From Pseudacidovorax intermedius (GTDB lineage: Bacteria > Pseudomonadota > Gammaproteobacteria > Burkholderiales > Burkholderiaceae_C): 64,000 nucleotides of DNA. Positions 1 to 64,000 of the stretch are shown in pieces. The stretch covers positions 1 through 64,000 of the forward strand of contig NZ_LDSL01000047.1 in the NCBI RefSeq assembly GCF_001476815.1, read 5' to 3'. A model generated the notes under the pieces. It was not told the origin of the DNA, did no database searches, and saw only the letters and a program-made list of their open reading frames with translations. A program made the translations under genes and the position numbers. The first letter of the stretch is position 1, and each line of letters begins with the position of its first letter.

Positions 1-780
1 GGGTGGCTCGGGTGGCTCGGCCGGATCGATCTCAGTAACTAGCGCTTTAATTTTTTCTCGTTTCGCCTTTGGGAGTAGCTCAAATATAAAATCCTGCGTT
101 TGTTTGTGCAGCGCTGAAAATGTATTGCGTTCCGAATATATACAAAGCAGCAGGCAATTCTGCATTACTTGCCGCATGTCGCGAACTAGCGATTCGCTCT
201 GAAGTCGGAGCAGCTTGATTTCTTCAAGAGATTTTCTTAAAACTAGGCTGCGAGAATCTGTACTATGCACCGATGTCGAAAGCAGCGCGTACAGCCGGGG
301 TAGCTCCTTAAACTCCACGTCAAGCGGGGAGGCAAAGCACGGTAGAAATCCACAGTGCTCACGCAACTCCCTCATTTCCAGATAGTATTTATTTCTCGAA
401 TGCAACCATCCATACTCAATAACATGGTCGCGGAAATAATGATGTCGCCAAAAATTCTCAATTATGCTTCGAAGGTAAAACCTTCCCGCCCGAGCGTCTC
501 CGTTGAGCAAGACATGAACAAGATGTACGGCGTCCGACGCAAGTTCTTGAAAAAAAACACTCTGATGAGGAGCCAAGGCACGATCAACTGCCATGGCCCG
601 AGCAAGAAAGGAAAATGCCACTGAAAACCTGTGCGCTGTGGCGATGGTTGATTTTTGCTTGCCCTCATCCTCCAGCCTAGACTTCTCTGCGCCATTCCAA
701 TACTTCTTAAAGTCGTCCTTAACCGTCTTCGACGGATTGGCGACCACAGGGCGCACGGTAGACACAGCGTCGGGAATCAT
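1..780 (-). CDS. Unknown protein, third gene of the ParA module (3' end cut by window edge)
   Basis: Open without a stop from an ATG at 780 to base 1, giving at least 260 residues; the stop is outside the window. The start overlaps the stop of the gene before it (TGATG), so translation is probably coupled. I do not recognise the family. The protein looks soluble and mostly helical. It has a charged patch at residues 101-120 (FYLRSIIENF then WRHHYFRDHV) containing R112-x6-H119, loosely like the R-x(4-6)-H motif of HEPN RNases. The visible C-terminus ends in a Pro/Glu-rich stretch (PAEPPEPP). HEPN membership is only a guess. Codon use is AT-richer than the host genes. Confidence 0.7.
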   Translation of the reverse strand, partial: MIPDAVSTVRPVVANPSKTVKDDFKKYWNGAEKSRLEDEGKQKSTIATAHRFSVAFSFLARAMAVDRALAPHQSVFFQELASDAVHLVHVLLNGDARAGRFYLRSIIENFWRHHYFRDHVIEYGWLHSRNKYYLEMRELREHCGFLPCFASPLDVEFKELPRLYALLSTSVHSTDSRSLVLRKSLEEIKLLRLQSESLVRDMRQVMQNCLLLCIYSERNTFSALHKQTQDFIFELLPKAKREKIKALVTEIDPAEPPEPP

Positions 781-1373
781 CACATGCCTTTTATGAGCTC
801 GGACCAACGATAGATGAAGCTCTCACTATCTTTTGAAGAGTCCCTGACAACTTTGCTCAGTCGTTGAATGAAAGCTTTCTTTTGCTCATAATTCATATCT
901 TCGAATTCTTTATGAACCCTTGAAACGTACCGGCTTCGAGCTTCCTTTGGACGTCCTGGGATTCCTGTAGCAGCTATAGCGTCTGATAATGACGGAAATA
1001 CTTTTTCGTCGGCTAGCAACGTCTTCAGACTAGACTCATCCATATAGAACGAGTTCTTTTTTGTATATGAACCTTTATCAGAATGCCGAACTACTTTCCA
1101 GCCATCGTCATCACGATAGACAGCAGACCGCTTTCTAGCTTGCTCATCAGAACCGACGTCCATGAGGTTGGTTTGATGAGTGCCTAGTTCACTCTGCTCT
1201 ACCTCATCGTGAAGCGCGGCAAGATTTTTAACGACCGATTTAACTGTTAAGCTATTTGTCAGGCTCTTGTCATTCAAAAACGACATTAGCTCTTCATGGG
1301 AGTATTGGGCAGCAAGCTCGTAAATTTTTGCTGTTAGTGCAAGCCCTGCGCGGCGGGTCAATAGTTTACTCAT
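780..1373 (-). CDS. Unknown 197-aa protein, second gene of the ParA module
   Basis: Lies between the ParA-like gene and the third gene, overlapping both (ATGA with parA, TGATG downstream), so the three form one coupled unit. I do not recognise the family. It is rich in Lys, Arg, Ser and Glu, has no signal peptide or membrane segment, and looks mainly helical, with a Lys/Arg-rich C-terminal half (residues about 140-197). Its position directly after a ParA ATPase suggests a ParB-like adaptor, cargo or ATPase-activating partner, but no ParB motif is visible. The base composition is unlike the host genes. Confidence 0.75.
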   Translation of the reverse strand: MSKLLTRRAGLALTAKIYELAAQYSHEELMSFLNDKSLTNSLTVKSVVKNLAALHDEVEQSELGTHQTNLMDVGSDEQARKRSAVYRDDDGWKVVRHSDKGSYTKKNSFYMDESSLKTLLADEKVFPSLSDAIAATGIPGRPKEARSRYVSRVHKEFEDMNYEQKKAFIQRLSKVVRDSSKDSESFIYRWSELIKGM

Positions 1374-2194
1374 AGCAAAGCGGCAACTCTATTTTCAAAT
1401 TCTCGACAAATACCATTTAAAGCGGTCTTTACTTCGTTGAACTTACCGCCCTTGGTAGACAGCTGAAGCGGCAAATTCTTGTCCGCGGCCTCCGCAACGC
1501 CTGTGGTCTGACCAATCGTATCTTCAAAGACTTGACCTGCATACTGTCGGCGCACTAACTTCATCGTATCGGTCATCGCCTCGGTCTGTCGAACCTGACA
1601 AAACACCAAGCCTAGCAGGTAAAGCGCCTGACCCGCTCGATCTTCGTAATCCTGCATTGCGCGCTCCAGAAGAGGCAGCCCTAGAACTGAGAGAGGGTCT
1701 GGCTTTATTGGAACAAGGTAAGCATCAGAGGATAGGAATGCACTGTAGCTAAATAGTGATGCCGTAGGGGGGCAGTCGATCAAAATATATTCGTAGCTGC
1801 TCCGTACTTTGTCTAAAAACACCCGTAGGCGATTCTCCGTGCCGCGAGGTGCGGCATCAAGTTTCATCAAGTCGAGCGTAGACGGGAGAACATCAAGTCT
1901 GTGTCCACCCCGTATTACGGGAATGATGGCACTGGCCGGAGTTGGTTTGGCGGGAGCAATGTCCTCTATCCCGTTTGGCATAAATATATTTAGAACTGTG
2001 TGACGATTTTTCAGCCAGCCCAAATATGTTGCCGTATCAACAATCCACTGAGTTGCGTTGAATTGCGGATCTATGTCGACCAAGAGAACTCTTCTCCCCT
2101 TCATGGCAAGTTCCCAGGCCAAACCCACTGCAAGAGTTGTTTTCCCGACCCCGCCCTTCATGTTGATAAGCGAGACGACGATTGCATTGGGCAT
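1370..2194 (-). CDS. ParA/MinD-family ATPase
   Basis: 274 residues, the usual length for a short ParA. It has a deviant Walker A with the signature lysine (KGGVGKTT, residues 13-20), a Walker A' at 39-46 (VDIDPQFN) and Walker B at 137-143 (ILIDCPP). There is no N-terminal helix-turn-helix, so it resembles type Ib or orphan ParAs. Such ATPases dimerise on ATP, bind DNA non-specifically and position plasmids, islands or protein cargo. The start is backed by AAAAGGAG five bases before the ATG. It is the first gene of a coupled trio; no ParB is visible. Whether it segregates DNA or powers a defence or transfer function cannot be told from this sequence. Confidence 0.9.
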   Translation of the reverse strand: MPNAIVVSLINMKGGVGKTTLAVGLAWELAMKGRRVLLVDIDPQFNATQWIVDTATYLGWLKNRHTVLNIFMPNGIEDIAPAKPTPASAIIPVIRGGHRLDVLPSTLDLMKLDAAPRGTENRLRVFLDKVRSSYEYILIDCPPTASLFSYSAFLSSDAYLVPIKPDPLSVLGLPLLERAMQDYEDRAGQALYLLGLVFCQVRQTEAMTDTMKLVRRQYAGQVFEDTIGQTTGVAEAADKNLPLQLSTKGGKFNEVKTALNGICREFENRVAALL

Positions 2195-2238
2195 TCTGAC
2201 TCCTTTTGCAGATGGTAGCGCACATACTCACCTGCCGA

Positions 2239-2273
2239 GGCATGCGCCCTTCTTTCAGTTGAGAAGGCATGCC
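2239..2273. promoter_or_regulatory. Inverted repeat upstream of parA (possible operator or parS-like site)
   Basis: Arms GGCATG and CCTTCT (2239-2244, 2248-2253) pair with AGAAGG and CATGCC (2262-2267, 2268-2273), leaving a CGC bulge and an 8-base loop. The repeat is 45-80 bases upstream of the parA start, where an autoregulatory operator or centromere would be expected. Only one copy is visible, and no function is shown. Confidence 0.4.
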
Positions 2274-2343
2274 GCCAACTGCCCGCCTTGGCAACCTTGA
2301 GGCACTAGGGCGCTCAGAGCGGTTTATATTCAGCCTCGCCCGT

Positions 2344-2415
2344 GCAGCCGAGGGAGACCATCCCGATGCTCGGTGCGCGGACGCGGTCGTCGGTCGTGCT
2401 GAGGGGGTTCGTCAT
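2344..2415 (-). pseudogene. rimO: rimO 5' fragment (24 codons), cut at the island junction
   Basis: An ATG at 2415 on the minus strand opens a frame of 24 codons ending in IGMVSLGC, the characteristic N-terminus of RimO, the radical-SAM methylthiotransferase of ribosomal protein S12; the Cys is the first 4Fe-4S ligand of the MTTase domain. After the TGC codon the expected PKA-type continuation is lost. The frame reads eight or nine unrelated residues and stops near 2314. The break coincides with the change to AT-rich DNA. Either rimO is disrupted or the element carries a replacement 5' end at its other side; the rest of rimO should lie beyond the left edge. Confidence 0.65.
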
Positions 2416-2658
2416 GGTGGGGTCGTCGTGGGTGCGTCGGTTGCGCTGGCGCAAGCGCATCGCGCCTTGAGCCATGAAAGGGCTGAGCAGTCGGGGCCCG
2501 GTCGGTGGCAATGCCCGGACTGCGACAAAGGGCCGACGGCGGGGCCGGCAAATGGGCGCGGATTGTAATGGCCGCCCCGGTTCGGCGCCGTCCTCCGGCT
2601 TTGTGCCCCGGCCGTGCGCGGTTGCGCGCCACGAGGTGGCGCCGCATCATCCACCGCC
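2416..2658. other. Non-coding stretch between rimO fragment and next gene
   Basis: High-GC host DNA between the divergent rimO fragment and the glycolipid-binding gene. It should hold both promoters. I see no convincing protein-coding frame, tRNA or terminator. A TACAAT-like hexamer in the rimO direction lies at about 2563-2568 but lacks a good -35. Confidence 0.5.
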
Positions 2659-3219
2659 ATGCGGACGCTCGCCACCCTCCTCTGGCGCCGGCTCGACCAG
2701 CCTGGCCATGACGCCTGCCGCGTGTCCCTGCACGATGCGGAATATCGGATCGAGGGATGCGCCGTGTTCCGCCACACCGACGGCCGGGCGGCGCAGCTGT
2801 CGTACCGGGTCCTGTGCGACACGCGCTGGCAGACCCGGGCCGCCACCGTCCGGGGCTGGCTGGGCGACGCGTCCGTCCACCTCTCGATCCTCCACGATGC
2901 CCGGCAGGGCTGGCTGTTCGACGACGTGCCCGTGCCGTCGGTGGCCCATTGCCTCGACGTGGACCTGGGCTTCACCCCGGCGACGAACCTGCTGCCGCTG
3001 CGGCGGTTGAACCTGGCGCCCGGGCAGGAGGCCAAGGTGCCCGCGGCCTGGTTCGACCCGTCCACGGGCATCCTGCAGCCGCTGCCGCAGACCTACTGCC
3101 GGCTGGATGGCTCGCGCTACCACTACGAGGCGCCCACGCTGGGTTTCGAGGCCGAGCTGCGGGTCGGCGCCGAAGGCCTTGTGCACGACTACCCGGGTCT
3201 CTGGCGCGCCGAAGCCTGA
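2659..3219 (+). CDS. Putative glycolipid-binding domain protein (PF06475 family)
   Basis: 186 residues from the ATG at 2659. The frame stays open upstream to 2614, but similarity begins at MRTLATLLW. The pattern matches the putative glycolipid-binding family: an EGCAVF-like motif early on, LSYRVLCDTRWQTR, then the conserved DVDLGFTPATNLLPLRRL block, and a DYPGLW ending. The fold is a beta-barrel-like domain related to bacterial SRPBCC/lipid-binding proteins; the ligand and role are not established. There is no signal peptide, so it is cytoplasmic. It stands alone, convergent with the histidine kinase gene 8 bases downstream. Confidence 0.8.
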   Translation: MRTLATLLWRRLDQPGHDACRVSLHDAEYRIEGCAVFRHTDGRAAQLSYRVLCDTRWQTRAATVRGWLGDASVHLSILHDARQGWLFDDVPVPSVAHCLDVDLGFTPATNLLPLRRLNLAPGQEAKVPAAWFDPSTGILQPLPQTYCRLDGSRYHYEAPTLGFEAELRVGAEGLVHDYPGLWRAEA

Positions 3220-3227
3220 GGCCACCC

Positions 3228-4559
3228 TCAGCCCGGAAAGCGCACCCGCACCCGCAACCCGCCCAGCGTGGCCGAGCGGTCGAGCTGCAGTTCGGCGCCA
3301 TGCAGTTCGGCCACCGAGCGAACGATCGCCAGGCCCAGGCCGCTGCCGGGCGCACTGGCGTCCGCGGCGCGGAAGAAGCGGTCCCACACGCGCAGGCGGT
3401 CGGCCTCTTCCAGCCCAGGGCCGGAATCCTCCACCACCAGCAGCACGCCGCCGCCCTCCTGCGCCTGCTGCACGGTGACGTCCACGCGGCCGTTCTGGGG
3501 CGTGTACTTGACGGCGTTGTCGACCAAATTGCGCAGCAGGATGCGCAGTGCGTCGATGTGGCCCTCGACGCTCACGGCGTCGGCGCGCGCGAGCCCCAGG
3601 TCGATGTGCTTGGTTTCGGCCGCGGCGACGGCGTCGGCCACCGCCTCGCGGGCCAGCATCGCCAGATCGACCGGCGCCGCGGTGCCGCCCGCCGCGGCAT
3701 GGGCCTCGTTGCGGGCCAGCGTCAGCAGTTGCTCCACCAGCCGCGTGGCGCGGTCGATGCCGGCGGCCAGCCGCTGCACGGCCTGCTCGTGGGCGGCCGG
3801 GTCGCCGGCGCGCCGCAGCAGTTGCACCTGCAGCTTGAGGGCCGCGAGCGGGGAGCGCAGCTCGTGCGCCGCATCGGCCACGAAATGCTTCTGCGCATCG
3901 AAGGCGCGGCGCACGCGGTCGAACAGCAGGTTGAGTTCGGCGACCAGGGGCCGCACCTCCTCGGGCAGGCCCTCCTCGCCCACGGGCGACAGGTCGTCCG
4001 GCTGGCGCGATGCCACCTGGCTGCGCACGCGCGCCACCGGCGCCAGCGAGCCGCTGACCACCCACCACACCACCAGCATGAGCAGCGGCGCCATCAGCGC
4101 GATGGGCGCCACGGTGCGCAGCGCCAGGCCGCCGGCCATCTGGCGGCGCGCCGCCATGTCCTGCGCCACCTGGATGACCAGGCCGCGCGCCTGCATGGAC
4201 AGCACGCGGTAGGTGGTGCCGCGCGCATTGACCTCGGCGAAACCCAGCACGGCCAGCTGGGGCAGCAGCGCCTCGTCGGCGGATTCGAAGATGCGCTGGC
4301 CGTCCTGCGTCCACACCTGCACCACGAACTCGAAGTTCTGGTCCGAGGGCCCCAGGCCGCTGACGGCGGCGCTGGGCGGCAGGCCGGCGCGCAGCGACAG
4401 GGCCATCTGCTGCATGTGGTAGTCGAAGATGGCGTCGGCCTCGCGCAGGACGGTGCGGTAGGTGACCAGCGCCTGGATGCCGCCGGCCAGCACGATGGCC
4501 GCCAGCAGGAAGACGAGCAGGCGCGCGCGCAGCGAATGCATGACGCCCGGCCAGCGCAT
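3228..4559 (-). CDS. Two-component sensor histidine kinase (QseC/TctE type)
   Basis: 443 residues. There is an N-terminal membrane helix (about 9-30), a periplasmic domain of roughly 110 residues, a second membrane helix (about 148-168), HAMP, then a HisKA H-box (HFVADAAHELRSPL, phospho-acceptor near His232) and a HATPase domain with N (NLVDNAVKYT), G1 (EDSGPGL) and G2 (GSGLGLAIV) boxes. Its ATG is two bases after the response-regulator stop, so the pair is coupled. It should autophosphorylate and phosphorylate the adjacent regulator. The stimulus is unknown; related kinases sense metals, small carboxylates or envelope conditions. It is the last gene of the patatin-CHRD-regulator-kinase unit. 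Confidence 0.92.
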   Translation of the reverse strand: MRWPGVMHSLRARLLVFLLAAIVLAGGIQALVTYRTVLREADAIFDYHMQQMALSLRAGLPPSAAVSGLGPSDQNFEFVVQVWTQDGQRIFESADEALLPQLAVLGFAEVNARGTTYRVLSMQARGLVIQVAQDMAARRQMAGGLALRTVAPIALMAPLLMLVVWWVVSGSLAPVARVRSQVASRQPDDLSPVGEEGLPEEVRPLVAELNLLFDRVRRAFDAQKHFVADAAHELRSPLAALKLQVQLLRRAGDPAAHEQAVQRLAAGIDRATRLVEQLLTLARNEAHAAAGGTAAPVDLAMLAREAVADAVAAAETKHIDLGLARADAVSVEGHIDALRILLRNLVDNAVKYTPQNGRVDVTVQQAQEGGGVLLVVEDSGPGLEEADRLRVWDRFFRAADASAPGSGLGLAIVRSVAELHGAELQLDRSATLGGLRVRVRFPG

Positions 4560-4561
4560 CC

Positions 4562-5221
4562 TCACTCCTTGGGCACCATGTAGCCCACGCCCCGCACGTT
4601 GCGGATCAGGTCCGCGCCCAGCTTCTTGCGCAGGCCGTGGATGTAGACCTCGACGGCATTGCTGCTGATCTCGTCCTTCCAGCTGTAGAGCTTTTCTTCC
4701 AGCTGCGGGCGCGACAGGATCAGCCCCGGCCGCGCGATCAGCGCCTCGAGCACGGCCCATTCGCGCGCCGACAGCACGATGGGCTTGCCTTCCACGGTGG
4801 CCTCGTGCGTGGCCGGGTTCAGGCTCACGCCCTTGTGCTCGTAGACCGGCTCGGCCCGGCCCGCGGCACGGCGCAGCAGCGCGCGGATGCGGGCCAGCAG
4901 CTCGTCCAGGTCGTAGGGCTTGAGCACGTAGTCGTCGGCGCCGGCGTCCAGGCCCTCCACGCGCTGCTGAATGGCATCGCGCGCGGTGGTGATGAGCACC
5001 GGCATGCGCTGCTTGCGGCCCCGCAGGTTGCGCAGCACCTCCAGCCCGTCGCGGCGCGGCACGCCCAGGTCGAGCAGCACCAGGTCGTAGTCCTGCGTGC
5101 GCAGCGCCGATTCGGCGGCCTCGCCGTCCTTGACCCAATCGACGGCGTAGTGCTCGGCGCGCAGCAGGTCGAGCACGGCCTCGCCGATCATGACGTCGTC
5201 TTCCAGCAGCAGCAGGCGCAT
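4562..5221 (-). CDS. OmpR-family response regulator (QseB/TctD type)
   Basis: 219 residues. The receiver domain has the acidic pair ED-D at residues 7-9, the phospho-acceptor Asp51 (LVLLDLGVP), Thr (ITTARD) and the lysine in VLKPYD. A C-terminal winged helix ends in the typical RKKLGADLIRNVRGVGYM. The Asp, Thr and Lys needed for switching are all present. It lies 4 bases after the CHRD lipoprotein gene and directly before its kinase. It is expected to bind direct repeats in the promoter of its own operon and perhaps of other envelope genes. Confidence 0.93.
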   Translation of the reverse strand: MRLLLLEDDVMIGEAVLDLLRAEHYAVDWVKDGEAAESALRTQDYDLVLLDLGVPRRDGLEVLRNLRGRKQRMPVLITTARDAIQQRVEGLDAGADDYVLKPYDLDELLARIRALLRRAAGRAEPVYEHKGVSLNPATHEATVEGKPIVLSAREWAVLEALIARPGLILSRPQLEEKLYSWKDEISSNAVEVYIHGLRKKLGADLIRNVRGVGYMVPKE

Positions 5222-5225
5222 GGCG

Positions 5226-5726
5226 TCAGCGGCGTTCGATCAGCTGGCCGCGCAGTTCGCCGTCGGGATAGCGCGCGGTGTGCAGGTTGACGTACCAGCG
5301 CCCGGCCAGCAGTTCGGCCTGCTGCGAAGGCGTGAGGTTGGCCCGGCCTTCGGGCGCGCGGTTGGGCGAGGCGTCTATGGTGATGACCGGCGGCGCATTC
5401 ATGCCGATCAGCGCCGGGCCGTGGAAATGCGCGGCGGTGACCGGGCCGCTGAGGTTGCTGTAGGCCAGGCGCCAGCGCAGCAGGCCGGTGCTCTTGTCCA
5501 GCACGGCGTCGAGCGTGCCGGTGCCCATGCTGGCGACCGGCGGCACCTGGTTGCGGCCGTCCAGGCGTGTGCTGAAGGCGGACAGCTGGGGCTGGCGCGG
5601 CGGCTGCTGCGGTTGGGGCGCCGGCCAGGGCGTATCGAGCGGGACCGAGGTGCAGCCGGCCAGCACGGCCGAGGCCAGGGCCAGGCCCAGGAAGCGACGG
5701 GAGGGTTGGAACAGGGTGACAGCCAT
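5226..5726 (-). CDS. CHRD-domain lipoprotein
   Basis: 166 residues. A lipoprotein signal ends in the lipobox VLAGC at about residues 21-25, so the mature protein is probably membrane-anchored. The remainder is a CHRD domain (named after chordin): GRNQVPPVASMGTGTLDAVL, then AHFHGPALIGMNAP and WYVNLHTARYPDGELRGQL. CHRD domains are found in secreted bacterial proteins, some cupredoxin-like, without an agreed biochemical role. The gene is squeezed between patatin (12 bases) and the response regulator (4 bases), so it is probably co-expressed with both and may be a sensor accessory or target. Confidence 0.85.
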   Translation of the reverse strand: MAVTLFQPSRRFLGLALASAVLAGCTSVPLDTPWPAPQPQQPPRQPQLSAFSTRLDGRNQVPPVASMGTGTLDAVLDKSTGLLRWRLAYSNLSGPVTAAHFHGPALIGMNAPPVITIDASPNRAPEGRANLTPSQQAELLAGRWYVNLHTARYPDGELRGQLIERR

Positions 5727-5738
5727 GCGGCGACCTTA

Positions 5739-7010
5739 TCACCGCTGCGTGGCCGGGCCAACCGCGGCCGGTGCCGGCGCTGCGGCGACCGCGCCCTGCC
5801 CCACGGCCGTGCCGGGCCGCCGGACGCGGCCGTCGTGGGGGCCGGCCAGGTCGTAGGTGGTCACGCCGCCGCCCTGCGTCTGCCGCTGCAGCCAGCCGGG
5901 ATGGCCGAGCGTGCGCTGCATGTCGCGCAGGCCGGCGGCCCAGTGCGCCTGCACGCTGGTGCGCGAGAACTCGTAGTCCTTGGCCTCGTGCTCCCAGTTC
6001 TCGGCGCGGTGGATGAGGTGGACGATGTCGATGGGTGCGCTGCGCAGTTGCTCGCACAGCGCCCGCATGCCGGGCTCCTGCAGCCGCTCCGGCGGCAGCT
6101 GGTCGAGCAGCCCGGCCAGGGCCTGCTGCAGGTTGACGTTGGCGCTCAGCACGTCGGTGTTGAGCCGCGTGCGGCTGGAGTACTGGATGTCCTTCTGCCG
6201 CGCCATGACCTCGCCGAGCGTGGTGGGCATGGCGCCTCGGGCGCTGAACAGGTCCACCTGCAGCACCAGCAGCCGGCGGCTGCGCAGGTGCTCGTCCAGC
6301 ACGTACTGCAGCGGCGTGTTGGAGACGACGCCACCGTCCCAGTAGTCCTCACCGTCGATGTGCACCGGCGCAAAGCCCGGCGGCAGCGCGCCGCTGGCCA
6401 TGATGTGCTCGGGGCCGATGCGCACCCGCCGGTTGTCGAAGTAGACCGAGTTGCCGGTGCGCACGTTCACCGCGCCCACCGAGAAGCGCATGCCGCTGTC
6501 GTTGAGCCGGTCGAAGTCCACCAGGCGCTCCAGCGTGGCCTTGAGCGGCGTGGTGTCGTAGTAGCTCAGCACCGGCGCCGCGGACCCGAGCAGCAGCGAC
6601 GGATCCATGCGCGGCGTGAAGAAGCCGGGAATGCCGGCCACGATGGCCGCATTGGCGCTCCATTCGCCCAGCAGCCGCCGCTCGCCCGCCCAGGCCGGCA
6701 GCCGCTGGCCGGGCGCGGAAGAGACCAGCTGCCAGAAGGCCTGCAGCTGCGCCACCCGGCGCTCGGGCGGATTGCCGGCGATCAGCGCGGCGTTGATGGC
6801 GCCGATGGAGACGCCGGCCACCCAGTCGACGTCGTGGTGCTCATGGGCCAGGGCCTCGTACACGCCGGCCTGGTAGGCGCCGAGGGCGCCGCCGCCCTGC
6901 AGCACCAGGGCACGGACGGTGCCGGCATCGGCGGCGAGGGCGGCCGGGGAGGACGTCGGGCGTTCGGGGGCGGAGGAGTCGCGTCGTGCAGCCATGGCCG
7001 GATTGGACAC
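5739..7010 (-). CDS. Patatin-like phospholipase
   Basis: 423 residues counted from a GTG at 7010; an ATG at 6995 is an alternative and neither has a strong ribosome site. It shows the patatin oxyanion hole (LQGGGALGAYQ), the nucleophile elbow GVSIG and the catalytic DGG (EDYWDGGVVSNTP), so the Ser-Asp dyad is intact. A long C-terminal region (about residues 260-423) matches the bacterial patatin group with a DUF3734-type tail. There is no signal peptide, so it is a cytoplasmic or peripheral lipid acyl hydrolase. It is first in the unit with the CHRD lipoprotein and two-component genes, which hints at an envelope or lipid stress role (inference). Confidence 0.9.
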   Translation of the reverse strand: MSNPAMAARRDSSAPERPTSSPAALAADAGTVRALVLQGGGALGAYQAGVYEALAHEHHDVDWVAGVSIGAINAALIAGNPPERRVAQLQAFWQLVSSAPGQRLPAWAGERRLLGEWSANAAIVAGIPGFFTPRMDPSLLLGSAAPVLSYYDTTPLKATLERLVDFDRLNDSGMRFSVGAVNVRTGNSVYFDNRRVRIGPEHIMASGALPPGFAPVHIDGEDYWDGGVVSNTPLQYVLDEHLRSRRLLVLQVDLFSARGAMPTTLGEVMARQKDIQYSSRTRLNTDVLSANVNLQQALAGLLDQLPPERLQEPGMRALCEQLRSAPIDIVHLIHRAENWEHEAKDYEFSRTSVQAHWAAGLRDMQRTLGHPGWLQRQTQGGGVTTYDLAGPHDGRVRRPGTAVGQGAVAAAPAPAAVGPATQR

Positions 7011-7056
7011 GATCGCCGCCAGCGCTGGCTTAGCCGGCGCTTAGGACGTCAAGGCC

Positions 7057-8070
7057 TCAGTCCAGGCTCGCGCCCGACTCCTTCACCAGCGCTTCCCAGG
7101 CCGGCGCGTCGCGCCGGTAGGCGGCCGCGAAGGCCTCCGGCGTGGAGGCCGCCACCGAGAAGCCCATGGCCACGATCCGCGCGCGGATCTCCGGCTGCTC
7201 GCAGAGCTGCTGCACCTCGCGCGACATGCGCTGCACGATCTCCGGCGGCGTGCGCGCCGGGGCCGCCATGCCGACGAAGCCGACGATGCGGTAGGCGTCC
7301 TCGCGCATGCCCTGCTCGGCCAGCGTGGGCAGCTGCGGCAGGATCTCCATGCGCTGCTCGCCCGTCACGCCGATCAGCCGCAGGCGGCCGGTGTCGGCAT
7401 GCGGCTTGGCGCCCAGGGCGCTGGCGAAGGCCATCTGGATCTGGCCGCCGATCAGGTCCTGCAGCATCAGGGCCTCGCCCTTGTAGGCCACGTGCGCCAT
7501 GTCGGCGTTCTGGCTGCGGCTCATGAAGGCGCCGCCCAGGTGCGCATAGGAGCCGATGCCCCAGGAACCGTACGCCACCTTGCCGCGATTGGCGCGCACG
7601 TAGGTCAGCAGCTCCTGGGCATTCTTCGCGGGCACGCTGGGGTGCACGGCCAGCACCACCGGCGCCACGGCCACCTGCGAGACCAGGGCCAGGTCCTTCT
7701 GCGGGCTGTAGGGCAGCTTGCTGTAGAGGAACTGGTTGATCAGCAGCGAGGTGCTCAGCGCCACCGTGAAGGTGCTGCCGTCCGGCGCGGCCTTGGCGAC
7801 CATGTCGGTGCCCAGGATGCCGCCGGCGCCGCCACGGTTGTCGACCACGATGGGCTGGCCCAGCTTCGGCGCGAGCTTTTCCGACAGCAGGCGCGCCACG
7901 ATGTCGGTGGCGCCGCCCGCGTTGAAGGGCACGACGAAGCGGATCGGCTTGTCGGGCCAACTGGACTGGGCCTGCGCCAGAGGCAGCAGGCCGGCCGCGC
8001 CCGCCGCGGCGGTGGCGCGCAGCAGGTGGCGGCGGCTCAGGCCGAAGGATCGGATCGAGGTCATGGTCAT
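7057..8070 (-). CDS. Bug-family periplasmic solute receptor (TTT family)
   Basis: 337 residues starting at the ATG 8070, eight bases after AAAAGGAG. It has a twin-arginine-type N-terminus (LSRRHLLRATAAAGAAG) and then the Bug pattern: WPDKPIRFVVPFNAGGATD, VVDNRGGAGG, VAKAAPDGST, YKGEALMLQDLIGGQIQ. Bug proteins are Venus-flytrap receptors that bind carboxylates or related acids; many lack cognate TctA/TctB permeases and may serve two-component sensing or shared permeases. It is the last gene of the catabolic operon and probably binds that operon's substrate. Confidence 0.92.
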   Translation of the reverse strand: MTMTSIRSFGLSRRHLLRATAAAGAAGLLPLAQAQSSWPDKPIRFVVPFNAGGATDIVARLLSEKLAPKLGQPIVVDNRGGAGGILGTDMVAKAAPDGSTFTVALSTSLLINQFLYSKLPYSPQKDLALVSQVAVAPVVLAVHPSVPAKNAQELLTYVRANRGKVAYGSWGIGSYAHLGGAFMSRSQNADMAHVAYKGEALMLQDLIGGQIQMAFASALGAKPHADTGRLRLIGVTGEQRMEILPQLPTLAEQGMREDAYRIVGFVGMAAPARTPPEIVQRMSREVQQLCEQPEIRARIVAMGFSVAASTPEAFAAAYRRDAPAWEALVKESGASLD

Positions 8071-8117
8071 GGTCTTGTCTCCTTTTCTTGCTTCCACTTG
8101 AAATCGTCGGGCGGCGG

Positions 8118-10049
8118 TCAGCCGTCGCGCAGGTGCACCTTCACGGGCAGGGGCGCCAGCGCGGCCCGCAGCGCTTCGCGCGCAGCGTCGGTCCAGCCGG
8201 CGCCCAGGTGCACGGCCACGTCGGTCGCGCCCTCGGGCTCGATGCGTACGCTGCCCACGTCTGCGCCCTGCCCCGCCACAGTCTGCCGCACCACCGCCAC
8301 CGCGGCCATCTGCCGCAGTTCGGGCTTGTAGATCTTGCCCACGTTGGTGGTGGGCAGGGCCGGCAGCACCGCCACCCACTTGGGCCGCGCTGGCGGCTCG
8401 TCCACGCGGGCACTGGCGAAGGCCAGCAGCTCGGCCTCCGTGGCCTCGGCGCCCGGCCGCAGCGTGGCAAAGAGCACCGGCAGCTCGCCCGCATAGGCAT
8501 CGGGCGCGCCCACGGCGGCGCAGGTCTGCACGGCGGGATGCGCGCCCAGGGCGTCTTCCAGCATGCCGGGGTCGATGTTGTGGCCGCCGCGGATGATCAG
8601 GTCCTTGGCGCGGCCGGCCAGGTGCAGCAGGCCCTGCTCGTCCAGGCGGCCGAGATCGCCCGTGGCCAGCCAGCCATCGGGCGTGAAGGCCTTGGCCGTG
8701 TCCCGCGGGTCCAGGTAGCCCGGAAAGACGTTGGGCGACTTGAACAGCACCATGCCGGTCTCGCCCGGTGCCACCTCGCGCGCGCTGGCACCGCCTTGCG
8801 CATCGAGGGCCACGATGCGCACCTGGGCATGCGGCGGCACGAAGCCCACGCAGCCGGCCGGCGCATGCACGCCACGCGGCGTCACGCTGCTGATCCCGGC
8901 CATCTCGGTCATGCCGAAGCTCTCGTGCACATGCAGGCCGAACAGCCGCTCGAAGCGCGCGCCCAGTTCCGCCGGCAGCGGCGCCGCGCCCGTGCGGCAG
9001 TAGGTGATGGAGGAGATGTCGGCGCCGTTCAGCGGCACGTTGGCCAGCGCCGCCAGCATGGTGGGCACGGCGGCGAGCACGGTGGGCCGGTAGCGCTCGA
9101 CGAGCTTCCAGTAGTTGCGCACCACCTCGCGATTGCGCATCAGCAGCGTGGTCGGGATCACGATCTCGGCACCGGCCGAAAGCGAGGCCAGCGCACCCGG
9201 CAGCACGCCCGCCACATGGAACAGCGGAAAGCCGGCGATGCCGACGTCGGCACTGTTCGTGCCCTGCGTGACGACGCTCGCCCAGGCAGTGAAGACCTGG
9301 TTGCCGTGCGTGTGCAGCGCGAGCTTGGGCGCGCCGGTGGTGCCGCCGGTGTGGAAGCAGGCCGCCACGTCCCCGGCGGCGATCGCGCGGCCGCTCAGCA
9401 GGCGGTCGCCGGGCTGGGCCGCCAGCGCTTCGTGGAAGTGCAGCGCGCCGGGCGGCAGCGCGGGCGCGTCTGCTGGCGCCTCGTCGTGTGGCGCCACCCG
9501 CAGCACGTGCCGCAATCCAGGCAGGCGCGCCTGCAGGCGCAGCGCCTTGGCCCAGTAGTCCGCATCCTCGGGCGCGCCATAGGCGATCAGCGCCTTCGCG
9601 CCGGTGGCCTGCAGCAGCGCCACCAGCTTGTCCTCGGTCAGCAGCGGATTGAGCGGCTGCACGATGCAGGCCGCCTGGCCGCCCCAGTGGGCCAGGTGGT
9701 AGTCCAGGCATCCGGGCAGCAGCGCGGCGACGGTGTCCGTGGGTCCCAGGCCCAGCGCATGCAGCGCGTTGGCGGTCTGGTGCATCCGCGCCAGCAGCTC
9801 GGCGTAGGTCCAGCGCAGCGGCGGCGTGTCGGGGTTGCCGTCGCGCAGGAAGGTCAGTGCCGTCTTGTCGCCGAAGGCCAGCGCCGCGTTGCGGATCAGC
9901 TCGTAGGTGCTGCGCGCGGGCAGCGACTCGGCCAGCGGCGTGGCCGCCAGGCGCTCGATGTCGGCCCGGCTGCGCACCGGGAAAGGCGCGGCCAGCGGCG
10001 GATGCCGTGGCGGCCAGGCCTGGGCGGAAGGCGCGGCGGCGGCAGCCAT
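8118..10049 (-). CDS. Acyl-CoA synthetase (AMP-binding)
   Basis: 643 residues. The ATG at 10049 overlaps the stop of the upstream Bug gene (TGATG). It has the ANL-family motifs: P-loop HTGGTTGAPK, A4/A5 region YCRTGAAP and HESFGMTEMAG, A7 LATGDLG, hinge GRAKDLIIRGGHNIDP, and the C-terminal catalytic lysine in TNVGKIYKPELR. It activates a carboxylic acid to its CoA thioester through an acyl-AMP. The protein matches the large AMP-binding subgroup of about 630 residues whose substrates are mostly unassigned. The operon also has a CoA-transferase, so there are two possible ways to load CoA. Confidence 0.9.
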   Translation of the reverse strand: MAAAAAPSAQAWPPRHPPLAAPFPVRSRADIERLAATPLAESLPARSTYELIRNAALAFGDKTALTFLRDGNPDTPPLRWTYAELLARMHQTANALHALGLGPTDTVAALLPGCLDYHLAHWGGQAACIVQPLNPLLTEDKLVALLQATGAKALIAYGAPEDADYWAKALRLQARLPGLRHVLRVAPHDEAPADAPALPPGALHFHEALAAQPGDRLLSGRAIAAGDVAACFHTGGTTGAPKLALHTHGNQVFTAWASVVTQGTNSADVGIAGFPLFHVAGVLPGALASLSAGAEIVIPTTLLMRNREVVRNYWKLVERYRPTVLAAVPTMLAALANVPLNGADISSITYCRTGAAPLPAELGARFERLFGLHVHESFGMTEMAGISSVTPRGVHAPAGCVGFVPPHAQVRIVALDAQGGASAREVAPGETGMVLFKSPNVFPGYLDPRDTAKAFTPDGWLATGDLGRLDEQGLLHLAGRAKDLIIRGGHNIDPGMLEDALGAHPAVQTCAAVGAPDAYAGELPVLFATLRPGAEATEAELLAFASARVDEPPARPKWVAVLPALPTTNVGKIYKPELRQMAAVAVVRQTVAGQGADVGSVRIEPEGATDVAVHLGAGWTDAAREALRAALAPLPVKVHLRDG

Positions 10050-11041
10050 CAGTTCACCGCCACCTGCTTGTCGCGGATCACCTTGCCCCACTTGTCGAAG
10101 TCGGTGCGCATGCGGTTGGCCATCTGCGCAGGCGCCTGGTACTCGGCGATGGCGCCGGCCTGGATCAGACGCTTCTGGATGTCGGGCTCCGCCAGGATCG
10201 CCTTCACCTCGCGGCTGACGCGGTCGATGACCGGCTGCGGCGTGCCGGCCGGCGCCAGCAGCCCGCCCCAGGACACGGCGTCGAAGCCCTTGAAGCCCTG
10301 CTCGGCCACCGTCTTCACCTCGGGCAGCTGCGCGATGCGCTGCGGCGAGCCGACGGCGATGGCGCGCAGCTTGCCCGCCTGGATGTGCGGCAGCGCCGCG
10401 ACCAGGTCCGCATACATCACCGGCACCTGGCCGCCCAGCAGGTCGGTCACGGCCGGCGTGCCGCCCTTGTAGGCGATGTGCTGCATGTCGAAGCCGCCCA
10501 GGTCCTTGAGCATCTCGGTGGTCAGGTGGCCGAAGCTGCCGGGGCCCGAGCTGGTGTAGTTGAGCTTGCCGCCCTCGGCCTTGGCCTTGGCGATGAGGTC
10601 GGGCAGCGTCTTCACGTCGGGCAGCACTGTCGGATTGACCACCATCACGATGGGCAGGTCGTACACCGTGGCGACGGGCGAGAAGTCCTTGGCCGTGTCG
10701 TAGCCGGCGCTCTTGTACAGGTGCGGCGCCAGCAGCGTGGGCGTGGCCAGCATCATGAGCGTGTAGCCGTCCGGCGCGCTCTTGGCGACGAACTGCGCGG
10801 CGATGGTGCCGGAGGCGCCGGCTCGGTTCTCCACCACCACCGGCTGCTTCAGGCGCTCGGCCAGCTTCTGGCCTACGAGGCGCGAAGCGGTGTCGGTGGG
10901 GCCGCCCGGCGGGAAGGGCACGATCAGCTTGATGGGCTTCTCGGGCCAGGCCTGGGCAGCGGCCGGCAGTGCGGCCAGGCCGAGGGCGCCGGCCGCGGCG
11001 GCGAGAAGAAGGCGGCGGGCGATGGGAGCGTGGTGGGTCAT
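10049..11041 (-). CDS. Bug-family periplasmic solute receptor (TTT family)
   Basis: 330 residues. The signal peptide has an RR and a long hydrophobic stretch ending near AAAQAWP. The mature part follows the Bug consensus: WPEKPIKLIVPFPPGGPTD, VVENRAGASGT, FVAKSAPDGYTL, IAYKGGTPAVTDLLGGQVP and a C-terminal WGKVIRDK. It is the second receptor in the same operon; the 7057-8070 copy is clearly diverged from it, so the two probably bind different ligands or differ in affinity. It overlaps the synthetase gene downstream (TGATG). No TctA/TctB genes are nearby. Confidence 0.92.
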   Translation of the reverse strand: MTHHAPIARRLLLAAAAGALGLAALPAAAQAWPEKPIKLIVPFPPGGPTDTASRLVGQKLAERLKQPVVVENRAGASGTIAAQFVAKSAPDGYTLMMLATPTLLAPHLYKSAGYDTAKDFSPVATVYDLPIVMVVNPTVLPDVKTLPDLIAKAKAEGGKLNYTSSGPGSFGHLTTEMLKDLGGFDMQHIAYKGGTPAVTDLLGGQVPVMYADLVAALPHIQAGKLRAIAVGSPQRIAQLPEVKTVAEQGFKGFDAVSWGGLLAPAGTPQPVIDRVSREVKAILAEPDIQKRLIQAGAIAEYQAPAQMANRMRTDFDKWGKVIRDKQVAVN

Positions 11042-11133
11042 GGGATGTCTCCGGGTCCTCGTGAGACCGTGTCGTCAAGGCAGGAAAGGCCGGCGACCAT
11101 CCGGGTGGGATGCCGCCGCGAGAAGAAAAGCAA

Positions 11134-12333
11134 TCAGAGCGCGCCGGACTGCCGCAGCGCGCCGATGCGGTCCGCGTCCAGGCCGAGCAGCTCGCCCAGC
11201 ACGTCGTCGGTGTGCTGGGCCAGGCCCGGCGGCACACGGCGCACCGGCACGCGTGCGCCGTCGAGGCGGTAGGGCGGTGAGAGCACGGGCACGTCCTGCG
11301 CACCGTCCTCGGAATAGCGGGTGAGCAGTCCCGCATCGGCGGTGCGCCTGGACTGCAGTGCCTCCAGCAGGCCCAGCACCTCGCCGCAGGGAATGCCGGC
11401 GACGCGCATGCGGTCCAGCAGCAGCGCGCGCGGCCGCCTGGCGAGTTCGGCGCGCAGCTCGGGCAGCAGCGTGTGGCGGTTGCGCGAGCGCGCGAGGTTG
11501 GTGGCATAGCGCTCGTCGGTCGCCATCTCGGGCCGCTCGATCACGTCGCTGCAGAAGCGCTGGAACTGCGTGTTGTTGCCCACGGTGATCACCACCGGCC
11601 CGTCGGCCGCGTCGAACACGCCGTACGGCACGATGGACGGATGGCCATTGCCGTACTTGGGCGGGTCACCGCCCTGCAGCAGCGCCTCCATGCCGTAATA
11701 GGCGGTGATCATCAGGCCGCAGTCGTACAGCGCCATCTCCACATGCCGGCCCTGGCCGGTGCGCTGGCGGTCGAACAGCGCCGCCAGAATGGCCTGCGCC
11801 GAGTACATGCCGGTGAACATGTCCACCGCCGCCACGCCGAACTTGAGCGGGCCCTGCCCTTCCTCGCCGTTGAGTGCCATCAGGCCGGCCTCGCCCTGCA
11901 CCACCAGGTCGTAGCCGGGACGGGCCTTCTCGGCGCCGCCACGCTCGTAGCCGGTGATCGAGCAGTACACCAGGCCCGGGTTCAGCACCCGCAGGTCGTC
12001 GTAGCCCAGGCCCATCTTCTCGATGCCGCCGAACTTGAAGTTCTGGATCAGCACGTCGCACTTCGCGGCCAGTTCGCGCGCCAGTTGCTGGCCCTCGGCC
12101 GTGCCCAGGTCGATGCCGATGGAGCGCTTGTTGCGGTTGGCGCTGTTGAAGTAGCTGGTGTTGCGCGCGCCCACGCGCAAGCCCCAGTCGCGCGTGTCGT
12201 CGCCACGGCCGGGATGCTCGACCTTGATGACCTCGGCCCCCAGGTCGCCGAGGGCCTGGGCGCACATGGGGCCGGCCAGCACGCGTGACAGGTCCAGCAC
12301 GCGCACGCCTTCCAGCGGCAGGCGCATCGTCAT
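11134..12333 (-). CDS. CaiB/BaiF (class III) CoA-transferase
   Basis: 399 residues from the ATG at 12333, which overlaps the preceding dehydrogenase stop (ATGA). Family III features: LEGVRVLDLSRVLAGPMCAQ at the N-terminus, DLGAEVIKVEHPGRGDDTR, RNKRSIGIDL, and the catalytic aspartate in PGYDLVVQGEAGLM. It moves CoA between an acyl-CoA and a free acid (formyl-CoA, succinyl-CoA and carnitine-CoA transferases are relatives). In this operon it could charge the imported acid with CoA from a pathway product. The substrate cannot be read from sequence. Confidence 0.92.
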   Translation of the reverse strand: MTMRLPLEGVRVLDLSRVLAGPMCAQALGDLGAEVIKVEHPGRGDDTRDWGLRVGARNTSYFNSANRNKRSIGIDLGTAEGQQLARELAAKCDVLIQNFKFGGIEKMGLGYDDLRVLNPGLVYCSITGYERGGAEKARPGYDLVVQGEAGLMALNGEEGQGPLKFGVAAVDMFTGMYSAQAILAALFDRQRTGQGRHVEMALYDCGLMITAYYGMEALLQGGDPPKYGNGHPSIVPYGVFDAADGPVVITVGNNTQFQRFCSDVIERPEMATDERYATNLARSRNRHTLLPELRAELARRPRALLLDRMRVAGIPCGEVLGLLEALQSRRTADAGLLTRYSEDGAQDVPVLSPPYRLDGARVPVRRVPPGLAQHTDDVLGELLGLDADRIGALRQSGAL

Positions 12334-13472
12334 GCCGCCACCTCCGCGTTCAGCGCCATGTAGCGCGCCAGGTGGTGGTCCTCGTCGCCGAACTGGTGGT
12401 CGATCATCACCAGCCGCTTGGCGTAGTGCGACAGCGGCAGCTCCCAGGTCATGCCGATGCCGCCGTGCAGCTGGATGCTCTCCTCGGCCACCAGGGTGCC
12501 GATGCGGCCGATGCTGTACTTGGCAGCCGACAGCGCCTTCTCGCGCGCCAGGCGGTCGGCACCGTCGATGGCGGCTGCCGCGTTGATGACGGCGGAGCGG
12601 GCCTGCTCCACCTCCAGCAGCAGGTCGGCCATGCGGTGCTGCAGGGCCTGGAAGCTGCCGATGGGCACGCCGAACTGCCTGCGGGTGCGCAGGTATTCGA
12701 GCGTGTCGCGCTTGGCGACTTCCATGGCGCCCAGGGCCTCGGCGCACAGGGCCAGCACGCCCCAGCCGGTGGCGCGCTCCAGAATGGCCGCGCCCTCGCC
12801 TTCCGCACCCAGCAGTGCATCGGCGGGCAATTGCAGGCCGTCGAGCATCAGCTCGGCCACGCGGCCACCGTCGATGCGCGGGCAGTCGCGGCGCACCAGA
12901 CCGGGCGCATCGCCCGGTACCAGGAAGAGCGAAATACCCGGCACATCGTCGATGCCGCCGCCGGTGCGGGCCGAGACCAGCAGCAGGTCGGCCTGCGCGC
13001 CGAGCGCCACCACGGCCTTGGCGCCGTCGAGGCGCCAGCCCTCGCCCTGCCGGACGGCGCGCGTCGCCACACGGTGGGCTTCGTAATGCGAGCCGGGTTC
13101 GTCATGCGCCAGCGCGGCGAGGGTGCTGCCATCGACCAGCCCGGCGACGCGGGCCTGCTGCGCCTCGCTGCCCGCGGCGGCCAGCGCCTGCCCCACCACC
13201 AGTGCGCCGAGGAAAGGCTCGACCACCAGGCCCTTGCCCAGGCTCTCGAACACCACGGCCACGTCGAAGCCGGTGCCGCCGAAGCCACCCACGGCCTCGG
13301 GCAGCAACGCGCCGATGGCGCCGATCTCGGCCATCTGCGCCCAGTGCGCGCGGCTGAAGCCCTCGTCGCTCTTGGCGATGCGGTCGCGGGCCTCGAAGCC
13401 GTACTGATCGGCGATGAAGCGGTCCAGGGAATCCGCCAGCATGCGGCGGTCTTCGGTGTGCTCGAAGTTCAT
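12330..13472 (-). CDS. Acyl-CoA dehydrogenase (PimD-like small partner)
   Basis: 380 residues; the ATG overlaps the stop of the upstream dehydrogenase (ATGA). It shows the acyl-CoA dehydrogenase N, middle and C domains, with RRQFGVPIGSFQALQHRMAD and QLHGGIGMTWELPLSHYAKR near the C-terminus. The first half is diverged, as in the small subunit of heteromeric dehydrogenases such as PimC/PimD of pimelate degradation. With the next gene upstream it probably forms a heteromer using FAD to make the 2-enoyl-CoA. Pimelate or another dicarboxylate is a reasonable but unproven substrate. Confidence 0.9.
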   Translation of the reverse strand: MNFEHTEDRRMLADSLDRFIADQYGFEARDRIAKSDEGFSRAHWAQMAEIGAIGALLPEAVGGFGGTGFDVAVVFESLGKGLVVEPFLGALVVGQALAAAGSEAQQARVAGLVDGSTLAALAHDEPGSHYEAHRVATRAVRQGEGWRLDGAKAVVALGAQADLLLVSARTGGGIDDVPGISLFLVPGDAPGLVRRDCPRIDGGRVAELMLDGLQLPADALLGAEGEGAAILERATGWGVLALCAEALGAMEVAKRDTLEYLRTRRQFGVPIGSFQALQHRMADLLLEVEQARSAVINAAAAIDGADRLAREKALSAAKYSIGRIGTLVAEESIQLHGGIGMTWELPLSHYAKRLVMIDHQFGDEDHHLARYMALNAEVAA

Positions 13473-14665
13473 AGGCCGAGGATCATCTTGGAGATGATGT
13501 TCTTCTGGATCTCGTTGGAGCCGCCGAAGATCGACAGCTTGCGGTTGTTGAAGTACTGGGCGGCCAGCGGCGCGGCCTCCTCGGGGCCGACGGCGGGCTC
13601 GTCCCAGCCCTCGTGCAGCGCGGCCTCGATGAAGGGCTGCGCATAGGGGCCCATGGCGCGGCGGGCCAGCGACGAAATCTCCTGCCGGATCTCGGTGCCG
13701 CGGATCTTGAGCATGGAGCTTTCCGCGCCCGGCACGCCGCCGCCGGCCACGGCGGCGATCACGCGCAGGTTGGTGGTCTTCATGTTCTCCAGGTCGATCT
13801 CCACCTTGGCGAGCCGTGCGGCGAAGAGCGGGTCCTGCGCCAGCGGCCGGCCGTGGCGCTGCACCTTCGCGGCGATGCGCTTGAGCTTCTCCAGCGCGGC
13901 CACCGAGAAGCCCACGCCCGCGATGTTGGTGCGCTCGTAGGTCAGCAGGTACTTGGCATAGGTCCAGCCCTTGTCCTGCTCGCCGACGAGGTTGGCGGCC
14001 GGCACCCGCACGTCGGTGAAGAAGACTTCGTTGACTTCGTGCTCGCCGTCCAGTGTGATGATGGGCCGCAGCTCCACGCCCGGCGCATCCATGTCCACCA
14101 GCAGGAAGCTGATGCCCGACTGGGCCTTGGCCTCGCGGTTGGTGCGCACCAGGCAGAAGATCATGTTGGCGTAGTGGCCGAGCGTGGTCCAGGTCTTCTG
14201 GCCGTTGACCACGTAATGGTCGCCGTCCAGCACGGCCGTGGTCTTGACCGAGGCCAGGTCCGAGCCGGAGCCGGGTTCGGAATAGCCCTGGCACCACCAG
14301 TCCTCGCCGCTCAGGATTCGCGGCAGCCAGTACCGCTTCTGCGCCTCGCTGCCGTACTTGATGAGCACCGGCCCCAGCATGTTGACGCCGAAGGGCACGA
14401 TGCGCGGCGCACCGGCCAGCGCGCATTCGTTCTCGAAGATGAACTTCTGCACCGCGCCCCAGCCCGGGCCGCCGTACTGCTCGGGCCAGTGGTTGGCCAG
14501 CCAGCCGCGTTCGTTGAGGATGGCGTGCCACTCGGCCATGTCCTCGCGCGTCAGGCGCAGGCCGCGCTTGACCTTGTCCGCGATGCGTGGGGGCAGCCTG
14601 TCGTGCAGGAACTGCTGCACCTCGCTGCGGAAGGCCTCTTCCTCGGCCGTGAAATTCAGGTCCAT
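13469..14665 (-). CDS. Acyl-CoA dehydrogenase (PimC-like large partner)
   Basis: 398 residues from the ATG at 14665, preceded by AAAGGA. Motifs: NHWPEQYGGPGW, the FAD/substrate loop WCQGYSEPGSGSDLAS and KTWTTLGHYAN, and the C-terminal FGGSNEIQKNIISKMILGL. This is the conserved, fully equipped member of a tandem dehydrogenase pair, coupled by ATGA to the diverged partner. It oxidises an acyl-CoA at C2-C3 and passes electrons to ETF. It sits between the hydratase/dehydrogenase fusion and the partner dehydrogenase in the operon. Confidence 0.92.
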   Translation of the reverse strand: MDLNFTAEEEAFRSEVQQFLHDRLPPRIADKVKRGLRLTREDMAEWHAILNERGWLANHWPEQYGGPGWGAVQKFIFENECALAGAPRIVPFGVNMLGPVLIKYGSEAQKRYWLPRILSGEDWWCQGYSEPGSGSDLASVKTTAVLDGDHYVVNGQKTWTTLGHYANMIFCLVRTNREAKAQSGISFLLVDMDAPGVELRPIITLDGEHEVNEVFFTDVRVPAANLVGEQDKGWTYAKYLLTYERTNIAGVGFSVAALEKLKRIAAKVQRHGRPLAQDPLFAARLAKVEIDLENMKTTNLRVIAAVAGGGVPGAESSMLKIRGTEIRQEISSLARRAMGPYAQPFIEAALHEGWDEPAVGPEEAAPLAAQYFNNRKLSIFGGSNEIQKNIISKMILGL

Positions 14666-14747
14666 GGGTGGTCCTTTGGGGTGAGCACCGCCCTGCGCCT
14701 GCCGGCGCATCCGCGGTGTCGGGGATCGATGAAGGGAGAGAGGCGGC

Positions 14748-16874
14748 TCAGCGCGCCTGGTTCAGGCTCGAAAAGTCGCGGCCCTCGGCCACCAGCTTCT
14801 CGAGCAGCGGCGCGGGTTTCCAGAACAGCGGGTCTTCCTTGGCGAAGGTGCGGATGTCGTCGAGCACCTTCGGCAGGCCGACCATGTCGGCGTATTTCAT
14901 CGGACCGCCGCGAAAGCGCGGAAAGCCGTAGCCATAGAGGAAGGTCACGTCCACGTCCAGCGGCCGCAGGGCGATGCCTTCCTCGACCACCTTCGCGCCC
15001 TCGTTGACCATGGCGGCCATGTAGCGGCGCATGATTTCCTCGGGCGTGAACTGGCGCGGCACGATGCCCTTCTTCTGGCGCTCGGCGTCGACGATGGCCA
15101 GCACCTCCGGATCGGGCTGGCCAGTGCGCGCGCCTTCGGGGTACAGGTAGAAGCCGCGGCCGGTCTTCTGGCCGAACCAGCCGCGCTCGCACACGCGGTC
15201 GGCCACTTCCACATAGCGGGCCTTCGGATCGCGCGTGGCGGCGCGGCGCTTGCGCGTGGCCCAGCCGATGTCGCCGCCGGCCAAGTCGGTCACCTGGAAG
15301 GGGCCCATCGGATAGCCGAAGCCGCGCACGGCCTCGTCGATCTCGTAGGGGCTGGCGCCGTCTTCCATGATGTAGTCGGCAGCCTGCTTGTAGACGGCCA
15401 GGATGCGGTTGCCGATGAAGCCGTCACACACGCCGGCGCGCACCGGCACCTTCTTCATCTTCTTCGCCAGCGCGAAGGCGGTGGAGACCACGTCGGCGCT
15501 CACCTTGGCCGGCACCACGATCTCCAGCAGCTTCATGATGTTGGCCGGACTGAAGAAATGCAGCCCGATCACGTCTTGCGGCCGCGAGGTGCTGGCCGCG
15601 ATGGCGTCAATGTCCAGGTAGGAGGTGTTGGTGGCCAGCACGGCGCCGGGCTTGCAGACGCGGTCCAGCTCCTTGAAGACCGCCTTCTTGACCTCGATGT
15701 CCTCGAACACGGCCTCGATCACCAGGTCCACGTCGGCGAAGGCGGCGTAGTCGGTGCTGCCGCTGAAGCGGGCCATGACCGCCGTCTTGGCCTCGGGCGT
15801 CATGCGGCCCTTCTTGATCAGGCCGTCGTAGACCTTCTCCACATTGGCCCGGCCGCGGGCGATGGAGGCGTCGTCGCGCTCCACCATCACCACCGGCAGG
15901 CCGGCGTCCAGCGCCGACACGGCGATGCCCGCGCCCATGGTGCCGCCACCGACGATGCCCACGGTGTCCAGCTTGCGCGGCTGCGCGGCCTTCGCCTCGG
16001 GCACCTTCACCACTTCGCGCTCGGCGAAGAAGGCATGGATCAGCCCCGCGCGCTGCGGGCTGTCGATGCAGGCCATGAAGGCCTGGCGCTCCAGCGTCAT
16101 GGCCTCGTCAAAGGGCTTGTCGAGCGCGGTCTGCACGGCCTCGACGATCCTGTGGGGCGAAAACAGGTTCTTCGACTTCTTGGCCGTGTCGGCGCGGGCG
16201 GCGTCGATGGCCGCCTGCGCCGCCGCGCGGTCGGCCAAGCCCTGCGCATCGCGGGTACGGCGCACCGGCGCGTTCGAGGCCAGCAGTTCGTGGGCATAGG
16301 CCAGGCCGGCGGCCACGGCATCGTCGCCCTCGGCCAGCCGATCCACCAGGCCCAGCGACAGGGCTTCCTGGGCCTTGACATGGCGGCCGCTGAGCATCAG
16401 CTCCAGCGCCGCTGCGGCACCGATCAGGCGCGGCGCGCGCACCGTGCCGCCGGCGCCCGGCATCAGGCCCAGCTGCACCTCGGGCAGGCCCAGCTTGGCA
16501 TCGGCCAGCGCGACGCGGTAGTGCGCGGCCATGGCGATCTCCAGCCCACCGCCCAGCGCCGCCCCGCGCAGCGCGGCCACCACCGGCTTGCCGCAGGCCT
16601 CGATGCGGTTGCACACCTCGGGCAGCGAGGGCGGCTGCGGCGTCTGGCCGAACTCGCGGATGTCGGCACCCGCGATGAAGTTGGCGCCCTGGCCCACGAT
16701 CAGCACCGCCTTCACCCGCGGCTCGGCATCGGCGGCCTCGATGGCGGCCATCAGCCCGCGGCGCACGGCGGTGGACAGGGCATTGACGGGCGGGTTGTCC
16801 ACCGTGATCTGCAGGATCTCGCCCTGGATCTGGTGGCGGACGGCCTCGGCAGGCGTGGCGGGGGTCGTGGTCAT
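14748..16874 (-). CDS. Enoyl-CoA hydratase / 3-hydroxyacyl-CoA dehydrogenase fusion (FadB/FadJ-like)
   Basis: 708 residues from the ATG at 16874 (GGAGA ten bases upstream); the frame extends to 16910 without a better start. The N-terminal crotonase domain has NPPVNALS, the oxyanion-hole segments GQGANFIAGADIREF and GAALGGGLEIAMA, and LPEVQLGLMPGAGGT. From about residue 297 there is the NAD-binding domain (VGIVGGGTMGAGIA) and two C-terminal 3HCDH domains. It performs the hydration and second oxidation of beta-oxidation. No thiolase gene accompanies it, so the last step must be supplied elsewhere. First gene of the operon, divergent from a LysR gene. Confidence 0.93.
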   Translation of the reverse strand: MTTTPATPAEAVRHQIQGEILQITVDNPPVNALSTAVRRGLMAAIEAADAEPRVKAVLIVGQGANFIAGADIREFGQTPQPPSLPEVCNRIEACGKPVVAALRGAALGGGLEIAMAAHYRVALADAKLGLPEVQLGLMPGAGGTVRAPRLIGAAAALELMLSGRHVKAQEALSLGLVDRLAEGDDAVAAGLAYAHELLASNAPVRRTRDAQGLADRAAAQAAIDAARADTAKKSKNLFSPHRIVEAVQTALDKPFDEAMTLERQAFMACIDSPQRAGLIHAFFAEREVVKVPEAKAAQPRKLDTVGIVGGGTMGAGIAVSALDAGLPVVMVERDDASIARGRANVEKVYDGLIKKGRMTPEAKTAVMARFSGSTDYAAFADVDLVIEAVFEDIEVKKAVFKELDRVCKPGAVLATNTSYLDIDAIAASTSRPQDVIGLHFFSPANIMKLLEIVVPAKVSADVVSTAFALAKKMKKVPVRAGVCDGFIGNRILAVYKQAADYIMEDGASPYEIDEAVRGFGYPMGPFQVTDLAGGDIGWATRKRRAATRDPKARYVEVADRVCERGWFGQKTGRGFYLYPEGARTGQPDPEVLAIVDAERQKKGIVPRQFTPEEIMRRYMAAMVNEGAKVVEEGIALRPLDVDVTFLYGYGFPRFRGGPMKYADMVGLPKVLDDIRTFAKEDPLFWKPAPLLEKLVAEGRDFSSLNQAR

Positions 16875-16971
16875 GAAGCGGCTGTCTCCGGGAAATGCGG
16901 GGGCCGGCACGCAGGCGCCGGCAACGCCCCATTCTTGTCCCGCTCGCCCTGGATGACAATCCGCCGCTTGC

Positions 16972-16998
16972 TTGACAGACTGTCAAATGGGATTTGAC
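16972..16998. promoter_or_regulatory. Palindromic operator candidate between fadB-like operon and lysR
   Basis: TTGACAG (16972-16978), A, CTGTCAA (16980-16986) is a perfect 7-bp inverted repeat. A third TTGAC follows at 16994-16998, overlapping the lysR start region. It lies between the divergent operon (start 16874) and lysR (start 17000), the normal location of a LysR recognition site that controls both. Its closeness to lysR fits autorepression (inference). Confidence 0.55.
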
Positions 16999-16999
16999 G

Positions 17000-17902
17000 A
17001 TGGACCTGAACATGCTCTCCCTGCTGGTGGAGATCATCGAGGCCGGCAACCTGAGCGAGGCCGCCCGCCGCCTGCGCATGAGCCGCGCCAACGTGAGCTA
17101 CCGCCTGGCCCAGTTCGAACGCACGCTGGGCCAGCAACTGCTGCGCCGCACCACCCGCCGCATCGAGCCCACCGAGATCGGGCAGCGGCTCTATGAGCAC
17201 GGCCGCGCCATCCGGGATGAGCTGCTGGCCGCCCGCGAATCGGTGCAGATGCTCGGCCAGAGCCTGCAGGGCCGCATCCGGCTGTCGGTGCCCAGCGGTT
17301 ACGGCCAGCAGGTGATGGCGGCCTGGCTGATCGACTTCAAGCGGCAGTACCCCGGCATCGTGCTGGACGTGGTGTTCGAGAACCGGGTGGAAGACCTGCT
17401 CCAGGGCGAGGTGGACATCGCCGTGCGCGTGATGTCCGAGCCGCCGCAGAACCTGGTGGCGCGCGACCTGGGCCGCGTGCGCTACGTGGCCTGCGCCTCG
17501 CCCGCCTATGCGCGGGCGCACGGCCTGCCGCAGTCGCTGGAAGCGCTGCGCCAGTCGCCGCTGATCACGGCCATGGTGATCGGCCGCCAGCTTCGCGTGG
17601 CCGCCTATCTGGGCGCGGAACGCCACGAGGTGCTGCTGGAGCCGACGCTGATCTCGGAGAACTTCGAATTCCTGCGCCAGGCCATCGAGGCCGGCCTGGG
17701 CGTGGGCATCGTGCCCGACTACGTGGTGCGCAACGCCGTCGAGAGCGGCGAGGTGCTGACCACGCTGGACGAATGGCGGCTGTCCATCTTCGGCAACCAC
17801 ATGTACATGCTGTACATGCCCAACCGCCACCACACGCGGGCGACGACGGTGTTCATCGACTACCTGCTCGCACGGGTGCGCGAGGCCGACCGCGACGGCT
17901 GA
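17000..17902 (+). CDS. LysR-family regulator, divergent to the acyl-CoA operon
   Basis: 300 residues from the ATG at 17000; a TTG at 16994 is possible but lies inside the operator repeat. N-terminal winged helix: LSEAARRLRMSRANVSYRLAQFE with a less common ANVSYRL recognition helix, then the linker helix and a substrate-binding domain beginning near GRIRLSVPSG. It is expected to regulate the divergent acyl-CoA operon in response to an acid or acyl-CoA intermediate. Its 3' end overlaps by 43 bases the end of the convergent LysR gene. Confidence 0.93.
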   Translation: MDLNMLSLLVEIIEAGNLSEAARRLRMSRANVSYRLAQFERTLGQQLLRRTTRRIEPTEIGQRLYEHGRAIRDELLAARESVQMLGQSLQGRIRLSVPSGYGQQVMAAWLIDFKRQYPGIVLDVVFENRVEDLLQGEVDIAVRVMSEPPQNLVARDLGRVRYVACASPAYARAHGLPQSLEALRQSPLITAMVIGRQLRVAAYLGAERHEVLLEPTLISENFEFLRQAIEAGLGVGIVPDYVVRNAVESGEVLTTLDEWRLSIFGNHMYMLYMPNRHHTRATTVFIDYLLARVREADRDG

Positions 17903-18774
17903 GGCGCGTCGCGCAGCTGGTCGGCCAGCGCCTCGCGCACCACGGCCAGTGCCCGGTCGTCGTCGGCGCCCTTGCGGGTGACGAGCGTCAGCTCCAGGGT
18001 CGGGGCATTGCGGCCCAGGCGCAGCTCGCGCACCGGATAGGCCTGGCACAGCGCCGCATCGAGCAGATGGATGATCGACACGCCCAGGCCGCCACTGACC
18101 ATGGCGATGATGGCCGGTGCCGAATCCAGCTCCAGGCTGCCGCGCTTGTCCGGCACCAGCGACAGCACATGCCGCGCCGCCATCGCGCCGGTGACGGTCG
18201 AGCGGTCGTAGCGGATCCAGTCGTGGCGGCGCAGCAGTGCCGTGGGGCTGGCCTCCGGCGCCTCGGGCGGCGCGATCATCACCAGCTCGCGCCGGGCCAG
18301 CGGCCACCAGCGCAGCCGGTCGCTGCCGCCCTTGGCCGGCATTGCAACCACCGCCGCGTCGATCTGGCCGGCTTTCACGTCCGCGATCAGCGATGCGCTG
18401 CGGCCCCGGACCGGCCGCACGGCCAGCCGGCCATGCGCGGCCCGCAGCGCCGACAGCGTGCCCGGCAGCAGCGAGGGCAGCAGCGATTCGATGATGCCCA
18501 GCCGGACGGTGCCCTCGATGGCCATGGTCGGCCGCCGGCGCAGCTCGTCGATGCGCTGCAGGCCGTCGCGCATGGCCGCGGCCACATCGAAGGCCGCCAC
18601 CCGCGGGCGCACCTGCGGCCCCGAGCGGTCGAACAGCGGCAGGCCCAGGTACTGCTCCAGCTGCTTCATCTGCATGCTCACGGCACTCGGCGTGAGGTTC
18701 ATCTGGGCAGCGGCGCCCGCAAAGCTGCCGGTGCGGATCACGGCATGCAGGGTGGCAAAGGCTTCGACCTTCAT
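17860..18774 (-). CDS. LysR-family regulator, divergent to the TauD/Bug/PEPM cluster
   Basis: 304 residues from the ATG at 18774; an in-frame TTG lies one codon upstream. HTH: FAGAAAQMNLTPSAVSMQMKQLEQYLG, then the effector domain starting around EGTVRLGIIESLLPSLLPG. It is divergent from the dioxygenase gene at 18908 and should control it together with the Bug receptor and lyase genes behind. Its final codons overlap the convergent LysR gene by 43 bases; both frames are supported by family similarity, so the overlap is real. Confidence 0.92.
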   Translation of the reverse strand: MKVEAFATLHAVIRTGSFAGAAAQMNLTPSAVSMQMKQLEQYLGLPLFDRSGPQVRPRVAAFDVAAAMRDGLQRIDELRRRPTMAIEGTVRLGIIESLLPSLLPGTLSALRAAHGRLAVRPVRGRSASLIADVKAGQIDAAVVAMPAKGGSDRLRWWPLARRELVMIAPPEAPEASPTALLRRHDWIRYDRSTVTGAMAARHVLSLVPDKRGSLELDSAPAIIAMVSGGLGVSIIHLLDAALCQAYPVRELRLGRNAPTLELTLVTRKGADDDRALAVVREALADQLRDAPQPSRSASRTRASR

Positions 18775-18781
18775 CAACGTC

Positions 18782-18800
18782 CTTGATGTTCAGAGTCAAG
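18782..18800. promoter_or_regulatory. LysR-box candidate (CTTGA-N9-TCAAG)
   Basis: A dyad CTTGA...TCAAG spans 18782-18800, eight bases upstream of the minus-strand lysR start, with another CTTGAT at 18814-18819. It sits in the divergent intergenic region between lysR and the TauD-like gene, as expected for a LysR-type binding site. Not tested; short AT-rich dyads can occur by chance. Confidence 0.4.
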
Positions 18801-18907
18801 AATCATCGCTTTTTCTTGATCCTGCGCAAACCTAGACTGCTTCTCCATCAGCCCATGCCGGCCAGCGCGATGCGTGGCATCCCCCGGTGGGCCAGGAGAC
18901 ACGCACC

Positions 18908-20026
18908 ATGCATTCCCCTTTCGAACCCCGGGCCTGGCTGGCCCAGGACGTGGCCCAGGACCACAGCTGGATCCTGCGGATGAGCCCCGCCGAGGTGGCC
19001 GGCTTCGACGCGGCACTCGCCCATGCGCGGCGGCTGGACAAGCCGTTGCTGGCCATGACGCAGGCCGACTTCCCGCTGCCCACCGAGTCGCAGGACGTGC
19101 TGCGGCGGGCCATCGATGCCACCCAGGGCCGCTGGGGCATGTGCCTGCTCAAGGGCTTTCCCGTCGAGCGCTGGACCGAGGCCGACACGCGGCTGGCCTA
19201 CTGGGGCATGAGCCTGTACATGGGCGTGGGCCGCACGCAGAACCGCGCCAGCGAGATCATCAACGACGTGCGCGACGTCGGCGCCAGCTACAAGGTCAAG
19301 GGCGGACGCGGCTACAACACCAACGCCGGCCTGGACTTCCACCAGGACTCCTGCGACGTGGTCGCCCTGCTGTGCCGGCGCACGGCGCGCAGCGGCGGCA
19401 CCAGCAAGGTGATCAGTTCCATCGCACTGCGCGACGAGGTGCAACGGCTGCGGCCCGACCTGATCCCGGTGCTGCAGCAGCGCTGGTTCCACAGCTACCA
19501 GGGCACGCAGGACCCGGTGCAGCCGCCCTACTACGGCTGCCCGATCTTCGGTGACGACCCGGTGCATTTCTGCGCCCGCACCAACCGCAAGAACACCGAC
19601 GCCGCCCAGCGCGACTTCGACGACGTGCCCCGGCTGACGCCCGCGCAGGTCGAGGCGCTGGACCTGCTCGATGCGCTGATGCCCAGCGACAAGCTCTGCT
19701 ATTCGATGGAACTGGAGCGCGGCGACATGCAGCTGCTCAACAACTACGTGACGCTGCATTCGCGCACGAACTTCGAGGACTTCGACGAGCCCGACCAGAA
19801 GCGCCACCTGCTGCGCCTGTGGCTGGCCGTGCCCACCTCTCAGCCGCTGCCGCCGCAGTGGGAGGAATACTACGGCGACGTGCGTGCCGGCGCAGTGCGC
19901 GGCGGCGTGCGCGGCAGCGCCATCACCCGCGAGTTCCTCGACTACGAGGAACGGCAGGCCCGCACCCTGGGCATGGCCTGGCGGCCCTGGCGGCCGCTGG
20001 TCACCCGCGAGCCGGCTGCGGCCTGA
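18908..20026 (+). CDS. TauD/TfdA-like Fe(II)/2-oxoglutarate dioxygenase
   Basis: 372 residues from the ATG at 18908, preceded by CAGGAGA; a GTG at 18887 is in frame but overlaps the ribosome site. The facial triad is visible: H-x-D in DFHQDSCD (about His145, Asp147) and the distal His in YVTLHSRTNF (about His284), with an arginine in KRHLLRLWL that would hold 2-oxoglutarate. Members hydroxylate or cleave small acids, amino acids, sulfonates or phenoxy compounds. The substrate is unknown; neighbours (Bug receptor, PEP-mutase-family lyase) suggest a carboxylate. First gene of a three-gene unit. Confidence 0.88.
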   Translation: MHSPFEPRAWLAQDVAQDHSWILRMSPAEVAGFDAALAHARRLDKPLLAMTQADFPLPTESQDVLRRAIDATQGRWGMCLLKGFPVERWTEADTRLAYWGMSLYMGVGRTQNRASEIINDVRDVGASYKVKGGRGYNTNAGLDFHQDSCDVVALLCRRTARSGGTSKVISSIALRDEVQRLRPDLIPVLQQRWFHSYQGTQDPVQPPYYGCPIFGDDPVHFCARTNRKNTDAAQRDFDDVPRLTPAQVEALDLLDALMPSDKLCYSMELERGDMQLLNNYVTLHSRTNFEDFDEPDQKRHLLRLWLAVPTSQPLPPQWEEYYGDVRAGAVRGGVRGSAITREFLDYEERQARTLGMAWRPWRPLVTREPAAA

Positions 20027-20066
20027 GTCCCGGAAAGCCGACAGAGCCCACGAGGAGACAAACACC

Positions 20067-21023
20067 ATGCAACGACGCCACCTGATCCGCGCCCTGGGCG
20101 CCGCTCCGCTGGGACTGGCCTTCGGGCCGCTGCGTGCCCAGACCGTCAGCCGGCTGCTGGTCGGCGCCACGCCCGGCGGCGGCACCGACATCGTGGCCCG
20201 CTCGCTGGGCCACGAGATGGGCCCGCGCATGAACCGGCAGTTCGTGATCGACAACCGGCCCGGTGCCGCCGGCAACATCGCTGCGGCGGCCGTGGCCAAG
20301 GCCGCGCCGGACGGCAGCACGCTGCTGCTGAGCTACACCAGCCATGCCATCAATCCGACGCTCTACGACAAGCTGCCCTTCGATCCCGTCGCCGACTTCA
20401 CGCCGTTGGCGGGCATCGCCTCGCTGCCCGGCATCCTGGTGGCCCATCCTTCGGTGCCGGCCAACAACATCCGCGAACTGATCGCCCTCGCCAAGGCCCG
20501 GCCCGGCAAGCTCAACATCGCCATCGCCGGCCTGGGCAGCGCCAACCATCTGGCCGGCGAGGTGCTCAAGCTCGATGCCGGCCTGAAGATCACGAGCGTG
20601 CCGTACAAGGGCACCGGCCCGGCGCTGCAGGACGTGATTGCCGGCCAGATCGAGCTGGCCATCGCCGGCGTGGCCAGCGTGCAGCCGCAGATCCGCGCGG
20701 GCAAGGTGAAGGCCCTGGGCGTCACCAGCGCGCAGCGGCTGCCAGAGTTTCCGGACGTTCCCGCCATCGCCGAGGCCATCCCGGGATTCGACTTCAGCGC
20801 CTGGTACGGCCTCTTCGGGCCGGCCGGCATGAACCCGGAGCTGGCCGAGCAGTTCTCGCGTGCCGCACGCGAATCGCTCAACACGCCCGCCATGAAGGAG
20901 CGCTTCAAGACCGAGGGACTGATCGCCATGGGCACGGGCCGCGAGGAATTCGGCCGCTTCGTGAAGAGCGAGATCCAGCGCTGGGGCCGGATCGTCACGG
21001 CCACCGGAGCGCGGCCGGAATGA
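20067..21023 (+). CDS. Bug-family periplasmic solute receptor (TTT family)
   Basis: 318 residues from the ATG at 20067, after CGAGGAGACA. A short signal (MQRRHLIRALGAAPLGLAFG, cut near LRAQ) is followed by Bug motifs: LLVGATPGGGTDIVAR, VIDNRPGAAGN, VAKAAPDGSTLLL, VPYKGTGPALQDVIAGQIE. It lies 40 bases after the dioxygenase gene and overlaps the next gene by ATGA, so all three are one operon. It probably captures the substrate of that pathway. No TctA/TctB is encoded nearby. Confidence 0.92.
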   Translation: MQRRHLIRALGAAPLGLAFGPLRAQTVSRLLVGATPGGGTDIVARSLGHEMGPRMNRQFVIDNRPGAAGNIAAAAVAKAAPDGSTLLLSYTSHAINPTLYDKLPFDPVADFTPLAGIASLPGILVAHPSVPANNIRELIALAKARPGKLNIAIAGLGSANHLAGEVLKLDAGLKITSVPYKGTGPALQDVIAGQIELAIAGVASVQPQIRAGKVKALGVTSAQRLPEFPDVPAIAEAIPGFDFSAWYGLFGPAGMNPELAEQFSRAARESLNTPAMKERFKTEGLIAMGTGREEFGRFVKSEIQRWGRIVTATGARPE

Positions 21024-21922
21024 GCGGGCAGACCATGTCCCCCGGCGCCCGGCTGCGTCGACGCCTGGCGGAAGCACGCCCGCTGCTGGTGCCCGGCGTA
21101 TACGACGCCCTCACCGCCCTGCTCGCGCAGCAGGCGGGCTTCGAGGCGCTGTACCTGTCGGGCGGCGCGGTGGCGTATACCCAGCTCGGCCGCTCCGACG
21201 TGGGGCTGACCACCGCGACCGAGACGGCGGAGGTGCTCGCCCGCATCACCGACCGGGTGGACCTGCCTGTGATCGTCGATGCCGACACGGGCTACGGCAA
21301 CGCGCTGAACGTGCAGCGCACGGTGCGCGACCTGGAGCGCGCCGGCGCCGCCATGATCCAGCTGGAGGACCAGGACTTTCCCAAGCGCTGCGGCCACCTG
21401 GCCGGCAAGGCCCTGGTGTCGCAGGCCGAGATGTGCGGCAAGCTCAAGGCCGCCCTGGATGCGCGGCGCGATGCGGACACGCTCATCCTGGCCCGCACCG
21501 ATGCGGTGGCGGTCGAGGGGCTGGAGGCCGCCTTCGCGCGCGCCGAGGCCTACGCCGCCTGTGGCGTGGACGGGCTGTTCATCGAGGCGCTGCGCACGCG
21601 CGAGGACATGGTGGCCGCCTGCCGGCGCTTCGCGCCGCGCCTGCCGCTGCTGGCCAACATGATCGAGGGTGGGTTGACGCCCGTGAGCCGAGCGTCCGAC
21701 CTCGGCGAACTGGGCTTTCGCATCGTCATCTTTCCCGGCGGCACCGCCCGCTGGGTGGCGGCCGGATTGCAGCGCTACTTCCAGTCCTTGGCCCTGGAGG
21801 GCAGCACGGCGTCGATGCGTCCGCTGATGCTCGACTTCGACCAGCTCAACGCGGTCATCGGCACGCCGGAGCTGCTGGCGCACGGCCGGCGCTACGCCGA
21901 TCCGGCGACCGTGCCGCGCTGA
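21020..21922 (+). CDS. Isocitrate lyase / PEP mutase family enzyme
   Basis: 300 residues, coupled to the Bug gene by ATGA. TIM-barrel superfamily features: LVPGVYDALTALLAQ, the metal site DADTGYG, IQLEDQ, and the KRCGHLAGK loop carrying the KRCGH catalytic signature of 2-methylisocitrate and isocitrate lyases. Such enzymes cleave or form C-C bonds next to a carboxylate (methylisocitrate lyase, dimethylmalate lyase) or act as oxaloacetate decarboxylase. The KRCGH cysteine argues for lyase activity. In context it may cleave the product made by the TauD-like oxygenase (inference). Confidence 0.88.
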   Translation: MSGQTMSPGARLRRRLAEARPLLVPGVYDALTALLAQQAGFEALYLSGGAVAYTQLGRSDVGLTTATETAEVLARITDRVDLPVIVDADTGYGNALNVQRTVRDLERAGAAMIQLEDQDFPKRCGHLAGKALVSQAEMCGKLKAALDARRDADTLILARTDAVAVEGLEAAFARAEAYAACGVDGLFIEALRTREDMVAACRRFAPRLPLLANMIEGGLTPVSRASDLGELGFRIVIFPGGTARWVAAGLQRYFQSLALEGSTASMRPLMLDFDQLNAVIGTPELLAHGRRYADPATVPR

Positions 21923-21953
21923 GACGGGCGCGGCGCGGTCCGCGCAACCCGTC
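21923..21953. terminator. Hairpin between convergent genes
   Basis: GACGGG (21923-21928) pairs with CCCGTC (21948-21953) and inside it GCGCGG (21933-21938) with CCGCGC (21940-21945). It lies exactly between the convergent lyase-family gene and the small unknown gene. No T-run follows, so it is a plausible two-way terminator or mRNA 3'-end structure, not a classic intrinsic terminator. Confidence 0.45.
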
Positions 21954-22296
21954 AGAGTCCGTCGGGCCGCATGGGAATGTCGCCCATGGCTTCGTCGTTG
22001 CGCAGGTCGCCGGCGACCTTGAGCGTGTTGATCGACAGCCCGTCGCCCCGGCCGGCGAGGCCCTGGGCGATGCCCTCGAGCGCCGAGGCCAAGGGCTGGT
22101 TGCCGTCCTCGCGGGCGTTCATGCTGATGTTGAGCACGCGCGCCGCCATCTGGCGGTAGCTGACCACGCCGTTGCGCTCCAGCAGCGCGACCAGGTCCAG
22201 GTACAGCGCCAGCGTCATGTCGAAGGCCAGCTTGCCCGAGGGCTCGAAGGCGGCGCCCTGGCCCGGAAGTGCGTTGTCGTCGTTGTTGTCGTTCAT
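21952..22296 (-). CDS. Conserved hypothetical protein (114 aa)
   Basis: 114 residues with an acidic, Asn/Asp-rich N-terminus (MNDNNDDN) and a helical centre (FDMTLALYLDLVALLERNGVVSYRQMAARVLNISM). No signal peptide or membrane segment. I do not recognise a named family. It follows rlmB by 25 bases on the same strand, so it is likely co-transcribed. Codon use is that of the host. It ends at the hairpin shared with the convergent gene. Confidence 0.75.
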   Translation of the reverse strand: MNDNNDDNALPGQGAAFEPSGKLAFDMTLALYLDLVALLERNGVVSYRQMAARVLNISMNAREDGNQPLASALEGIAQGLAGRGDGLSINTLKVAGDLRNDEAMGDIPMRPDGL

Positions 22297-22321
22297 GGCT
22301 TCTCGTCTTGCTCTTGGATGA

Positions 22322-23083
22322 TCAGGAGGCGGCAGGCGCCTGGCGCTGGCGCATGGCCTCGTACAGGCACACGCCGCTGGCGACCGACACGTTCAGGCTC
22401 TCGACGGCGCCGGCCATGGGAATGCTCACCAGCTCGTCGCAGGTCTTGCGGGTGAGCTGGCGCATGCCGGCGCCCTCGGCGCCGAGCACCAGGGCCGTGG
22501 GCCGGCGCATGTCGCACTGGTAGAGGGTGCCGGGTGCGTCGTCGCTGGTGCCGACGACCCAGATGTCGCGCTCCTTGAGCTCGTTGAGCGTGCGCGCCAG
22601 GTTGGTCACCATGAAGTACGGCACCGTCTCGGCGGCGCCGCTGGCCACCTTGGCCACGGTGGCGTTGATGCCGGCGGCATGGTCCTTGGGCGCGATCACG
22701 GCCTGGGCGCCGGCGCCGTCGGCCACGCGCAGGCAGGCGCCGAGGTTGTGCGGATCGGTCACGCCGTCGAGCACCAGCAGCAGCGGCACGGTGCCGGCGG
22801 CGTCGAGCTGGTCGAGCAGCTCGTCGAGGGAATGGGTCTGGGCGACAGGCTCCACGCGCGCGGCGACGCCCTGGTGGCCATGGCCGCCGGTCAGGCGCGC
22901 CAGGCGCACGCCGTCGGCTTCGATGAGGCGCACGCCGCTTTCCTGGGCGCGGGCGATGAACTGCTTCATGCGGGCATCGCGCCGCGTGGGATCGAACAGC
23001 ACCTCGAGGACGGAACCCGGCGAGGTCTTCAGCCGAACGCCCACGGCGTGGAAGCCGAAGATCACTTTGGGAGAGGAAGACAT
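22322..23083 (-). CDS. rlmB: 23S rRNA (guanosine-2251-2'-O)-methyltransferase RlmB
   Basis: 253 residues, typical for RlmB. It has an N-terminal substrate-binding domain (VIFGFHAVGVRLKTSPGSV) and a C-terminal SPOUT/TrmD-fold domain with the three SpoU motifs: VTDPHNLGACLRVADGAGAQ, ALVLGAEGAGM and SIPMAGAVESLNVSVASGV. It 2'-O-methylates G2251 in the P-loop of 23S rRNA using AdoMet. The start is supported by family similarity (SSSPKVIFGFHAV); a GATAAT hexamer lies only 12 bases upstream at 23095-23100, implying a very short leader if used. Confidence 0.95.
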   Translation of the reverse strand: MSSSPKVIFGFHAVGVRLKTSPGSVLEVLFDPTRRDARMKQFIARAQESGVRLIEADGVRLARLTGGHGHQGVAARVEPVAQTHSLDELLDQLDAAGTVPLLLVLDGVTDPHNLGACLRVADGAGAQAVIAPKDHAAGINATVAKVASGAAETVPYFMVTNLARTLNELKERDIWVVGTSDDAPGTLYQCDMRRPTALVLGAEGAGMRQLTRKTCDELVSIPMAGAVESLNVSVASGVCLYEAMRQRQAPAAS

Positions 23084-23254
23084 AACGCGGGCGATTATCC
23101 GCGCCCCTCATCGCACATCCGGCGGCGACCCATGCCCAACGTGTCGGCGGGCGCCGCATGGGCGTGCAGGTTGCAGGCGCGGGCCGTGCCGCGCCGACGG
23201 GCCCGGTTCAGACAGGTCGCGGCGTCGCCGCCGCGGCCGTCGCCAACGTGTGTT

Positions 23255-24901
23255 CTAGGCGGCGACCAGCGCCTCGGCGCCCTGCACCGTGGCGACCAGT
23301 TGCCGCGCCTGGTCGGCACCCACCAAGCCGTCGCCGGCCCAGGCGACGAACTGGTCCGGCCGCACCAGCACCAGGGCGGCGCCGTAGCGCTGGCGTTCGC
23401 CCTCGGCGCTGTCGCGCAGCACGGTCAGCGGCAGCCCGGCGGCCTTGGCCGCATCGGCCAGCGCATCGACGTCCTCGTCCCGCGCGCCGAACGCCAGCAG
23501 CGTGAAGCCGGTGCCCAGCGCCTCGAACACGTTGCGACCGTCCGTCAGCGCCGCCGGCGCCAGATGGTGGCCGGCCCGCGCCTGGAAGCTGTGGCTGCCC
23601 ACGGCGCTGCACGCGCCGGCCTTCGCATCGGGCGCGGGCTGCACCACCGGCGAGCCTTCGTAGTGCGGCTCGAAGGACTGCACCTCGCCCACGGCGCCAC
23701 TGCTGCGTGCATTCCAGGCCTGCTCGAAGGCCGGGCGGTCGCGGTCCGGATCGTGGGCGCGCAGAAAGTCGCGGTCGATGTCGATGGCGCGGGCGATGAA
23801 GTCCCGCGCCGTGGAGGCGAACACCGGCCGGCGCTCCGCGTCGTAGGAATCGAGCAGTGCCTCGCCGCCCCAGCCCTGCAGCGTGGCGGCGAGCTTCCAG
23901 CCCAGGTTGCGGGCATCCTCGAAGCCGGTGTTGACGCCGTAGCCGCCATAGGGCGGATGGCTGTGGGCCGCGTCGCCGGCGATGAACACCGGGCCGGCGC
24001 GGTAGGTGTCGGCGATGGCGAAGCGCAGGTCCCAGAAGCCGATGTGCTGGAAGTCCACGTCGAACTCGGCGCCGACGGCCTCCTGCAGGTAGCGCGTGAA
24101 GTCGAAGTTGTCGCGCGTGGTGCCCGGCGGCACCGGCGCATGAAAGAACCAGGTGCTGCCCAGGTCCACCCGGCCGAAGAACTTCCAGTAGCCGTCCAGC
24201 TCGGGCTGCAGCACGTTGTAGTAGGACTTGCCGGGGTAGCGCGACAGCAGCTGGTGCAGGCCCTCGGAGCGGAACACCAGCAGCACCATCATGCGGTCGT
24301 GGTCCGACAGCGTCTGCGTGATGCCGGCCTGGGCGCGCACCCTGGAGCGGCTGCCGTCGCAGCCGACCAGGTAGCGGCCTTCGATGACGCGGCGGCCCTC
24401 GCCGCCCGTCTCGGCCACCTCGGCGAAGACGGTGTCGCCGTCCACCCGGACGTCCTCGGCCGTCCAGCCGTAGAGCACGCGCACCGTGGGCAGCTGCGCC
24501 GCCCGGGCGCGCAGCACGGCCTCGGTGGCGTACTGCGGCAGGCGCTCGTTGGCGGTGAAGTAGTAGGGCCGCACCAGCTCGCGCTGCAGCCAGTCGTAGT
24601 GGTAGGGGCCGAGCAGGGTGCCATGCGCCGTCAGGCCGCCGATGCCGTATTCGGGCGGAATGGTGCGGGCCGCGCGCAGGGCCGCCTCGGCACCCCAGAA
24701 ATGGAAATGCTCCATCGTGCGCTGCGTCAGGTTCTGGCCCTTGGGAATGGGCTGCGGCTCGCGGTGGCGCTCCACCAGCGTGCAATGGATGCCCCGCTGG
24801 CCCAGCTCGATGGCCAGGCCGATGCCCACCGGCCCGCCGCCGACGATGACGACCTGCGTCTTGTCGTGGGGAAGGCCGGCGCTTGCGTTGTCTGCGGTCA
24901 T
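23255..24901 (-). CDS. FAD-dependent aromatic-ring monooxygenase (PheA/TfdB-like)
   Basis: 548 residues. FAD dinucleotide fold at the N-terminus (VVIVGGGPVGIGLAIELGQ), the DG motif (YLVGCDGSRSRVR), the GD motif (VFIAGDAAHSHPPYGGYG followed by NTGFEDARNLGWKLA) and a thioredoxin-like C-terminal domain. This is the class A flavoprotein hydroxylase group acting on phenols or other aromatics with NAD(P)H and O2. It is divergent from a LysR gene with a Bug receptor beyond it, suggesting regulated uptake and hydroxylation of an aromatic acid (inference). No ring-cleavage gene is near. Confidence 0.9.
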   Translation of the reverse strand: MTADNASAGLPHDKTQVVIVGGGPVGIGLAIELGQRGIHCTLVERHREPQPIPKGQNLTQRTMEHFHFWGAEAALRAARTIPPEYGIGGLTAHGTLLGPYHYDWLQRELVRPYYFTANERLPQYATEAVLRARAAQLPTVRVLYGWTAEDVRVDGDTVFAEVAETGGEGRRVIEGRYLVGCDGSRSRVRAQAGITQTLSDHDRMMVLLVFRSEGLHQLLSRYPGKSYYNVLQPELDGYWKFFGRVDLGSTWFFHAPVPPGTTRDNFDFTRYLQEAVGAEFDVDFQHIGFWDLRFAIADTYRAGPVFIAGDAAHSHPPYGGYGVNTGFEDARNLGWKLAATLQGWGGEALLDSYDAERRPVFASTARDFIARAIDIDRDFLRAHDPDRDRPAFEQAWNARSSGAVGEVQSFEPHYEGSPVVQPAPDAKAGACSAVGSHSFQARAGHHLAPAALTDGRNVFEALGTGFTLLAFGARDEDVDALADAAKAAGLPLTVLRDSAEGERQRYGAALVLVRPDQFVAWAGDGLVGADQARQLVATVQGAEALVAA

Positions 24902-24973
24902 GGTGTGCGGTCTCGATGTCGTGGAAGCGATGGCCGTATTGGGCCGCAGCCCCAGGCATCAGACAAGTTTAGG

Positions 24974-24990
24974 TATGACATGCACTCATA
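24974..24990. promoter_or_regulatory. LysR-box candidate (TATGA-N7-TCATA)
   Basis: A dyad TATGA (24974-24978), 7 bases, TCATA (24986-24990) sits 10 bases upstream of the LysR start and 73 bases from the divergent monooxygenase start. Its layout fits the T-N11-A class of LysR sites and suggests autorepression plus control of the monooxygenase. Confidence 0.5.
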
Positions 24991-25000
24991 AAATCAGCAT

Positions 25001-25900
25001 ATGAACCTGACCATGCGGCAGATCCGCGCCTTCCTGAGCGTCGCCCAGGCCGGCAGCTTCACCCGCGCCGCCGAGCGGGTGCACATGACCCAGGCCGGCC
25101 TCAGCATCCTGGTGCGCGAGGTCGAGAAGCAGCTGGGTGCGCGCCTGTTCGACCGCACGACGCGCGCCGTGCAGCTGACCGAGGCGGGCCGGCGCTTCGC
25201 TGCGGTGGCCGAGAACGTGCTGCAGCAGCTGGACGACGCCGGCACCGAGGTCGGCGCGCTGGGCCAGCGCACCCGGCAGCAACTGCGCATCGCGGCGACG
25301 CCGCTGGTGTCCTCGCACCTGCTGCCGCAGATGCTGGCGCGCTTCAGCCAGGCGCAGCCCGAGGTGCGCATCCAGCTCATGGACAGCGACCTGCAGGGCG
25401 TGCAGGCGCTGGTGGAATCGGGCGCGGCCGACATCGGGCTGGGCTTCTTCTTCAAGGTGAGCGCGGGCCTGGTGCGGCGGCAGATCGCCGAGTTCGCGCT
25501 GATGAAGGTCTCGCCCGCGAGCGCGTCACCCGCCGCGCTGGGCCGCGGCACCTGGACCTCGCTGCGCGGCACGCGGCTGATCACCCTGCCGGCCGAAAAC
25601 CCGATCCAGCGCAGCATCGACACCCACCTGCACCGCCTGGGCGTGGCCCCCGGCGACACGCAGCCGGTGAGCTTCATCGCCACCATGATCTCGATGGTGG
25701 AAGCCGGCTTCGGCCATGCCGTCATTCCCACCTTCGCCGTGGCCGCCTGCCGGCACCACCGCGTGGCCATGGAGGTGCTGGGCAGCCCGCAGCTCAAGCT
25801 GGGCTTCTACCGCGTGTCCCGCCGCGGCGCAGCGCAGACGGCGGCGATGCAGGCCTTCGACGAGGTGCTGGTCGAGCTGCTGCCCACGATGTCGCGCTGA
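25001..25900 (+). CDS. LysR-family regulator, divergent to the monooxygenase
   Basis: 299 residues. N-terminal HTH: MRQIRAFLSVAQAGSFTRAA with VHMTQAGLSILVREVEKQLG, then an effector-binding domain (RIAATPLVSSHLLPQMLARF). Likely regulator of the divergent flavin monooxygenase and perhaps of the Bug gene downstream. The start is the ATG at 25001; MNLTMRQ also contains a second ATG four codons in. Confidence 0.93.
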   Translation: MNLTMRQIRAFLSVAQAGSFTRAAERVHMTQAGLSILVREVEKQLGARLFDRTTRAVQLTEAGRRFAAVAENVLQQLDDAGTEVGALGQRTRQQLRIAATPLVSSHLLPQMLARFSQAQPEVRIQLMDSDLQGVQALVESGAADIGLGFFFKVSAGLVRRQIAEFALMKVSPASASPAALGRGTWTSLRGTRLITLPAENPIQRSIDTHLHRLGVAPGDTQPVSFIATMISMVEAGFGHAVIPTFAVAACRHHRVAMEVLGSPQLKLGFYRVSRRGAAQTAAMQAFDEVLVELLPTMSR

Positions 25901-25915
25901 AGGCGCCCGCGCGTG

Positions 25916-25936
25916 CCGCCGCATTCATTGCGGCGG
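25916..25936 (+). terminator. Hairpin after LysR gene
   Basis: CCGCCGCA (25916-25923) and TGCGGCGG (25929-25936) form an 8-bp GC-rich stem with a 5-base loop, 16 bases after the LysR stop. The following sequence is CTAATCAATG without a T-run, so termination is plausible but not certain. It would separate LysR from the Bug gene. Confidence 0.45.
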
Positions 25937-26072
25937 CTAATCAATGCATGTGATTCCTGAATTTCACTTCATGGCCGGCGGCTGGCCCAATAGCACGCAT
26001 ACCGATGCGTCGCCTTGCGCCGGCGCAGATTTGCGATCGAACGCCGCCCACGCGGCAGGAGTGGAGACAGAC

Positions 26073-27041
26073 ATGATGAAGAAATGGATGCGCTGGCTGC
26101 CCGTGGTGGCCGCCGCGATGACGGCCGCCGCCCCCGCCTGGGCCTGGCCCGACCGGCCCATCACGCTGGTGGTGCCCTACACGCCCGGCACGGGCATCGA
26201 CATCGTGGCGCGCCAGCTCTCGGCCCGCCTGCCCAAGACCCTGGGCCAACCGGTGGTGGTGGACAACGTGGCCGGCGCCAGCGGCAACATCGGCAGCGAG
26301 CGCGTGGCCCGCGCCGCGCCCGACGGCTACACGCTGCTGGTGCAGGTCAACACGCTGGTGATGAACAAGAGCCTCTACAAGTCGCTGCCCTACGACCCGG
26401 TCAACGACTTCGCGCCGGTGGCGCTGACCTCCTGGGGCACGCTGCTGCTGGTGACCAATCCGCAGGTGCAGAAGGCGCACACCGTCGCCGAGTTCGTGGC
26501 GCAGGCCAAGGCGCGGCCCGGCCAGCTCACCTACGGCACGCCCGGCGTCGGCACGCCGCACCACCTGTCGATGGCGCTGCTCACGCAGACTTCGGGCATC
26601 GATCTGCTGCACGTGCCCTACAAGGGCACGGCCGGTGCCGTGACCGACCTGCTCGGCGGCCGGCTCGACGCCATGTTCCTGCCGGTGCACGTCGCCCTGC
26701 CGCACATCAAGGCCGGCAAGCTGCAGGCCCTGGCCGCGGGCAGCGACAAGCGCATGCCGCAACTGCCGCAGACGCCCACGCTGGCCGAGGCCGGCATCAG
26801 GATGGGCAACGTGGACATGTGGTACGGCGTGCTGGCGCCCAAGGGCACGCCGCAGCCGGTCATCGAGCGCCTCAACCGCGAGATCGCCGACGTGCTCCGG
26901 CAGCCCGAGGTGGCGACCATCTTCGAGGCGCAGGGCATGGTGCCCGCGCAGGCCACGCCGGCAGAGTTCGGCAAGCTGATCGCCAAGGACGCCGCGCGCT
27001 GGGCGGACGTGGTGCGCACCGGCAACATCACGGCCGAATGA
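26073..27041 (+). CDS. Bug-family periplasmic solute receptor (TTT family)
   Basis: 322 residues from the ATG at 26073, with GGAG upstream; the frame is open further 5' (from 25944), but that part has no family similarity. The signal peptide (MMKKWMRWLPVVAAAMTAAA, cut near AWAWP) is followed by Bug motifs: WPDRPITLVVPYTPGTGID, VVDNVAGASGN, VARAAPDGYTLL and VPYKGTAGAVTDLLGG. This is the fourth Bug gene in 20 kb. It follows the LysR gene after 172 bases and may be its target. No transmembrane TctA/TctB partner is nearby. Confidence 0.92.
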   Translation: MMKKWMRWLPVVAAAMTAAAPAWAWPDRPITLVVPYTPGTGIDIVARQLSARLPKTLGQPVVVDNVAGASGNIGSERVARAAPDGYTLLVQVNTLVMNKSLYKSLPYDPVNDFAPVALTSWGTLLLVTNPQVQKAHTVAEFVAQAKARPGQLTYGTPGVGTPHHLSMALLTQTSGIDLLHVPYKGTAGAVTDLLGGRLDAMFLPVHVALPHIKAGKLQALAAGSDKRMPQLPQTPTLAEAGIRMGNVDMWYGVLAPKGTPQPVIERLNREIADVLRQPEVATIFEAQGMVPAQATPAEFGKLIAKDAARWADVVRTGNITAE

Positions 27042-27101
27042 GCGGCGCGAGCGCATTGCGCGCCTGAACGCACGGCCCGCCTCGATCAGCTTCGGCCAGG
27101 C

Positions 27102-27131
27102 GCCGGCGGATGGCAGGCGCCATCTGCCGGC
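27102..27131. terminator. Strong hairpin between convergent Bug gene and fghA
   Basis: A 13-bp arm (27102-27114) pairs with 27119-27131 with a single mismatch around a 4-base loop. It lies between the converging ends at 27041 and 27143. There is no clear T-run on either strand; likely a shared transcript-end structure. Confidence 0.5.
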
Positions 27132-27142
27132 GGGTACGCGGA

Positions 27143-27979
27143 TCAGGCCCCTTTGAGCGCCGCGGCGTGGTGCGCCACGTGGTCGCCGATGAAGCTGGCG
27201 ACGAAGTAGTAGCTGTGGTCGTAGCCCGGCTGCATGCGCAGCGTGAGCGGATGGCCTGCAGCCTGGCAGGCCTTCTGCAGCAGCTGCGGCTTGAGCTGTC
27301 CGGCCAGGAATTCATCGCCCTCGCCCTGGTCCACCAGCAGCGGCAGGCGCTCGGTGGCGGTGCCGATCAGTTCGACCGCGTCATGGGCCGCCCATTCGCC
27401 ACGGTCCTCGCCCAGGTAGGCCGCGAAAGCCTTCTGGCCCCACGGCACCTGGGTCGGCGCCACGATGGGCGAGAACGCCGACACGCTCGCGTAGCGGCCC
27501 GGATGACGCAGCGCCAGCGTCAGCGCGCCATGCCCGCCCATCGAATGGCCGGAGATGCCGCGCCGCGCGGTGGTGGCGAAATGCTGCTCCACCAGCGCCG
27601 GCAGTTCCTGCACCACATAGTCCTCCATGCGGAAGTGCGGCGCCCAGGGCGCCTGCGTGGCATTGAGGTAAAAGCCGGCGCCCTGCCCCAGGTCGTAGGC
27701 CGGGTCGTTGGCGATGGCATCGCCGCGCGGGCTGGTGTCGGGCGCCACCAGGATCAGCCCGTGCTGCGCCGCATGCTGCTGCGCGCCGGCCTTGGTGATG
27801 AAGTTCTGTTCACTGCAGGTCAGGCCCGACAGCCAGTACAGCACCGGGCAGGCCTCACCCGCCAGCGCGGCCGGCGGCAGGTAGACGCCCAGCTTCATCT
27901 CGCAGCCCAGCACCGCGGAGGCGTGCTTCCACACCTCCTGGCGGCCGCCGAAGCTGGCATGTTGTTCGACGCGTTCCAT
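27143..27979 (-). CDS. fghA: S-formylglutathione hydrolase
   Basis: 278 residues, normal for the family. Alpha/beta-hydrolase of the esterase D type with the nucleophile in SGHSMGGHG (Ser146), the LSGLTCSEQNF segment, an acidic residue in VDQGEGDEF and the catalytic His in GYDHSYYF. It hydrolyses S-formylglutathione to formate and glutathione, the second step of glutathione-dependent formaldehyde removal. It is 13 bases downstream of frmA on the same strand, completing frmR-frmA-fghA. Confidence 0.95.
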   Translation of the reverse strand: MERVEQHASFGGRQEVWKHASAVLGCEMKLGVYLPPAALAGEACPVLYWLSGLTCSEQNFITKAGAQQHAAQHGLILVAPDTSPRGDAIANDPAYDLGQGAGFYLNATQAPWAPHFRMEDYVVQELPALVEQHFATTARRGISGHSMGGHGALTLALRHPGRYASVSAFSPIVAPTQVPWGQKAFAAYLGEDRGEWAAHDAVELIGTATERLPLLVDQGEGDEFLAGQLKPQLLQKACQAAGHPLTLRMQPGYDHSYYFVASFIGDHVAHHAAALKGA

Positions 27980-27992
27980 CGTGGTCGCGCGC

Positions 27993-29159
<1,167 letters not shown>

Positions 29160-29435
29160 TCAGCGCAGGTAGCTGCGCACGATGCGCATCACCTGCTCGA
29201 TCTCGGCCTGGGCGTCGGCCGGCCGTTCGCCGGCCGTGCCGAAGGTTTCGCGAAGGTGGCTGTCGAGCACCTCGGCCATCAGGCCGGTGGCAGCGCCACG
29301 CAGCGCCGACAGCTGCTGCAGCAATGCGCCGCAATCGGTGCCGGCCTCCACCGCGCGCTCCAGCGCCTCGGTCTGGCCGCGAATGCGGCGCAGCCGGGTG
29401 ATGACGCGCTTTTTCTCTTCGGCGGAATGCGGCAA
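29160..29435 (-). CDS. frmR: FrmR formaldehyde-responsive repressor (RcnR/CsoR family)
   Basis: 91 residues, all-helical DUF156 fold. It carries the formaldehyde-sensing set of FrmR: Pro2 directly after Met1, Cys35 (TDCGALLQQLSALRG) and His60 (LDSHLRE). The pattern RVITRLRRIRGQ is the DNA-contacting helix. FrmR is released from its operator when formaldehyde crosslinks Pro2 and Cys35. The gene leads the frmRA-fghA unit and has a matching operator 14 bases upstream. A metal-responsive relative is less likely because of Pro2 and the neighbours. Confidence 0.93.
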   Translation of the reverse strand: MPHSAEEKKRVITRLRRIRGQTEALERAVEAGTDCGALLQQLSALRGAATGLMAEVLDSHLRETFGTAGERPADAQAEIEQVMRIVRSYLR

Positions 29436-29448
29436 GGTCGCTCCTTCG

Positions 29449-29465
29449 ATACTCCGGGGGAGTAT
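29449..29465 (-). promoter_or_regulatory. FrmR operator (ATACTCC-GGG-GGAGTAT)
   Basis: A perfect 7-bp inverted repeat around a G/C tract, spanning 29449-29465 and 14 bases upstream of the frmR start. FrmR, RcnR and CsoR proteins bind this architecture (AT-rich ends flanking a run of G/C). It should repress frmR-frmA-fghA in the absence of formaldehyde. Confidence 0.8.
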
Positions 29466-29524
29466 AGGGTCGAGGGGCCCGAGCGTCGAGCGCGATCTCG
29501 CCCGGCCCCTTGTGCAGGGCCTGT

Positions 29525-30235
29525 TCAGGCGGCCAGTGGCGCGGCCGTCGCTTCGTCCTGCGCCACCCGGCCCGCGGCGATGGTGATGCGCCGCTCGCAG
29601 CGCTGCGCGATGCCCCGGTCGTGCGTCACCAGCAGCAGCGTGGTGCCCAGCTCGCGGTTGAGGTCGAACATGAGCTGCATCACCTGCTCGCCGGTGGCGA
29701 AGTCCAGGCTGCCCGTGGGCTCGTCCGCCAGCAGCAGGCGCGGCTGCACGACGAAGGCGCGCGCCAGGGCCACGCGCTGCTGCTCGCCGCCGGACAGCAG
29801 CTTGGGATAGTGGCCCAGGCGCTGCGCGAGGCCGACGCGCTCCAGCATCTCGGCCGCGTCACGGCGGGCATCGCGGCGGCCGGCCAGCTCCAGCGGCAGC
29901 ATCACGTTCTCCAGCGCCGTCAGGTTGCCCAGCAGCTGGAAGCTCTGGAACACGAAGCCCACCTGCCGCGCGCGCAGTGCGGCGCGGTCGTCCTCCTCCA
30001 CCGCGAACAGGTCCTCGCCGGCGAGGCGGACGGTGCCTTTGGTCGGCACGTCCAGACCCGCGATGATCGACAGCAGCGTGCTCTTGCCCGAGCCCGACGC
30101 ACCGACGATCGCGGCGGTCTCCCGCGCGCCCAGGGTGAAATGGATGTCTTGCAGAATGTCCAGCGTGCCGGTGGAATCGGCGACGGACTTGTAGACGTGT
30201 TCGACGGCGACGATGGCTTCCGCGGTGTTGGACAT
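29525..30235 (-). CDS. ybbA: ABC transporter ATP-binding protein, YbbA-like
   Basis: 236 residues. Complete ABC ATPase: Walker A GASGSGKST, Q-loop FVFQSFQLL, signature LSGGEQQRVALARA, Walker B LLLADEPTGSLD and switch His in THDRG. It belongs to the LolD/MacB type and, as in E. coli, is divergent from tesA, which identifies it as YbbA. The usual partner permease (YbbP) does not follow; frmR comes next. It must therefore use a permease encoded elsewhere or act alone. Confidence 0.88.
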   Translation of the reverse strand: MSNTAEAIVAVEHVYKSVADSTGTLDILQDIHFTLGARETAAIVGASGSGKSTLLSIIAGLDVPTKGTVRLAGEDLFAVEEDDRAALRARQVGFVFQSFQLLGNLTALENVMLPLELAGRRDARRDAAEMLERVGLAQRLGHYPKLLSGGEQQRVALARAFVVQPRLLLADEPTGSLDFATGEQVMQLMFDLNRELGTTLLLVTHDRGIAQRCERRITIAAGRVAQDEATAAPLAA

Positions 30236-30257
30236 GGATTGGATGGAAAGGACTCGC

Positions 30258-30914
30258 GTGCTGATTCGACGTCACTTTATCTTGCGCGGTGCGCTGGCCC
30301 TGTCGGCGGCGGGCCCGTGGGGTCTTTGGGCCCATGCCCAGCCGGCGGGCGCCCGCAGCCCGGTCATCCTGGTGGTGGGCGATTCGCTCTCGGCCGAGTA
30401 CGGCCTCAAGCGCGGCGAGGGCTGGGTTGCGCTGATGGAGAAGCGCCTGGCCGAACAGAAGATCCCCGCTCGCGTGGTCAATGCCAGCATCAGCGGCGAC
30501 ACCACCTCGGGCGGCCGGGCGCGGCTGCCGGCGCTGCTGGCGCAGCACAGGCCCACGCACGTCATCCTGGAACTGGGCGCCAACGATGCCCTCCGCGGCC
30601 TGCCGCTGGCATCGACCGAGGACAACCTGAACCAGATGGTCAAGGCCAGCCAGGCGGCCGGCGCGAAGGTGCTGGTGGTGGGGATCCAGGTGCCGCCGAA
30701 CTACGGCACCGACTACACGCGCCGCTTCGGCGAGATCTTCGAGCGCGTCGCCCGCGCCAACAAGGCGGACGTGGTGCCCTTCCTGCTCAGGAACGTGGCG
30801 GACGGGCCGGATGCCGCGTCGATGTTCCAGGCGGACCGCATCCATCCGCTGGCCATCGCGCATCCGCGCATTCTCGAAAACGTCTGGCCCGCCGTGCGCA
30901 AGATGCTGCGTTGA
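30258..30914 (+). CDS. tesA: Arylesterase / lysophospholipase TesA (SGNH hydrolase)
   Basis: About 218 residues from a GTG at 30258, which has AAAGGA five bases upstream; ATGs at 30243 and 30234 are in-frame alternatives. The N-terminus RRHFILRGALALSAAGPWGL is a signal peptide with an RR pair. SGNH blocks: VGDSLSAEYG (Ser), SGDTTSGG (Gly), GANDALRG (Asn) and DRIHPLA (Asp/His). TesA is a periplasmic thioesterase/esterase. It is divergent from ybbA with only 22 bases between starts, the conserved arrangement for this pair. Confidence 0.92.
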   Translation: MLIRRHFILRGALALSAAGPWGLWAHAQPAGARSPVILVVGDSLSAEYGLKRGEGWVALMEKRLAEQKIPARVVNASISGDTTSGGRARLPALLAQHRPTHVILELGANDALRGLPLASTEDNLNQMVKASQAAGAKVLVVGIQVPPNYGTDYTRRFGEIFERVARANKADVVPFLLRNVADGPDAASMFQADRIHPLAIAHPRILENVWPAVRKMLR

Positions 30915-30932
30915 GCGGCGCCAGAAACGAAA

Positions 30933-30959
30933 GCCAGGTCGGGCATGGCCGGACCTGGC
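30933..30959 (-). terminator. Terminator for the small Lys-rich gene (possibly two-way)
   Basis: GCCAGGTC (30933-30940) pairs with GACCTGGC (30952-30959), with inner GGC/GCC pairing. Read on the minus strand the stem is followed by TTTCGTTTC, fitting an intrinsic terminator for the gene ending at 30967. On the plus strand it also lies just after tesA. Confidence 0.6.
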
Positions 30960-30966
30960 GGAGGGC

Positions 30967-31170
30967 TCACCCGTTCTTGGTGGGCAGTTCCGGCACGGTG
31001 GGCGGATCGCGCTCGAGCGAGGCGACGTCGGTTTCCGGATCGCCGGGCATCAGGCCCGGGCTCTCGGGCTCCAGCTTGCGGTCGGCCTTGGCACGCAGCT
31101 TCTCCTCTTTCTTCTTCTTCTTGGCCAGCTCCCGCTGTCGCTTCTCGTAACCGTAATTGGGTGTGGCCAC
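30967..31170 (-). CDS. Small conserved Lys/Glu-rich protein (67 aa)
   Basis: 67 residues from the GTG at 31170; the GTG at 31176 is only one base from the AAAAGGAGG site, whereas 31170 has a 7-base spacing, and the MATPNYGYEKRQRE N-terminus is the form I know from betaproteobacterial relatives. A basic first half (KKKKKEEKLRAKADRK) is followed by an acidic, Pro-rich tail. No known domain. Possibly nucleic-acid or ribosome associated, judged only from charge. Single-gene unit with its own terminator. Confidence 0.75.
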   Translation of the reverse strand: MATPNYGYEKRQRELAKKKKKEEKLRAKADRKLEPESPGLMPGDPETDVASLERDPPTVPELPTKNG

Positions 31171-31295
31171 GCGCACGCCTCCTTTTCAATGCCGCCGCCC
31201 CAGGATCGGGGCAACCTCCGTACCAATGTAAGCGATATCGCCGGACGTGCCTACGGCGCGCCGGGCGAGACCACGGCGGCTGCCGAGGCCGGCTT

Positions 31296-32489
31296 TCACA
31301 GCTTCGCCAGCGCCTGCGCCAGGTCGGCCTGCAAGTCCTCGACACACTCCAGCCCCACGGAGAAGCGCACCAGGGTGCCCTTATGCGGCCACCGGGTGAT
31401 GCCGGGGTCGCGCATCAGGCCGATGTCGTAGGGCACGACCAGGCTCACCGGCCCGCCCCAGGAGTAGCCCAGCTTGAACAGCCGCAGGCTGTCGCAGAAG
31501 CGGTCTACGGCCTCGACCGTGTAGCGGCCGTCGAACACCACCGAGAACAGGCCCGCGGCCAGGTCGCTGGCACCGCACAGCGTCTGCCAGTGCGCATGGC
31601 CGGGCGAGCCGGGCAGCGCCGGATGCAGCACCTGCGCGATCTCCTCGCGCTCGCCCAGCCAGGTGGCGAGCGTGCGCGCCGCGCGGTCGTGCGCCGCGTA
31701 GCGCAGATGCACGCTGGGCAGGGAGCGCAGCAGCGCCTCGGCGTCGTTGGCCCCCACGCCCAGACCCAGCCGCATGTGCGTCAGCTTGAGCTTGAGGTGC
31801 AGCGCCTCGTCGCGTGTGACCACGCTGCCCATCAGCACGTCGCCGCCGCCGCTGGGGTACTTGGTCAGGGCATGCACCGAGATGTCCACGCCCTGCCCGT
31901 CGCCGACGAGGTCGAACGGGTTGAAAGCCAGGCCAGCGCCCCAGGTGTTGTCCAGGGCGCAGGCTACGCCGCGTGCGCGGCAGGCGGCGACCAGGGCTGG
32001 CAGATCGGGGAATTCCATCGTGACCGAGCCGGGTGCCTCGATCCACACCAGCCGCGTGCGTTCGGAAATGCGCGCGGCCAGGTCGGCCGGGTCCATCGCG
32101 TCGTAGAACCGGTGGGTGATGCCGTAGTTGGCCAGTTCGCCCGCGGCCAGGGCCTTGTTGGGGCCGTAGGCGTTGTCGGGAATCAGCACCTCGTCGCCGC
32201 GGCTGAGCAGCGACAGCGCCACCACCGCGATGGCGGCCAGGCCGCTGGGCGCCAGCAGGCACTGGCGCCCACCCTCCAGCGCGGCGAGCCGCTCCTCGAG
32301 CAGGAAGGTGGTGGGCGTGCCGTGCAGGCCGTAGGTGTAGCCGCCCTTGCCCTTCCAGTCGCGCGCGCGCATGGCGGCGACATTGGGGAAGAACACGGTC
32401 GAGGCCTTGAAGACGCCCGGCTGCGGGGCCTCGAAGCTCGACGGCGGGACGTAAGAGTGATGAATGAGATCGGTGGCGGATGCGCTCAT
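31296..32489 (-). CDS. metC: Cystathionine beta-lyase-like PLP enzyme
   Basis: 397 residues from the ATG at 32489; the frame continues to 32600 without similarity. Cys/Met-metabolism PLP family: YTYGLHGTPTTFLLEERLAALEGG, APSGLAAIAVVALSLL, the cofactor-binding aspartate in ALDNTWGAGLAF, and the Schiff-base lysine in VHALTKYPSGGGD. Best match is cystathionine beta-lyase (MetC), releasing homocysteine; other gamma-family activities cannot be excluded. Stands alone on the minus strand. Confidence 0.8.
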   Translation of the reverse strand: MSASATDLIHHSYVPPSSFEAPQPGVFKASTVFFPNVAAMRARDWKGKGGYTYGLHGTPTTFLLEERLAALEGGRQCLLAPSGLAAIAVVALSLLSRGDEVLIPDNAYGPNKALAAGELANYGITHRFYDAMDPADLAARISERTRLVWIEAPGSVTMEFPDLPALVAACRARGVACALDNTWGAGLAFNPFDLVGDGQGVDISVHALTKYPSGGGDVLMGSVVTRDEALHLKLKLTHMRLGLGVGANDAEALLRSLPSVHLRYAAHDRAARTLATWLGEREEIAQVLHPALPGSPGHAHWQTLCGASDLAAGLFSVVFDGRYTVEAVDRFCDSLRLFKLGYSWGGPVSLVVPYDIGLMRDPGITRWPHKGTLVRFSVGLECVEDLQADLAQALAKL

Positions 32490-32572
32490 GCCGCCGATGC
32501 TAGCCCGTCGTGGCAGGCGCCTCGCGTCCGACGATGCCGCAGGCGCCGGAAAGGGCCGGCCACAACGACGAA

Positions 32573-32591
32573 CCGGCCCACGAGGGGCCGG
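32573..32591 (-). terminator. Possible terminator after the phosphoribosyltransferase gene
   Basis: CCGGCCC (32573-32579) and GGGCCGG (32585-32591) form a 7-bp GC stem with a 5-base loop, 27 bases after the stop at 32618 on the minus strand. The downstream minus-strand sequence is only moderately T-rich (TTCGTCGTTG). Confidence 0.35.
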
Positions 32592-32617
32592 CCGATGCAC
32601 TCAGTGTGAGAGGTCCG

Positions 32618-33142
32618 TCAGACCGACCACTTCTTCAGCAGCTTCTCGGGCCGCATCGTGTCGTAGCCCTCGAAGGGCTGGTGGATCCACGGATTGGTTT
32701 CCAGATACTCCACCGAATAGTCGGGCGTGAACACCGACAGCTGCTTGGTCCAGAGCACGGCGCTGCGCAGCTCGGTGATGGGCGAGTACTTGGTGCGCAG
32801 CAGTTCCACCACGGCCTGCAGGGTGTGGCCGGAGTCGGCCAGGTCGTCGACCAGCAGCACGCGGCCGGCGATCTCGCCCTTGGGCGTGGTGATGTAGTGG
32901 GCGATGTCCAGGTGGCCCTGGACGGTGCCGCCGTCAGCCCGGTACGAGCTGGTGGACATGATGGCCAGCGGCTTGTCGAAGATGCGCGACAGCACATCGC
33001 CGGGCCGCATGCCGCCACGGGCCAGGCACAGGATGTTGTCGAACTCCCAGCCGGACTGGTGGATCTTGAGCGCGAGCTTCTCGATGAGGTTGTGGTACTC
33101 GTCGTAGCTGACGTACAGGTGCTTGCCGTCTTCGGTCAACAT
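32618..33142 (-). CDS. Phosphoribosyltransferase (Gpt/Hpt-like)
   Basis: 174 residues. Type I PRTase fold with the PRPP-binding loop VLLVDDLADSGHTL and LARGGMRPGDVLSRI near the N-terminus. It probably salvages xanthine, hypoxanthine or guanine to the nucleotide. It follows purA by 22 bases, which fits a purine role. The residues that would fix base specificity cannot be judged by eye. Confidence 0.85.
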   Translation of the reverse strand: MLTEDGKHLYVSYDEYHNLIEKLALKIHQSGWEFDNILCLARGGMRPGDVLSRIFDKPLAIMSTSSYRADGGTVQGHLDIAHYITTPKGEIAGRVLLVDDLADSGHTLQAVVELLRTKYSPITELRSAVLWTKQLSVFTPDYSVEYLETNPWIHQPFEGYDTMRPEKLLKKWSV

Positions 33143-33164
33143 GGGTCGTGGGCTCCTGGCGGGT

Positions 33165-34511
<1,347 letters not shown>

Positions 34512-35672
34512 TCAGATGGCTTTCACTTCCCACCGGCCGCCGGTGCACAGCAGCGCACGGTCGCAGTGGAACTCGTCGATTTCGCTCTCGTGGCCCGGCA
34601 GGGCGCAGACCACGGTCTCGCCCGCGGCGCGCAGGGCGGCGATGGCGCCACGCAGGCCCGCGTCGCTGTCGCTCCAGGGCGCGCGGATGGCGGCGCGCAG
34701 CGGCGGGCGCGGCACCACCGCGACCAGGCTGCGCACGTCCAGGCTGAAGCCCACGGCCGGCCGGTTGCGGCCGAACACGGCGCCGACCTCGTCATAGCGT
34801 CCGCCGCGGGCCAGCGAGTCGTTGGCGCCATCGGCATAGATGGCGAAGCGCGCACCGCTGTAGTAGGCATAGCCCTGGAGGTCGGCCAGGTCGAAGCTCA
34901 CGCGCACGCCACCCAGTTCCGCGAGCTGGCCGGCCAGCCAGCGCAGGCCGGCCAGGGCCGACAGGGCCTCGGGGAAGGCGGCGAACGCTTCTTCGGCCTC
35001 GTCCAGCACCCGCACGTCGCCGTAGAGGGCAAGCAGCGCATGCAGCGCGTCGCGGGACGCAGGCGGGAAATCGCGCGTGAGCACCGCCAGCGTGCTGGCG
35101 TCCTTGGCGGCCAGGGCCGCATGCACGCGCTCCAGCGTGTCACGCGGCGCGGCCACGCCGGCCAGCAGCGCATGCACGATGCGCACGTCGCCCAGGTCGA
35201 CCAGGGCATCGCGCACGCCGGCGGCGCGCAGCGCGGCCAGGGCGAGCTCGAGCGCTTCGAGGTCGGCCTCGCGGCCGGCATGGCCGTAGAGTTCGGCGCC
35301 GAACTGCAGCGGCTCGCGCGTGGCATTGGGACCGTCGGGCCGCGCATGCAGCACGGGGCCGCAGTAGCACAGGCGCGCCACGCCCTGGCGGTTGAGCAGG
35401 TGGGCGTCGATGCGGGCGACCTGCGGCGTGGTGTCGGCGCGCAGGCCCATGCTGCGGCCCGACAACTGGTCGACGAGCTTGAAGGTCTGCAGGTCCAGCG
35501 CCTCGCCGGTGCCCGAGAGGAGCGATTCCAGGTGCTCGATGAGCGGTGGCATCACCAGCTCGTAGCCATAGCCACGGGCGGTGTCGAGGAGTTGGCGTCG
35601 GAGTTCTTCGATGTGGCGCGCCTCGGAGGGCAGCACATCGGCAATGTGATCCGGGAGGACCCAGGCGGACAT
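34512..35672 (-). CDS. hisZ: ATP phosphoribosyltransferase regulatory subunit HisZ
   Basis: 386 residues from the ATG at 35672; the frame is open further upstream, but similarity begins at [15 protein letters not shown]. It is a class II aminoacyl-tRNA-synthetase paralogue: motif-2-like FQFGAELYG context ([12 protein letters not shown]), [11 protein letters not shown] and [11 protein letters not shown]. HisZ lacks tRNA charging and activates short-form HisG for histidine biosynthesis. hisG is not in this window. A TAGAAT hexamer at 35699-35704 upstream is a possible -10. Confidence 0.93.
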
Positions 35673-35850
35673 GGCGTATAGGCCGTGGTTAAAACGGGAT
35701 TCTAACGGCCCTCGGCGACGGGCCGGAGAAGGCGGGCGGCCGATCAGGCACCCGAATGCCCAACGTGGGAGCCCCTCGGCGGGCGACGGGGCGGCATCGC
35801 CACGTCCCCGCGCGGGCAAGGCACAGGATCGGGAAGCGGCTCCTGGCCGG

Positions 35851-36039
35851 TCAGCTGGCCAGCCAGAGCAAGGCCAGGCCCACGGCCACGCTGCACAGCG
35901 CGAAGAAGCGCAGCTGGCCGTCGCGCAGCTGCAGCAGCTGGCCGAAGGCCCGGCGCCAGCCGCCAGGCGACAGGAGCGGGAACAGCCCCTCGATCACCAG
36001 CACCAGCGCGAGCGCCTGCCAGAGGCTGTCGCCGCTCAT
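35851..36039 (-). CDS. DUF2065 small membrane protein
   Basis: 62 residues with two hydrophobic segments (about 8-25 and 43-60) separated by the basic [13 protein letters not shown] loop, the DUF2065 (YjeT) pattern. Start overlaps the hflC stop (TGATG), so it is coupled to hflKC. Its linkage to hflC and purA is widely conserved, suggesting a role with the HflKC/FtsH membrane complex, but no activity is known. Confidence 0.9.
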
Positions 36040-36938
36040 CAGCGCTGGTTCGAGGTGGTGCTGCCGCTGCTGCGCATGGCGCGGAAGAAGTCGGTGGCGG
36101 CCGGGTCCACCACGAGCACGTCGCTCTTCTTGTTGAAGCTCTGCTTGTAGGCCTCGAGGCTGCGGTAGAACTGCGCGAACTGCGGATCGCGGCCGAAGGC
36201 ATCGGCATAGGCAGACGCGGCCTGGGCATCGCCCTCACCCTTGATCTTCTGGGCGTCGCGGTAGGCGTTGGCCACCGTGACCTCGCGCTGGCGGTCGGCG
36301 TCGGCGCGGATCTTCTCGCCTTCGGCCTGGCCGGTGGAACGCAGTTCGTTGGCCACGCGCTTGCGCTCGGCCTCCATGCGGCGATACACCGACTCGGTGA
36401 TCGCCTCGACATAGTCGATGCGCGTCACCCGCACGTCGACGATCTCGATGCCCCAGGGGTTGCCGCCCTGCACCACGTTCATCACCTCGCGCTTGACGTC
36501 GTTCATGACGTCCTCGCGGCGGGCGGAGATCAGGTCGCGCACGGTGCGCTTGTTGATGTTCTCCTGGAAGGCGTTGCGCACCACGCGGTTGAGTTGCACC
36601 GCACCGGCGCCCTCGTCCAGGCCCACGTTGCGGATGTACGCCGACGGGTCGACGATGCGCCAGCGCACGTACCAGTCGATCACCACGCGCTGCTTCTCGG
36701 CGGTGAGCATGGGCTCGGTGTCCATGCTGGACAGCGTCAGCAGCCGCTTGTCGATGTACGACACGTTCTGCACCGGCGGCGGCAGCTTGAACTTGAGGCC
36801 GGGCTCGGTGATGACTTCCTTGATCTGGCCCAGCTGGTAGACCACGCCGAACTGGCGCTGGTCCACCACGAAGAGCATGGAGCTGGCCAGCACGACCAGG
36901 ATAAGCAGCGATGCGCCGATGAAACCGATTCTGTTCAT
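36039..36938 (-). CDS. hflC: HflC, protease modulator (SPFH domain)
   Basis: 299 residues from the ATG at 36938; the frame runs on to 37073 within hflK sequence. A single N-terminal membrane helix (about 5-24), then an SPFH/band-7 domain (QRQFGVVYQLGQIKEVITEP and VDWYVRWRI-like core) and a coiled-coil with RRMEAERKRVANELRSTGQ. HflC pairs with HflK as a periplasm-facing cage around FtsH. The gene is 19 bases after hflK. Confidence 0.95.
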   Translation of the reverse strand: MNRIGFIGASLLILVVLASSMLFVVDQRQFGVVYQLGQIKEVITEPGLKFKLPPPVQNVSYIDKRLLTLSSMDTEPMLTAEKQRVVIDWYVRWRIVDPSAYIRNVGLDEGAGAVQLNRVVRNAFQENINKRTVRDLISARREDVMNDVKREVMNVVQGGNPWGIEIVDVRVTRIDYVEAITESVYRRMEAERKRVANELRSTGQAEGEKIRADADRQREVTVANAYRDAQKIKGEGDAQAASAYADAFGRDPQFAQFYRSLEAYKQSFNKKSDVLVVDPAATDFFRAMRSSGSTTSNQR

Positions 36939-36957
36939 GTTCTTGTTCTCCCCCGGC

Positions 36958-38334
36958 TCAGCGGACGTCGCGCTCGCGCGAGCGGGCGTCGCGGGCCCGG
37001 GATTCGGCCGGCGCGACCGGGATGGCGGAGGACTGCGACGGGGCGGTGCCGGCCACCGCGGGCGGCGCGGCATCGGCCGCGGCCGGGGCGTTCTGGCCGG
37101 ACTGCTGCATCAGCTTGTCCAGCGGCAGATACAGCAGGTTGGAGCCCTGCCGGCTTTCGACCAGCACTTTGCTGGTGTTGGCGTAGATCTGCTGCATGGT
37201 GTCGGTGTACATGCGGTCGCGCGTGACCTGCGGCGCCTTCTGGTATTCCGTCAGCACCTGGCTGAAGCGCTGCGCATCGCCCTGTGCCTGGGCGGCCACG
37301 CGTGCCTTGTACGCCTCGGCCTCTTCCTTCAGGCGCGAGGCCGTGCCCACGGCGCGCGGGATCACGTCGTTGGCATAGGCCTGGGCCTCGTTCTTGGCGC
37401 GCTCGCGCTCCTGCCCGGCCTTGAGCACGTCGTCGAAGGCGGCCTGCACCTGCTCGGGCGGGCGCACGCCGCCCTGCTGCAGGTTGATGCCCACCACCTC
37501 GACGCCCACCTTGTAGCGGTCCAGGATGTTCTGCATCAGCTGGCGCACGCGCGGCGCGATCTGGTCGCGCTCCTCGGCGAGGGCGGCGTCCATCTTCATC
37601 TTGCCGACGACCTCGCGCACGGCGGTCTCGGCCACCTGCACCACGGTCTCGGAAGGGTTCTTGCTCTCGAACAGCCAGGCGCGCGCATTGCTCAGCCGGT
37701 ACTGCACCGCGAACTTGATCTCGACGATGTTCTCGTCCTCGGTCAGCATGGCCGATTCGCGCAGGCCGGTGGAACGCACGATGGCATCGCGCCCCACGTC
37801 CGTGGAGCGGATCTGCGTCACGACCACGATCTCATGCCGCTGGATCGGATACGGCAGCCGCCAGTTGAAGCCGGCGCCCACGGTTTCCTTGTAACGGCCG
37901 AACTGCGTGATCACCGCCTGCTGGCCTTCGTTGACGATGAAGAAGCCGGTGCCCAGCCAGATCAGCAGGGCCACGCCGACGACGGCACCCAGGCCGAAGC
38001 CCGCATTGCGCATGTCGGGCTTGCCGCCGCCGCCCCCACCGAAGTTCGGCGGACGCGGGCCATTGCCGTTGCCATTGCCGCCGCGGCCGCCGAAGAGCCC
38101 GCCGAGCTTGCGGTTGAAGTCCCGCCACAGCTCGTCGAGATCCGGCGGGCCCTGGTTGGGGCCCTGCTGGCGCGGACGCGGGTTGGAGGGCGGCGCGGGC
38201 GGCTCGCCCTCAGGCCGGCTCGTGGACGGGCGGTCGCCCTCGGAGGAAGACGACGCATCGTCGCCCCGACCCCAACGGCCATCGTTCAGGTTGAACATAC
38301 CCTGAACCCGTCTCCACACAGGCATTGACTTCAT
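36958..38334 (-). CDS. hflK: HflK, protease modulator (SPFH domain)
   Basis: 458 residues if started at the ATG 38334; the ATG at 38298 (MFNLNDGRWGRG) matches the commonest family start and is an alternative. A Pro/Gly-rich cytosolic N-region (to about residue 105) with NGNGNG and GGGGGG runs, one membrane helix (about 112-135), SPFH domain (NEGQQAVITQFGRYKETV), then helices with RERAKNEAQAYANDVIPRA and a low-complexity Ala/Pro C-terminus. Partner of HflC in controlling FtsH. Confidence 0.94.
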   Translation of the reverse strand: MKSMPVWRRVQGMFNLNDGRWGRGDDASSSSEGDRPSTSRPEGEPPAPPSNPRPRQQGPNQGPPDLDELWRDFNRKLGGLFGGRGGNGNGNGPRPPNFGGGGGGKPDMRNAGFGLGAVVGVALLIWLGTGFFIVNEGQQAVITQFGRYKETVGAGFNWRLPYPIQRHEIVVVTQIRSTDVGRDAIVRSTGLRESAMLTEDENIVEIKFAVQYRLSNARAWLFESKNPSETVVQVAETAVREVVGKMKMDAALAEERDQIAPRVRQLMQNILDRYKVGVEVVGINLQQGGVRPPEQVQAAFDDVLKAGQERERAKNEAQAYANDVIPRAVGTASRLKEEAEAYKARVAAQAQGDAQRFSQVLTEYQKAPQVTRDRMYTDTMQQIYANTSKVLVESRQGSNLLYLPLDKLMQQSGQNAPAAADAAPPAVAGTAPSQSSAIPVAPAESRARDARSRERDVR

Positions 38335-38374
38335 TCGGTGATTAGGTTTGATTGGCGCGGGCTATTGTGCCCAA

Positions 38375-39559
38375 TCAGTGGTCGGCACTTTGCAATTCGG
38401 ACTGCGGCCATGGGGTGATCGCGGCTTCGGCCGCGCGCCGCGCCAGTTCTTCACGCAGCGCGGGCAGCCCTTCGCCGCCGCGTGCGCTCAGGAACAGGCG
38501 GGGCACCGCCAGGCCGTCGATCTCCATCGCGTCGGCCAGCTTGAGCGGCCGGCGCTCCTCGGGCAGCGCATCGAGCTTGTTGAACACCATGAGCTGCGGC
38601 ACGTCGTCGGCGCCGATGTCGGCCAGCACCTGCTGCACCTCGGCGATCTGCTCCGGGTGGTGCGGATTGGCGGCATCGACGACGTGCAGCAGCAGGTCGG
38701 CGTCCACCGCCTCCTGCAGCGTCGCGCGGAAGGCATCGACCAGGCCGTGCGGCAGTTCGCGGATGAAGCCGACGGTGTCGGAGATCGACACGCGCCGGCC
38801 CACGTCGCCCAGGTAGAGGTGGCGCGTGGTGGTGTCCAGCGTCGCGAACAGCTGGTCGGCCGCATAGGCGCGGGCCTTGACCAGCGCATTGAACAGCGAG
38901 GACTTGCCCGCGTTGGTGTAGCCCACCAGCGAGATGTTGAAGGTATCGCGGCGCTCGCGCTGGCGGCGCTGCGTGCCGCGCTGCTTCTGCACACGCGCGA
39001 GCCGCTCCCGGGTGCGCTTGATCGACGAATCGATCATCCGGCGGTCGAGCTCGATCTGCTTTTCGCCCGGGCCGCCGCGCACGCCGGCACCGCCGGTCTG
39101 CCGCTCCAGGTGGGACCAGCGGCGCACGAGACGGGTGCTGAGGTACTGCAGGCGCGCCAGTTCGACCTGCAGCTTGCCCTCGTGGCTGCGCGCGCGCTGC
39201 GCGAAGATCTCGAGGATGAGGAAGGTGCGGTCGTAGACGGCGACGCCGAGTTCGCGCTCCAGGTTGCGCTGCTGGGCGGGCGACAGGGCCTGGTCGAAGA
39301 TCACCTCGCTCGCGCGGTACAGCTCGGCGAGTTCGCGGATTTCCTGGGCTTTGCCGCTGCCGACGAAGAGCGCCGCGTCGGGCGCCTTGCGCTTGCAGAC
39401 GAGGCGGGCGACGGGCTCGAGGCCGGCGGTTTGGGCGAGAAGGCCGAGCTCTTCGAGCTCGGCATCGAAATGGGGGAGGCCGAAATCGACGCCAATCAGA
39501 ACGACGGCGCCTTCCTGGCGGGGAATGGCTTCAGACAAATGAGGGGGAGCCTGATTCAT
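38375..39559 (-). CDS. hflX: GTPase HflX (ribosome-splitting)
   Basis: 394 residues. The N-terminal HflX domain has a DQALSPAQQRNLERELGV segment and the glycine-rich linker GGAGVRGGPGEKQIE. The G domain follows with G1 GYTNAGKSSLFN, G3 DTVGFIRELPH and G4 FNKLDAL. It splits and rescues stalled 70S ribosomes in stress. It lies between hfq (40 bases) and hflK (40 bases), the normal order. Confidence 0.95.
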   Translation of the reverse strand: MNQAPPHLSEAIPRQEGAVVLIGVDFGLPHFDAELEELGLLAQTAGLEPVARLVCKRKAPDAALFVGSGKAQEIRELAELYRASEVIFDQALSPAQQRNLERELGVAVYDRTFLILEIFAQRARSHEGKLQVELARLQYLSTRLVRRWSHLERQTGGAGVRGGPGEKQIELDRRMIDSSIKRTRERLARVQKQRGTQRRQRERRDTFNISLVGYTNAGKSSLFNALVKARAYAADQLFATLDTTTRHLYLGDVGRRVSISDTVGFIRELPHGLVDAFRATLQEAVDADLLLHVVDAANPHHPEQIAEVQQVLADIGADDVPQLMVFNKLDALPEERRPLKLADAMEIDGLAVPRLFLSARGGEGLPALREELARRAAEAAITPWPQSELQSADH

Positions 39560-39599
39560 GATGGACGGATCGACGCTCGCCGATCCGTCCAGGGGAGGC

Positions 39600-39845
39600 T
39601 CAGGCGCTGCCGGCGTCGGTCTCGGTCACCGAGAAGTTGACGGCGCGGCCCGGCACGATGGTCGAGATGGCGTGCTTGTAGACCATTTGGGTCACCGTGT
39701 TGCGAAGCAGCACGACGTACTGGTCGAAGGATTCGATCTGGCCCTGCAGCTTGATGCCGTTGACCAGGTAGATCGAAACAGGAACATGCTCGCGGCGCAG
39801 CGTGTTCAGGAACGGGTCTTGTAGAAGTTGCCCTTTGTTGCTCAC
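39600..39845 (-). CDS. hfq: RNA chaperone Hfq (GTG start)
   Basis: 81 residues. The start is the GTG at 39845: GGAGAA lies 7 bases upstream and the product then begins [18 protein letters not shown] as in all Hfq proteins. An ATG at 39887 would add 14 unrelated residues. Sm1 motif [19 protein letters not shown] and Sm2 KHAISTIVP are intact, giving the hexamer that pairs sRNAs with mRNAs. The C-terminal tail is very short. Confidence 0.96.
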
Positions 39846-39980
39846 GATATTCTCCGTGTTCAGAAGAAGAGTTGTTGGACCGGGCACCTTAACACAGGGT
39901 TTACGCGGTGCGACGGTGCCGCACCAAAGCCGCTGAAAAAAGAACGGCTACTGCCCGGGTGGGAACGCCATGATGGCTTC

Positions 39981-41330
39981 TCAGCCACCATCCTTGTCCG
40001 CATAGGGGTTATGCGACGTCTTGAATTCGACGCGCAGCGGCGTGCCGATCAGGTCGAACTCCTTGCGGAAGCGCGTCTCGAGAAAGCGCCGGTAGCTGTC
40101 GCTCACGTGCTCCAGCGAATTGCCGTGGATCACGATAACCGGCGGATTCATGCCGCCTTGGTGCGCATAGCGCAGCTTGGGGCGGTACATGCCGCTCTTC
40201 TTGGGCGCCTGGAACTGCACCGACTCCAGCAGCACCCGCGTGAGCACCGGGGTGGACATCTTGCGCGTGGCCGACTTGTGCGCCTGCCCGATGGACTGCC
40301 ACACCGGCCCCAGCCCCAGCCGCTTGCGCGCCGAGATGAAATGCACCGGCGCGAACTTCAGGAAGGGCAGCCGGTTCTCCAGTTGCCGCTGCAGCTGCTC
40401 GCGCTGGTAGCTGTCCACGGCATCCCACTTGTTGATGGCGATCACCACGGCCCGGCCGGCTTCGAGAATGAAGCCCGCGATGTGCGCATCCTGGTCGGTC
40501 ACGCCCTGGGTGGCATCGATCAGCAGCAGCGCCACGTTGGCGGACTCGATGGCCTGCAGCGTCTTGACCACCGAGAACTTCTCGATGGCCTCGAACACCC
40601 TGCCCTTGCGGCGCAGGCCAGCGGTGTCGATCAACTCGAAGCGCTGACCGTTGCGCTCCAGCGGCACGGTGATGGCGTCGCGCGTGGTGCCCGGCATGTC
40701 GAAGGCCACCAGGCGCTCCTCGCCCAGCCAGGTGTTGATGAGCGTGGACTTGCCGACGTTGGGCCGGCCCGCCACCGCCAGGCGGATCGGGCGCTGGGCG
40801 CCGTCGTCCTCGGCGTCGGCATCGTCCTCGTCGACCGGCGGCAGCGCGTCCAGCGCCAGATCGACCAGCGCCCGCACGCCCTGGCCGTGGGCGGACGACA
40901 CCGGATGCACTTCGCCCAGACCCAGCTCGTAGAACTCGCCCAGGCGGGCCGCGTCCTTCATGCCTTCGGCCTTGTTGGCCGCCAGCACGCAGGGCTTGCC
41001 CAGGCGGCGCAACTCGTTGGCGATGTCGTGGTCCTGCGCGGAGAGGCCCTCGCGCGCATCGACCACGAAGACCACCACATCCGCCTCGGCCACCGCCTGG
41101 CGCGTCTGCTTGGCCATCTCCTGGTAGATGCCGCTGCCGGCATCGGGCTCGAAGCCGCCGGTGTCGATGACGATGAATTCGCGCGGGCCCGCACGGCCGC
41201 TGCCGTAGTGGCGGTCGCGGGTGAGGCCGGCGAAGTCGGCCACGATGGCGTCGCGCGTGCCCGTCAACCGGTTGAACAGGGTCGACTTGCCGACGTTGGG
41301 GCGCCCGACGAGCGCGAGGACCGGCTTCAT
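39981..41330 (-). CDS. der: GTPase Der (EngA), 50S assembly factor
   Basis: 449 residues from the ATG at 41330. Two tandem GTPase domains each with GRPNVGKST (residues about 9-17 and 188-196), switch motifs DTGGF and [10 protein letters not shown]/TKxD motifs AANKAEG and INKWDAVD, and a C-terminal KH-like domain. Essential for 50S subunit maturation. It follows bamB, as in most betaproteobacteria. Confidence 0.97.
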
Positions 41331-41410
41331 GCAGACCTTTGTTCTTGACGATTCATCGACCATGGGGCGGCAGGCAAGCCGGCCGCCCTCCTCTTCTTCT
41401 TGCTTGCGAT

Positions 41411-42559
41411 TCAGTTCGGGCGGTAGCCGAACACGCCGCCGTTGCGGGTGACGACCACCACCGTGTCGGCCGCCACCACCGGCGCCGTCTCCACGGCCGA
41501 GCCGTCCGGCACCAGGCGGTTGAGCACCGCGCCGTCCTGGCGCGACAGGAAGTGCACCGTGCCGGTGTCCTCGCCCACCACCAGGGTGCTGCCGACGGCC
41601 AGCGGGGCCGTCAGGTTGCGCAGGCGCAGGCGGTCCATGGACCACGCACGCTGGCCGTCGGCGCGGCGCCAGGCGACCACGGTGCCGCTGTTGTCCACGC
41701 CATAGACCATGGTGTCGTCGCCGGACACGCCGACCGAGCCCACCGAGGCCTGCGTCCACATCAGCACGCCGCGCTGCGCATCGACGCAGCCGACGGCCGC
41801 GTAGTAGGCACGTGCGCAGATGCTGTCGCCGACCCGGCTGACCGTGCCGGTGAGGTCCACCAGGCGCTCGACGTCGTTGGTGCCACGCGGCGAGGCCACG
41901 GGCACTTCCCAGCGGGAGATGCCGTTGGCCGGGTTCATGCCCACCAGGCGCGCGCCGATGCCGGTGACCAGGGTGTCGCCGAAGGGCAGCAGCACGCCGG
42001 GGCGGCGCAGCACCAGCGCGTCGGCGCCGGCGCGGCTCTGCTGCCACAGGCGGCGGCCGGTCTGGCCGTCGAAGGCGGCGGTCGTGCGGTCGGCCGTCTG
42101 GACGAACACGCGGCGGCCGGCCACCAGGGGCGGCGTGAAGGTCTCGGCGGCGAGCCGCTCCTTCCAGAGCACCTTGCCGCCGGTGATGGCCACCAGCTCG
42201 TTGTCGCGCGTGACCACGGCAGCCATCTGGCCGTCGCTGCCGACGCCCGCGCTCAGCGGCGCACCGACCTGGACGCGCCAGAGTTCGCGGCCCTGCCGGG
42301 CGTCGATGGCGACCACGGTGCCGTCGGTGCCCGCGACCGTCACCGTGTCGCCGGTGACGGCGGTGTGCAGCGGGAAGGTCACGGCCGGCAGCTTGAGGCT
42401 CCAGGCCTGGCTCACGCCCAGCGTGGCCGGGTTGGCGGGCAGCTCGGCCGGCTTGGGCTTGGGCGTGCTGGAACAGGCCGCCAGGGCGGCGACGACGACG
42501 CCGGCGCAGGTGGCGCGCAGGACGGAAGCGAGAGTCTTGGACAGCATCGACGGGTTCAT
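41411..42559 (-). CDS. bamB: Outer-membrane assembly lipoprotein BamB
   Basis: 382 residues from the ATG at 42559 (a second ATG is four codons on). Lipoprotein signal with lipobox ALAAC at about residue 28. The rest is a PQQ-type eight-blade propeller with repeated blade ends such as [27 protein letters not shown] and GQRAWSMDR. BamB is a BAM-complex scaffold with BamA and BamD. Lies 17 bases after yfgM, which often precedes bamB. Confidence 0.94.
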
Positions 42560-42576
42560 GAACTGGGGAAAGCGTT

Positions 42577-43245
42577 TCAGGAAGTGGCCTTGGCGGTCAG
42601 CGTGCGCGGGTCCACGCCCACGGCATTGAGCTTGATCTCGACCAGGCGGCGGTAGGCGGCGTCGTCGGCGAGCGCGGCCCAGGCCTTCTTGTAGTCCTCC
42701 CGCGCCTCGTTGCGCTTGCCCTGGGCCAGCAGCACATCGCCCCGGCGATCGAAGGCGAGGCCCTTGAATTCGTCGGGGAAGCTGCCGTCGAGCTGCTTGA
42801 GCGCCTCGTCGTAGGACTTGGTGGCCATCAGCATGGCCGCCAGGCGCAGGCGGGCCACGGCGCGGTAGCCCGGATCGCTGCCCTTCTCGGCCACCCACGC
42901 CAGCGCGGCGCGGCTGGCATCGGCCTTGTCCTTGTCGGCCAGAGTCTTGCTGGCCAGCAGGCCGGCCTGCTGGGCATAGACGGTGCCGGCGAAGCGGGCC
43001 TTCATGTCGTCGAAGGCACGTTCGACCTTGGCCGGATCGCCGGCCTGCACGGCACGGTCCAGCTCGTCGTAGAGCGCGGCGGCCTGGGCCGACTGACGGG
43101 CCTGCCAGTATTGCCAGCCATTCCATCCCAGCACGGCCACGGCCACCACGATCACCAGGCCGGTGATCAGGGTGCCGTACACGTTCCAGAAGTGCTTGAG
43201 GCGGTCGAGCTGTTCCTGCTCTTCGAGATCGAGATGGGTCGCCAT
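42577..43245 (-). CDS. yfgM: YfgM-type TPR protein (SecYEG ancillary)
   Basis: 222 residues from the ATG at 43245. N-terminal cytosolic acidic stretch ([15 protein letters not shown]), one membrane helix (about 25-45), then a periplasmic helical/TPR region ([29 protein letters not shown]-like repeats). YfgM is a SecYEG-associated periplasmic chaperone-network protein. Gene order hisS-yfgM-bamB-der supports the call. Confidence 0.9.
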
Positions 43246-43259
43246 GCGGAAGGTGGAGG

Positions 43260-44558
43260 TCAGTCTTGGGAAGCGGCGGATTGTAGGGTCGGGCCCCAGG
43301 CGGACACGTCGGCGAGCACCCGGGTGGCCTGGGCACCGCTGCCGTCGCGCAGGGACTTGATCGTCACCTCGCCCCGGGCCAGCTCGTCGGCGCCGAAGAC
43401 CAGCGCATGGCGCGCGCCGCTGGCGTCTGCCCGCTTGAACTGCGACTTGAAGCTGCCCTGCCCGTCGGGGCCGGCGGCGTGCATCTGCACCTGCAGGCCC
43501 ATCTCGCGCAGCTGCGTCAGCGTGCGCAGCACGACGGGCATGGCGGAGGCATCGGGCACGACGGCGAAGACGTCGGGCGCGGCGGCGGGGAAGTCGGCGC
43601 CCTGCTCTTCCAGCAGCGCCAGCACGCGTTCCACGCCCATCGCCCAACCCACGGCCGGCGCGGGCTTGCCGCCGATCTGCGCGATCAGGTCGTCGTAGCG
43701 GCCGCCGGCGCACACGGTGCCCTGGGCACCCAGGCGGTCGGTCACGAACTCGAACACCGACAGGTTGTAGTAGTCCAGACCGCGCACCAGGCGCGGGTTG
43801 ATGGTGTAGGCGACGCCGTTGGCGTCCAGGATGGCGCGCAGGCCGTCGAAGTGCGCGAGCGAGGCTTCGCCCAGGAAGTCGAGCAGCTTGGGCGCCGCCT
43901 CGACCACGTCCTTCATCGCCGGGTTCTTGGTGTCCAGGATGCGCAGCGGGTTGCTGTGCAGGCGGCGCTTGCCGTCCTCGTCCAGCTTGTCGGCATGCTG
44001 CTCGAAGTGGGCGATCAGCTGGGCACGGTGCGCGGCGCGCTCGGCAGGCTGGCCCAGGCTGTTGATCTCCAGGCGCACGTCGGCCAGGCCCAGCGCCTTC
44101 CACAACGAAGCGGCCAGGAGGATGAGCTCGGCATCGACGTCGGGACCGGCAAAGCCCAGTGCCTCGGCGCCGATCTGGTGGAACTGGCGGTAGCGCCCAC
44201 GCTGCGGCCGCTCGTGGCGGAACATGGGACCCGTGTACCAGAGCCGCTTGGGGCCGTCATACAGGAAGGAATGCTCCGTCACCGCCCGCACCACGCTGGC
44301 CGTGTTCTCGGGGCGCAGCGTCAGCTGCTCGCCGTTGAGCCGGTCCTCGAAGGAGTACATCTCCTTCTCGACGATGTCGGTCACCTCGCCGATGCCGCGC
44401 ACGAACAGGGCCGTGTGCTCCAGGATGGGGGTGCGGATGTTGCGGTAGGCGTGGCGCGCCATCTGTTCGCGCACGATGCCTTCGAGCCATTCCCAGCGCG
44501 CCGATTCCGGCGGCAGGATGTCGTTCATGCCTTTGACGGCACTGATCTTTTCAGCCAT
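43260..44558 (-). CDS. hisS: Histidyl-tRNA synthetase
   Basis: 432 residues. Class II synthetase: motif 2 [19 protein letters not shown], the histidine-binding segments LVRGLDYYN and AGGRYDDLI, motif 3 near [12 protein letters not shown], and a C-terminal anticodon-binding domain ([13 protein letters not shown] onward). Attaches histidine to tRNA-His. Sits between ispG and yfgM. Confidence 0.97.
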
Positions 44559-44573
44559 GGGTCAGGGATTCGA

Positions 44574-45869
44574 TCAGGCGCCAGCGGCGGCGGTGGCCTG
44601 GCCGAAGCGCTTCTCGATGTAGTTTTCGACGATCTGGTGGAATTCGGCGGCGATGTTCTCGCCGCGCAGGGTCAGCGCCTTCTCGCCGTCGATGAAGACG
44701 GGCGCGGCCGGCGCCTCCCCGGTGCCGGGCAGGCTGATGCCGATGTCGGCATGCTTGCTCTCGCCCGGGCCGTTGACGATGCAGCCCATGACGGCCACCT
44801 TCAGCGCCTCGACGCCCGGGTACCGGTTGCGCCAGACGGGCATCTGCATGCGCAGGTAGTCGTCGATCTGTTTGGCCAGTTCCTGGAAGGTGGTGCTGGT
44901 GGTGCGGCCACAGCCGGGGCAGGCGGTGACGCTGGGCACGAACACGCGCAGGCCGAGCGCCTGCAGGATCTCGGTGGCAATCACCACCTCCTGCGTGCGG
45001 GCCTCGCCCGGCTGGGGCGTCAGGCTCACGCGGATGGTGTCGCCGATGCCTTCCTGCAGCAGGATCGACAGCGCCGTGGCCGAGGCCACGGTGCCCTTGG
45101 TGCCCATGCCGGCTTCGGTGAGGCCCAGATGCAGCGCGTAGTCGCAGCGGTGGCCCAGTTCGCGGTAGACGGAAATCAGGTCCTGCACGCCGCTCACCTT
45201 GCAGCTCAGGATGATCTGGTCGCCGTCCATGCCCATCGACTCGGCCAGGCGCGCGGAATCGATGGCCGAGCTGACCAGCGCCTCGTACATCACGGCCTTG
45301 GCATCCCAGGGCTCGGCGCGGCGGCTGTTGGCGTCCATCAGGCCGGCCAGCAGCTCCTGGTCCAGGCTGCCCCAGTTGACGCCGATGCGCACCACCTTGT
45401 TCCAGCGCATGGCGGCTTCGATCATCTGGCCGAACTGGCGGTCCTTCTTGTCGCCCTTGCCCACGTTGCCGGGGTTGATGCGGTACTTGGACAGCGCCTC
45501 GGCGCAGGCCGGGAACTCGGTCAGCAGCCGGTGGCCGTTGTAGTGGAAGTCGCCCACCAGCGGCACGTCCACGCCCATGCGGTCGAGCTGCTCGCGGATG
45601 TAGGGCACCTGGGCCGCCGCCTCGGGCGTGTTGACGGTGATGCGGACCATCTCGGAGCCGGCCTGCGCCAGTTCCTTGACCTGGATGGCGGTGCCGATGG
45701 CGTCCACCGTGTCGGTGTTGGTCATGGACTGCACGCGCACCGGGGCATCGCCGCCGACGGTGACCACGCGCGGACCCCAGACCACGCGCGCCTGGCGCGA
45801 GCGGCGCGGCGCCGGGCTGGCCGCGGCGATGGGGCGGGCGGACGGATCGAGGATGCGATCGAAGCTCAT
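44574..45869 (-). CDS. ispG: 4-hydroxy-3-methylbut-2-enyl diphosphate synthase IspG (GcpE)
   Basis: 431 residues. N-terminal TIM barrel ([34 protein letters not shown]) and a C-terminal 4Fe-4S domain with cysteines in TACPGCGRT and GCIVNGPGE. The long form typical of betaproteobacteria, with inserted helices. Catalyses the penultimate MEP-pathway step. Located between rodZ and hisS as usual. Confidence 0.96.
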
Positions 45870-45930
45870 GGTGCGACCTCCAACGCGCGCAGGCCCGCGA
45901 GGCCGGCGCGCACAGCGCGGACGGGCCGCG

Positions 45931-46857
45931 TCACGGCGCCTCCGCCTTGACTTCGAAACGGGCGACGCCGCCGGTGCGGGCGATGGGCGTCAGGTCGAAG
46001 GGCTTGCCGTGGACCACCACGTCCACCGCCGAAGCGCGGCCGATGACCACGGAAAGCGGCAGCTTGCCGGTGAGCGACATGGATTCGCCCGGCGCCAGGG
46101 TGCGCTGCTGCAGCACCTTGCCGCCGGCCTCGGACACCGACACCCAGGCCTCGGCCTTGGCGGTGATCTGCAGGGGATCGGCCGCCGCTGCAACCGGCGG
46201 GGCCGGTGCGGCGGCCACTGCCGCCGGGGCCTCGGCCGGCGTGGCCACGGGCTGTGACGCCGTCGCGGCGGGCAGGGGCGCTGCGGCCGACGGTTCGGCC
46301 GCCACCGGCGCCACGGCCTCGGCCGGCACGCCGCCGGCCTGATCGACCTGGGCCGACGGCGAACGGCCGCCTTGCGGCGCGAGGGCCGCCGTCACCTTGT
46401 CGATGGCGCTCTGCGGCACCCAGAAAAGCAGCGCCGCCGCGGCCAGCAGCACCACCACCATGGCAATCAGGGGACGGGAGAGTCCCGGCGCGGCGCGGCC
46501 CATGCTGCCGCCACGGTGCGTGGTCGACTTGATGGCACCGCCCACGGCGCGGTCGGTTTCGGCGAGCGTGGTGCGCGGCGCGCCAGGCAGGCGAGCCAGC
46601 ACCGGCGCCGGATCGACGCGCAGCGCGCGGCACACGCTGGCGGCCAGGGCGCGGGCGAACACCGGATCGGGCAGTGCCTGCAGATCGTCGGCCTCCAGCG
46701 CGGCCAGCTTGTGCGGCGGCACCTTGAGGGCCGCGGCCACCACCTCCAGCGGCAGGTCGTGCACCTCCCGCGCCTCGCGCAGCATCTGGCCGGCCGTCGG
46801 CCGGGCCACCGGCTGGCCCGGGCCGCCCTGCACCGGATCGCTCGCCTGATCAGTCAT
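45931..46857 (-). CDS. rodZ: RodZ-like cytoskeletal HTH membrane protein
   Basis: 308 residues from the ATG at 46857. N-terminal HTH_25 domain ([20 protein letters not shown] to about residue 95), membrane helix about 128-148 ([18 protein letters not shown]), a long Ala/Pro-rich periplasmic linker, and a C-terminal DUF4115 domain ([28 protein letters not shown]). RodZ anchors MreB for rod shape. It overlaps pilW by 8 bases, the normal gene order. Confidence 0.92.
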
Positions 46858-47707
46858 TGAAATTCCCACGCTCGTAGGCCAAGGTTTCGCGCGCATCGGG
46901 GAAGCGCCGCTTGAGCTGGTCCGCCAGCTGCGACACGGCCTCCCGGTTGCCCAGGCGCCGCTCGATGCGGATGCCCAGCCACAGCGACTCCGCATTGGCC
47001 GCCTGGCTGTTGTTGACCCGCCGGATGTAGAACAGGGCCCGCGTGTCGTCGCGCCGCTGGTACATGAGCAGCGCCAGGTTGTAGCCGACCACCGGATTGG
47101 CGCTGTCCAGTTCGTAGGCCTGGGTCAGCGAGCGCTGCGCGCCGGCCGGATCGCCGGCCTGCATCTGGCACAGGCCCTGGGTCATGAGCGTGCGTGCCGA
47201 ATCGCGGTAGCCCGGCACTGCGAGCGCGGCATTGAAGCGCTGGGTGGCGTCCGCATAGCGCTTCTGCTGGCACAGCAGCCAGCCGTAGTTGTGCAGCGTG
47301 TCGGCGTCGCGCGGATTGAGGGCCACCGCGCGGCGGAAGCTGTCCTCGGCCTGCGCCGGGTCGTCCAGCCGCATGTAGATCAGGCCGCGCAGGTTGTAGG
47401 CGGCGCCGAGGGACGGATCGGCCGTCAGCGCGTTGCGCACTTCCTCCAGCGCGACCTGGTTCTGGCCCTGCTCGAAATAGCCCAGCGCCAGTTCCAGCCG
47501 CAGCTGGCCCCGGCGCTTGGCCTGGGTGGCGGGGTCGACGGCCTCCACCGGCAGCGGCGTGGCGCCGGGCGGGGGCGGCGGCGTGACGGCGGCGGGCGCG
47601 GTGCTCTTGCAGCCGGCCACCACGCCGGCGATGCACAGCAGCAACGCCGCGGCCGGCAGGCGCGCGGCAGGCAGGAAGAACAGGAAAGGCGGCCGGCCCA
47701 GGATCAT
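46850..47707 (-). CDS. pilW: Type IV pilus assembly lipoprotein PilW/PilF
   Basis: 285 residues from the ATG at 47707, coupled to rlmN by ATGA. Lipobox VVAGC near residue 35, a Pro-rich spacer, then about six TPRs ([57 protein letters not shown]). This pilotin places the PilQ secretin in the outer membrane. Genomic place rlmN-pilW-rodZ is conserved. Overlaps rodZ. Confidence 0.92.
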
Positions 47708-48858
47708 CGTGCGGCTTCTCCGGCCGGCTGGTTCGCCGGCAGCGTCTCGGCCCGGCGCATCATGACCGTGCGGCGCTGGGCCATGCGCTCGGCCGCGCGG
47801 GTGCGGTCCTTGACGTCGCCGGCCAGCTGGCCACAGGCGGCGTCGATGTCGTCGCCGCGCGTCTTGCGCACGGTGGTGACGATGCCCGCATCGGCCAGCA
47901 GCCGCGCGAAGGCCTGCACCCGCGGCGTCGGCGAGCGCACCAGCCCGGATGCCGGGAAGGGGTTGAAGGGAATCAGGTTGAACTTGCAGGACACGCCGCT
48001 CGTGCGCACCAGTTCGATCAGCTGACGGGCATGCTCGGGCTGGTCGTTGACGCCATCCAGCATGCAGTATTCGAAGGTGATGAAGTCGCGCGGGGCGGGC
48101 TCCAGGTAGCGCTTGCAGGCGCTCATGAGCTCGGCCAGCGGGTACTTGCGGTTCAGCGGCACCAGGTCGTCGCGCAGCGCATCGTTGGGTGCGTGCAGCG
48201 ACACGGCCAGGGCCACGGGGCAGTCGGCGCCCAGGCGGTCCATCATGGGCACCACGCCGGAGGTGGAGACGGTGACGCGTCGGCGCGACAGGCCGTAGGC
48301 GTTGTCGTCCAGCATGGTGCGCAGCGCCGGCACCAGCGCGCCGTAGTTCTGCAGCGGCTCGCCCATGCCCATCATCACCACATTGGAGATGACGCGTTCG
48401 TCGCGGCCCAGGTGGCGGCGCAGGAAATGCTCGGCGAACCACAGCTGGGCGACGATCTCGGCCGTGCTCAGGTTGCGGCTGAAGCCCTGGTGGCCCGTGG
48501 AGCAGAAGCGGCAGCCCACGGCGCAGCCGGCCTGCGAGGACACGCACAGCGTGCCGCGGTCCTCTTCGGGAATGAAGACGGCTTCCACCGCATCGCCGTT
48601 GCCGACGTCGAACAGCCACTTGATGGTGCCGTCGGCCGATTCCTGCTGCGTCAGCACGGGCAGCGGCGTGACGGTGGCGCAGGCCGCGAGCTTGCCGCGC
48701 AGCGACTTCGCCAGATCGCTCATCTGCTCGAAGTCGCTCGCGCCGCGCTGGTGGATCCAGCGGAACAGCTGCGTGGCGCGGAAGCGCTTTTCGCCCAGGC
48801 CCTCGCAGAACGCGGCCAGCCCTTCCAGATCGAAGTCGAGCAGGTTGGTCACGGTCAT
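47704..48858 (-). CDS. rlmN: Dual 23S rRNA/tRNA adenine-C2 methyltransferase RlmN
   Basis: 384 residues from the ATG at 48858. Radical-SAM triad [16 protein letters not shown], and the methyl-carrying cysteine near the C-terminus in [11 protein letters not shown]. It methylates A2503 of 23S rRNA and A37 of some tRNAs. It follows ndk by 26 bases. Confidence 0.96.
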
Positions 48859-48884
48859 GGCGAAGGGCGCGGACGGGTCCAGCC

Positions 48885-49310
48885 TCAGCGGCTGTAGACG
48901 TTCATCGAGGGGAAGAAGAAGGCGATCTCGTTGGCGGCCGTCTCGGGCGCGTCGGAGCCGTGCACGGCGTTGGCGTCGATGCTGTCGGCGAAGTCGGCGC
49001 GGATGGTGCCGGGGGCAGCCTTCTTGGGGTCGGTGGCGCCCATCAGGTCGCGGTTCTTGGCGATGGCGCCTTCGCCTTCCAGGACCTGCACGAACACGGG
49101 GCCGGAGATCATGAAGTCGACCAGGTCCTTGAAGAAGGGACGCTCCTTGTGGACGCCGTAGAACTGCTCGGCTTCGGCGCGCGACAGGTGCACCAGCTTG
49201 GCAGCGGCGATCTTCAGGCCGGCGGCCTCGAAACGGGAGACGATCTTGCCGATCACGTTCTTGGCAACGGCGTCGGGCTTGACGATGGACAGGGTGCGTT
49301 CGATGGCCAT
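48885..49310 (-). CDS. ndk: Nucleoside diphosphate kinase
   Basis: 141 residues from the ATG at 49310. [15 protein letters not shown] at the N-terminus, [14 protein letters not shown], and the active-site histidine in [12 protein letters not shown]. It equalises NTP pools through a phospho-histidine. The ribosome site is weak (AGAGAAAAAAG). First gene of the long ndk-to-purA minus-strand block. Confidence 0.97.
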
Positions 49311-49474
49311 GGGCTTTTTTCTCTGAGGTTGAATGGGAGGAAAGACGTTTGCCGCAGGTTCCCGCGCCGCCGCCTTGCGGAGGGCTGACAACCTCCAACC
49401 AGCATCGGCTCTGTCGGCAAAGCCCTCGATTTTATGCGCGGCAATGGGCGCCCCGCAGCATTCGAAGGTATTAC

Positions 49475-49504
49475 TTCACCAGACCTGCGCGACAGGCTGG
49501 TGAA
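49475..49504 (-). terminator. Hairpin after rluB
   Basis: TTCACCAG (49475-49482) pairs with CTGGTGAA (49497-49504) and CCTG (49484-49487) with CAGG (49493-49496), giving a 12-bp stem with one bulged base, 13 bases after the rluB stop on the minus strand. No T-run follows, so it may be an intrinsic terminator of the GC-rich type or an mRNA stabiliser. Confidence 0.45.
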
Positions 49505-49517
49505 GAAAGCGAATTTT

Positions 49518-51197
49518 TCAGCGTCCGCGCTTGCGGCCGCCGAAGCCGCCACCCCCGCCGCCGCCGCCGGGACCGCCGCGCTTGGCATCCTTGCGCTGGC
49601 GGGTGAAGCTGTCGGCACCGATGTAGCCGAAAGAGGTCTTCATCGGATCGGGCTGGCTGGCGCCGGCGTTCTTGCCCGCGCCGCCACCGCCGCCCTTGCG
49701 GCCGCCGGGCCCCGGGCCCTGGGCGCCGGGCTTGCCGCCGCCCTTGCCGGCCCAGCCGCCGTCCTTGTTGCCGTAGGGCTGGCCGTTGCCGCGCGGGCCG
49801 CCGCTGCGCGGCGGGCCGGCACGCCGGCCGCCCGCGTTGCGGTTGTTGCCGCGCCCGCCCTGCTCCTCGCGGCGCGGACGGGGCATCTCGGCCCCCGCGG
49901 CCTGCGTCAGGGCGCGGATGTCGGATTCGTCCAGCTCCATCCAGGCGCCGCGCTTGAGGCCGCGCGGCAGCAGCATGGCGCCGTAGCGGATGCGGATCAG
50001 CCGGCTCACCGCATGGCCCACCGCCTCGAACAGGCGGCGCACCTCGCGGTTGCGGCCTTCGGAGATGGTGACGCGGTACCAGCAGTTGGAGCCTTCGCCG
50101 CCGCCGTCCTCGATGGTGCCGAACTGGGCCACGCCGTCGTCCAGGCGCACGCCGTCGAGCAGCTTCTGCTTTTCCTCGTTCGACAGGGCGCCGAGCACGC
50201 GCACGGCGTACTCGCGCTCCAGGCCGAAGCGCGGGTGCATCAGCTTGTTGGCCAGCTCGCCCGAGCTGGTGAAGAGCAGCAGGCCTTCGGTGTTCAGGTC
50301 CAGCCGGCCGACCGACTGCCACTTGCCCTGGCGCAGGCGCGGCAGCTTGCGGAACACGGTCGGGCGGTTCTGCGGATCGTCGTGCGTCACGACCTCGCCG
50401 ACCGGCTTGTGGTAGGCGATCACCCGCGCCGGCGGCGGCGCGATGCGGTAGTGGATGGGCTTGCCGTTGACCTTGACCTGGTCGCCGTACTGGATGCGCT
50501 GGCCGACGTGGGCCGGCTCGTTGTTGACCGAGATGCGGCCTTCCAGGATCAGCCGCTCCATCTCCAGCCGGGAGCCCAGGCCGGCCTGGGCCAGCACCTT
50601 GTGCAGCTTGGGCGCATCGGCCTGCGGCAGCAGCACGCGCTTGGCCGCGGCGCCGGGGGCTTCTTCTTCCAGCGCGTCGTAGTCGCCGGAAACGACGTCG
50701 GCGAACTGCAGCGGCTCCGGCGCCGGACCGCGCGCCGGACGGCCTCCGGCGGCATCGGCCGAGTCGTCCTCGTCATCGTCGTATTCGTCGTCGTCCAGGC
50801 CGTCGTCGGCATCGGATTCGTCGTCGGACACCTGGACGGAGGGGCGTGCGGCGGCCGGGCGCTGGGACCGGGTCGGGGCCGCCGGCGCATCGGCGGGCGC
50901 CGTGTCGACGGGGGCGGGCGCCGCGTCCGGCGCGGCCGGGGCATCCTGTGCAGCCGCCACGTCGGCCGGATCGGCGCTCGCAACGGCCGACGCCTCGGCG
51001 GGGCCAGCCGACGCTTCGGCCTCGTCCGGCACGGGCGCTTCCGCCACGGTCTCACGCTGTCCGCGCGTGCGGCGCTTGCGCGCGGCGGGCGGCGCGTCCT
51101 GCCCGGCCTCGGGAGCCGGCGCGGCGCCGGGAGCCTGGGCGTCGGCGGCGGCGGGGGTGCCCGCGGGCAGGCCCTGTTCGGAATCGGGTTCAGTCAT
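49518..51197 (-). CDS. rluB: 23S rRNA pseudouridine synthase RluB with long disordered ends
   Basis: 559 residues from the ATG at 51197, far longer than E. coli RluB (about 290). The core has an S4 domain ([20 protein letters not shown]), the catalytic Asp in [15 protein letters not shown], and [16 protein letters not shown]. In front is about 190 residues of Ala/Pro-rich sequence with an acidic run ([12 protein letters not shown]). Behind is about 120 residues of Gly/Arg/Asn-rich RGG-like tail ending GGRKRGR. The core should modify 23S rRNA U2605; the tails are probably RNA-binding or condensate-prone (inference). Overlaps scpB by 8 bases. Confidence 0.93.
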
Positions 51198-52008
51198 GGC
51201 GGGGTTCCGGGGAAGTGTTCGGGTCGGCCGGCGGCGCGTCGGGCGCCACAGGCTCGTCTGCGCCGGTGGGCGTGGGATCGGCGGCACCGGTGGGCGCCAG
51301 GTCGGCCGCCTCGGCAGGATCGGCCGCCGCCGTGGCCGCCAGTTCGGCGTCCGGCGTGGGCGGCGGGGTGGCGGGCACCTCGGCGGCAGCGCTGGCCTCC
51401 GCGGAGGCGGCCGGCGGCTCGATGGGCAGTGCCGGCTGGGCGGCCTCGGGCGGCAGGCCGCGCGCCGCCAGCGCCTGGGCGAAGTCGCCGGCCTGCTGCG
51501 GCGCCTCGATCACCGGCAGCTGGTCGAGCGAGGCCAGGCCCAGGTCGTCCAGGAACTGCCGGGTGGTGGCATAGAGGGCCGGGCGGCCGACGGTTTCGCG
51601 GTGGCCGATGACCTCGACCCAGCCGCGGTCCTCCAGCTGCTTGAGGATCAGCGAATTGATGGTGACGCCGCGGATGTCTTCCATGTCGCCGCGGGTGACC
51701 GGCTGGCGGTAGGCAATGATGGCCAGCGTCTCGAGCGCGGCGCGGGTGTAGCGCGGCGGCTTCTCGGGATGCAGCCGGTCGAGGAAGTCGCGCATCTCGG
51801 GCCGGCTCTGGAAGCGCCAGCCGCTGGCCACGCCCACCAGTTCCAGGCCGCGCTGGGCCCATTCGTCCTGCATCTGCGCCAGCAGCGACTTGAGCGTGTC
51901 CGCGCCCACCTCCTCGTCGAAGAGCACGCGCATGTCGCGCAGCGTCAGCGGCTGCGATGAGCACATCAGGGCGGTTTCGAGAATGCGCTTGGCATCCGCC
52001 GTGTTCAT
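51190..52008 (-). CDS. scpB: SMC-associated segregation protein ScpB
   Basis: 272 residues. The first 180 carry the paired winged helices of ScpB ([58 protein letters not shown]). The last 85 or so are an Ala/Pro low-complexity tail with PTGA repeats. Partner of Smc and ScpA in chromosome condensation; scpA is not in view. It overlaps rluB, the common order. Confidence 0.93.
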
Positions 52009-52182
52009 GGTGGCGAGGTTCCAGGCAAGGCGCGCGGCGCGCGCCGGATCAGGGAAGGACGGATCGAGAGAGAAAGAAGGTCGCCGACATCTGCGGCTTG
52101 GCGCCGGGACGGGTTGCCGTCCGCTTGGCGCGGGCAGCCTGCATGCAATGGAAGGGCCGCCGAAGGTCGCGCCGCGAGGCGC

Positions 52183-53208
52183 TCAGCGGCGATTGTAGTC
52201 CAGCCCCCAGGCGACAGCGGCGGCGGCGATGTCCTCGGGCAGTGCCGAACGCAGGTCCAGCGCCTGCCCAGTCATGGGATGCGCGAAGGCCAGGCGGAAG
52301 GCATGCAGCGCCTGCCGGTGCAGGCCGCCGGCGGGGGCGCCGCCGTAGGTCTCGTCCCCAACCAGCGGATGGCCGATCGACGCCATGTGCACCCGGATCT
52401 GGTGCGTGCGGCCGGTGTCCAGCGTGCAGCGCACGAGGCAGCCGCGCTCGGCATCGTCCAGCAGGTCGAAGCGGGTGCGCGCCGGCTTGCCCGGATGCTG
52501 CGCCAGGTCCACCACCGCCATGCGCAGGCGGTTGCGCGGGTCACGGCCGATGGCGCCTTCCACCACGCGGCCGGCCGGGCCGCTCCAGGCCCGGTGGCCG
52601 ATGGCCAGGTACTGCCGCGACACCTCGCGCGCCGCGATCATGCGCACCAGCGCGTCCATGGCCTGGCGGCTGCGGGCCACCACCATCAGGCCGCTGGTGT
52701 CGCGGTCCAGCCGGTGGACGATGCCGGCGCGCGGCAGCGCCGCCGCCCGGGCGTCGCGCGCCAGCAGGCCGTTGAGCAGCGTGCCGCTCCAGTGGCCGGG
52801 CGCCGGATGCACCACCAGGCCGGCGGGCTTGTCGATGACGGCCAGGTGCTCGTCCTCGTGCACCACCCGCAGGTCCATGGCCTCGGGCCGGAAGGCCTGG
52901 CTCTGCGGCGTCGGCCGCAGCTCGATGCGGCCGCGCTGGCCGGCCTGCACGGCGGTGGACGGCTTGCGCACCGGCCGCCCCTGCAGTTCGACCGCGCCCT
53001 CCTCCACCAGCTGCTGCAGGTAGCTGCGCGAGAACTCGGGGATCAGTTGGGCCAGCGCCCTGTCCAGCCGCAGGCCGTGCAGCGCGGCGTCGACCGCGAA
53101 CTCGCGCTGCTCGCACTCTTCCTGCAGTTCCGAGGGCTCGTCGGCCTCGGTCTCGGGCCCGGGCTGCGCCGAGGGGGGGGTCGATATAATCCCGGGGGTT
53201 TGACTCAC
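52183..53208 (-). CDS. rluD: 23S rRNA pseudouridine synthase RluD
   Basis: 341 residues from a GTG at 53208. N-terminal S4 domain (LRLDRALAQLIPEFSRSYLQ) then the RluA-family catalytic motif GIVHRLDRDTSGLMVV with the active Asp, and TGRTHQIRVHMASIGHPLVGD. It makes pseudouridines 1911, 1915 and 1917 in helix 69 of 23S rRNA. Divergent from bamD with 12 bases between start codons. Confidence 0.95.
   Translation of the reverse strand: MSQTPGIISTPPSAQPGPETEADEPSELQEECEQREFAVDAALHGLRLDRALAQLIPEFSRSYLQQLVEEGAVELQGRPVRKPSTAVQAGQRGRIELRPTPQSQAFRPEAMDLRVVHEDEHLAVIDKPAGLVVHPAPGHWSGTLLNGLLARDARAAALPRAGIVHRLDRDTSGLMVVARSRQAMDALVRMIAAREVSRQYLAIGHRAWSGPAGRVVEGAIGRDPRNRLRMAVVDLAQHPGKPARTRFDLLDDAERGCLVRCTLDTGRTHQIRVHMASIGHPLVGDETYGGAPAGGLHRQALHAFRLAFAHPMTGQALDLRSALPEDIAAAAVAWGLDYNRR
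53185..53190 (+). promoter_or_regulatory. -10 element for bamD (TATAAT) inside rluD
   Basis: A perfect TATAAT at 53185-53190, 31 bases before the bamD GTG, falls inside the first codons of the divergent rluD. The -35 region (about 53162-53168) is poor, and an 8-G run (53173-53180) lies in the spacer. The arrangement suggests bamD transcription starts near 53197. Confidence 0.55.
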
Positions 53209-53220
53209 GAAAGCTTGCCT

Positions 53221-54033
53221 GTGACGTATCGCACCGGATTATCGGCCGTCCCTTCGCTGGTCGCCCTTTGCGCTGCCGGGTTCCTGCTCGCGGGCTGCTC
53301 CACGACCAAGACCGATCCCACGGCCAACTGGAGCCCCAACAAGATCTATTCCGAGGCCAAGGAAGAGGCCGACGGCGGCTCCTTCGACAAGGCCATTCCG
53401 CTGTTCGAGAAGCTCGAAGGCCGCGCCGCCGGCACGCCGCTGGCGCAGCAGGCCCAGCTCGACAAGGCCTACGCGCAGTACCGCGCCGGCGACAAGGCCC
53501 AGGCCCTGGCCACGCTGGACCGCTTCATGAAGCTGCATCCGGCCAGCCCCGCCATCGACTACGCGCTCTACCTCAAGGGCACGGTCAACTTCAACGACGA
53601 CCTGGGCATGTTCGCCTGGCTGACGCGCCAGGACCTGTCCGAGCGCGACCAGAAGGCCGCCAAGGAGTCCTTCGAGGCCTTCCGCGAGCTGGTGACGCGC
53701 TTCCCCGACTCGCGCTATGCCAACGACGCGCGCCAGCGCATGAACTACATCGTGAACTCGCTCGCGCAGTACGAGGTTCACGTCGCCCGCTACTACTACA
53801 AGCGCGGCGCCTACCTGGCCGCCATCAACCGCGCGCAGATCGCCCTGTCGGACTACCGCGAGGTGCCGGCGCTGGAAGAAGCGCTCTACATCATGGTGCT
53901 GTCGTACGACGCGCTCGGCATGAACGACCTGCGCGACGACGCCAAGCGCGTGCTGACCACCAACTATCCCCAGAGCCGCTACCTCGCCCAGGGCTTCAAG
54001 CCCAAGGACGATCCGTGGTGGAAGATGTGGTGA
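53221..54033 (+). CDS. bamD: Outer-membrane assembly lipoprotein BamD
   Basis: 270 residues from a GTG at 53221; no ATG fits. Lipobox LLAGC near residue 25, then five TPR-like helices: KIYSEAKEEADGGSFDKAI, LDKAYAQYRAGDKAQALATL, DYALYLKGTVNFNDD, FPDSRYANDARQRMNYIV, and RYYYKRGAYLAAINRAQ. BamD is the essential TPR lipoprotein of the BAM complex; bamB is in the same window. A clear terminator follows. Confidence 0.95.
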   Translation: MTYRTGLSAVPSLVALCAAGFLLAGCSTTKTDPTANWSPNKIYSEAKEEADGGSFDKAIPLFEKLEGRAAGTPLAQQAQLDKAYAQYRAGDKAQALATLDRFMKLHPASPAIDYALYLKGTVNFNDDLGMFAWLTRQDLSERDQKAAKESFEAFRELVTRFPDSRYANDARQRMNYIVNSLAQYEVHVARYYYKRGAYLAAINRAQIALSDYREVPALEEALYIMVLSYDALGMNDLRDDAKRVLTTNYPQSRYLAQGFKPKDDPWWKMW

Positions 54034-54057
54034 GCGGCCCCGCCGACACCCGCCAAT

Positions 54058-54086
54058 GACAAGGCCGCCCTCGGGCGGCCTTTGTC
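54058..54086 (+). terminator. Intrinsic terminator after bamD
   Basis: A GC-rich stem (GGCCGCCC with GGGCGGCC, extended by GACAA/TTTGTC with one bulge) lies 25 bases after the bamD stop and is followed by TTTC. Good intrinsic terminator; possibly two-way. Confidence 0.8.
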
Positions 54087-54152
54087 TTTCTGGTGGCGCC
54101 GCGATACGCCCGCGGCGTCCAAACTGGCAGGCGGGGCCTGCCGCCCGGGCAC

Positions 54153-55046
54153 TCAGGACTTCCCTTCGCCCGGCTTTACCGCGGTCGCCAGCTGCGAGCG
54201 CAACTCGCGCAGCTTGGCCTTCAGCCGGCGCTCGTTCACCAGGCCCACCCGCACCATCATCTTCTGGCCGGCCGACAGCGACTGCAGCCGCGCGTCGGCG
54301 TATTCGTAGCGCACCCAGGGCCGGTCGCCAGGGACTTCGCTCTTGACCTCGACGACGCGGATCTTCACCGCACCGGCCGGCTCCGGCGCTGCCAGCAGGT
54401 GGTCGATGACGGCCACCAGCCGGTCGTTGAAGTAGCGTCCCGGAAAGCCCAGTTCCTCATAGGCCTGCTGGAACAGCGGGTAGAGCCGCGCATAGGCATG
54501 GGCGACCTTGGCCGCGTCCAGCTGTTCGACCAGCAGCACGAAGGCCGTGTAGCGGCCCGCGTTGTCGGGCGCGATGGTGCGGTCGTCGCCCTCGCCCTGA
54601 AGCTGGAAGCGCCCCGGCATGGGCCGCACCGGCCAGCGCTGCACGGCGGCATGGTCGCGCGGCAGGTTGTCGACGGTGGCGACCACGCGGCGCACGAAGT
54701 CGTCCACCTGCAGGAACTGGTTCAGCGCCTTGTTGCCGATCAGGCCGGTGATGGCGTCCAGCACGACGCGGTCGGACTCGGCCAGGCCGGGCAGGTTCTT
54801 GTCGGGCTCCGCGATGGCGTCGACCTGGTTCTGCGGCGGCGGGGGCGTGGCCGGCGCGGCAGCGAGTGGCGGCGGCGCCTCCGGGGGGCTCGGCGTGCTG
54901 GCGACCGGTGCCGCGGCCGGCGGCGGGGCCTGGCGCTGCTGCCACCATTGCCAGCCGAACCAGCCGGCGGCGGCCAGCGCGATCACCAGCGCAATGACGA
55001 GGCCGACGGGACGTTCGGCGCGGGGACGGAAATCGGGTTCGGACAT
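54153..55046 (-). CDS. DUF3014 membrane-anchored protein
   Basis: 297 residues. Short cytosolic N-terminus, one membrane helix (about 15-35, GLVIALVIALAAAGWFGW), a Pro/Ala linker (about 40-75), then the DUF3014 domain (LPGLAESDRVVLDAITGLIGN, QFLQVDDFVRRVVATVDNLP, RYTAFVLLVEQLDAAKVA). Periplasmic domain of unknown function found in proteobacteria. No operon partner within 160 bases. Confidence 0.88.
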   Translation of the reverse strand: MSEPDFRPRAERPVGLVIALVIALAAAGWFGWQWWQQRQAPPPAAAPVASTPSPPEAPPPLAAAPATPPPPQNQVDAIAEPDKNLPGLAESDRVVLDAITGLIGNKALNQFLQVDDFVRRVVATVDNLPRDHAAVQRWPVRPMPGRFQLQGEGDDRTIAPDNAGRYTAFVLLVEQLDAAKVAHAYARLYPLFQQAYEELGFPGRYFNDRLVAVIDHLLAAPEPAGAVKIRVVEVKSEVPGDRPWVRYEYADARLQSLSAGQKMMVRVGLVNERRLKAKLRELRSQLATAVKPGEGKS

Positions 55047-55208
55047 GCAAGGCTCTCCTGGACGGGGTGCGGCCTGCCGATTCTGGGCGGCTTCGGCGAC
55101 GGCGCCGGCGCGGCCCGGTAAGCCGATGTGACAGCGCGGCCGGCGGCCACGGGATCGGGGCGCACGCCGCTGCGAATCGCCGCGGCGGCGGATGGTTCCC
55201 GTGCTTCC

Positions 55209-56264
55209 TCAGCGCGGGCCGAAGCCAGCCGCCAGCGCGCGCGTCAGTTCCCGCGCCGGCATCGGGCGGCAGCCGGCCGCGTTCTGGCCCGACCACAGGG
55301 GCGTGAAGTCGCCGCTGCCCTGCGCCTCGGCCTTGGCGCGCAGCGGCGCGATGGCGGACGTCGCCAGGGGAAAGGCGGGCGCATCCGGGCTCATCGCCCC
55401 CAGCTCACGCATCGCCCGGTTGACGATGCCGCGCGCCGGCCGGCCGGTGAAAAGGCGGGTGAGCGCCGTGTGGTGCGCTGCCTCGGACTGCAGCGCGGCG
55501 CGGTGCAGCGCACTGGTGGTGGCTTCGGGGCAGAGCATGTAGGCGGTGCCCACCTGCACGCCCGCCGCGCCCAGCGCCATGGCCGCCGACACGCCGCCTG
55601 CGTCGGCGATGCCGCCAGCGGCGATGACCGGCACCTCCAGCGCCGCCACCAGCTGCGGCAGCAGGGCGAACAGTCCGCTCTGGCGGCTCAGATCGTCGGA
55701 CAGGAAATGCCCCCGGTGGCCGCCCGCCTCCAGGCCCTGGGCGATCACGGCGTCGGCGCCGCGCGCCTGCAGCCAGCGGCCCTCTTCCACCGTCGTCGCG
55801 CTGGCCAGGATGCGTCCGCCCCAGCGCTTGATGCGCGCGACCAGCTCGGGCGCCGGCAGGCCGAAGTGGAAGCTCAGCACCGGCGGGCGCAGCGGCTCGA
55901 CCAGATCGCACAGCGCGGCGCTGAAGGGCTGGCGCCCCGGCCCGGCGGCGATGCCGGCCGGGTCGATGCCGAACTCGGCGTAGTACGGCGCCAGCCGCTC
56001 GCGCCAGCGCGCCTCGTGGGCGTCGTCGGGTTCGGGCGGCGTGTGGCAGAAGAAGTTGAGGTTGAAGGGCCGCCAGGTGCCGGTGCGGATGGCCGCGACT
56101 TCCCGCTGGATGGCGTCCGGCGCCAGCATGGCGCAGGGCAGCGAGCCGAGCGCGCCGGCCTGCGAGACGGCGATGGCCAGGGCGCTGCCCTGCACGCCCG
56201 CCATCGGGGCCTGGATCAGGGGCAGCTCGGTGCCGAGCAGGCGGGCGAGGTCGAAGGTGGGCAT
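55209..56264 (-). CDS. Nitronate monooxygenase (2-nitropropane dioxygenase family)
   Basis: 351 residues. FMN TIM barrel: LPLIQAPMAGVQGSALA, FNLNFFCHTPPE, VLSFHFGLPAPEL, IAQGLEAGGHRG, VPVIAAGGIADAGGV and AMALGAAGVQVGTAYM. The histidine in EAGGHRG matches the class I catalytic region. It oxidises alkyl nitronates such as propionate-3-nitronate. Lies alone on the minus strand after the DUF1501 gene; probably monocistronic. Confidence 0.9.
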   Translation of the reverse strand: MPTFDLARLLGTELPLIQAPMAGVQGSALAIAVSQAGALGSLPCAMLAPDAIQREVAAIRTGTWRPFNLNFFCHTPPEPDDAHEARWRERLAPYYAEFGIDPAGIAAGPGRQPFSAALCDLVEPLRPPVLSFHFGLPAPELVARIKRWGGRILASATTVEEGRWLQARGADAVIAQGLEAGGHRGHFLSDDLSRQSGLFALLPQLVAALEVPVIAAGGIADAGGVSAAMALGAAGVQVGTAYMLCPEATTSALHRAALQSEAAHHTALTRLFTGRPARGIVNRAMRELGAMSPDAPAFPLATSAIAPLRAKAEAQGSGDFTPLWSGQNAAGCRPMPARELTRALAAGFGPR

Positions 56265-56336
56265 GGTCGTCTCCGGAAGCGGGATCGCGCCATTGTCGGC
56301 AAACGCGGCAGGCGCCGCGCGCCCGCGCCCAGGCCC

Positions 56337-57584
56337 TCAAACCAGCCTGAGGTCTAGCGGCGCCACGCCCGGAAACACGCTCGCCACCTGCGCTGCCGAC
56401 AGCCCGTACATGCGCTGGAACAGCCCGCCGAGCAGCGCCCGGTACTCGTTCAGCACCGGCCAGTCGCGGTTCTGGAACAGGGTCTGCGCCGTCAGTGCCT
56501 GCTGCTTGCCGACGACGTGGCCGCCCGCCGACGCCGCCAGCCCGCCGCCCAGCACCCAGTAGACGGTGCCGTGCCCATGGTCCGTGCCCTTGTTGCCGTT
56601 CTCGCGGAAGGTGCGGCCGAATTCGCTGATGACGACCACCACAGTGTCGCGCCAGGCCTCCTCGCCCAGTTCCTCGGTGAAGCCCGCCAGGCCGCTGCCC
56701 AGTTCCTGCAGCCGGTTGGCCAGGTAGCCGCTGCTGCCGCCCTGGTTGACGTGCGTGTCCCAGCCGCCCACGTCCACGAAGCCCAGGTCGAAGCGCTCGC
56801 GCATCAGCCGCGCCATGCGCCGCGCCACCAGCTCGAAGCCCTTGGCGCTGATGGCGTTGCGGCTGGCCTGGTCCATCTCGGCCTGGATGCTGCGGCGCAC
56901 CTCGTCCTGCAGCGCGAAGCCTTCGGCGACGCTGCCCTTGAGCGGGCTCTGGCCGTACATGGCGGCGATGTCGGCGGTCTGCCGCGCATCCATGCCGCGG
57001 CCGCCGGCATTGCCCAGCGCCATGTTGCCCACCCGGGCCGCACCGCGCATCGACAGCGGCAGCTGGTCGGTGAAGGCGATGGGCGCCACCTCGTGCAGCG
57101 GGCCGGCGCCCAGCACCTGCGCCAGCCGGTTGAGGAAGCCCGAGCCGTAGTCGCGTCGGCCGCTCAGCGCCTGACCCAGCTCGATGCCGTCCTGCGTCTC
57201 GAAATGGCTGCGCGTCAGGTCGTCGGTGCCGGCGAAGGGAATGAAGGCGGCCTGGCCCTTCTGGAACAGCGGCAGCAGCGTGGGCGCCAGCACCGGGTGC
57301 AGGCCCCAGTCGGCGTCGAGGGCAACGGCGCCGTTCGGCTGGCCGGGGCGCGGGATGGCGATGCTGGGGCGGCTCTGGTAGTAGAAGTCGCTGGCCGTGG
57401 GCACCAGCACGTTGCAGCAGTCGTAGGCGCCACGCAGAAAGACGACCAGCAGCCGCGTGCCCTCGGCCGCGGGCGCGGCGAGCAGGCGGCCGACCGGGGC
57501 GGCCAGCGACAGGGCGGCGCCGGCCTGCAGCAGGCGGCGGCGGGTGGGAGACGGAAGCGGATCGTGGTTCATCGGCAGCCTCAT
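56337..57584 (-). CDS. DUF1501 exported protein
   Basis: 415 residues from the ATG at 57584, coupled by ATGA to the DUF1800 gene; MNHDPLPS at 57572 is an alternative. Tat-type signal (TRRRLLQAGAALSLAAPVGR). DUF1501 features: LLVVFLRGAYDCCNVLVP, DLTRSHFETQDG, FVDVGGWDTHVNQGG, VVVISEFGRTFREN with GTDHGHG. The DUF1501 fold is related to the sulfatase/alkaline-phosphatase superfamily. Usually found next to DUF1800; role unknown, perhaps polysaccharide or envelope processing. Confidence 0.9.
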   Translation of the reverse strand: MRLPMNHDPLPSPTRRRLLQAGAALSLAAPVGRLLAAPAAEGTRLLVVFLRGAYDCCNVLVPTASDFYYQSRPSIAIPRPGQPNGAVALDADWGLHPVLAPTLLPLFQKGQAAFIPFAGTDDLTRSHFETQDGIELGQALSGRRDYGSGFLNRLAQVLGAGPLHEVAPIAFTDQLPLSMRGAARVGNMALGNAGGRGMDARQTADIAAMYGQSPLKGSVAEGFALQDEVRRSIQAEMDQASRNAISAKGFELVARRMARLMRERFDLGFVDVGGWDTHVNQGGSSGYLANRLQELGSGLAGFTEELGEEAWRDTVVVVISEFGRTFRENGNKGTDHGHGTVYWVLGGGLAASAGGHVVGKQQALTAQTLFQNRDWPVLNEYRALLGGLFQRMYGLSAAQVASVFPGVAPLDLRLV

Positions 57585-59134
57585 CGGTACATGCGCTCGG
57601 GCGAGGCGAGCAGGTAGGTGTTCCAGTCCTGGGGCGAGGCGGCCCGCGCCAGGGCCTGGCGGGTGGCCTCGCCCAGCGTGGGTTCGATCTCGCGCACCAC
57701 GGGCGACTGGGCCATGGCCGGGAACGGCGGCTTCTCCAGCGGCGCGCGCGGCTCGCTGCGGAACAGCACGGCGCCGTTGGCGCCCACCGCCCGCGCGACG
57801 TCGAAACGCGCCGCCATCTGGCCGGCGCTGGCCCAGTCCTGCTGGCGCAGCGGGTAGCCGTCGGGCGTTTCGTGGGCATAGGGCGCCTGGCCCAGGCGGT
57901 TGACCCAGCCCAGCAGCGGGCCGGTGTCGACGACGACGCGGTCGCCATAGGCCAGGCGCACGGCGCCGACGGCGTACTGCAGCGGGTCGCGGAACTTGCG
58001 GCCCAGCGAGGCGGCGAATTCCGGCGAAGCCAGCAGCGTGCGCATCACGGCCGCGATGTCGCCATCGGTGCGCTGAAAGGTCTGTGCCATGCGCTCGACC
58101 AGCGCCGGCGACGGATCGTCGGCGACGAAGCAGACGGCCAGCTTGCGCGAAATGTGCCGCGCGGTGGCCGGCGCGCGGGCCAGGCGGTCCAGCGCCTCGT
58201 CCACCTCGGCCAAGCCCGCGGCCTGCAGGGGCTGGCCGAGCAGCGTCTTGGGGTTGCGGTCATGGCGCGCCGGGTTGAATTCGAATGCGCCGCGGCGCAG
58301 CCACTGCCCGGCCAGCGCGGGCGGCAGCCTGGGCGGCGGCGCGTCCGCCGCGCGCAGGTCCACGCCGACGCCGGTGAGCACGCGCGCCATCTCCTGCACG
58401 TCGGCCTGGGTGTAGCCGCCGTCCACGCCCAGCGTGTGCAGTTCCATCAACTCGCGCGCCAGGTTCTCGTTGATGCGGCCGGCGGCATTCTGCTGGTTGT
58501 CCAGGTACATCAGCATGGCCGGATGCAGTTCCACCGCGCCCAGCAGGTCGCGGAAGCGCCCCAGCGCATGCGGCCGGATGGCCCGGTCCTCGAAGTCGGC
58601 CAGCAGGGGCCGCACCGGGCCCTTGCGCACGCTGACGTAGAAATGGTTGGCCCAGAAGGCGCTCATCACCTCGCGCAAGGAATCGGGGCCATACAGGGCG
58701 CGCAGCAGGAAGCGCTGCTGCGCCTCGCGCCCGGCCTGGTTCATGGCTTTCTGGTAGGCCTGGCGCGCGGCCTGGCGGGCGTCGGGGTCGGTCAAGGCAT
58801 CGGCGGCGCGGCGGTCGGCTTCCAGGCGGATGGCCAGGGCGCCACCGGGCTCGGCCGTGATGCTCATGGCGTCGACCTGCTGCTGCGCCGCGGCGGGCAG
58901 CGGCGCGGGCGGCACGGGGCGCAATTGCTGGTCGAGCCAGCGCGCCGCGCCGACGCGCTCCACCTGGGCGACGGTGGCGTCGTTCAGGCCCCAGCTCAGG
59001 CGGTCGATCCAGGCCAGGCGGGCGGCCGGCGCGGCGGGCACCGGCACGGAGGGCGCGACGGTGGCGCAGCCGGCCAGCAGGCCGGCGCCGCCCAGCCCGA
59101 GCAGCAGGGTGCGGCGACGGATCGATGAAGGCAT
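57581..59134 (-). CDS. DUF1800 exported protein
   Basis: 517 residues. The N-terminus is a signal peptide with a lipobox-like LLAGC at about residues 18-22 (LLGLGGAGLLAGCATV), so likely a lipoprotein. DUF1800 pattern: LDRLSWGLNDATVAQVERVG-like opening, ALYGPDSLREVMSAFWANHF, NENLARELMELHTLGVDGGY, QADVQEMARVLTG, SRKLAVCFV. Function unknown; the family nearly always pairs with DUF1501, as here. Divergent from opgC-like gene across 242 bases. Confidence 0.9.
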   Translation of the reverse strand: MPSSIRRRTLLLGLGGAGLLAGCATVAPSVPVPAAPAARLAWIDRLSWGLNDATVAQVERVGAARWLDQQLRPVPPAPLPAAAQQQVDAMSITAEPGGALAIRLEADRRAADALTDPDARQAARQAYQKAMNQAGREAQQRFLLRALYGPDSLREVMSAFWANHFYVSVRKGPVRPLLADFEDRAIRPHALGRFRDLLGAVELHPAMLMYLDNQQNAAGRINENLARELMELHTLGVDGGYTQADVQEMARVLTGVGVDLRAADAPPPRLPPALAGQWLRRGAFEFNPARHDRNPKTLLGQPLQAAGLAEVDEALDRLARAPATARHISRKLAVCFVADDPSPALVERMAQTFQRTDGDIAAVMRTLLASPEFAASLGRKFRDPLQYAVGAVRLAYGDRVVVDTGPLLGWVNRLGQAPYAHETPDGYPLRQQDWASAGQMAARFDVARAVGANGAVLFRSEPRAPLEKPPFPAMAQSPVVREIEPTLGEATRQALARAASPQDWNTYLLASPERMYR

Positions 59135-59376
59135 CGGAAGTCCTCGGTGCGCGCAAGGCGCGGTCTGCCTTCGACGCGCCGGCCCGGCCCAGCGTTGACC
59201 CCGGACGGGTCACTGTTGTGTAAAGACACCATTCCGACGGGAGGCTGACCGCGCCTTCGCGTCCTACAGCGCCTGCCGTTGCGAGCCCACCCGGGGAATG
59301 CGGCAGCGCACCAATGCTTCATCGTGGAGCTGCCCGGCCTCCACCCGATCAACGTCCCCCTTCTTCCGACACCACC

Positions 59377-60525
59377 ATGCGCCGCCTGTGGGAAATCGAC
59401 GCCCTGCGCGGGCTGATGCTCGTGCTGATGACGGTCACGCACCTGCCCTCGCGGCTGACCGATCCGCTGGGGCAGCCCTTCGGCTGGGTGTCGGCGGCGG
59501 AAGGCTTCGTGCTGCTGTCGGCCTTCGTGTGCGGGCTGGTCTACGGCGGCATCGGGCACCAGAAGGGCGTGCCGGCGATGCGGCAGGCCTTCTGGCGCCG
59601 GGCCGTCACGGTGTACCTGTGCCAAGCCGCCCTGCTGCTCTTCCTGTTCTTCGTGATCGCGGGCCTGGGCCTGCGGGCCGACCAGCCGGCGGTGCACGAG
59701 CGGGTGCGCTACTTCATGGCCTATCCGCACCAGGCTTTCGTGTGGGCGCTGGCGCTGGTGCACGAGCCGGCCCTGCTGGACATCCTGCCGATGTACATCC
59801 TGTTCATGCTGGCCAGCCCCTGGGTCATGGCCTACGGCATGCGCCACGGCTGGCAGCGGCCGCTGACGGTGAGTGCGGGCCTGTGGCTGCTGGCGCAGTT
59901 CGGCTTCACCAACTGGCTGTATCGCGGTGTGCAGGCGCTGTTGGGCGTGCCGGTGCCCCTCGACGAGACGGGTGCCTTCGATTCGCTGGCCTGGCAGTTC
60001 CTGTGGTTTGCCGGCCTCTGGCTGGGCTGCAGCCGCCACGATGCCGAGCCGCCCCGGCTGGTGTTCTCGCCCGCGGTGGTGCGCATCGCGGTGGCCATCG
60101 CGATCATCGGCATCGTGTGGCGGCATTTCGGCCCGACCGGCCAGGCGCCCTTCGGCGGCCACGACGCGCTCAACCAATGGTTCGACAAATGGCGGCTGGC
60201 ACCGCTGCGCCTGCTGAACCTGGTGGCCCTGTGCATCGTGGCGCTGCGCTTCGGGCCCACCTGGCTCGCGCACCTGCCGCGGCCGAAGGTGCTGGAGACG
60301 CTGGGCAGCTCGTCGCTGTCGGTCTTCTGCGCCCACCTGGTCGCCGTGTTCCTGGTGCTGGTGATCTGGGGCGGCGATTTCCACGCCCGCCCGTGGTGGG
60401 GCGACGCGCTGATGCTCGCCGCCGTGTTCGCCGGTCTCTATGCCGTGGCGGTGGGCGTGGTGCGCTGGGAGGCGCGGGTCAAGCCGCCACCACGGAAGAA
60501 GGTTGTGCGCCCGCGATCTGCCTGA
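59377..60525 (+). CDS. OpgC-like membrane acyltransferase/succinyltransferase
   Basis: 382 residues from the ATG at 59377 (MRRLWEIDALRG); an upstream ATG at 59314 adds 21 unlike residues. The IDALRGLMLVLMTVTHLPS opening with its catalytic-type His and about ten membrane helices identify the OpgC/acyltransferase-3-like group. OpgC adds succinyl groups to osmoregulated periplasmic glucans. opgG/opgH are not near, so the acceptor here is uncertain. The 3' end overlaps the convergent DsbA-like gene by 47 bases. Confidence 0.85.
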   Translation: MRRLWEIDALRGLMLVLMTVTHLPSRLTDPLGQPFGWVSAAEGFVLLSAFVCGLVYGGIGHQKGVPAMRQAFWRRAVTVYLCQAALLLFLFFVIAGLGLRADQPAVHERVRYFMAYPHQAFVWALALVHEPALLDILPMYILFMLASPWVMAYGMRHGWQRPLTVSAGLWLLAQFGFTNWLYRGVQALLGVPVPLDETGAFDSLAWQFLWFAGLWLGCSRHDAEPPRLVFSPAVVRIAVAIAIIGIVWRHFGPTGQAPFGGHDALNQWFDKWRLAPLRLLNLVALCIVALRFGPTWLAHLPRPKVLETLGSSSLSVFCAHLVAVFLVLVIWGGDFHARPWWGDALMLAAVFAGLYAVAVGVVRWEARVKPPPRKKVVRPRSA

Positions 60526-61150
60526 GGGCCCGCTCGAACACCTCCGGCGGCTGGCCGCCCGAGATGAGGTGCTGGCGATTGATGACGATGGCCGGCACCG
60601 AGCGGATGCCGGCATCGGTGAACATGCGCTCGGCGGCCCGCACCTCGGCGGCGAATTCGTCGCTCGCCAGGATGGCGCGGGCGCGCTCGGCATCCAGGCC
60701 GGCCTCGGCCGCCAGGCGCACCAGCAATTCATGGTCGGCGGGGCTCAGACCGTCGAGGAAGTAGGCCTTGAACAGCGCCTTCTTCAGTGCCAGCTGCTGC
60801 GCCTCGCCTTCCTGCTCGGCCCAGTGCAGCAGGCGGTGGGCGTCGAAGGTGTTCCACACCCGCTTGCGCTTGTCCAGGTCGAAGGGAAAGCCGACGGCCT
60901 GGCCCCGCTCGCGCAGCACCTCGCCGTTGGCGCGCACCTGCGCCTCGTCGATGCCGTACTTGCGCATCAGGTGGTCGATGGAATCCTCGCCCTCGGCCGC
61001 CATGTCGGGGTTGAGTTCGAAGGGCTGGAAATGCAGCGCCACCTGGACGTCGGGCGCGACGCGCTGCATGGCGGTCTGCAGCGAGGCCAGGCCGACAGCG
61101 CACCAGGGGCAGGAGACGTCGGAGACGAAATCGATACGCAGGGTGTTCAT
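60479..61150 (-). CDS. DsbA/FrnE-family oxidoreductase
   Basis: 223 residues from the ATG at 61150 (MNTLRIDFVSDVSCPWC); MGAMNTL at 61159 is possible. Thioredoxin fold with the redox pair CPWC, an inserted helical domain, and the cis-Pro loop GIRSVPAIVINRQHLISGGQ. FrnE-like proteins are cytoplasmic (no signal here) and act as disulfide isomerases or in oxidative stress; 2-hydroxychromene-2-carboxylate isomerase is a structural relative. Confidence 0.88.
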   Translation of the reverse strand: MNTLRIDFVSDVSCPWCAVGLASLQTAMQRVAPDVQVALHFQPFELNPDMAAEGEDSIDHLMRKYGIDEAQVRANGEVLRERGQAVGFPFDLDKRKRVWNTFDAHRLLHWAEQEGEAQQLALKKALFKAYFLDGLSPADHELLVRLAAEAGLDAERARAILASDEFAAEVRAAERMFTDAGIRSVPAIVINRQHLISGGQPPEVFERALRQIAGAQPSSVVAA

Positions 61151-61216
61151 GGCGCCCATTCTCCGGCGGCCCCGTGACACCTGCGGCGAGAAGGCTTTTG
61201 GCGGTGGCGCTGCCGC

Positions 61217-62422
61217 TCAGCCGCGCCGCAGCCGCGGCAGCCAGCGGTAGGCGATGGCGACCAGCAGCAACCCGGCCAGCACCATCGGCAGCACCATCGG
61301 CCAGGCGCCGGCCGAATAGTGCGCGTCCACGAACAGCGCCGCCGTCTGCCCGGCGCAGAAGGCCGCCAGCATCATGACGAAGCCCGACCACGACACCGCC
61401 CGCCCCGCCAGCTTGGGCAGGTCGCCCACCGCGCCTGCCTGACCGCAGGGCTGGTGGATGCCGTGACCCATCACGTACACCGCATGGCCGGCCAGCAGCG
61501 GCAGCGGCGAATGCGGCATCAGCAGGCAGCCCAGCGCCTGGATGCTGGCGCCCGTGAGGCTGAGCACGGCACCGATCTGCACCGTCCGCACCGGCCCCAC
61601 CCGCGCCAGCAGGCGCCGGCACAGCACGGTGCTGCTGATGTAGACCACCGAGCCGCCGGCCGGGATCCAGCCGTACATCACCGGCGACATGCCTAGGTAG
61701 CCGATGTAGACCATGGGCGACAGCAGCAGAAAGCAGAACAGCCCGCCGTAGGTGCAGGCCGCCAGCGAGGCCCAGGCGCGGAAGGGCCGGTTGGCCCACA
61801 CCTCGCGCGCGCTGCCGCGCGGCGCGGCGGCGTTCAGGGCGCCCGGGGCGATGGGCCGGTGCGTCTCCGCGAAGGAATGCCAGCACATGGCCAGCAGCAC
61901 CAGCGCATAGGCGGCCATGCCCACCAGCACCCAGCGCCAGCCCAGCGCCTGCACGCCCCAGGCGCCCAGCAGCGGCGACACCAGCGCCACCATGCCCAGG
62001 CCGGTGAGCCCGCGCGCCATGACCTGCGGCCCCTGGTGGGCCGGGTACAGGTCGCGCACCGCCGCGCGGGCGCACACCAGGATGGCCGCCATGGCGAAGC
62101 CCTGCACCGCCCGGCCGGCCGCCAGCAGCAGCACGCTGCCCGCCAGCGCGCAGCCCAGCGCCGCCACCGCATAGCAGGCCAGGCCGCCCAGCAGCACCGG
62201 CCGGCGGCCGAAGCGGTCGGCCAGCGGCCCGCACAGCAGCTGCGCGATGCCGAAGGCCAGGATGAACACCGTCAGGCTGCTGCTGGCCGAGCCCAGGTCG
62301 CGCGCGATCTCGGGCAGGGCCGGCAGGTAGCTGTCGGTGGCCACCGGCTGGGCCGCGAGCAGCAGCGGCAGCAGCAGGGCGAAGGCGAGGCCGCGGCGCG
62401 GCGGGGAGGATTCGTGGGTCAC
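61217..62422 (-). CDS. MFS transporter, Bcr/CflA family
   Basis: 401 residues from a GTG at 62422. Twelve hydrophobic segments. Motif [15 protein letters not shown] after helix 2, the Bcr-type opening [16 protein letters not shown], and [24 protein letters not shown]. The family exports drugs such as bicyclomycin, chloramphenicol or small metabolites. Ligand not predictable. 46 bases downstream of another MFS gene on the same strand. Confidence 0.9.
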
Positions 62423-62468
62423 GAGATGCGGAAAAAGGGACGAGGGGCGCAGGCCGGGCGGTCGGCAC

Positions 62469-63656
62469 TCATGGCGCGCGGCGCTCCGCCACGGTGGCGC
62501 GCCAGGCGCACAGGCTGCCGACCACGGCCAGCGCCGTCGCGGCCCAGAACATGGGCTTGTAGCCCAGCTGCTGCGCCATGGCGCCGCCGGCCAGCATGCC
62601 CAGCACGCCGCCGAAGCCGTAGCCGATGACCGTGAACAGCGCCTGCCCGCGGCCGCGCAGGCGGCCGGGAAAATGCTCGGTCACCACCGCGATGCAGGTC
62701 GTGTGGTGGGCCGCGAAGCTCAGCGCATGCAGCAGCTGGCCCGCCACCAGCGCCCAGGCCCACTGGCCGAGGCCGGCCGTCAAGCCCATGCGCAGCACCG
62801 CCGCGGCGCCACACAGCAGCAGCCACTGCGGCATGCGAAGGCGCCGCACCAGCCGGCCCTGCAGGCCGAACCAGGCCACCTCGGCCGCCACCGACAGCGC
62901 CCACAGCGCGCCGATGGTCGCCTTGTCGTAGCCCAGCGAATCGAGGTAGAGCGACAGGAAGCCGTAGATGGCGAAATGCGCCGTGATGTGGAAGAACAGC
63001 GCCGCGAAGAACCAGCGCACGACGGGCCGGCGCAGCACCGGCCCCACCGGCTCGTGCACCGCACCGCGCGCGGCCACCGGCTCGCGGTGGTCCGGCAGCT
63101 TGAGGGTGGCGAAAAGCACCAGCCCCAGCGTCACCAGCGCCCAGCCGGGAAAGTGGCCCATGCCGAAACGGTCGAACCAGGCGCCGGCCAGGAACACCGT
63201 GAGCAGGAAGCCGGCCGAGCCGCACAGCCGGATGCGGCCGTAGCGGCCCCAGTCGCCCGCCACCAGGTGGGCGAGCGCCGCCTCGGTGAGCGACATCATG
63301 GAGCTGGTGTGGGTGAACATGACCAGCAGCACCAGCCCGATCCACCACGGCCCGCCGTTCCACCACAGGCCCAGCGAGCCGGCCAGCGCCACCGCGGCGC
63401 TGATGCGCAGCAGCTTGACGCGTTCGCCCGTGCGGTCCGACAGCGTGCCCCAGGCGTACGGCGCGAACACGCGCGTGAAGGACTGCACCGAGGTCAGCAG
63501 GCTGATCGTGAAGATCGGCATGCCCAGGCTCTGCAGCCACAGCGGCAGGTAGGGATTGAAGAAGCCGATGTGCGCGAAATAGCTGGCCGACAGCCCCGCG
63601 AAGGCGAGCAGCGGACGCCGGGAGCCGGCGGCGGGGTCGGCGGCCGGGCCGGCCAC
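62469..63656 (-). CDS. MFS transporter (MFS_1-like, HcaT type)
   Basis: 395 residues from the GTG at 63656, which overlaps the aroC stop (TAGTG); the frame is open to 63743 inside aroC but that part has no family similarity. Opening LAFAGLSASYFAHIGFFNPYLPLWLQSLG, motif A region YAWGTLSDRTGERVKLLR, and a second-half RLRGRGQALFTVIGYGFGG. The group includes HcaT and nucleoside-type importers. Likely translationally coupled to aroC. Confidence 0.88.
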   Translation of the reverse strand: MAGPAADPAAGSRRPLLAFAGLSASYFAHIGFFNPYLPLWLQSLGMPIFTISLLTSVQSFTRVFAPYAWGTLSDRTGERVKLLRISAAVALAGSLGLWWNGGPWWIGLVLLVMFTHTSSMMSLTEAALAHLVAGDWGRYGRIRLCGSAGFLLTVFLAGAWFDRFGMGHFPGWALVTLGLVLFATLKLPDHREPVAARGAVHEPVGPVLRRPVVRWFFAALFFHITAHFAIYGFLSLYLDSLGYDKATIGALWALSVAAEVAWFGLQGRLVRRLRMPQWLLLCGAAAVLRMGLTAGLGQWAWALVAGQLLHALSFAAHHTTCIAVVTEHFPGRLRGRGQALFTVIGYGFGGVLGMLAGGAMAQQLGYKPMFWAATALAVVGSLCAWRATVAERRAP

Positions 63657-64000
63657 TACAGGAAGGAGGCCTGCAGCCCCTCCGGCCGTTCGGACGCCGC
63701 ACGCCCCGGCGCCACCGGGAAGGCCGCACCGGGCTCGCCGCACTGCGCGCGCTGGCGCAGGGCGTGTTCCATCACCACCAGGGCCAGCATGGCCTCGGCG
63801 ATGGGCGTGGCGCGGATGCCGACGCAGGGGTCGTGGCGGCCCTTGGTGACCACCTCCACCGGCCGGCCGTCCACGTCCACCGAACTGCGCGGCGTGGTGA
63901 TCGAGCTGGTGGGCTTGATGGCGATGGCCACTTCCAGGTCCTGCCCGGTGCTGATGCCGCCGAGCACGCCGCCGGCGTTGTTGCTGGCGAAGCCGTCGGG
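63656..64000 (-). CDS. aroC: Chorismate synthase, C-terminal part (5' end beyond window)
   Basis: 114 C-terminal residues; the start is outside the window. Signature segments: [46 protein letters not shown] and [18 protein letters not shown]. Converts EPSP to chorismate with reduced FMN. The stop TAG overlaps the GTG of the following MFS gene. Confidence 0.95.

Follow-up and report, generated by a model that had tools for sequence, protein, structure and literature searches.

The window analysed here, a stretch of 64,000 nt whose base 1 is the first base of contig C238 of genome G000, carries near its left end a short piece of rimO. Read on the minus strand from 2415 to 2344, it translates to MTNPLSTTDDRVRAPSIGMVSLGC, which corresponds to rimO codons 1 to 24 and breaks off at the Cys codon of the SLGC motif. 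Over these 72 nt the fragment is identical at 64 positions to rimO of a genome of the same genus (G011), through the Cys codon inclusive, and the translation together with this match bears out the first-pass annotation of a rimO gene cut after its 24th codon, at SLGC. The interval proposed for the fragment, 2314-2415, holds for 2344-2415; the remaining 30 nt are element sequence, which continues the frame as TGEAEYKPL, unrelated to RimO, up to a stop at 2314. The minus-strand stretch 2318..2343 resembles the left arm, GTTTATAT..CTATC, of phage attP sites and is the phage arm of a putative attL.

To the right of the fragment lie two host genes: one for a putative glycolipid-binding protein (PF06475; 2659..3219, plus strand), which adjoins rimO in G011, and one for a sensor histidine kinase (3228..4559, minus strand), which is also close to rimO in G008, G011, and G012. 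To the left, all on the minus strand, are genes for a ParA-like ATPase (1370..2194), an unknown protein of 197 aa that overlaps the parA stop (780..1373), and an unknown protein whose frame is open at the contig end (1..807). These three had no tblastn match at 1e-8 in the compared loci, including three complete elements, and for that reason look accessory to this particular element. A change in base composition had been placed at the junction, and a break is indeed present: from position 2001 to the end at 64000, the 1-kb bins have a GC of 0.646-0.760, as against 0.47-0.48 over positions 1-2000. The break does not mark the whole element, however, since the part on a second contig of the same genome (C243) has a GC of 0.61-0.74 except for one bin at 0.49; the low GC thus belongs to the accessory genes beside attL.

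With a RimO model, the sole match in G000 outside the window stub is C243:157918-159297 (517 bits, 462 aa). The rest of rimO, which the first-pass annotation had proposed to look for to the left, is intact there and opens with codons other than those in the window; its N-terminus, MNTPTMTDEQKRAPSVGFISLGCPKALTDSE, differs from that of the stub. A recombinase gene, likewise proposed as a check, is there too: divergent from this rimO, start-to-start with it, lies a gene for a 540-aa large serine recombinase (PF00239 and PF07508; PHROG integrase family), whose zinc ribbon scores 23.9 bits, just below the cut-off of 25.3. Beside it are genes for a portal protein, both terminase subunits, a head protease, a major head protein, a tape measure protein, and tail proteins; terminase, portal, head, and tail genes form one block, and the structural genes reach the end of C243. 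Next to the recombinase and inside the prophage (L022, 6062-9105) are ArsB, a low-molecular-weight phosphatase, and an FMN reductase, that is, arsenic resistance genes, and the contig also encodes an SRAP protein, a lysozyme, and a candidate defence ATPase (PDC-S59). By coordinates ~36.6 kb of the element is visible, ~34.2 kb of it on C243 and the remaining 2.3 kb on C238. No exact overlap was found between the end of C243 and the start of C238, and no repressor or replication module was recognised among the scanned genes of the two contigs.

An uncut counterpart, such as the first-pass annotation had suggested seeking in relatives, is present in G011, where the histidine kinase gene, the glycolipid-binding gene, rimO, and rnr stand in a single row and RimO begins with MTNPTSTTDDRVRAPSIGMVSLGCPKALTDSE. 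In G000 the histidine kinase and glycolipid-binding genes are beside the window stub on C238 and rnr is beside the rimO on C243. When the window stub is joined to the C243 remainder, 124 of 132 nt agree with the start of the G011 gene; in the 72 nt that precede PKAL, agreement with G011 is 64 positions for the stub and 45 for the start of the C243 gene. Each of the 15 genomes of the genus has a single rimO match. At the C243 gene, sequence comparison indicates that the replacement start is in frame and supplied by the element; of the two outcomes that had been envisaged for an element integrating in the 5′ end of rimO, breakage or a new start, it is the second that we find, and the gene is kept. 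As a separate observation, miaB was absent from G000 above the model cut-off, possibly through an assembly gap, while the 14 other genomes have one.

We conclude with high confidence that a temperate tailed phage has integrated in the 5′ end of rimO, supplying the gene with a new start, and that the window contains the attL of this prophage. The earlier suggestion of an island was right as to a mobile element, which turns out to be a tailed-phage prophage with a serine recombinase. The large serine recombinase encoded at the other prophage end would join the phage attP to the host attB, with crossover predicted at the TG of the Cys codon (2345..2346, minus strand) in the conserved SLGC motif; among the Fe-S cysteines of RimO this residue is the first. 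Codons 1 to 24 of the host gene would remain in the window as a dead stub, and the rest of rimO would come to lie behind phage DNA that provides both an in-frame N-terminus ending in ..PSVGFISLGC and the start codon for it, back to back with the start of the recombinase gene. RimO would then presumably stay functional in the lysogen, and excision should restore the original rimO start. The junction is accordingly best read as a working kind of insertion and not as a broken gene.

Similar arrangements occur in other genomes. A recombinase match at E ≤ 1e-60 was found in 13 of 399 genomes of the family (a draw from a larger group, G000 included in both counts), and it faces rimO in 10 of the 13 and a TPP-riboswitch-like sequence in three. 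Among the nine rimO-type relatives other than G000, four have a stub at the far end, at distances from the recombinase, by coordinates, of 38.1 kb (G324), 40.4 kb (G089), 42.1 kb (G088), and 46.7 kb (G036). In the remaining five, no stub was seen before the contig end, which is reached after 46 kb (G199), 27 kb (G231), 16 kb (G071), 2.4 kb (G200), and 0.2 kb (G067). By comparison with these relatives, C238 and C243 probably represent the two ends of one continuous prophage.

A wider scan of named genomes, with the best 80 of 93 relatives used, gave 61 loci with rimO divergent within 1.5 kb, four with a TPP-riboswitch motif, 14 with another target, and one with no upstream sequence; the sample leans toward rimO, because nine of the 11 recombinases in the alignment behind the scan patterns are rimO-type, and several of its loci are genomes already in the 399-genome search. 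Four loci (L071, L124, L131, and L148) were counted as rimO because, upstream of an extra gene, they have a RimO-type start. With this weighting, rimO is the commonest target in the sampled part of this serine-recombinase family, in beta- and gammaproteobacteria. Among viral-contig loci (best 80 of 211), 36 are rimO-type and three TPP-type (L218, L221, and L231); the other 41 include many that start at the recombinase, so that their target cannot be judged. In 12 viral contigs attP itself is visible, as a RimO start that gives way to different sequence once past SLGC. A RimO start is likewise encoded by attP in phages JC1, Rb1, and LPPA36; no such attP was found in Bcep176.

Two side observations concern the spacing and the other targets. 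A Pseudomonas group (L071, L124, L131, L148, L228, L237, and L249) has ~1.2-1.5 kb between attachment site and recombinase, room for an extra gene; in the P. aeruginosa phage LPPA36, which has a RimO-type attP at this site, an annotated gene occupies the space. Related recombinases in Rhodanobacter and Dyella (L118, L129, L130, and L140) and in Pseudomonas (L136 and L142) stand beside other recurrent sequences that are neither rimO nor a riboswitch.

An integrative conjugative element or genomic island, instead of a phage, might also carry a ParA-like gene and arsenic resistance genes, and large rimO islands with conjugation genes are described for Acidithiobacillus ferrooxidans (PMC10322971). 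We consider this reading very unlikely, given the head, packaging, and tail genes next to the recombinase on C243, the size of 38-47 kb in the four relatives whose element lies on one contig from end to end, and the same recombinase family and attP in viral contigs and phage records. The presence of a complete rimO elsewhere in the assembly could suggest that the stub is a partial second copy, a duplication or pseudogene left without any mobile element. This is extremely improbable: G011 has one rimO match, between neighbours that G000 splits over two contigs; the stub is closer to G011 (64/72 nt) than is the start of the complete G000 gene (45/72); and that complete gene begins at a recombinase junction found in many other genomes. 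An assembly chimera, which could be suspected because the draft has 295 contigs and the junction lies 2.3 kb from the start of one of them, is just as improbable, since like stubs, cut after SLGC, occur in G036, G088, G089, and G324 and the other junction in G000 is independent and lies 34 kb inside its contig.

Returning to the prophage, we place the crossover within the TGC codon, since attL and attR differ on either side of it. The set examined for dyad symmetry consisted of the attP of JC1 and, after removal of one duplicate, 11 of the 12 from viral contigs; it did not include Rb1 or LPPA36. The best centre falls on the TG of the Cys codon in 11 of the 12 sites and one base off in the twelfth, although the palindromes of single sites are weak, being matched in 5 to 319 of 500 shuffles. 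The rimO core beside the recombinase has an in-frame ATG at 63 of 67 loci and GTG or TTG at the other four, some genomes being counted twice.

The codons of the replacement start are strictly kept. At the Ile/Val position, 62 distinct junctions have ATA (44) or GTA (18), so that this codon ends in A in all 62, and the codon before it has T as its third base in 61. The 148 Ile codons in the rest of rimO, taken from seven of those loci, are ATC (135) or ATT (13), and never ATA. This difference suggests that the recombinase site fixes the Ile/Val codons, and support comes from the opposite arm of attP, which has a motif resembling this one (GTTTATAT..CTATC compared with GTATAGGTATGGTATC); as far as sequence can tell, recombinase binding may be what holds these junction bases. 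If so, the fixed synonymous bases offer a concrete case of DNA that must be recognised by a recombinase and must also encode a conserved protein strand. A rimO promoter within the start of the recombinase gene might raise synonymous third-base conservation there; across 55 rimO-adjacent recombinases no such rise was seen (0.57 in codons 1-30, 0.53-0.62 elsewhere).

To place the targets on the phylogeny of the recombinases, 91 eligible rows were reduced to 83 and then 82 by dropping L091 (no upstream sequence), proteins shorter than 380 aa, and identical proteins. The tree, a quick search without bootstrap and with several long branches, comprises 62 rimO, 14 other, and six TPP rows, and requires seven target changes compared with 19.0 in shuffles. 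The six TPP rows group together as a clade (SH-aLRT 100) within a larger one, also at SH-aLRT 100, whose 22 further rows are all rimO-type; branch order within the latter is not resolved, so the TPP group may be sister to the rest of it.

The TPP-like loci are L047 (G293), L048 (G354), L050 (G225), L109, L120, L121, L133, L218, L221, and L231; L238 was not counted among them, its TPP flag being an artefact of a negative start coordinate. The loci are read as riboswitches on two grounds, the motif CTGAGA[AG]AGTCCC and Rfam scores. For the eight loci other than L218 and L221, the TPP model gave 46.8, 36.8, 34.2, 29.8, 28.1, 28.0, 24.3, and 22.8 bits (E from 2.9e-6 to 0.97), all below the gathering score of 54.3; a scan of eight loci at that threshold called no TPP riboswitch. 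Such scores would be expected of broken or hybrid aptamers, and equally of mimics. The phage DNA beside the recombinase in TPP-type loci gives an aptamer-like 3′ part; G293 has a second, interrupted TPP-like copy (40.1 bits), and G225 has a sequence like the 3′ half of the riboswitch, which Rfam does not recognise, 2.8 kb from the first half. Behind the TPP-like sites, the genes seem to encode a transporter in G225 and a TonB-dependent receptor in G293. Were the TPP assignment true, the recombinase or genes controlled by thiamine could come under hybrid control upon lysogeny. If the target did shift from a protein motif to a riboswitch, recombinase retargeting would also become testable, which matters for genome engineering with serine integrases. 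Among open-licence PMC papers, searches for phage integration at TPP riboswitches listed nothing relevant.

Traces of former prophages are visible within the genus. Among its 15 genomes the recombinase is intact beside rimO in G000, and four (G004, G008, G012, and G013; scar loci L253, L251, L252, and L254) have, upstream of rimO, a broken remnant of the first ~300 nt of the recombinase gene; in the other 10 no remnant was detected at E ≤ 1e-3 within 1.5 kb. In all four the RimO start is phage-type, MN.PT.TDEPKRAPS. Since only ~1.5-2 kb separate the histidine kinase gene from rimO in G008 and G012, these two are now without the prophage, and the phage-written rimO start seems to have been kept after its loss. 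These scars suggest that replacement starts become the host's own. The Ile/Val codon in the four scars is ATC or GTG, which is host-like and fits a release from the recombinase constraint. No clear promoter block was found in the remnant upstream of rimO in the four genomes (conservation declines gradually, from 0.60-0.87 within 300 nt to 0.40-0.47 beyond).

Taken jointly, these patterns hint at a lineage that replaces half of whatever conserved element it cuts, protein or RNA, with a double-coded attP, one clade having shifted to TPP riboswitches and hosts keeping the phage-written start after decay. We put this forward tentatively, as a reading that is rather less probable than its negation; the same reserve applies to its part on double coding, by which, in most members, one attP arm would serve both as recombinase half-site and as codons for the RimO strand [IV]-G-x-[VI]-S-L-G-C.

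The first-pass annotation regarded rimO as no standard target, which the literature contradicts: the insertion habit is already known, and what is added here is the strictness of the replacement codons and further occurrences. Burkholderia phage JC1 (OM283127; PMC9144972) is a serine recombinase phage that enters the 5′ end of rimO and supplies an in-frame ATG. The G000 element shares with it the rimO 5′ crossover, the far-end stub, the in-frame start, and a related recombinase (56% identical), although this falls in another clade of the tree; JC1 is moreover a 61-kb Bcep22-like podovirus (PMC9144972), whereas the G000 prophage has a tape measure protein, ars genes, and ParA. Prophage J1_pp_2 of Variovorax boronicumulans J1, a 39.8-kb siphovirus-type element listed in table 2 of PMC9658991 as lying in RimO with a serine recombinase, shares target and recombinase type with ours, but is given with an att sequence other than the SLGC core.

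Replacement of the 5′ end of a conserved RNA-modification gene by element sequence is also described for dusA-associated islands (PMC4482086); these resemble the G000 prophage in that respect and differ in target gene, which here is rimO, and in having their own integrase family. The same paper names rimO of Polaromonas naphthalenivorans CJ2 in passing only. In A. ferrooxidans, rimO is the attB of iMGE1, and att-site PCR on six elements including iMGE1 showed excision for five, the passage leaving unstated which five (PMC10322971). Unlike the G000 prophage, the rimO elements described there are islands or ICEs of 53 and 165 kb with conjugation genes. In Acidithiobacillus ferrianus (L164), a partial match to the G000 recombinase faces rimO, and a recombinase of this type may explain the published Acidithiobacillus rimO islands.
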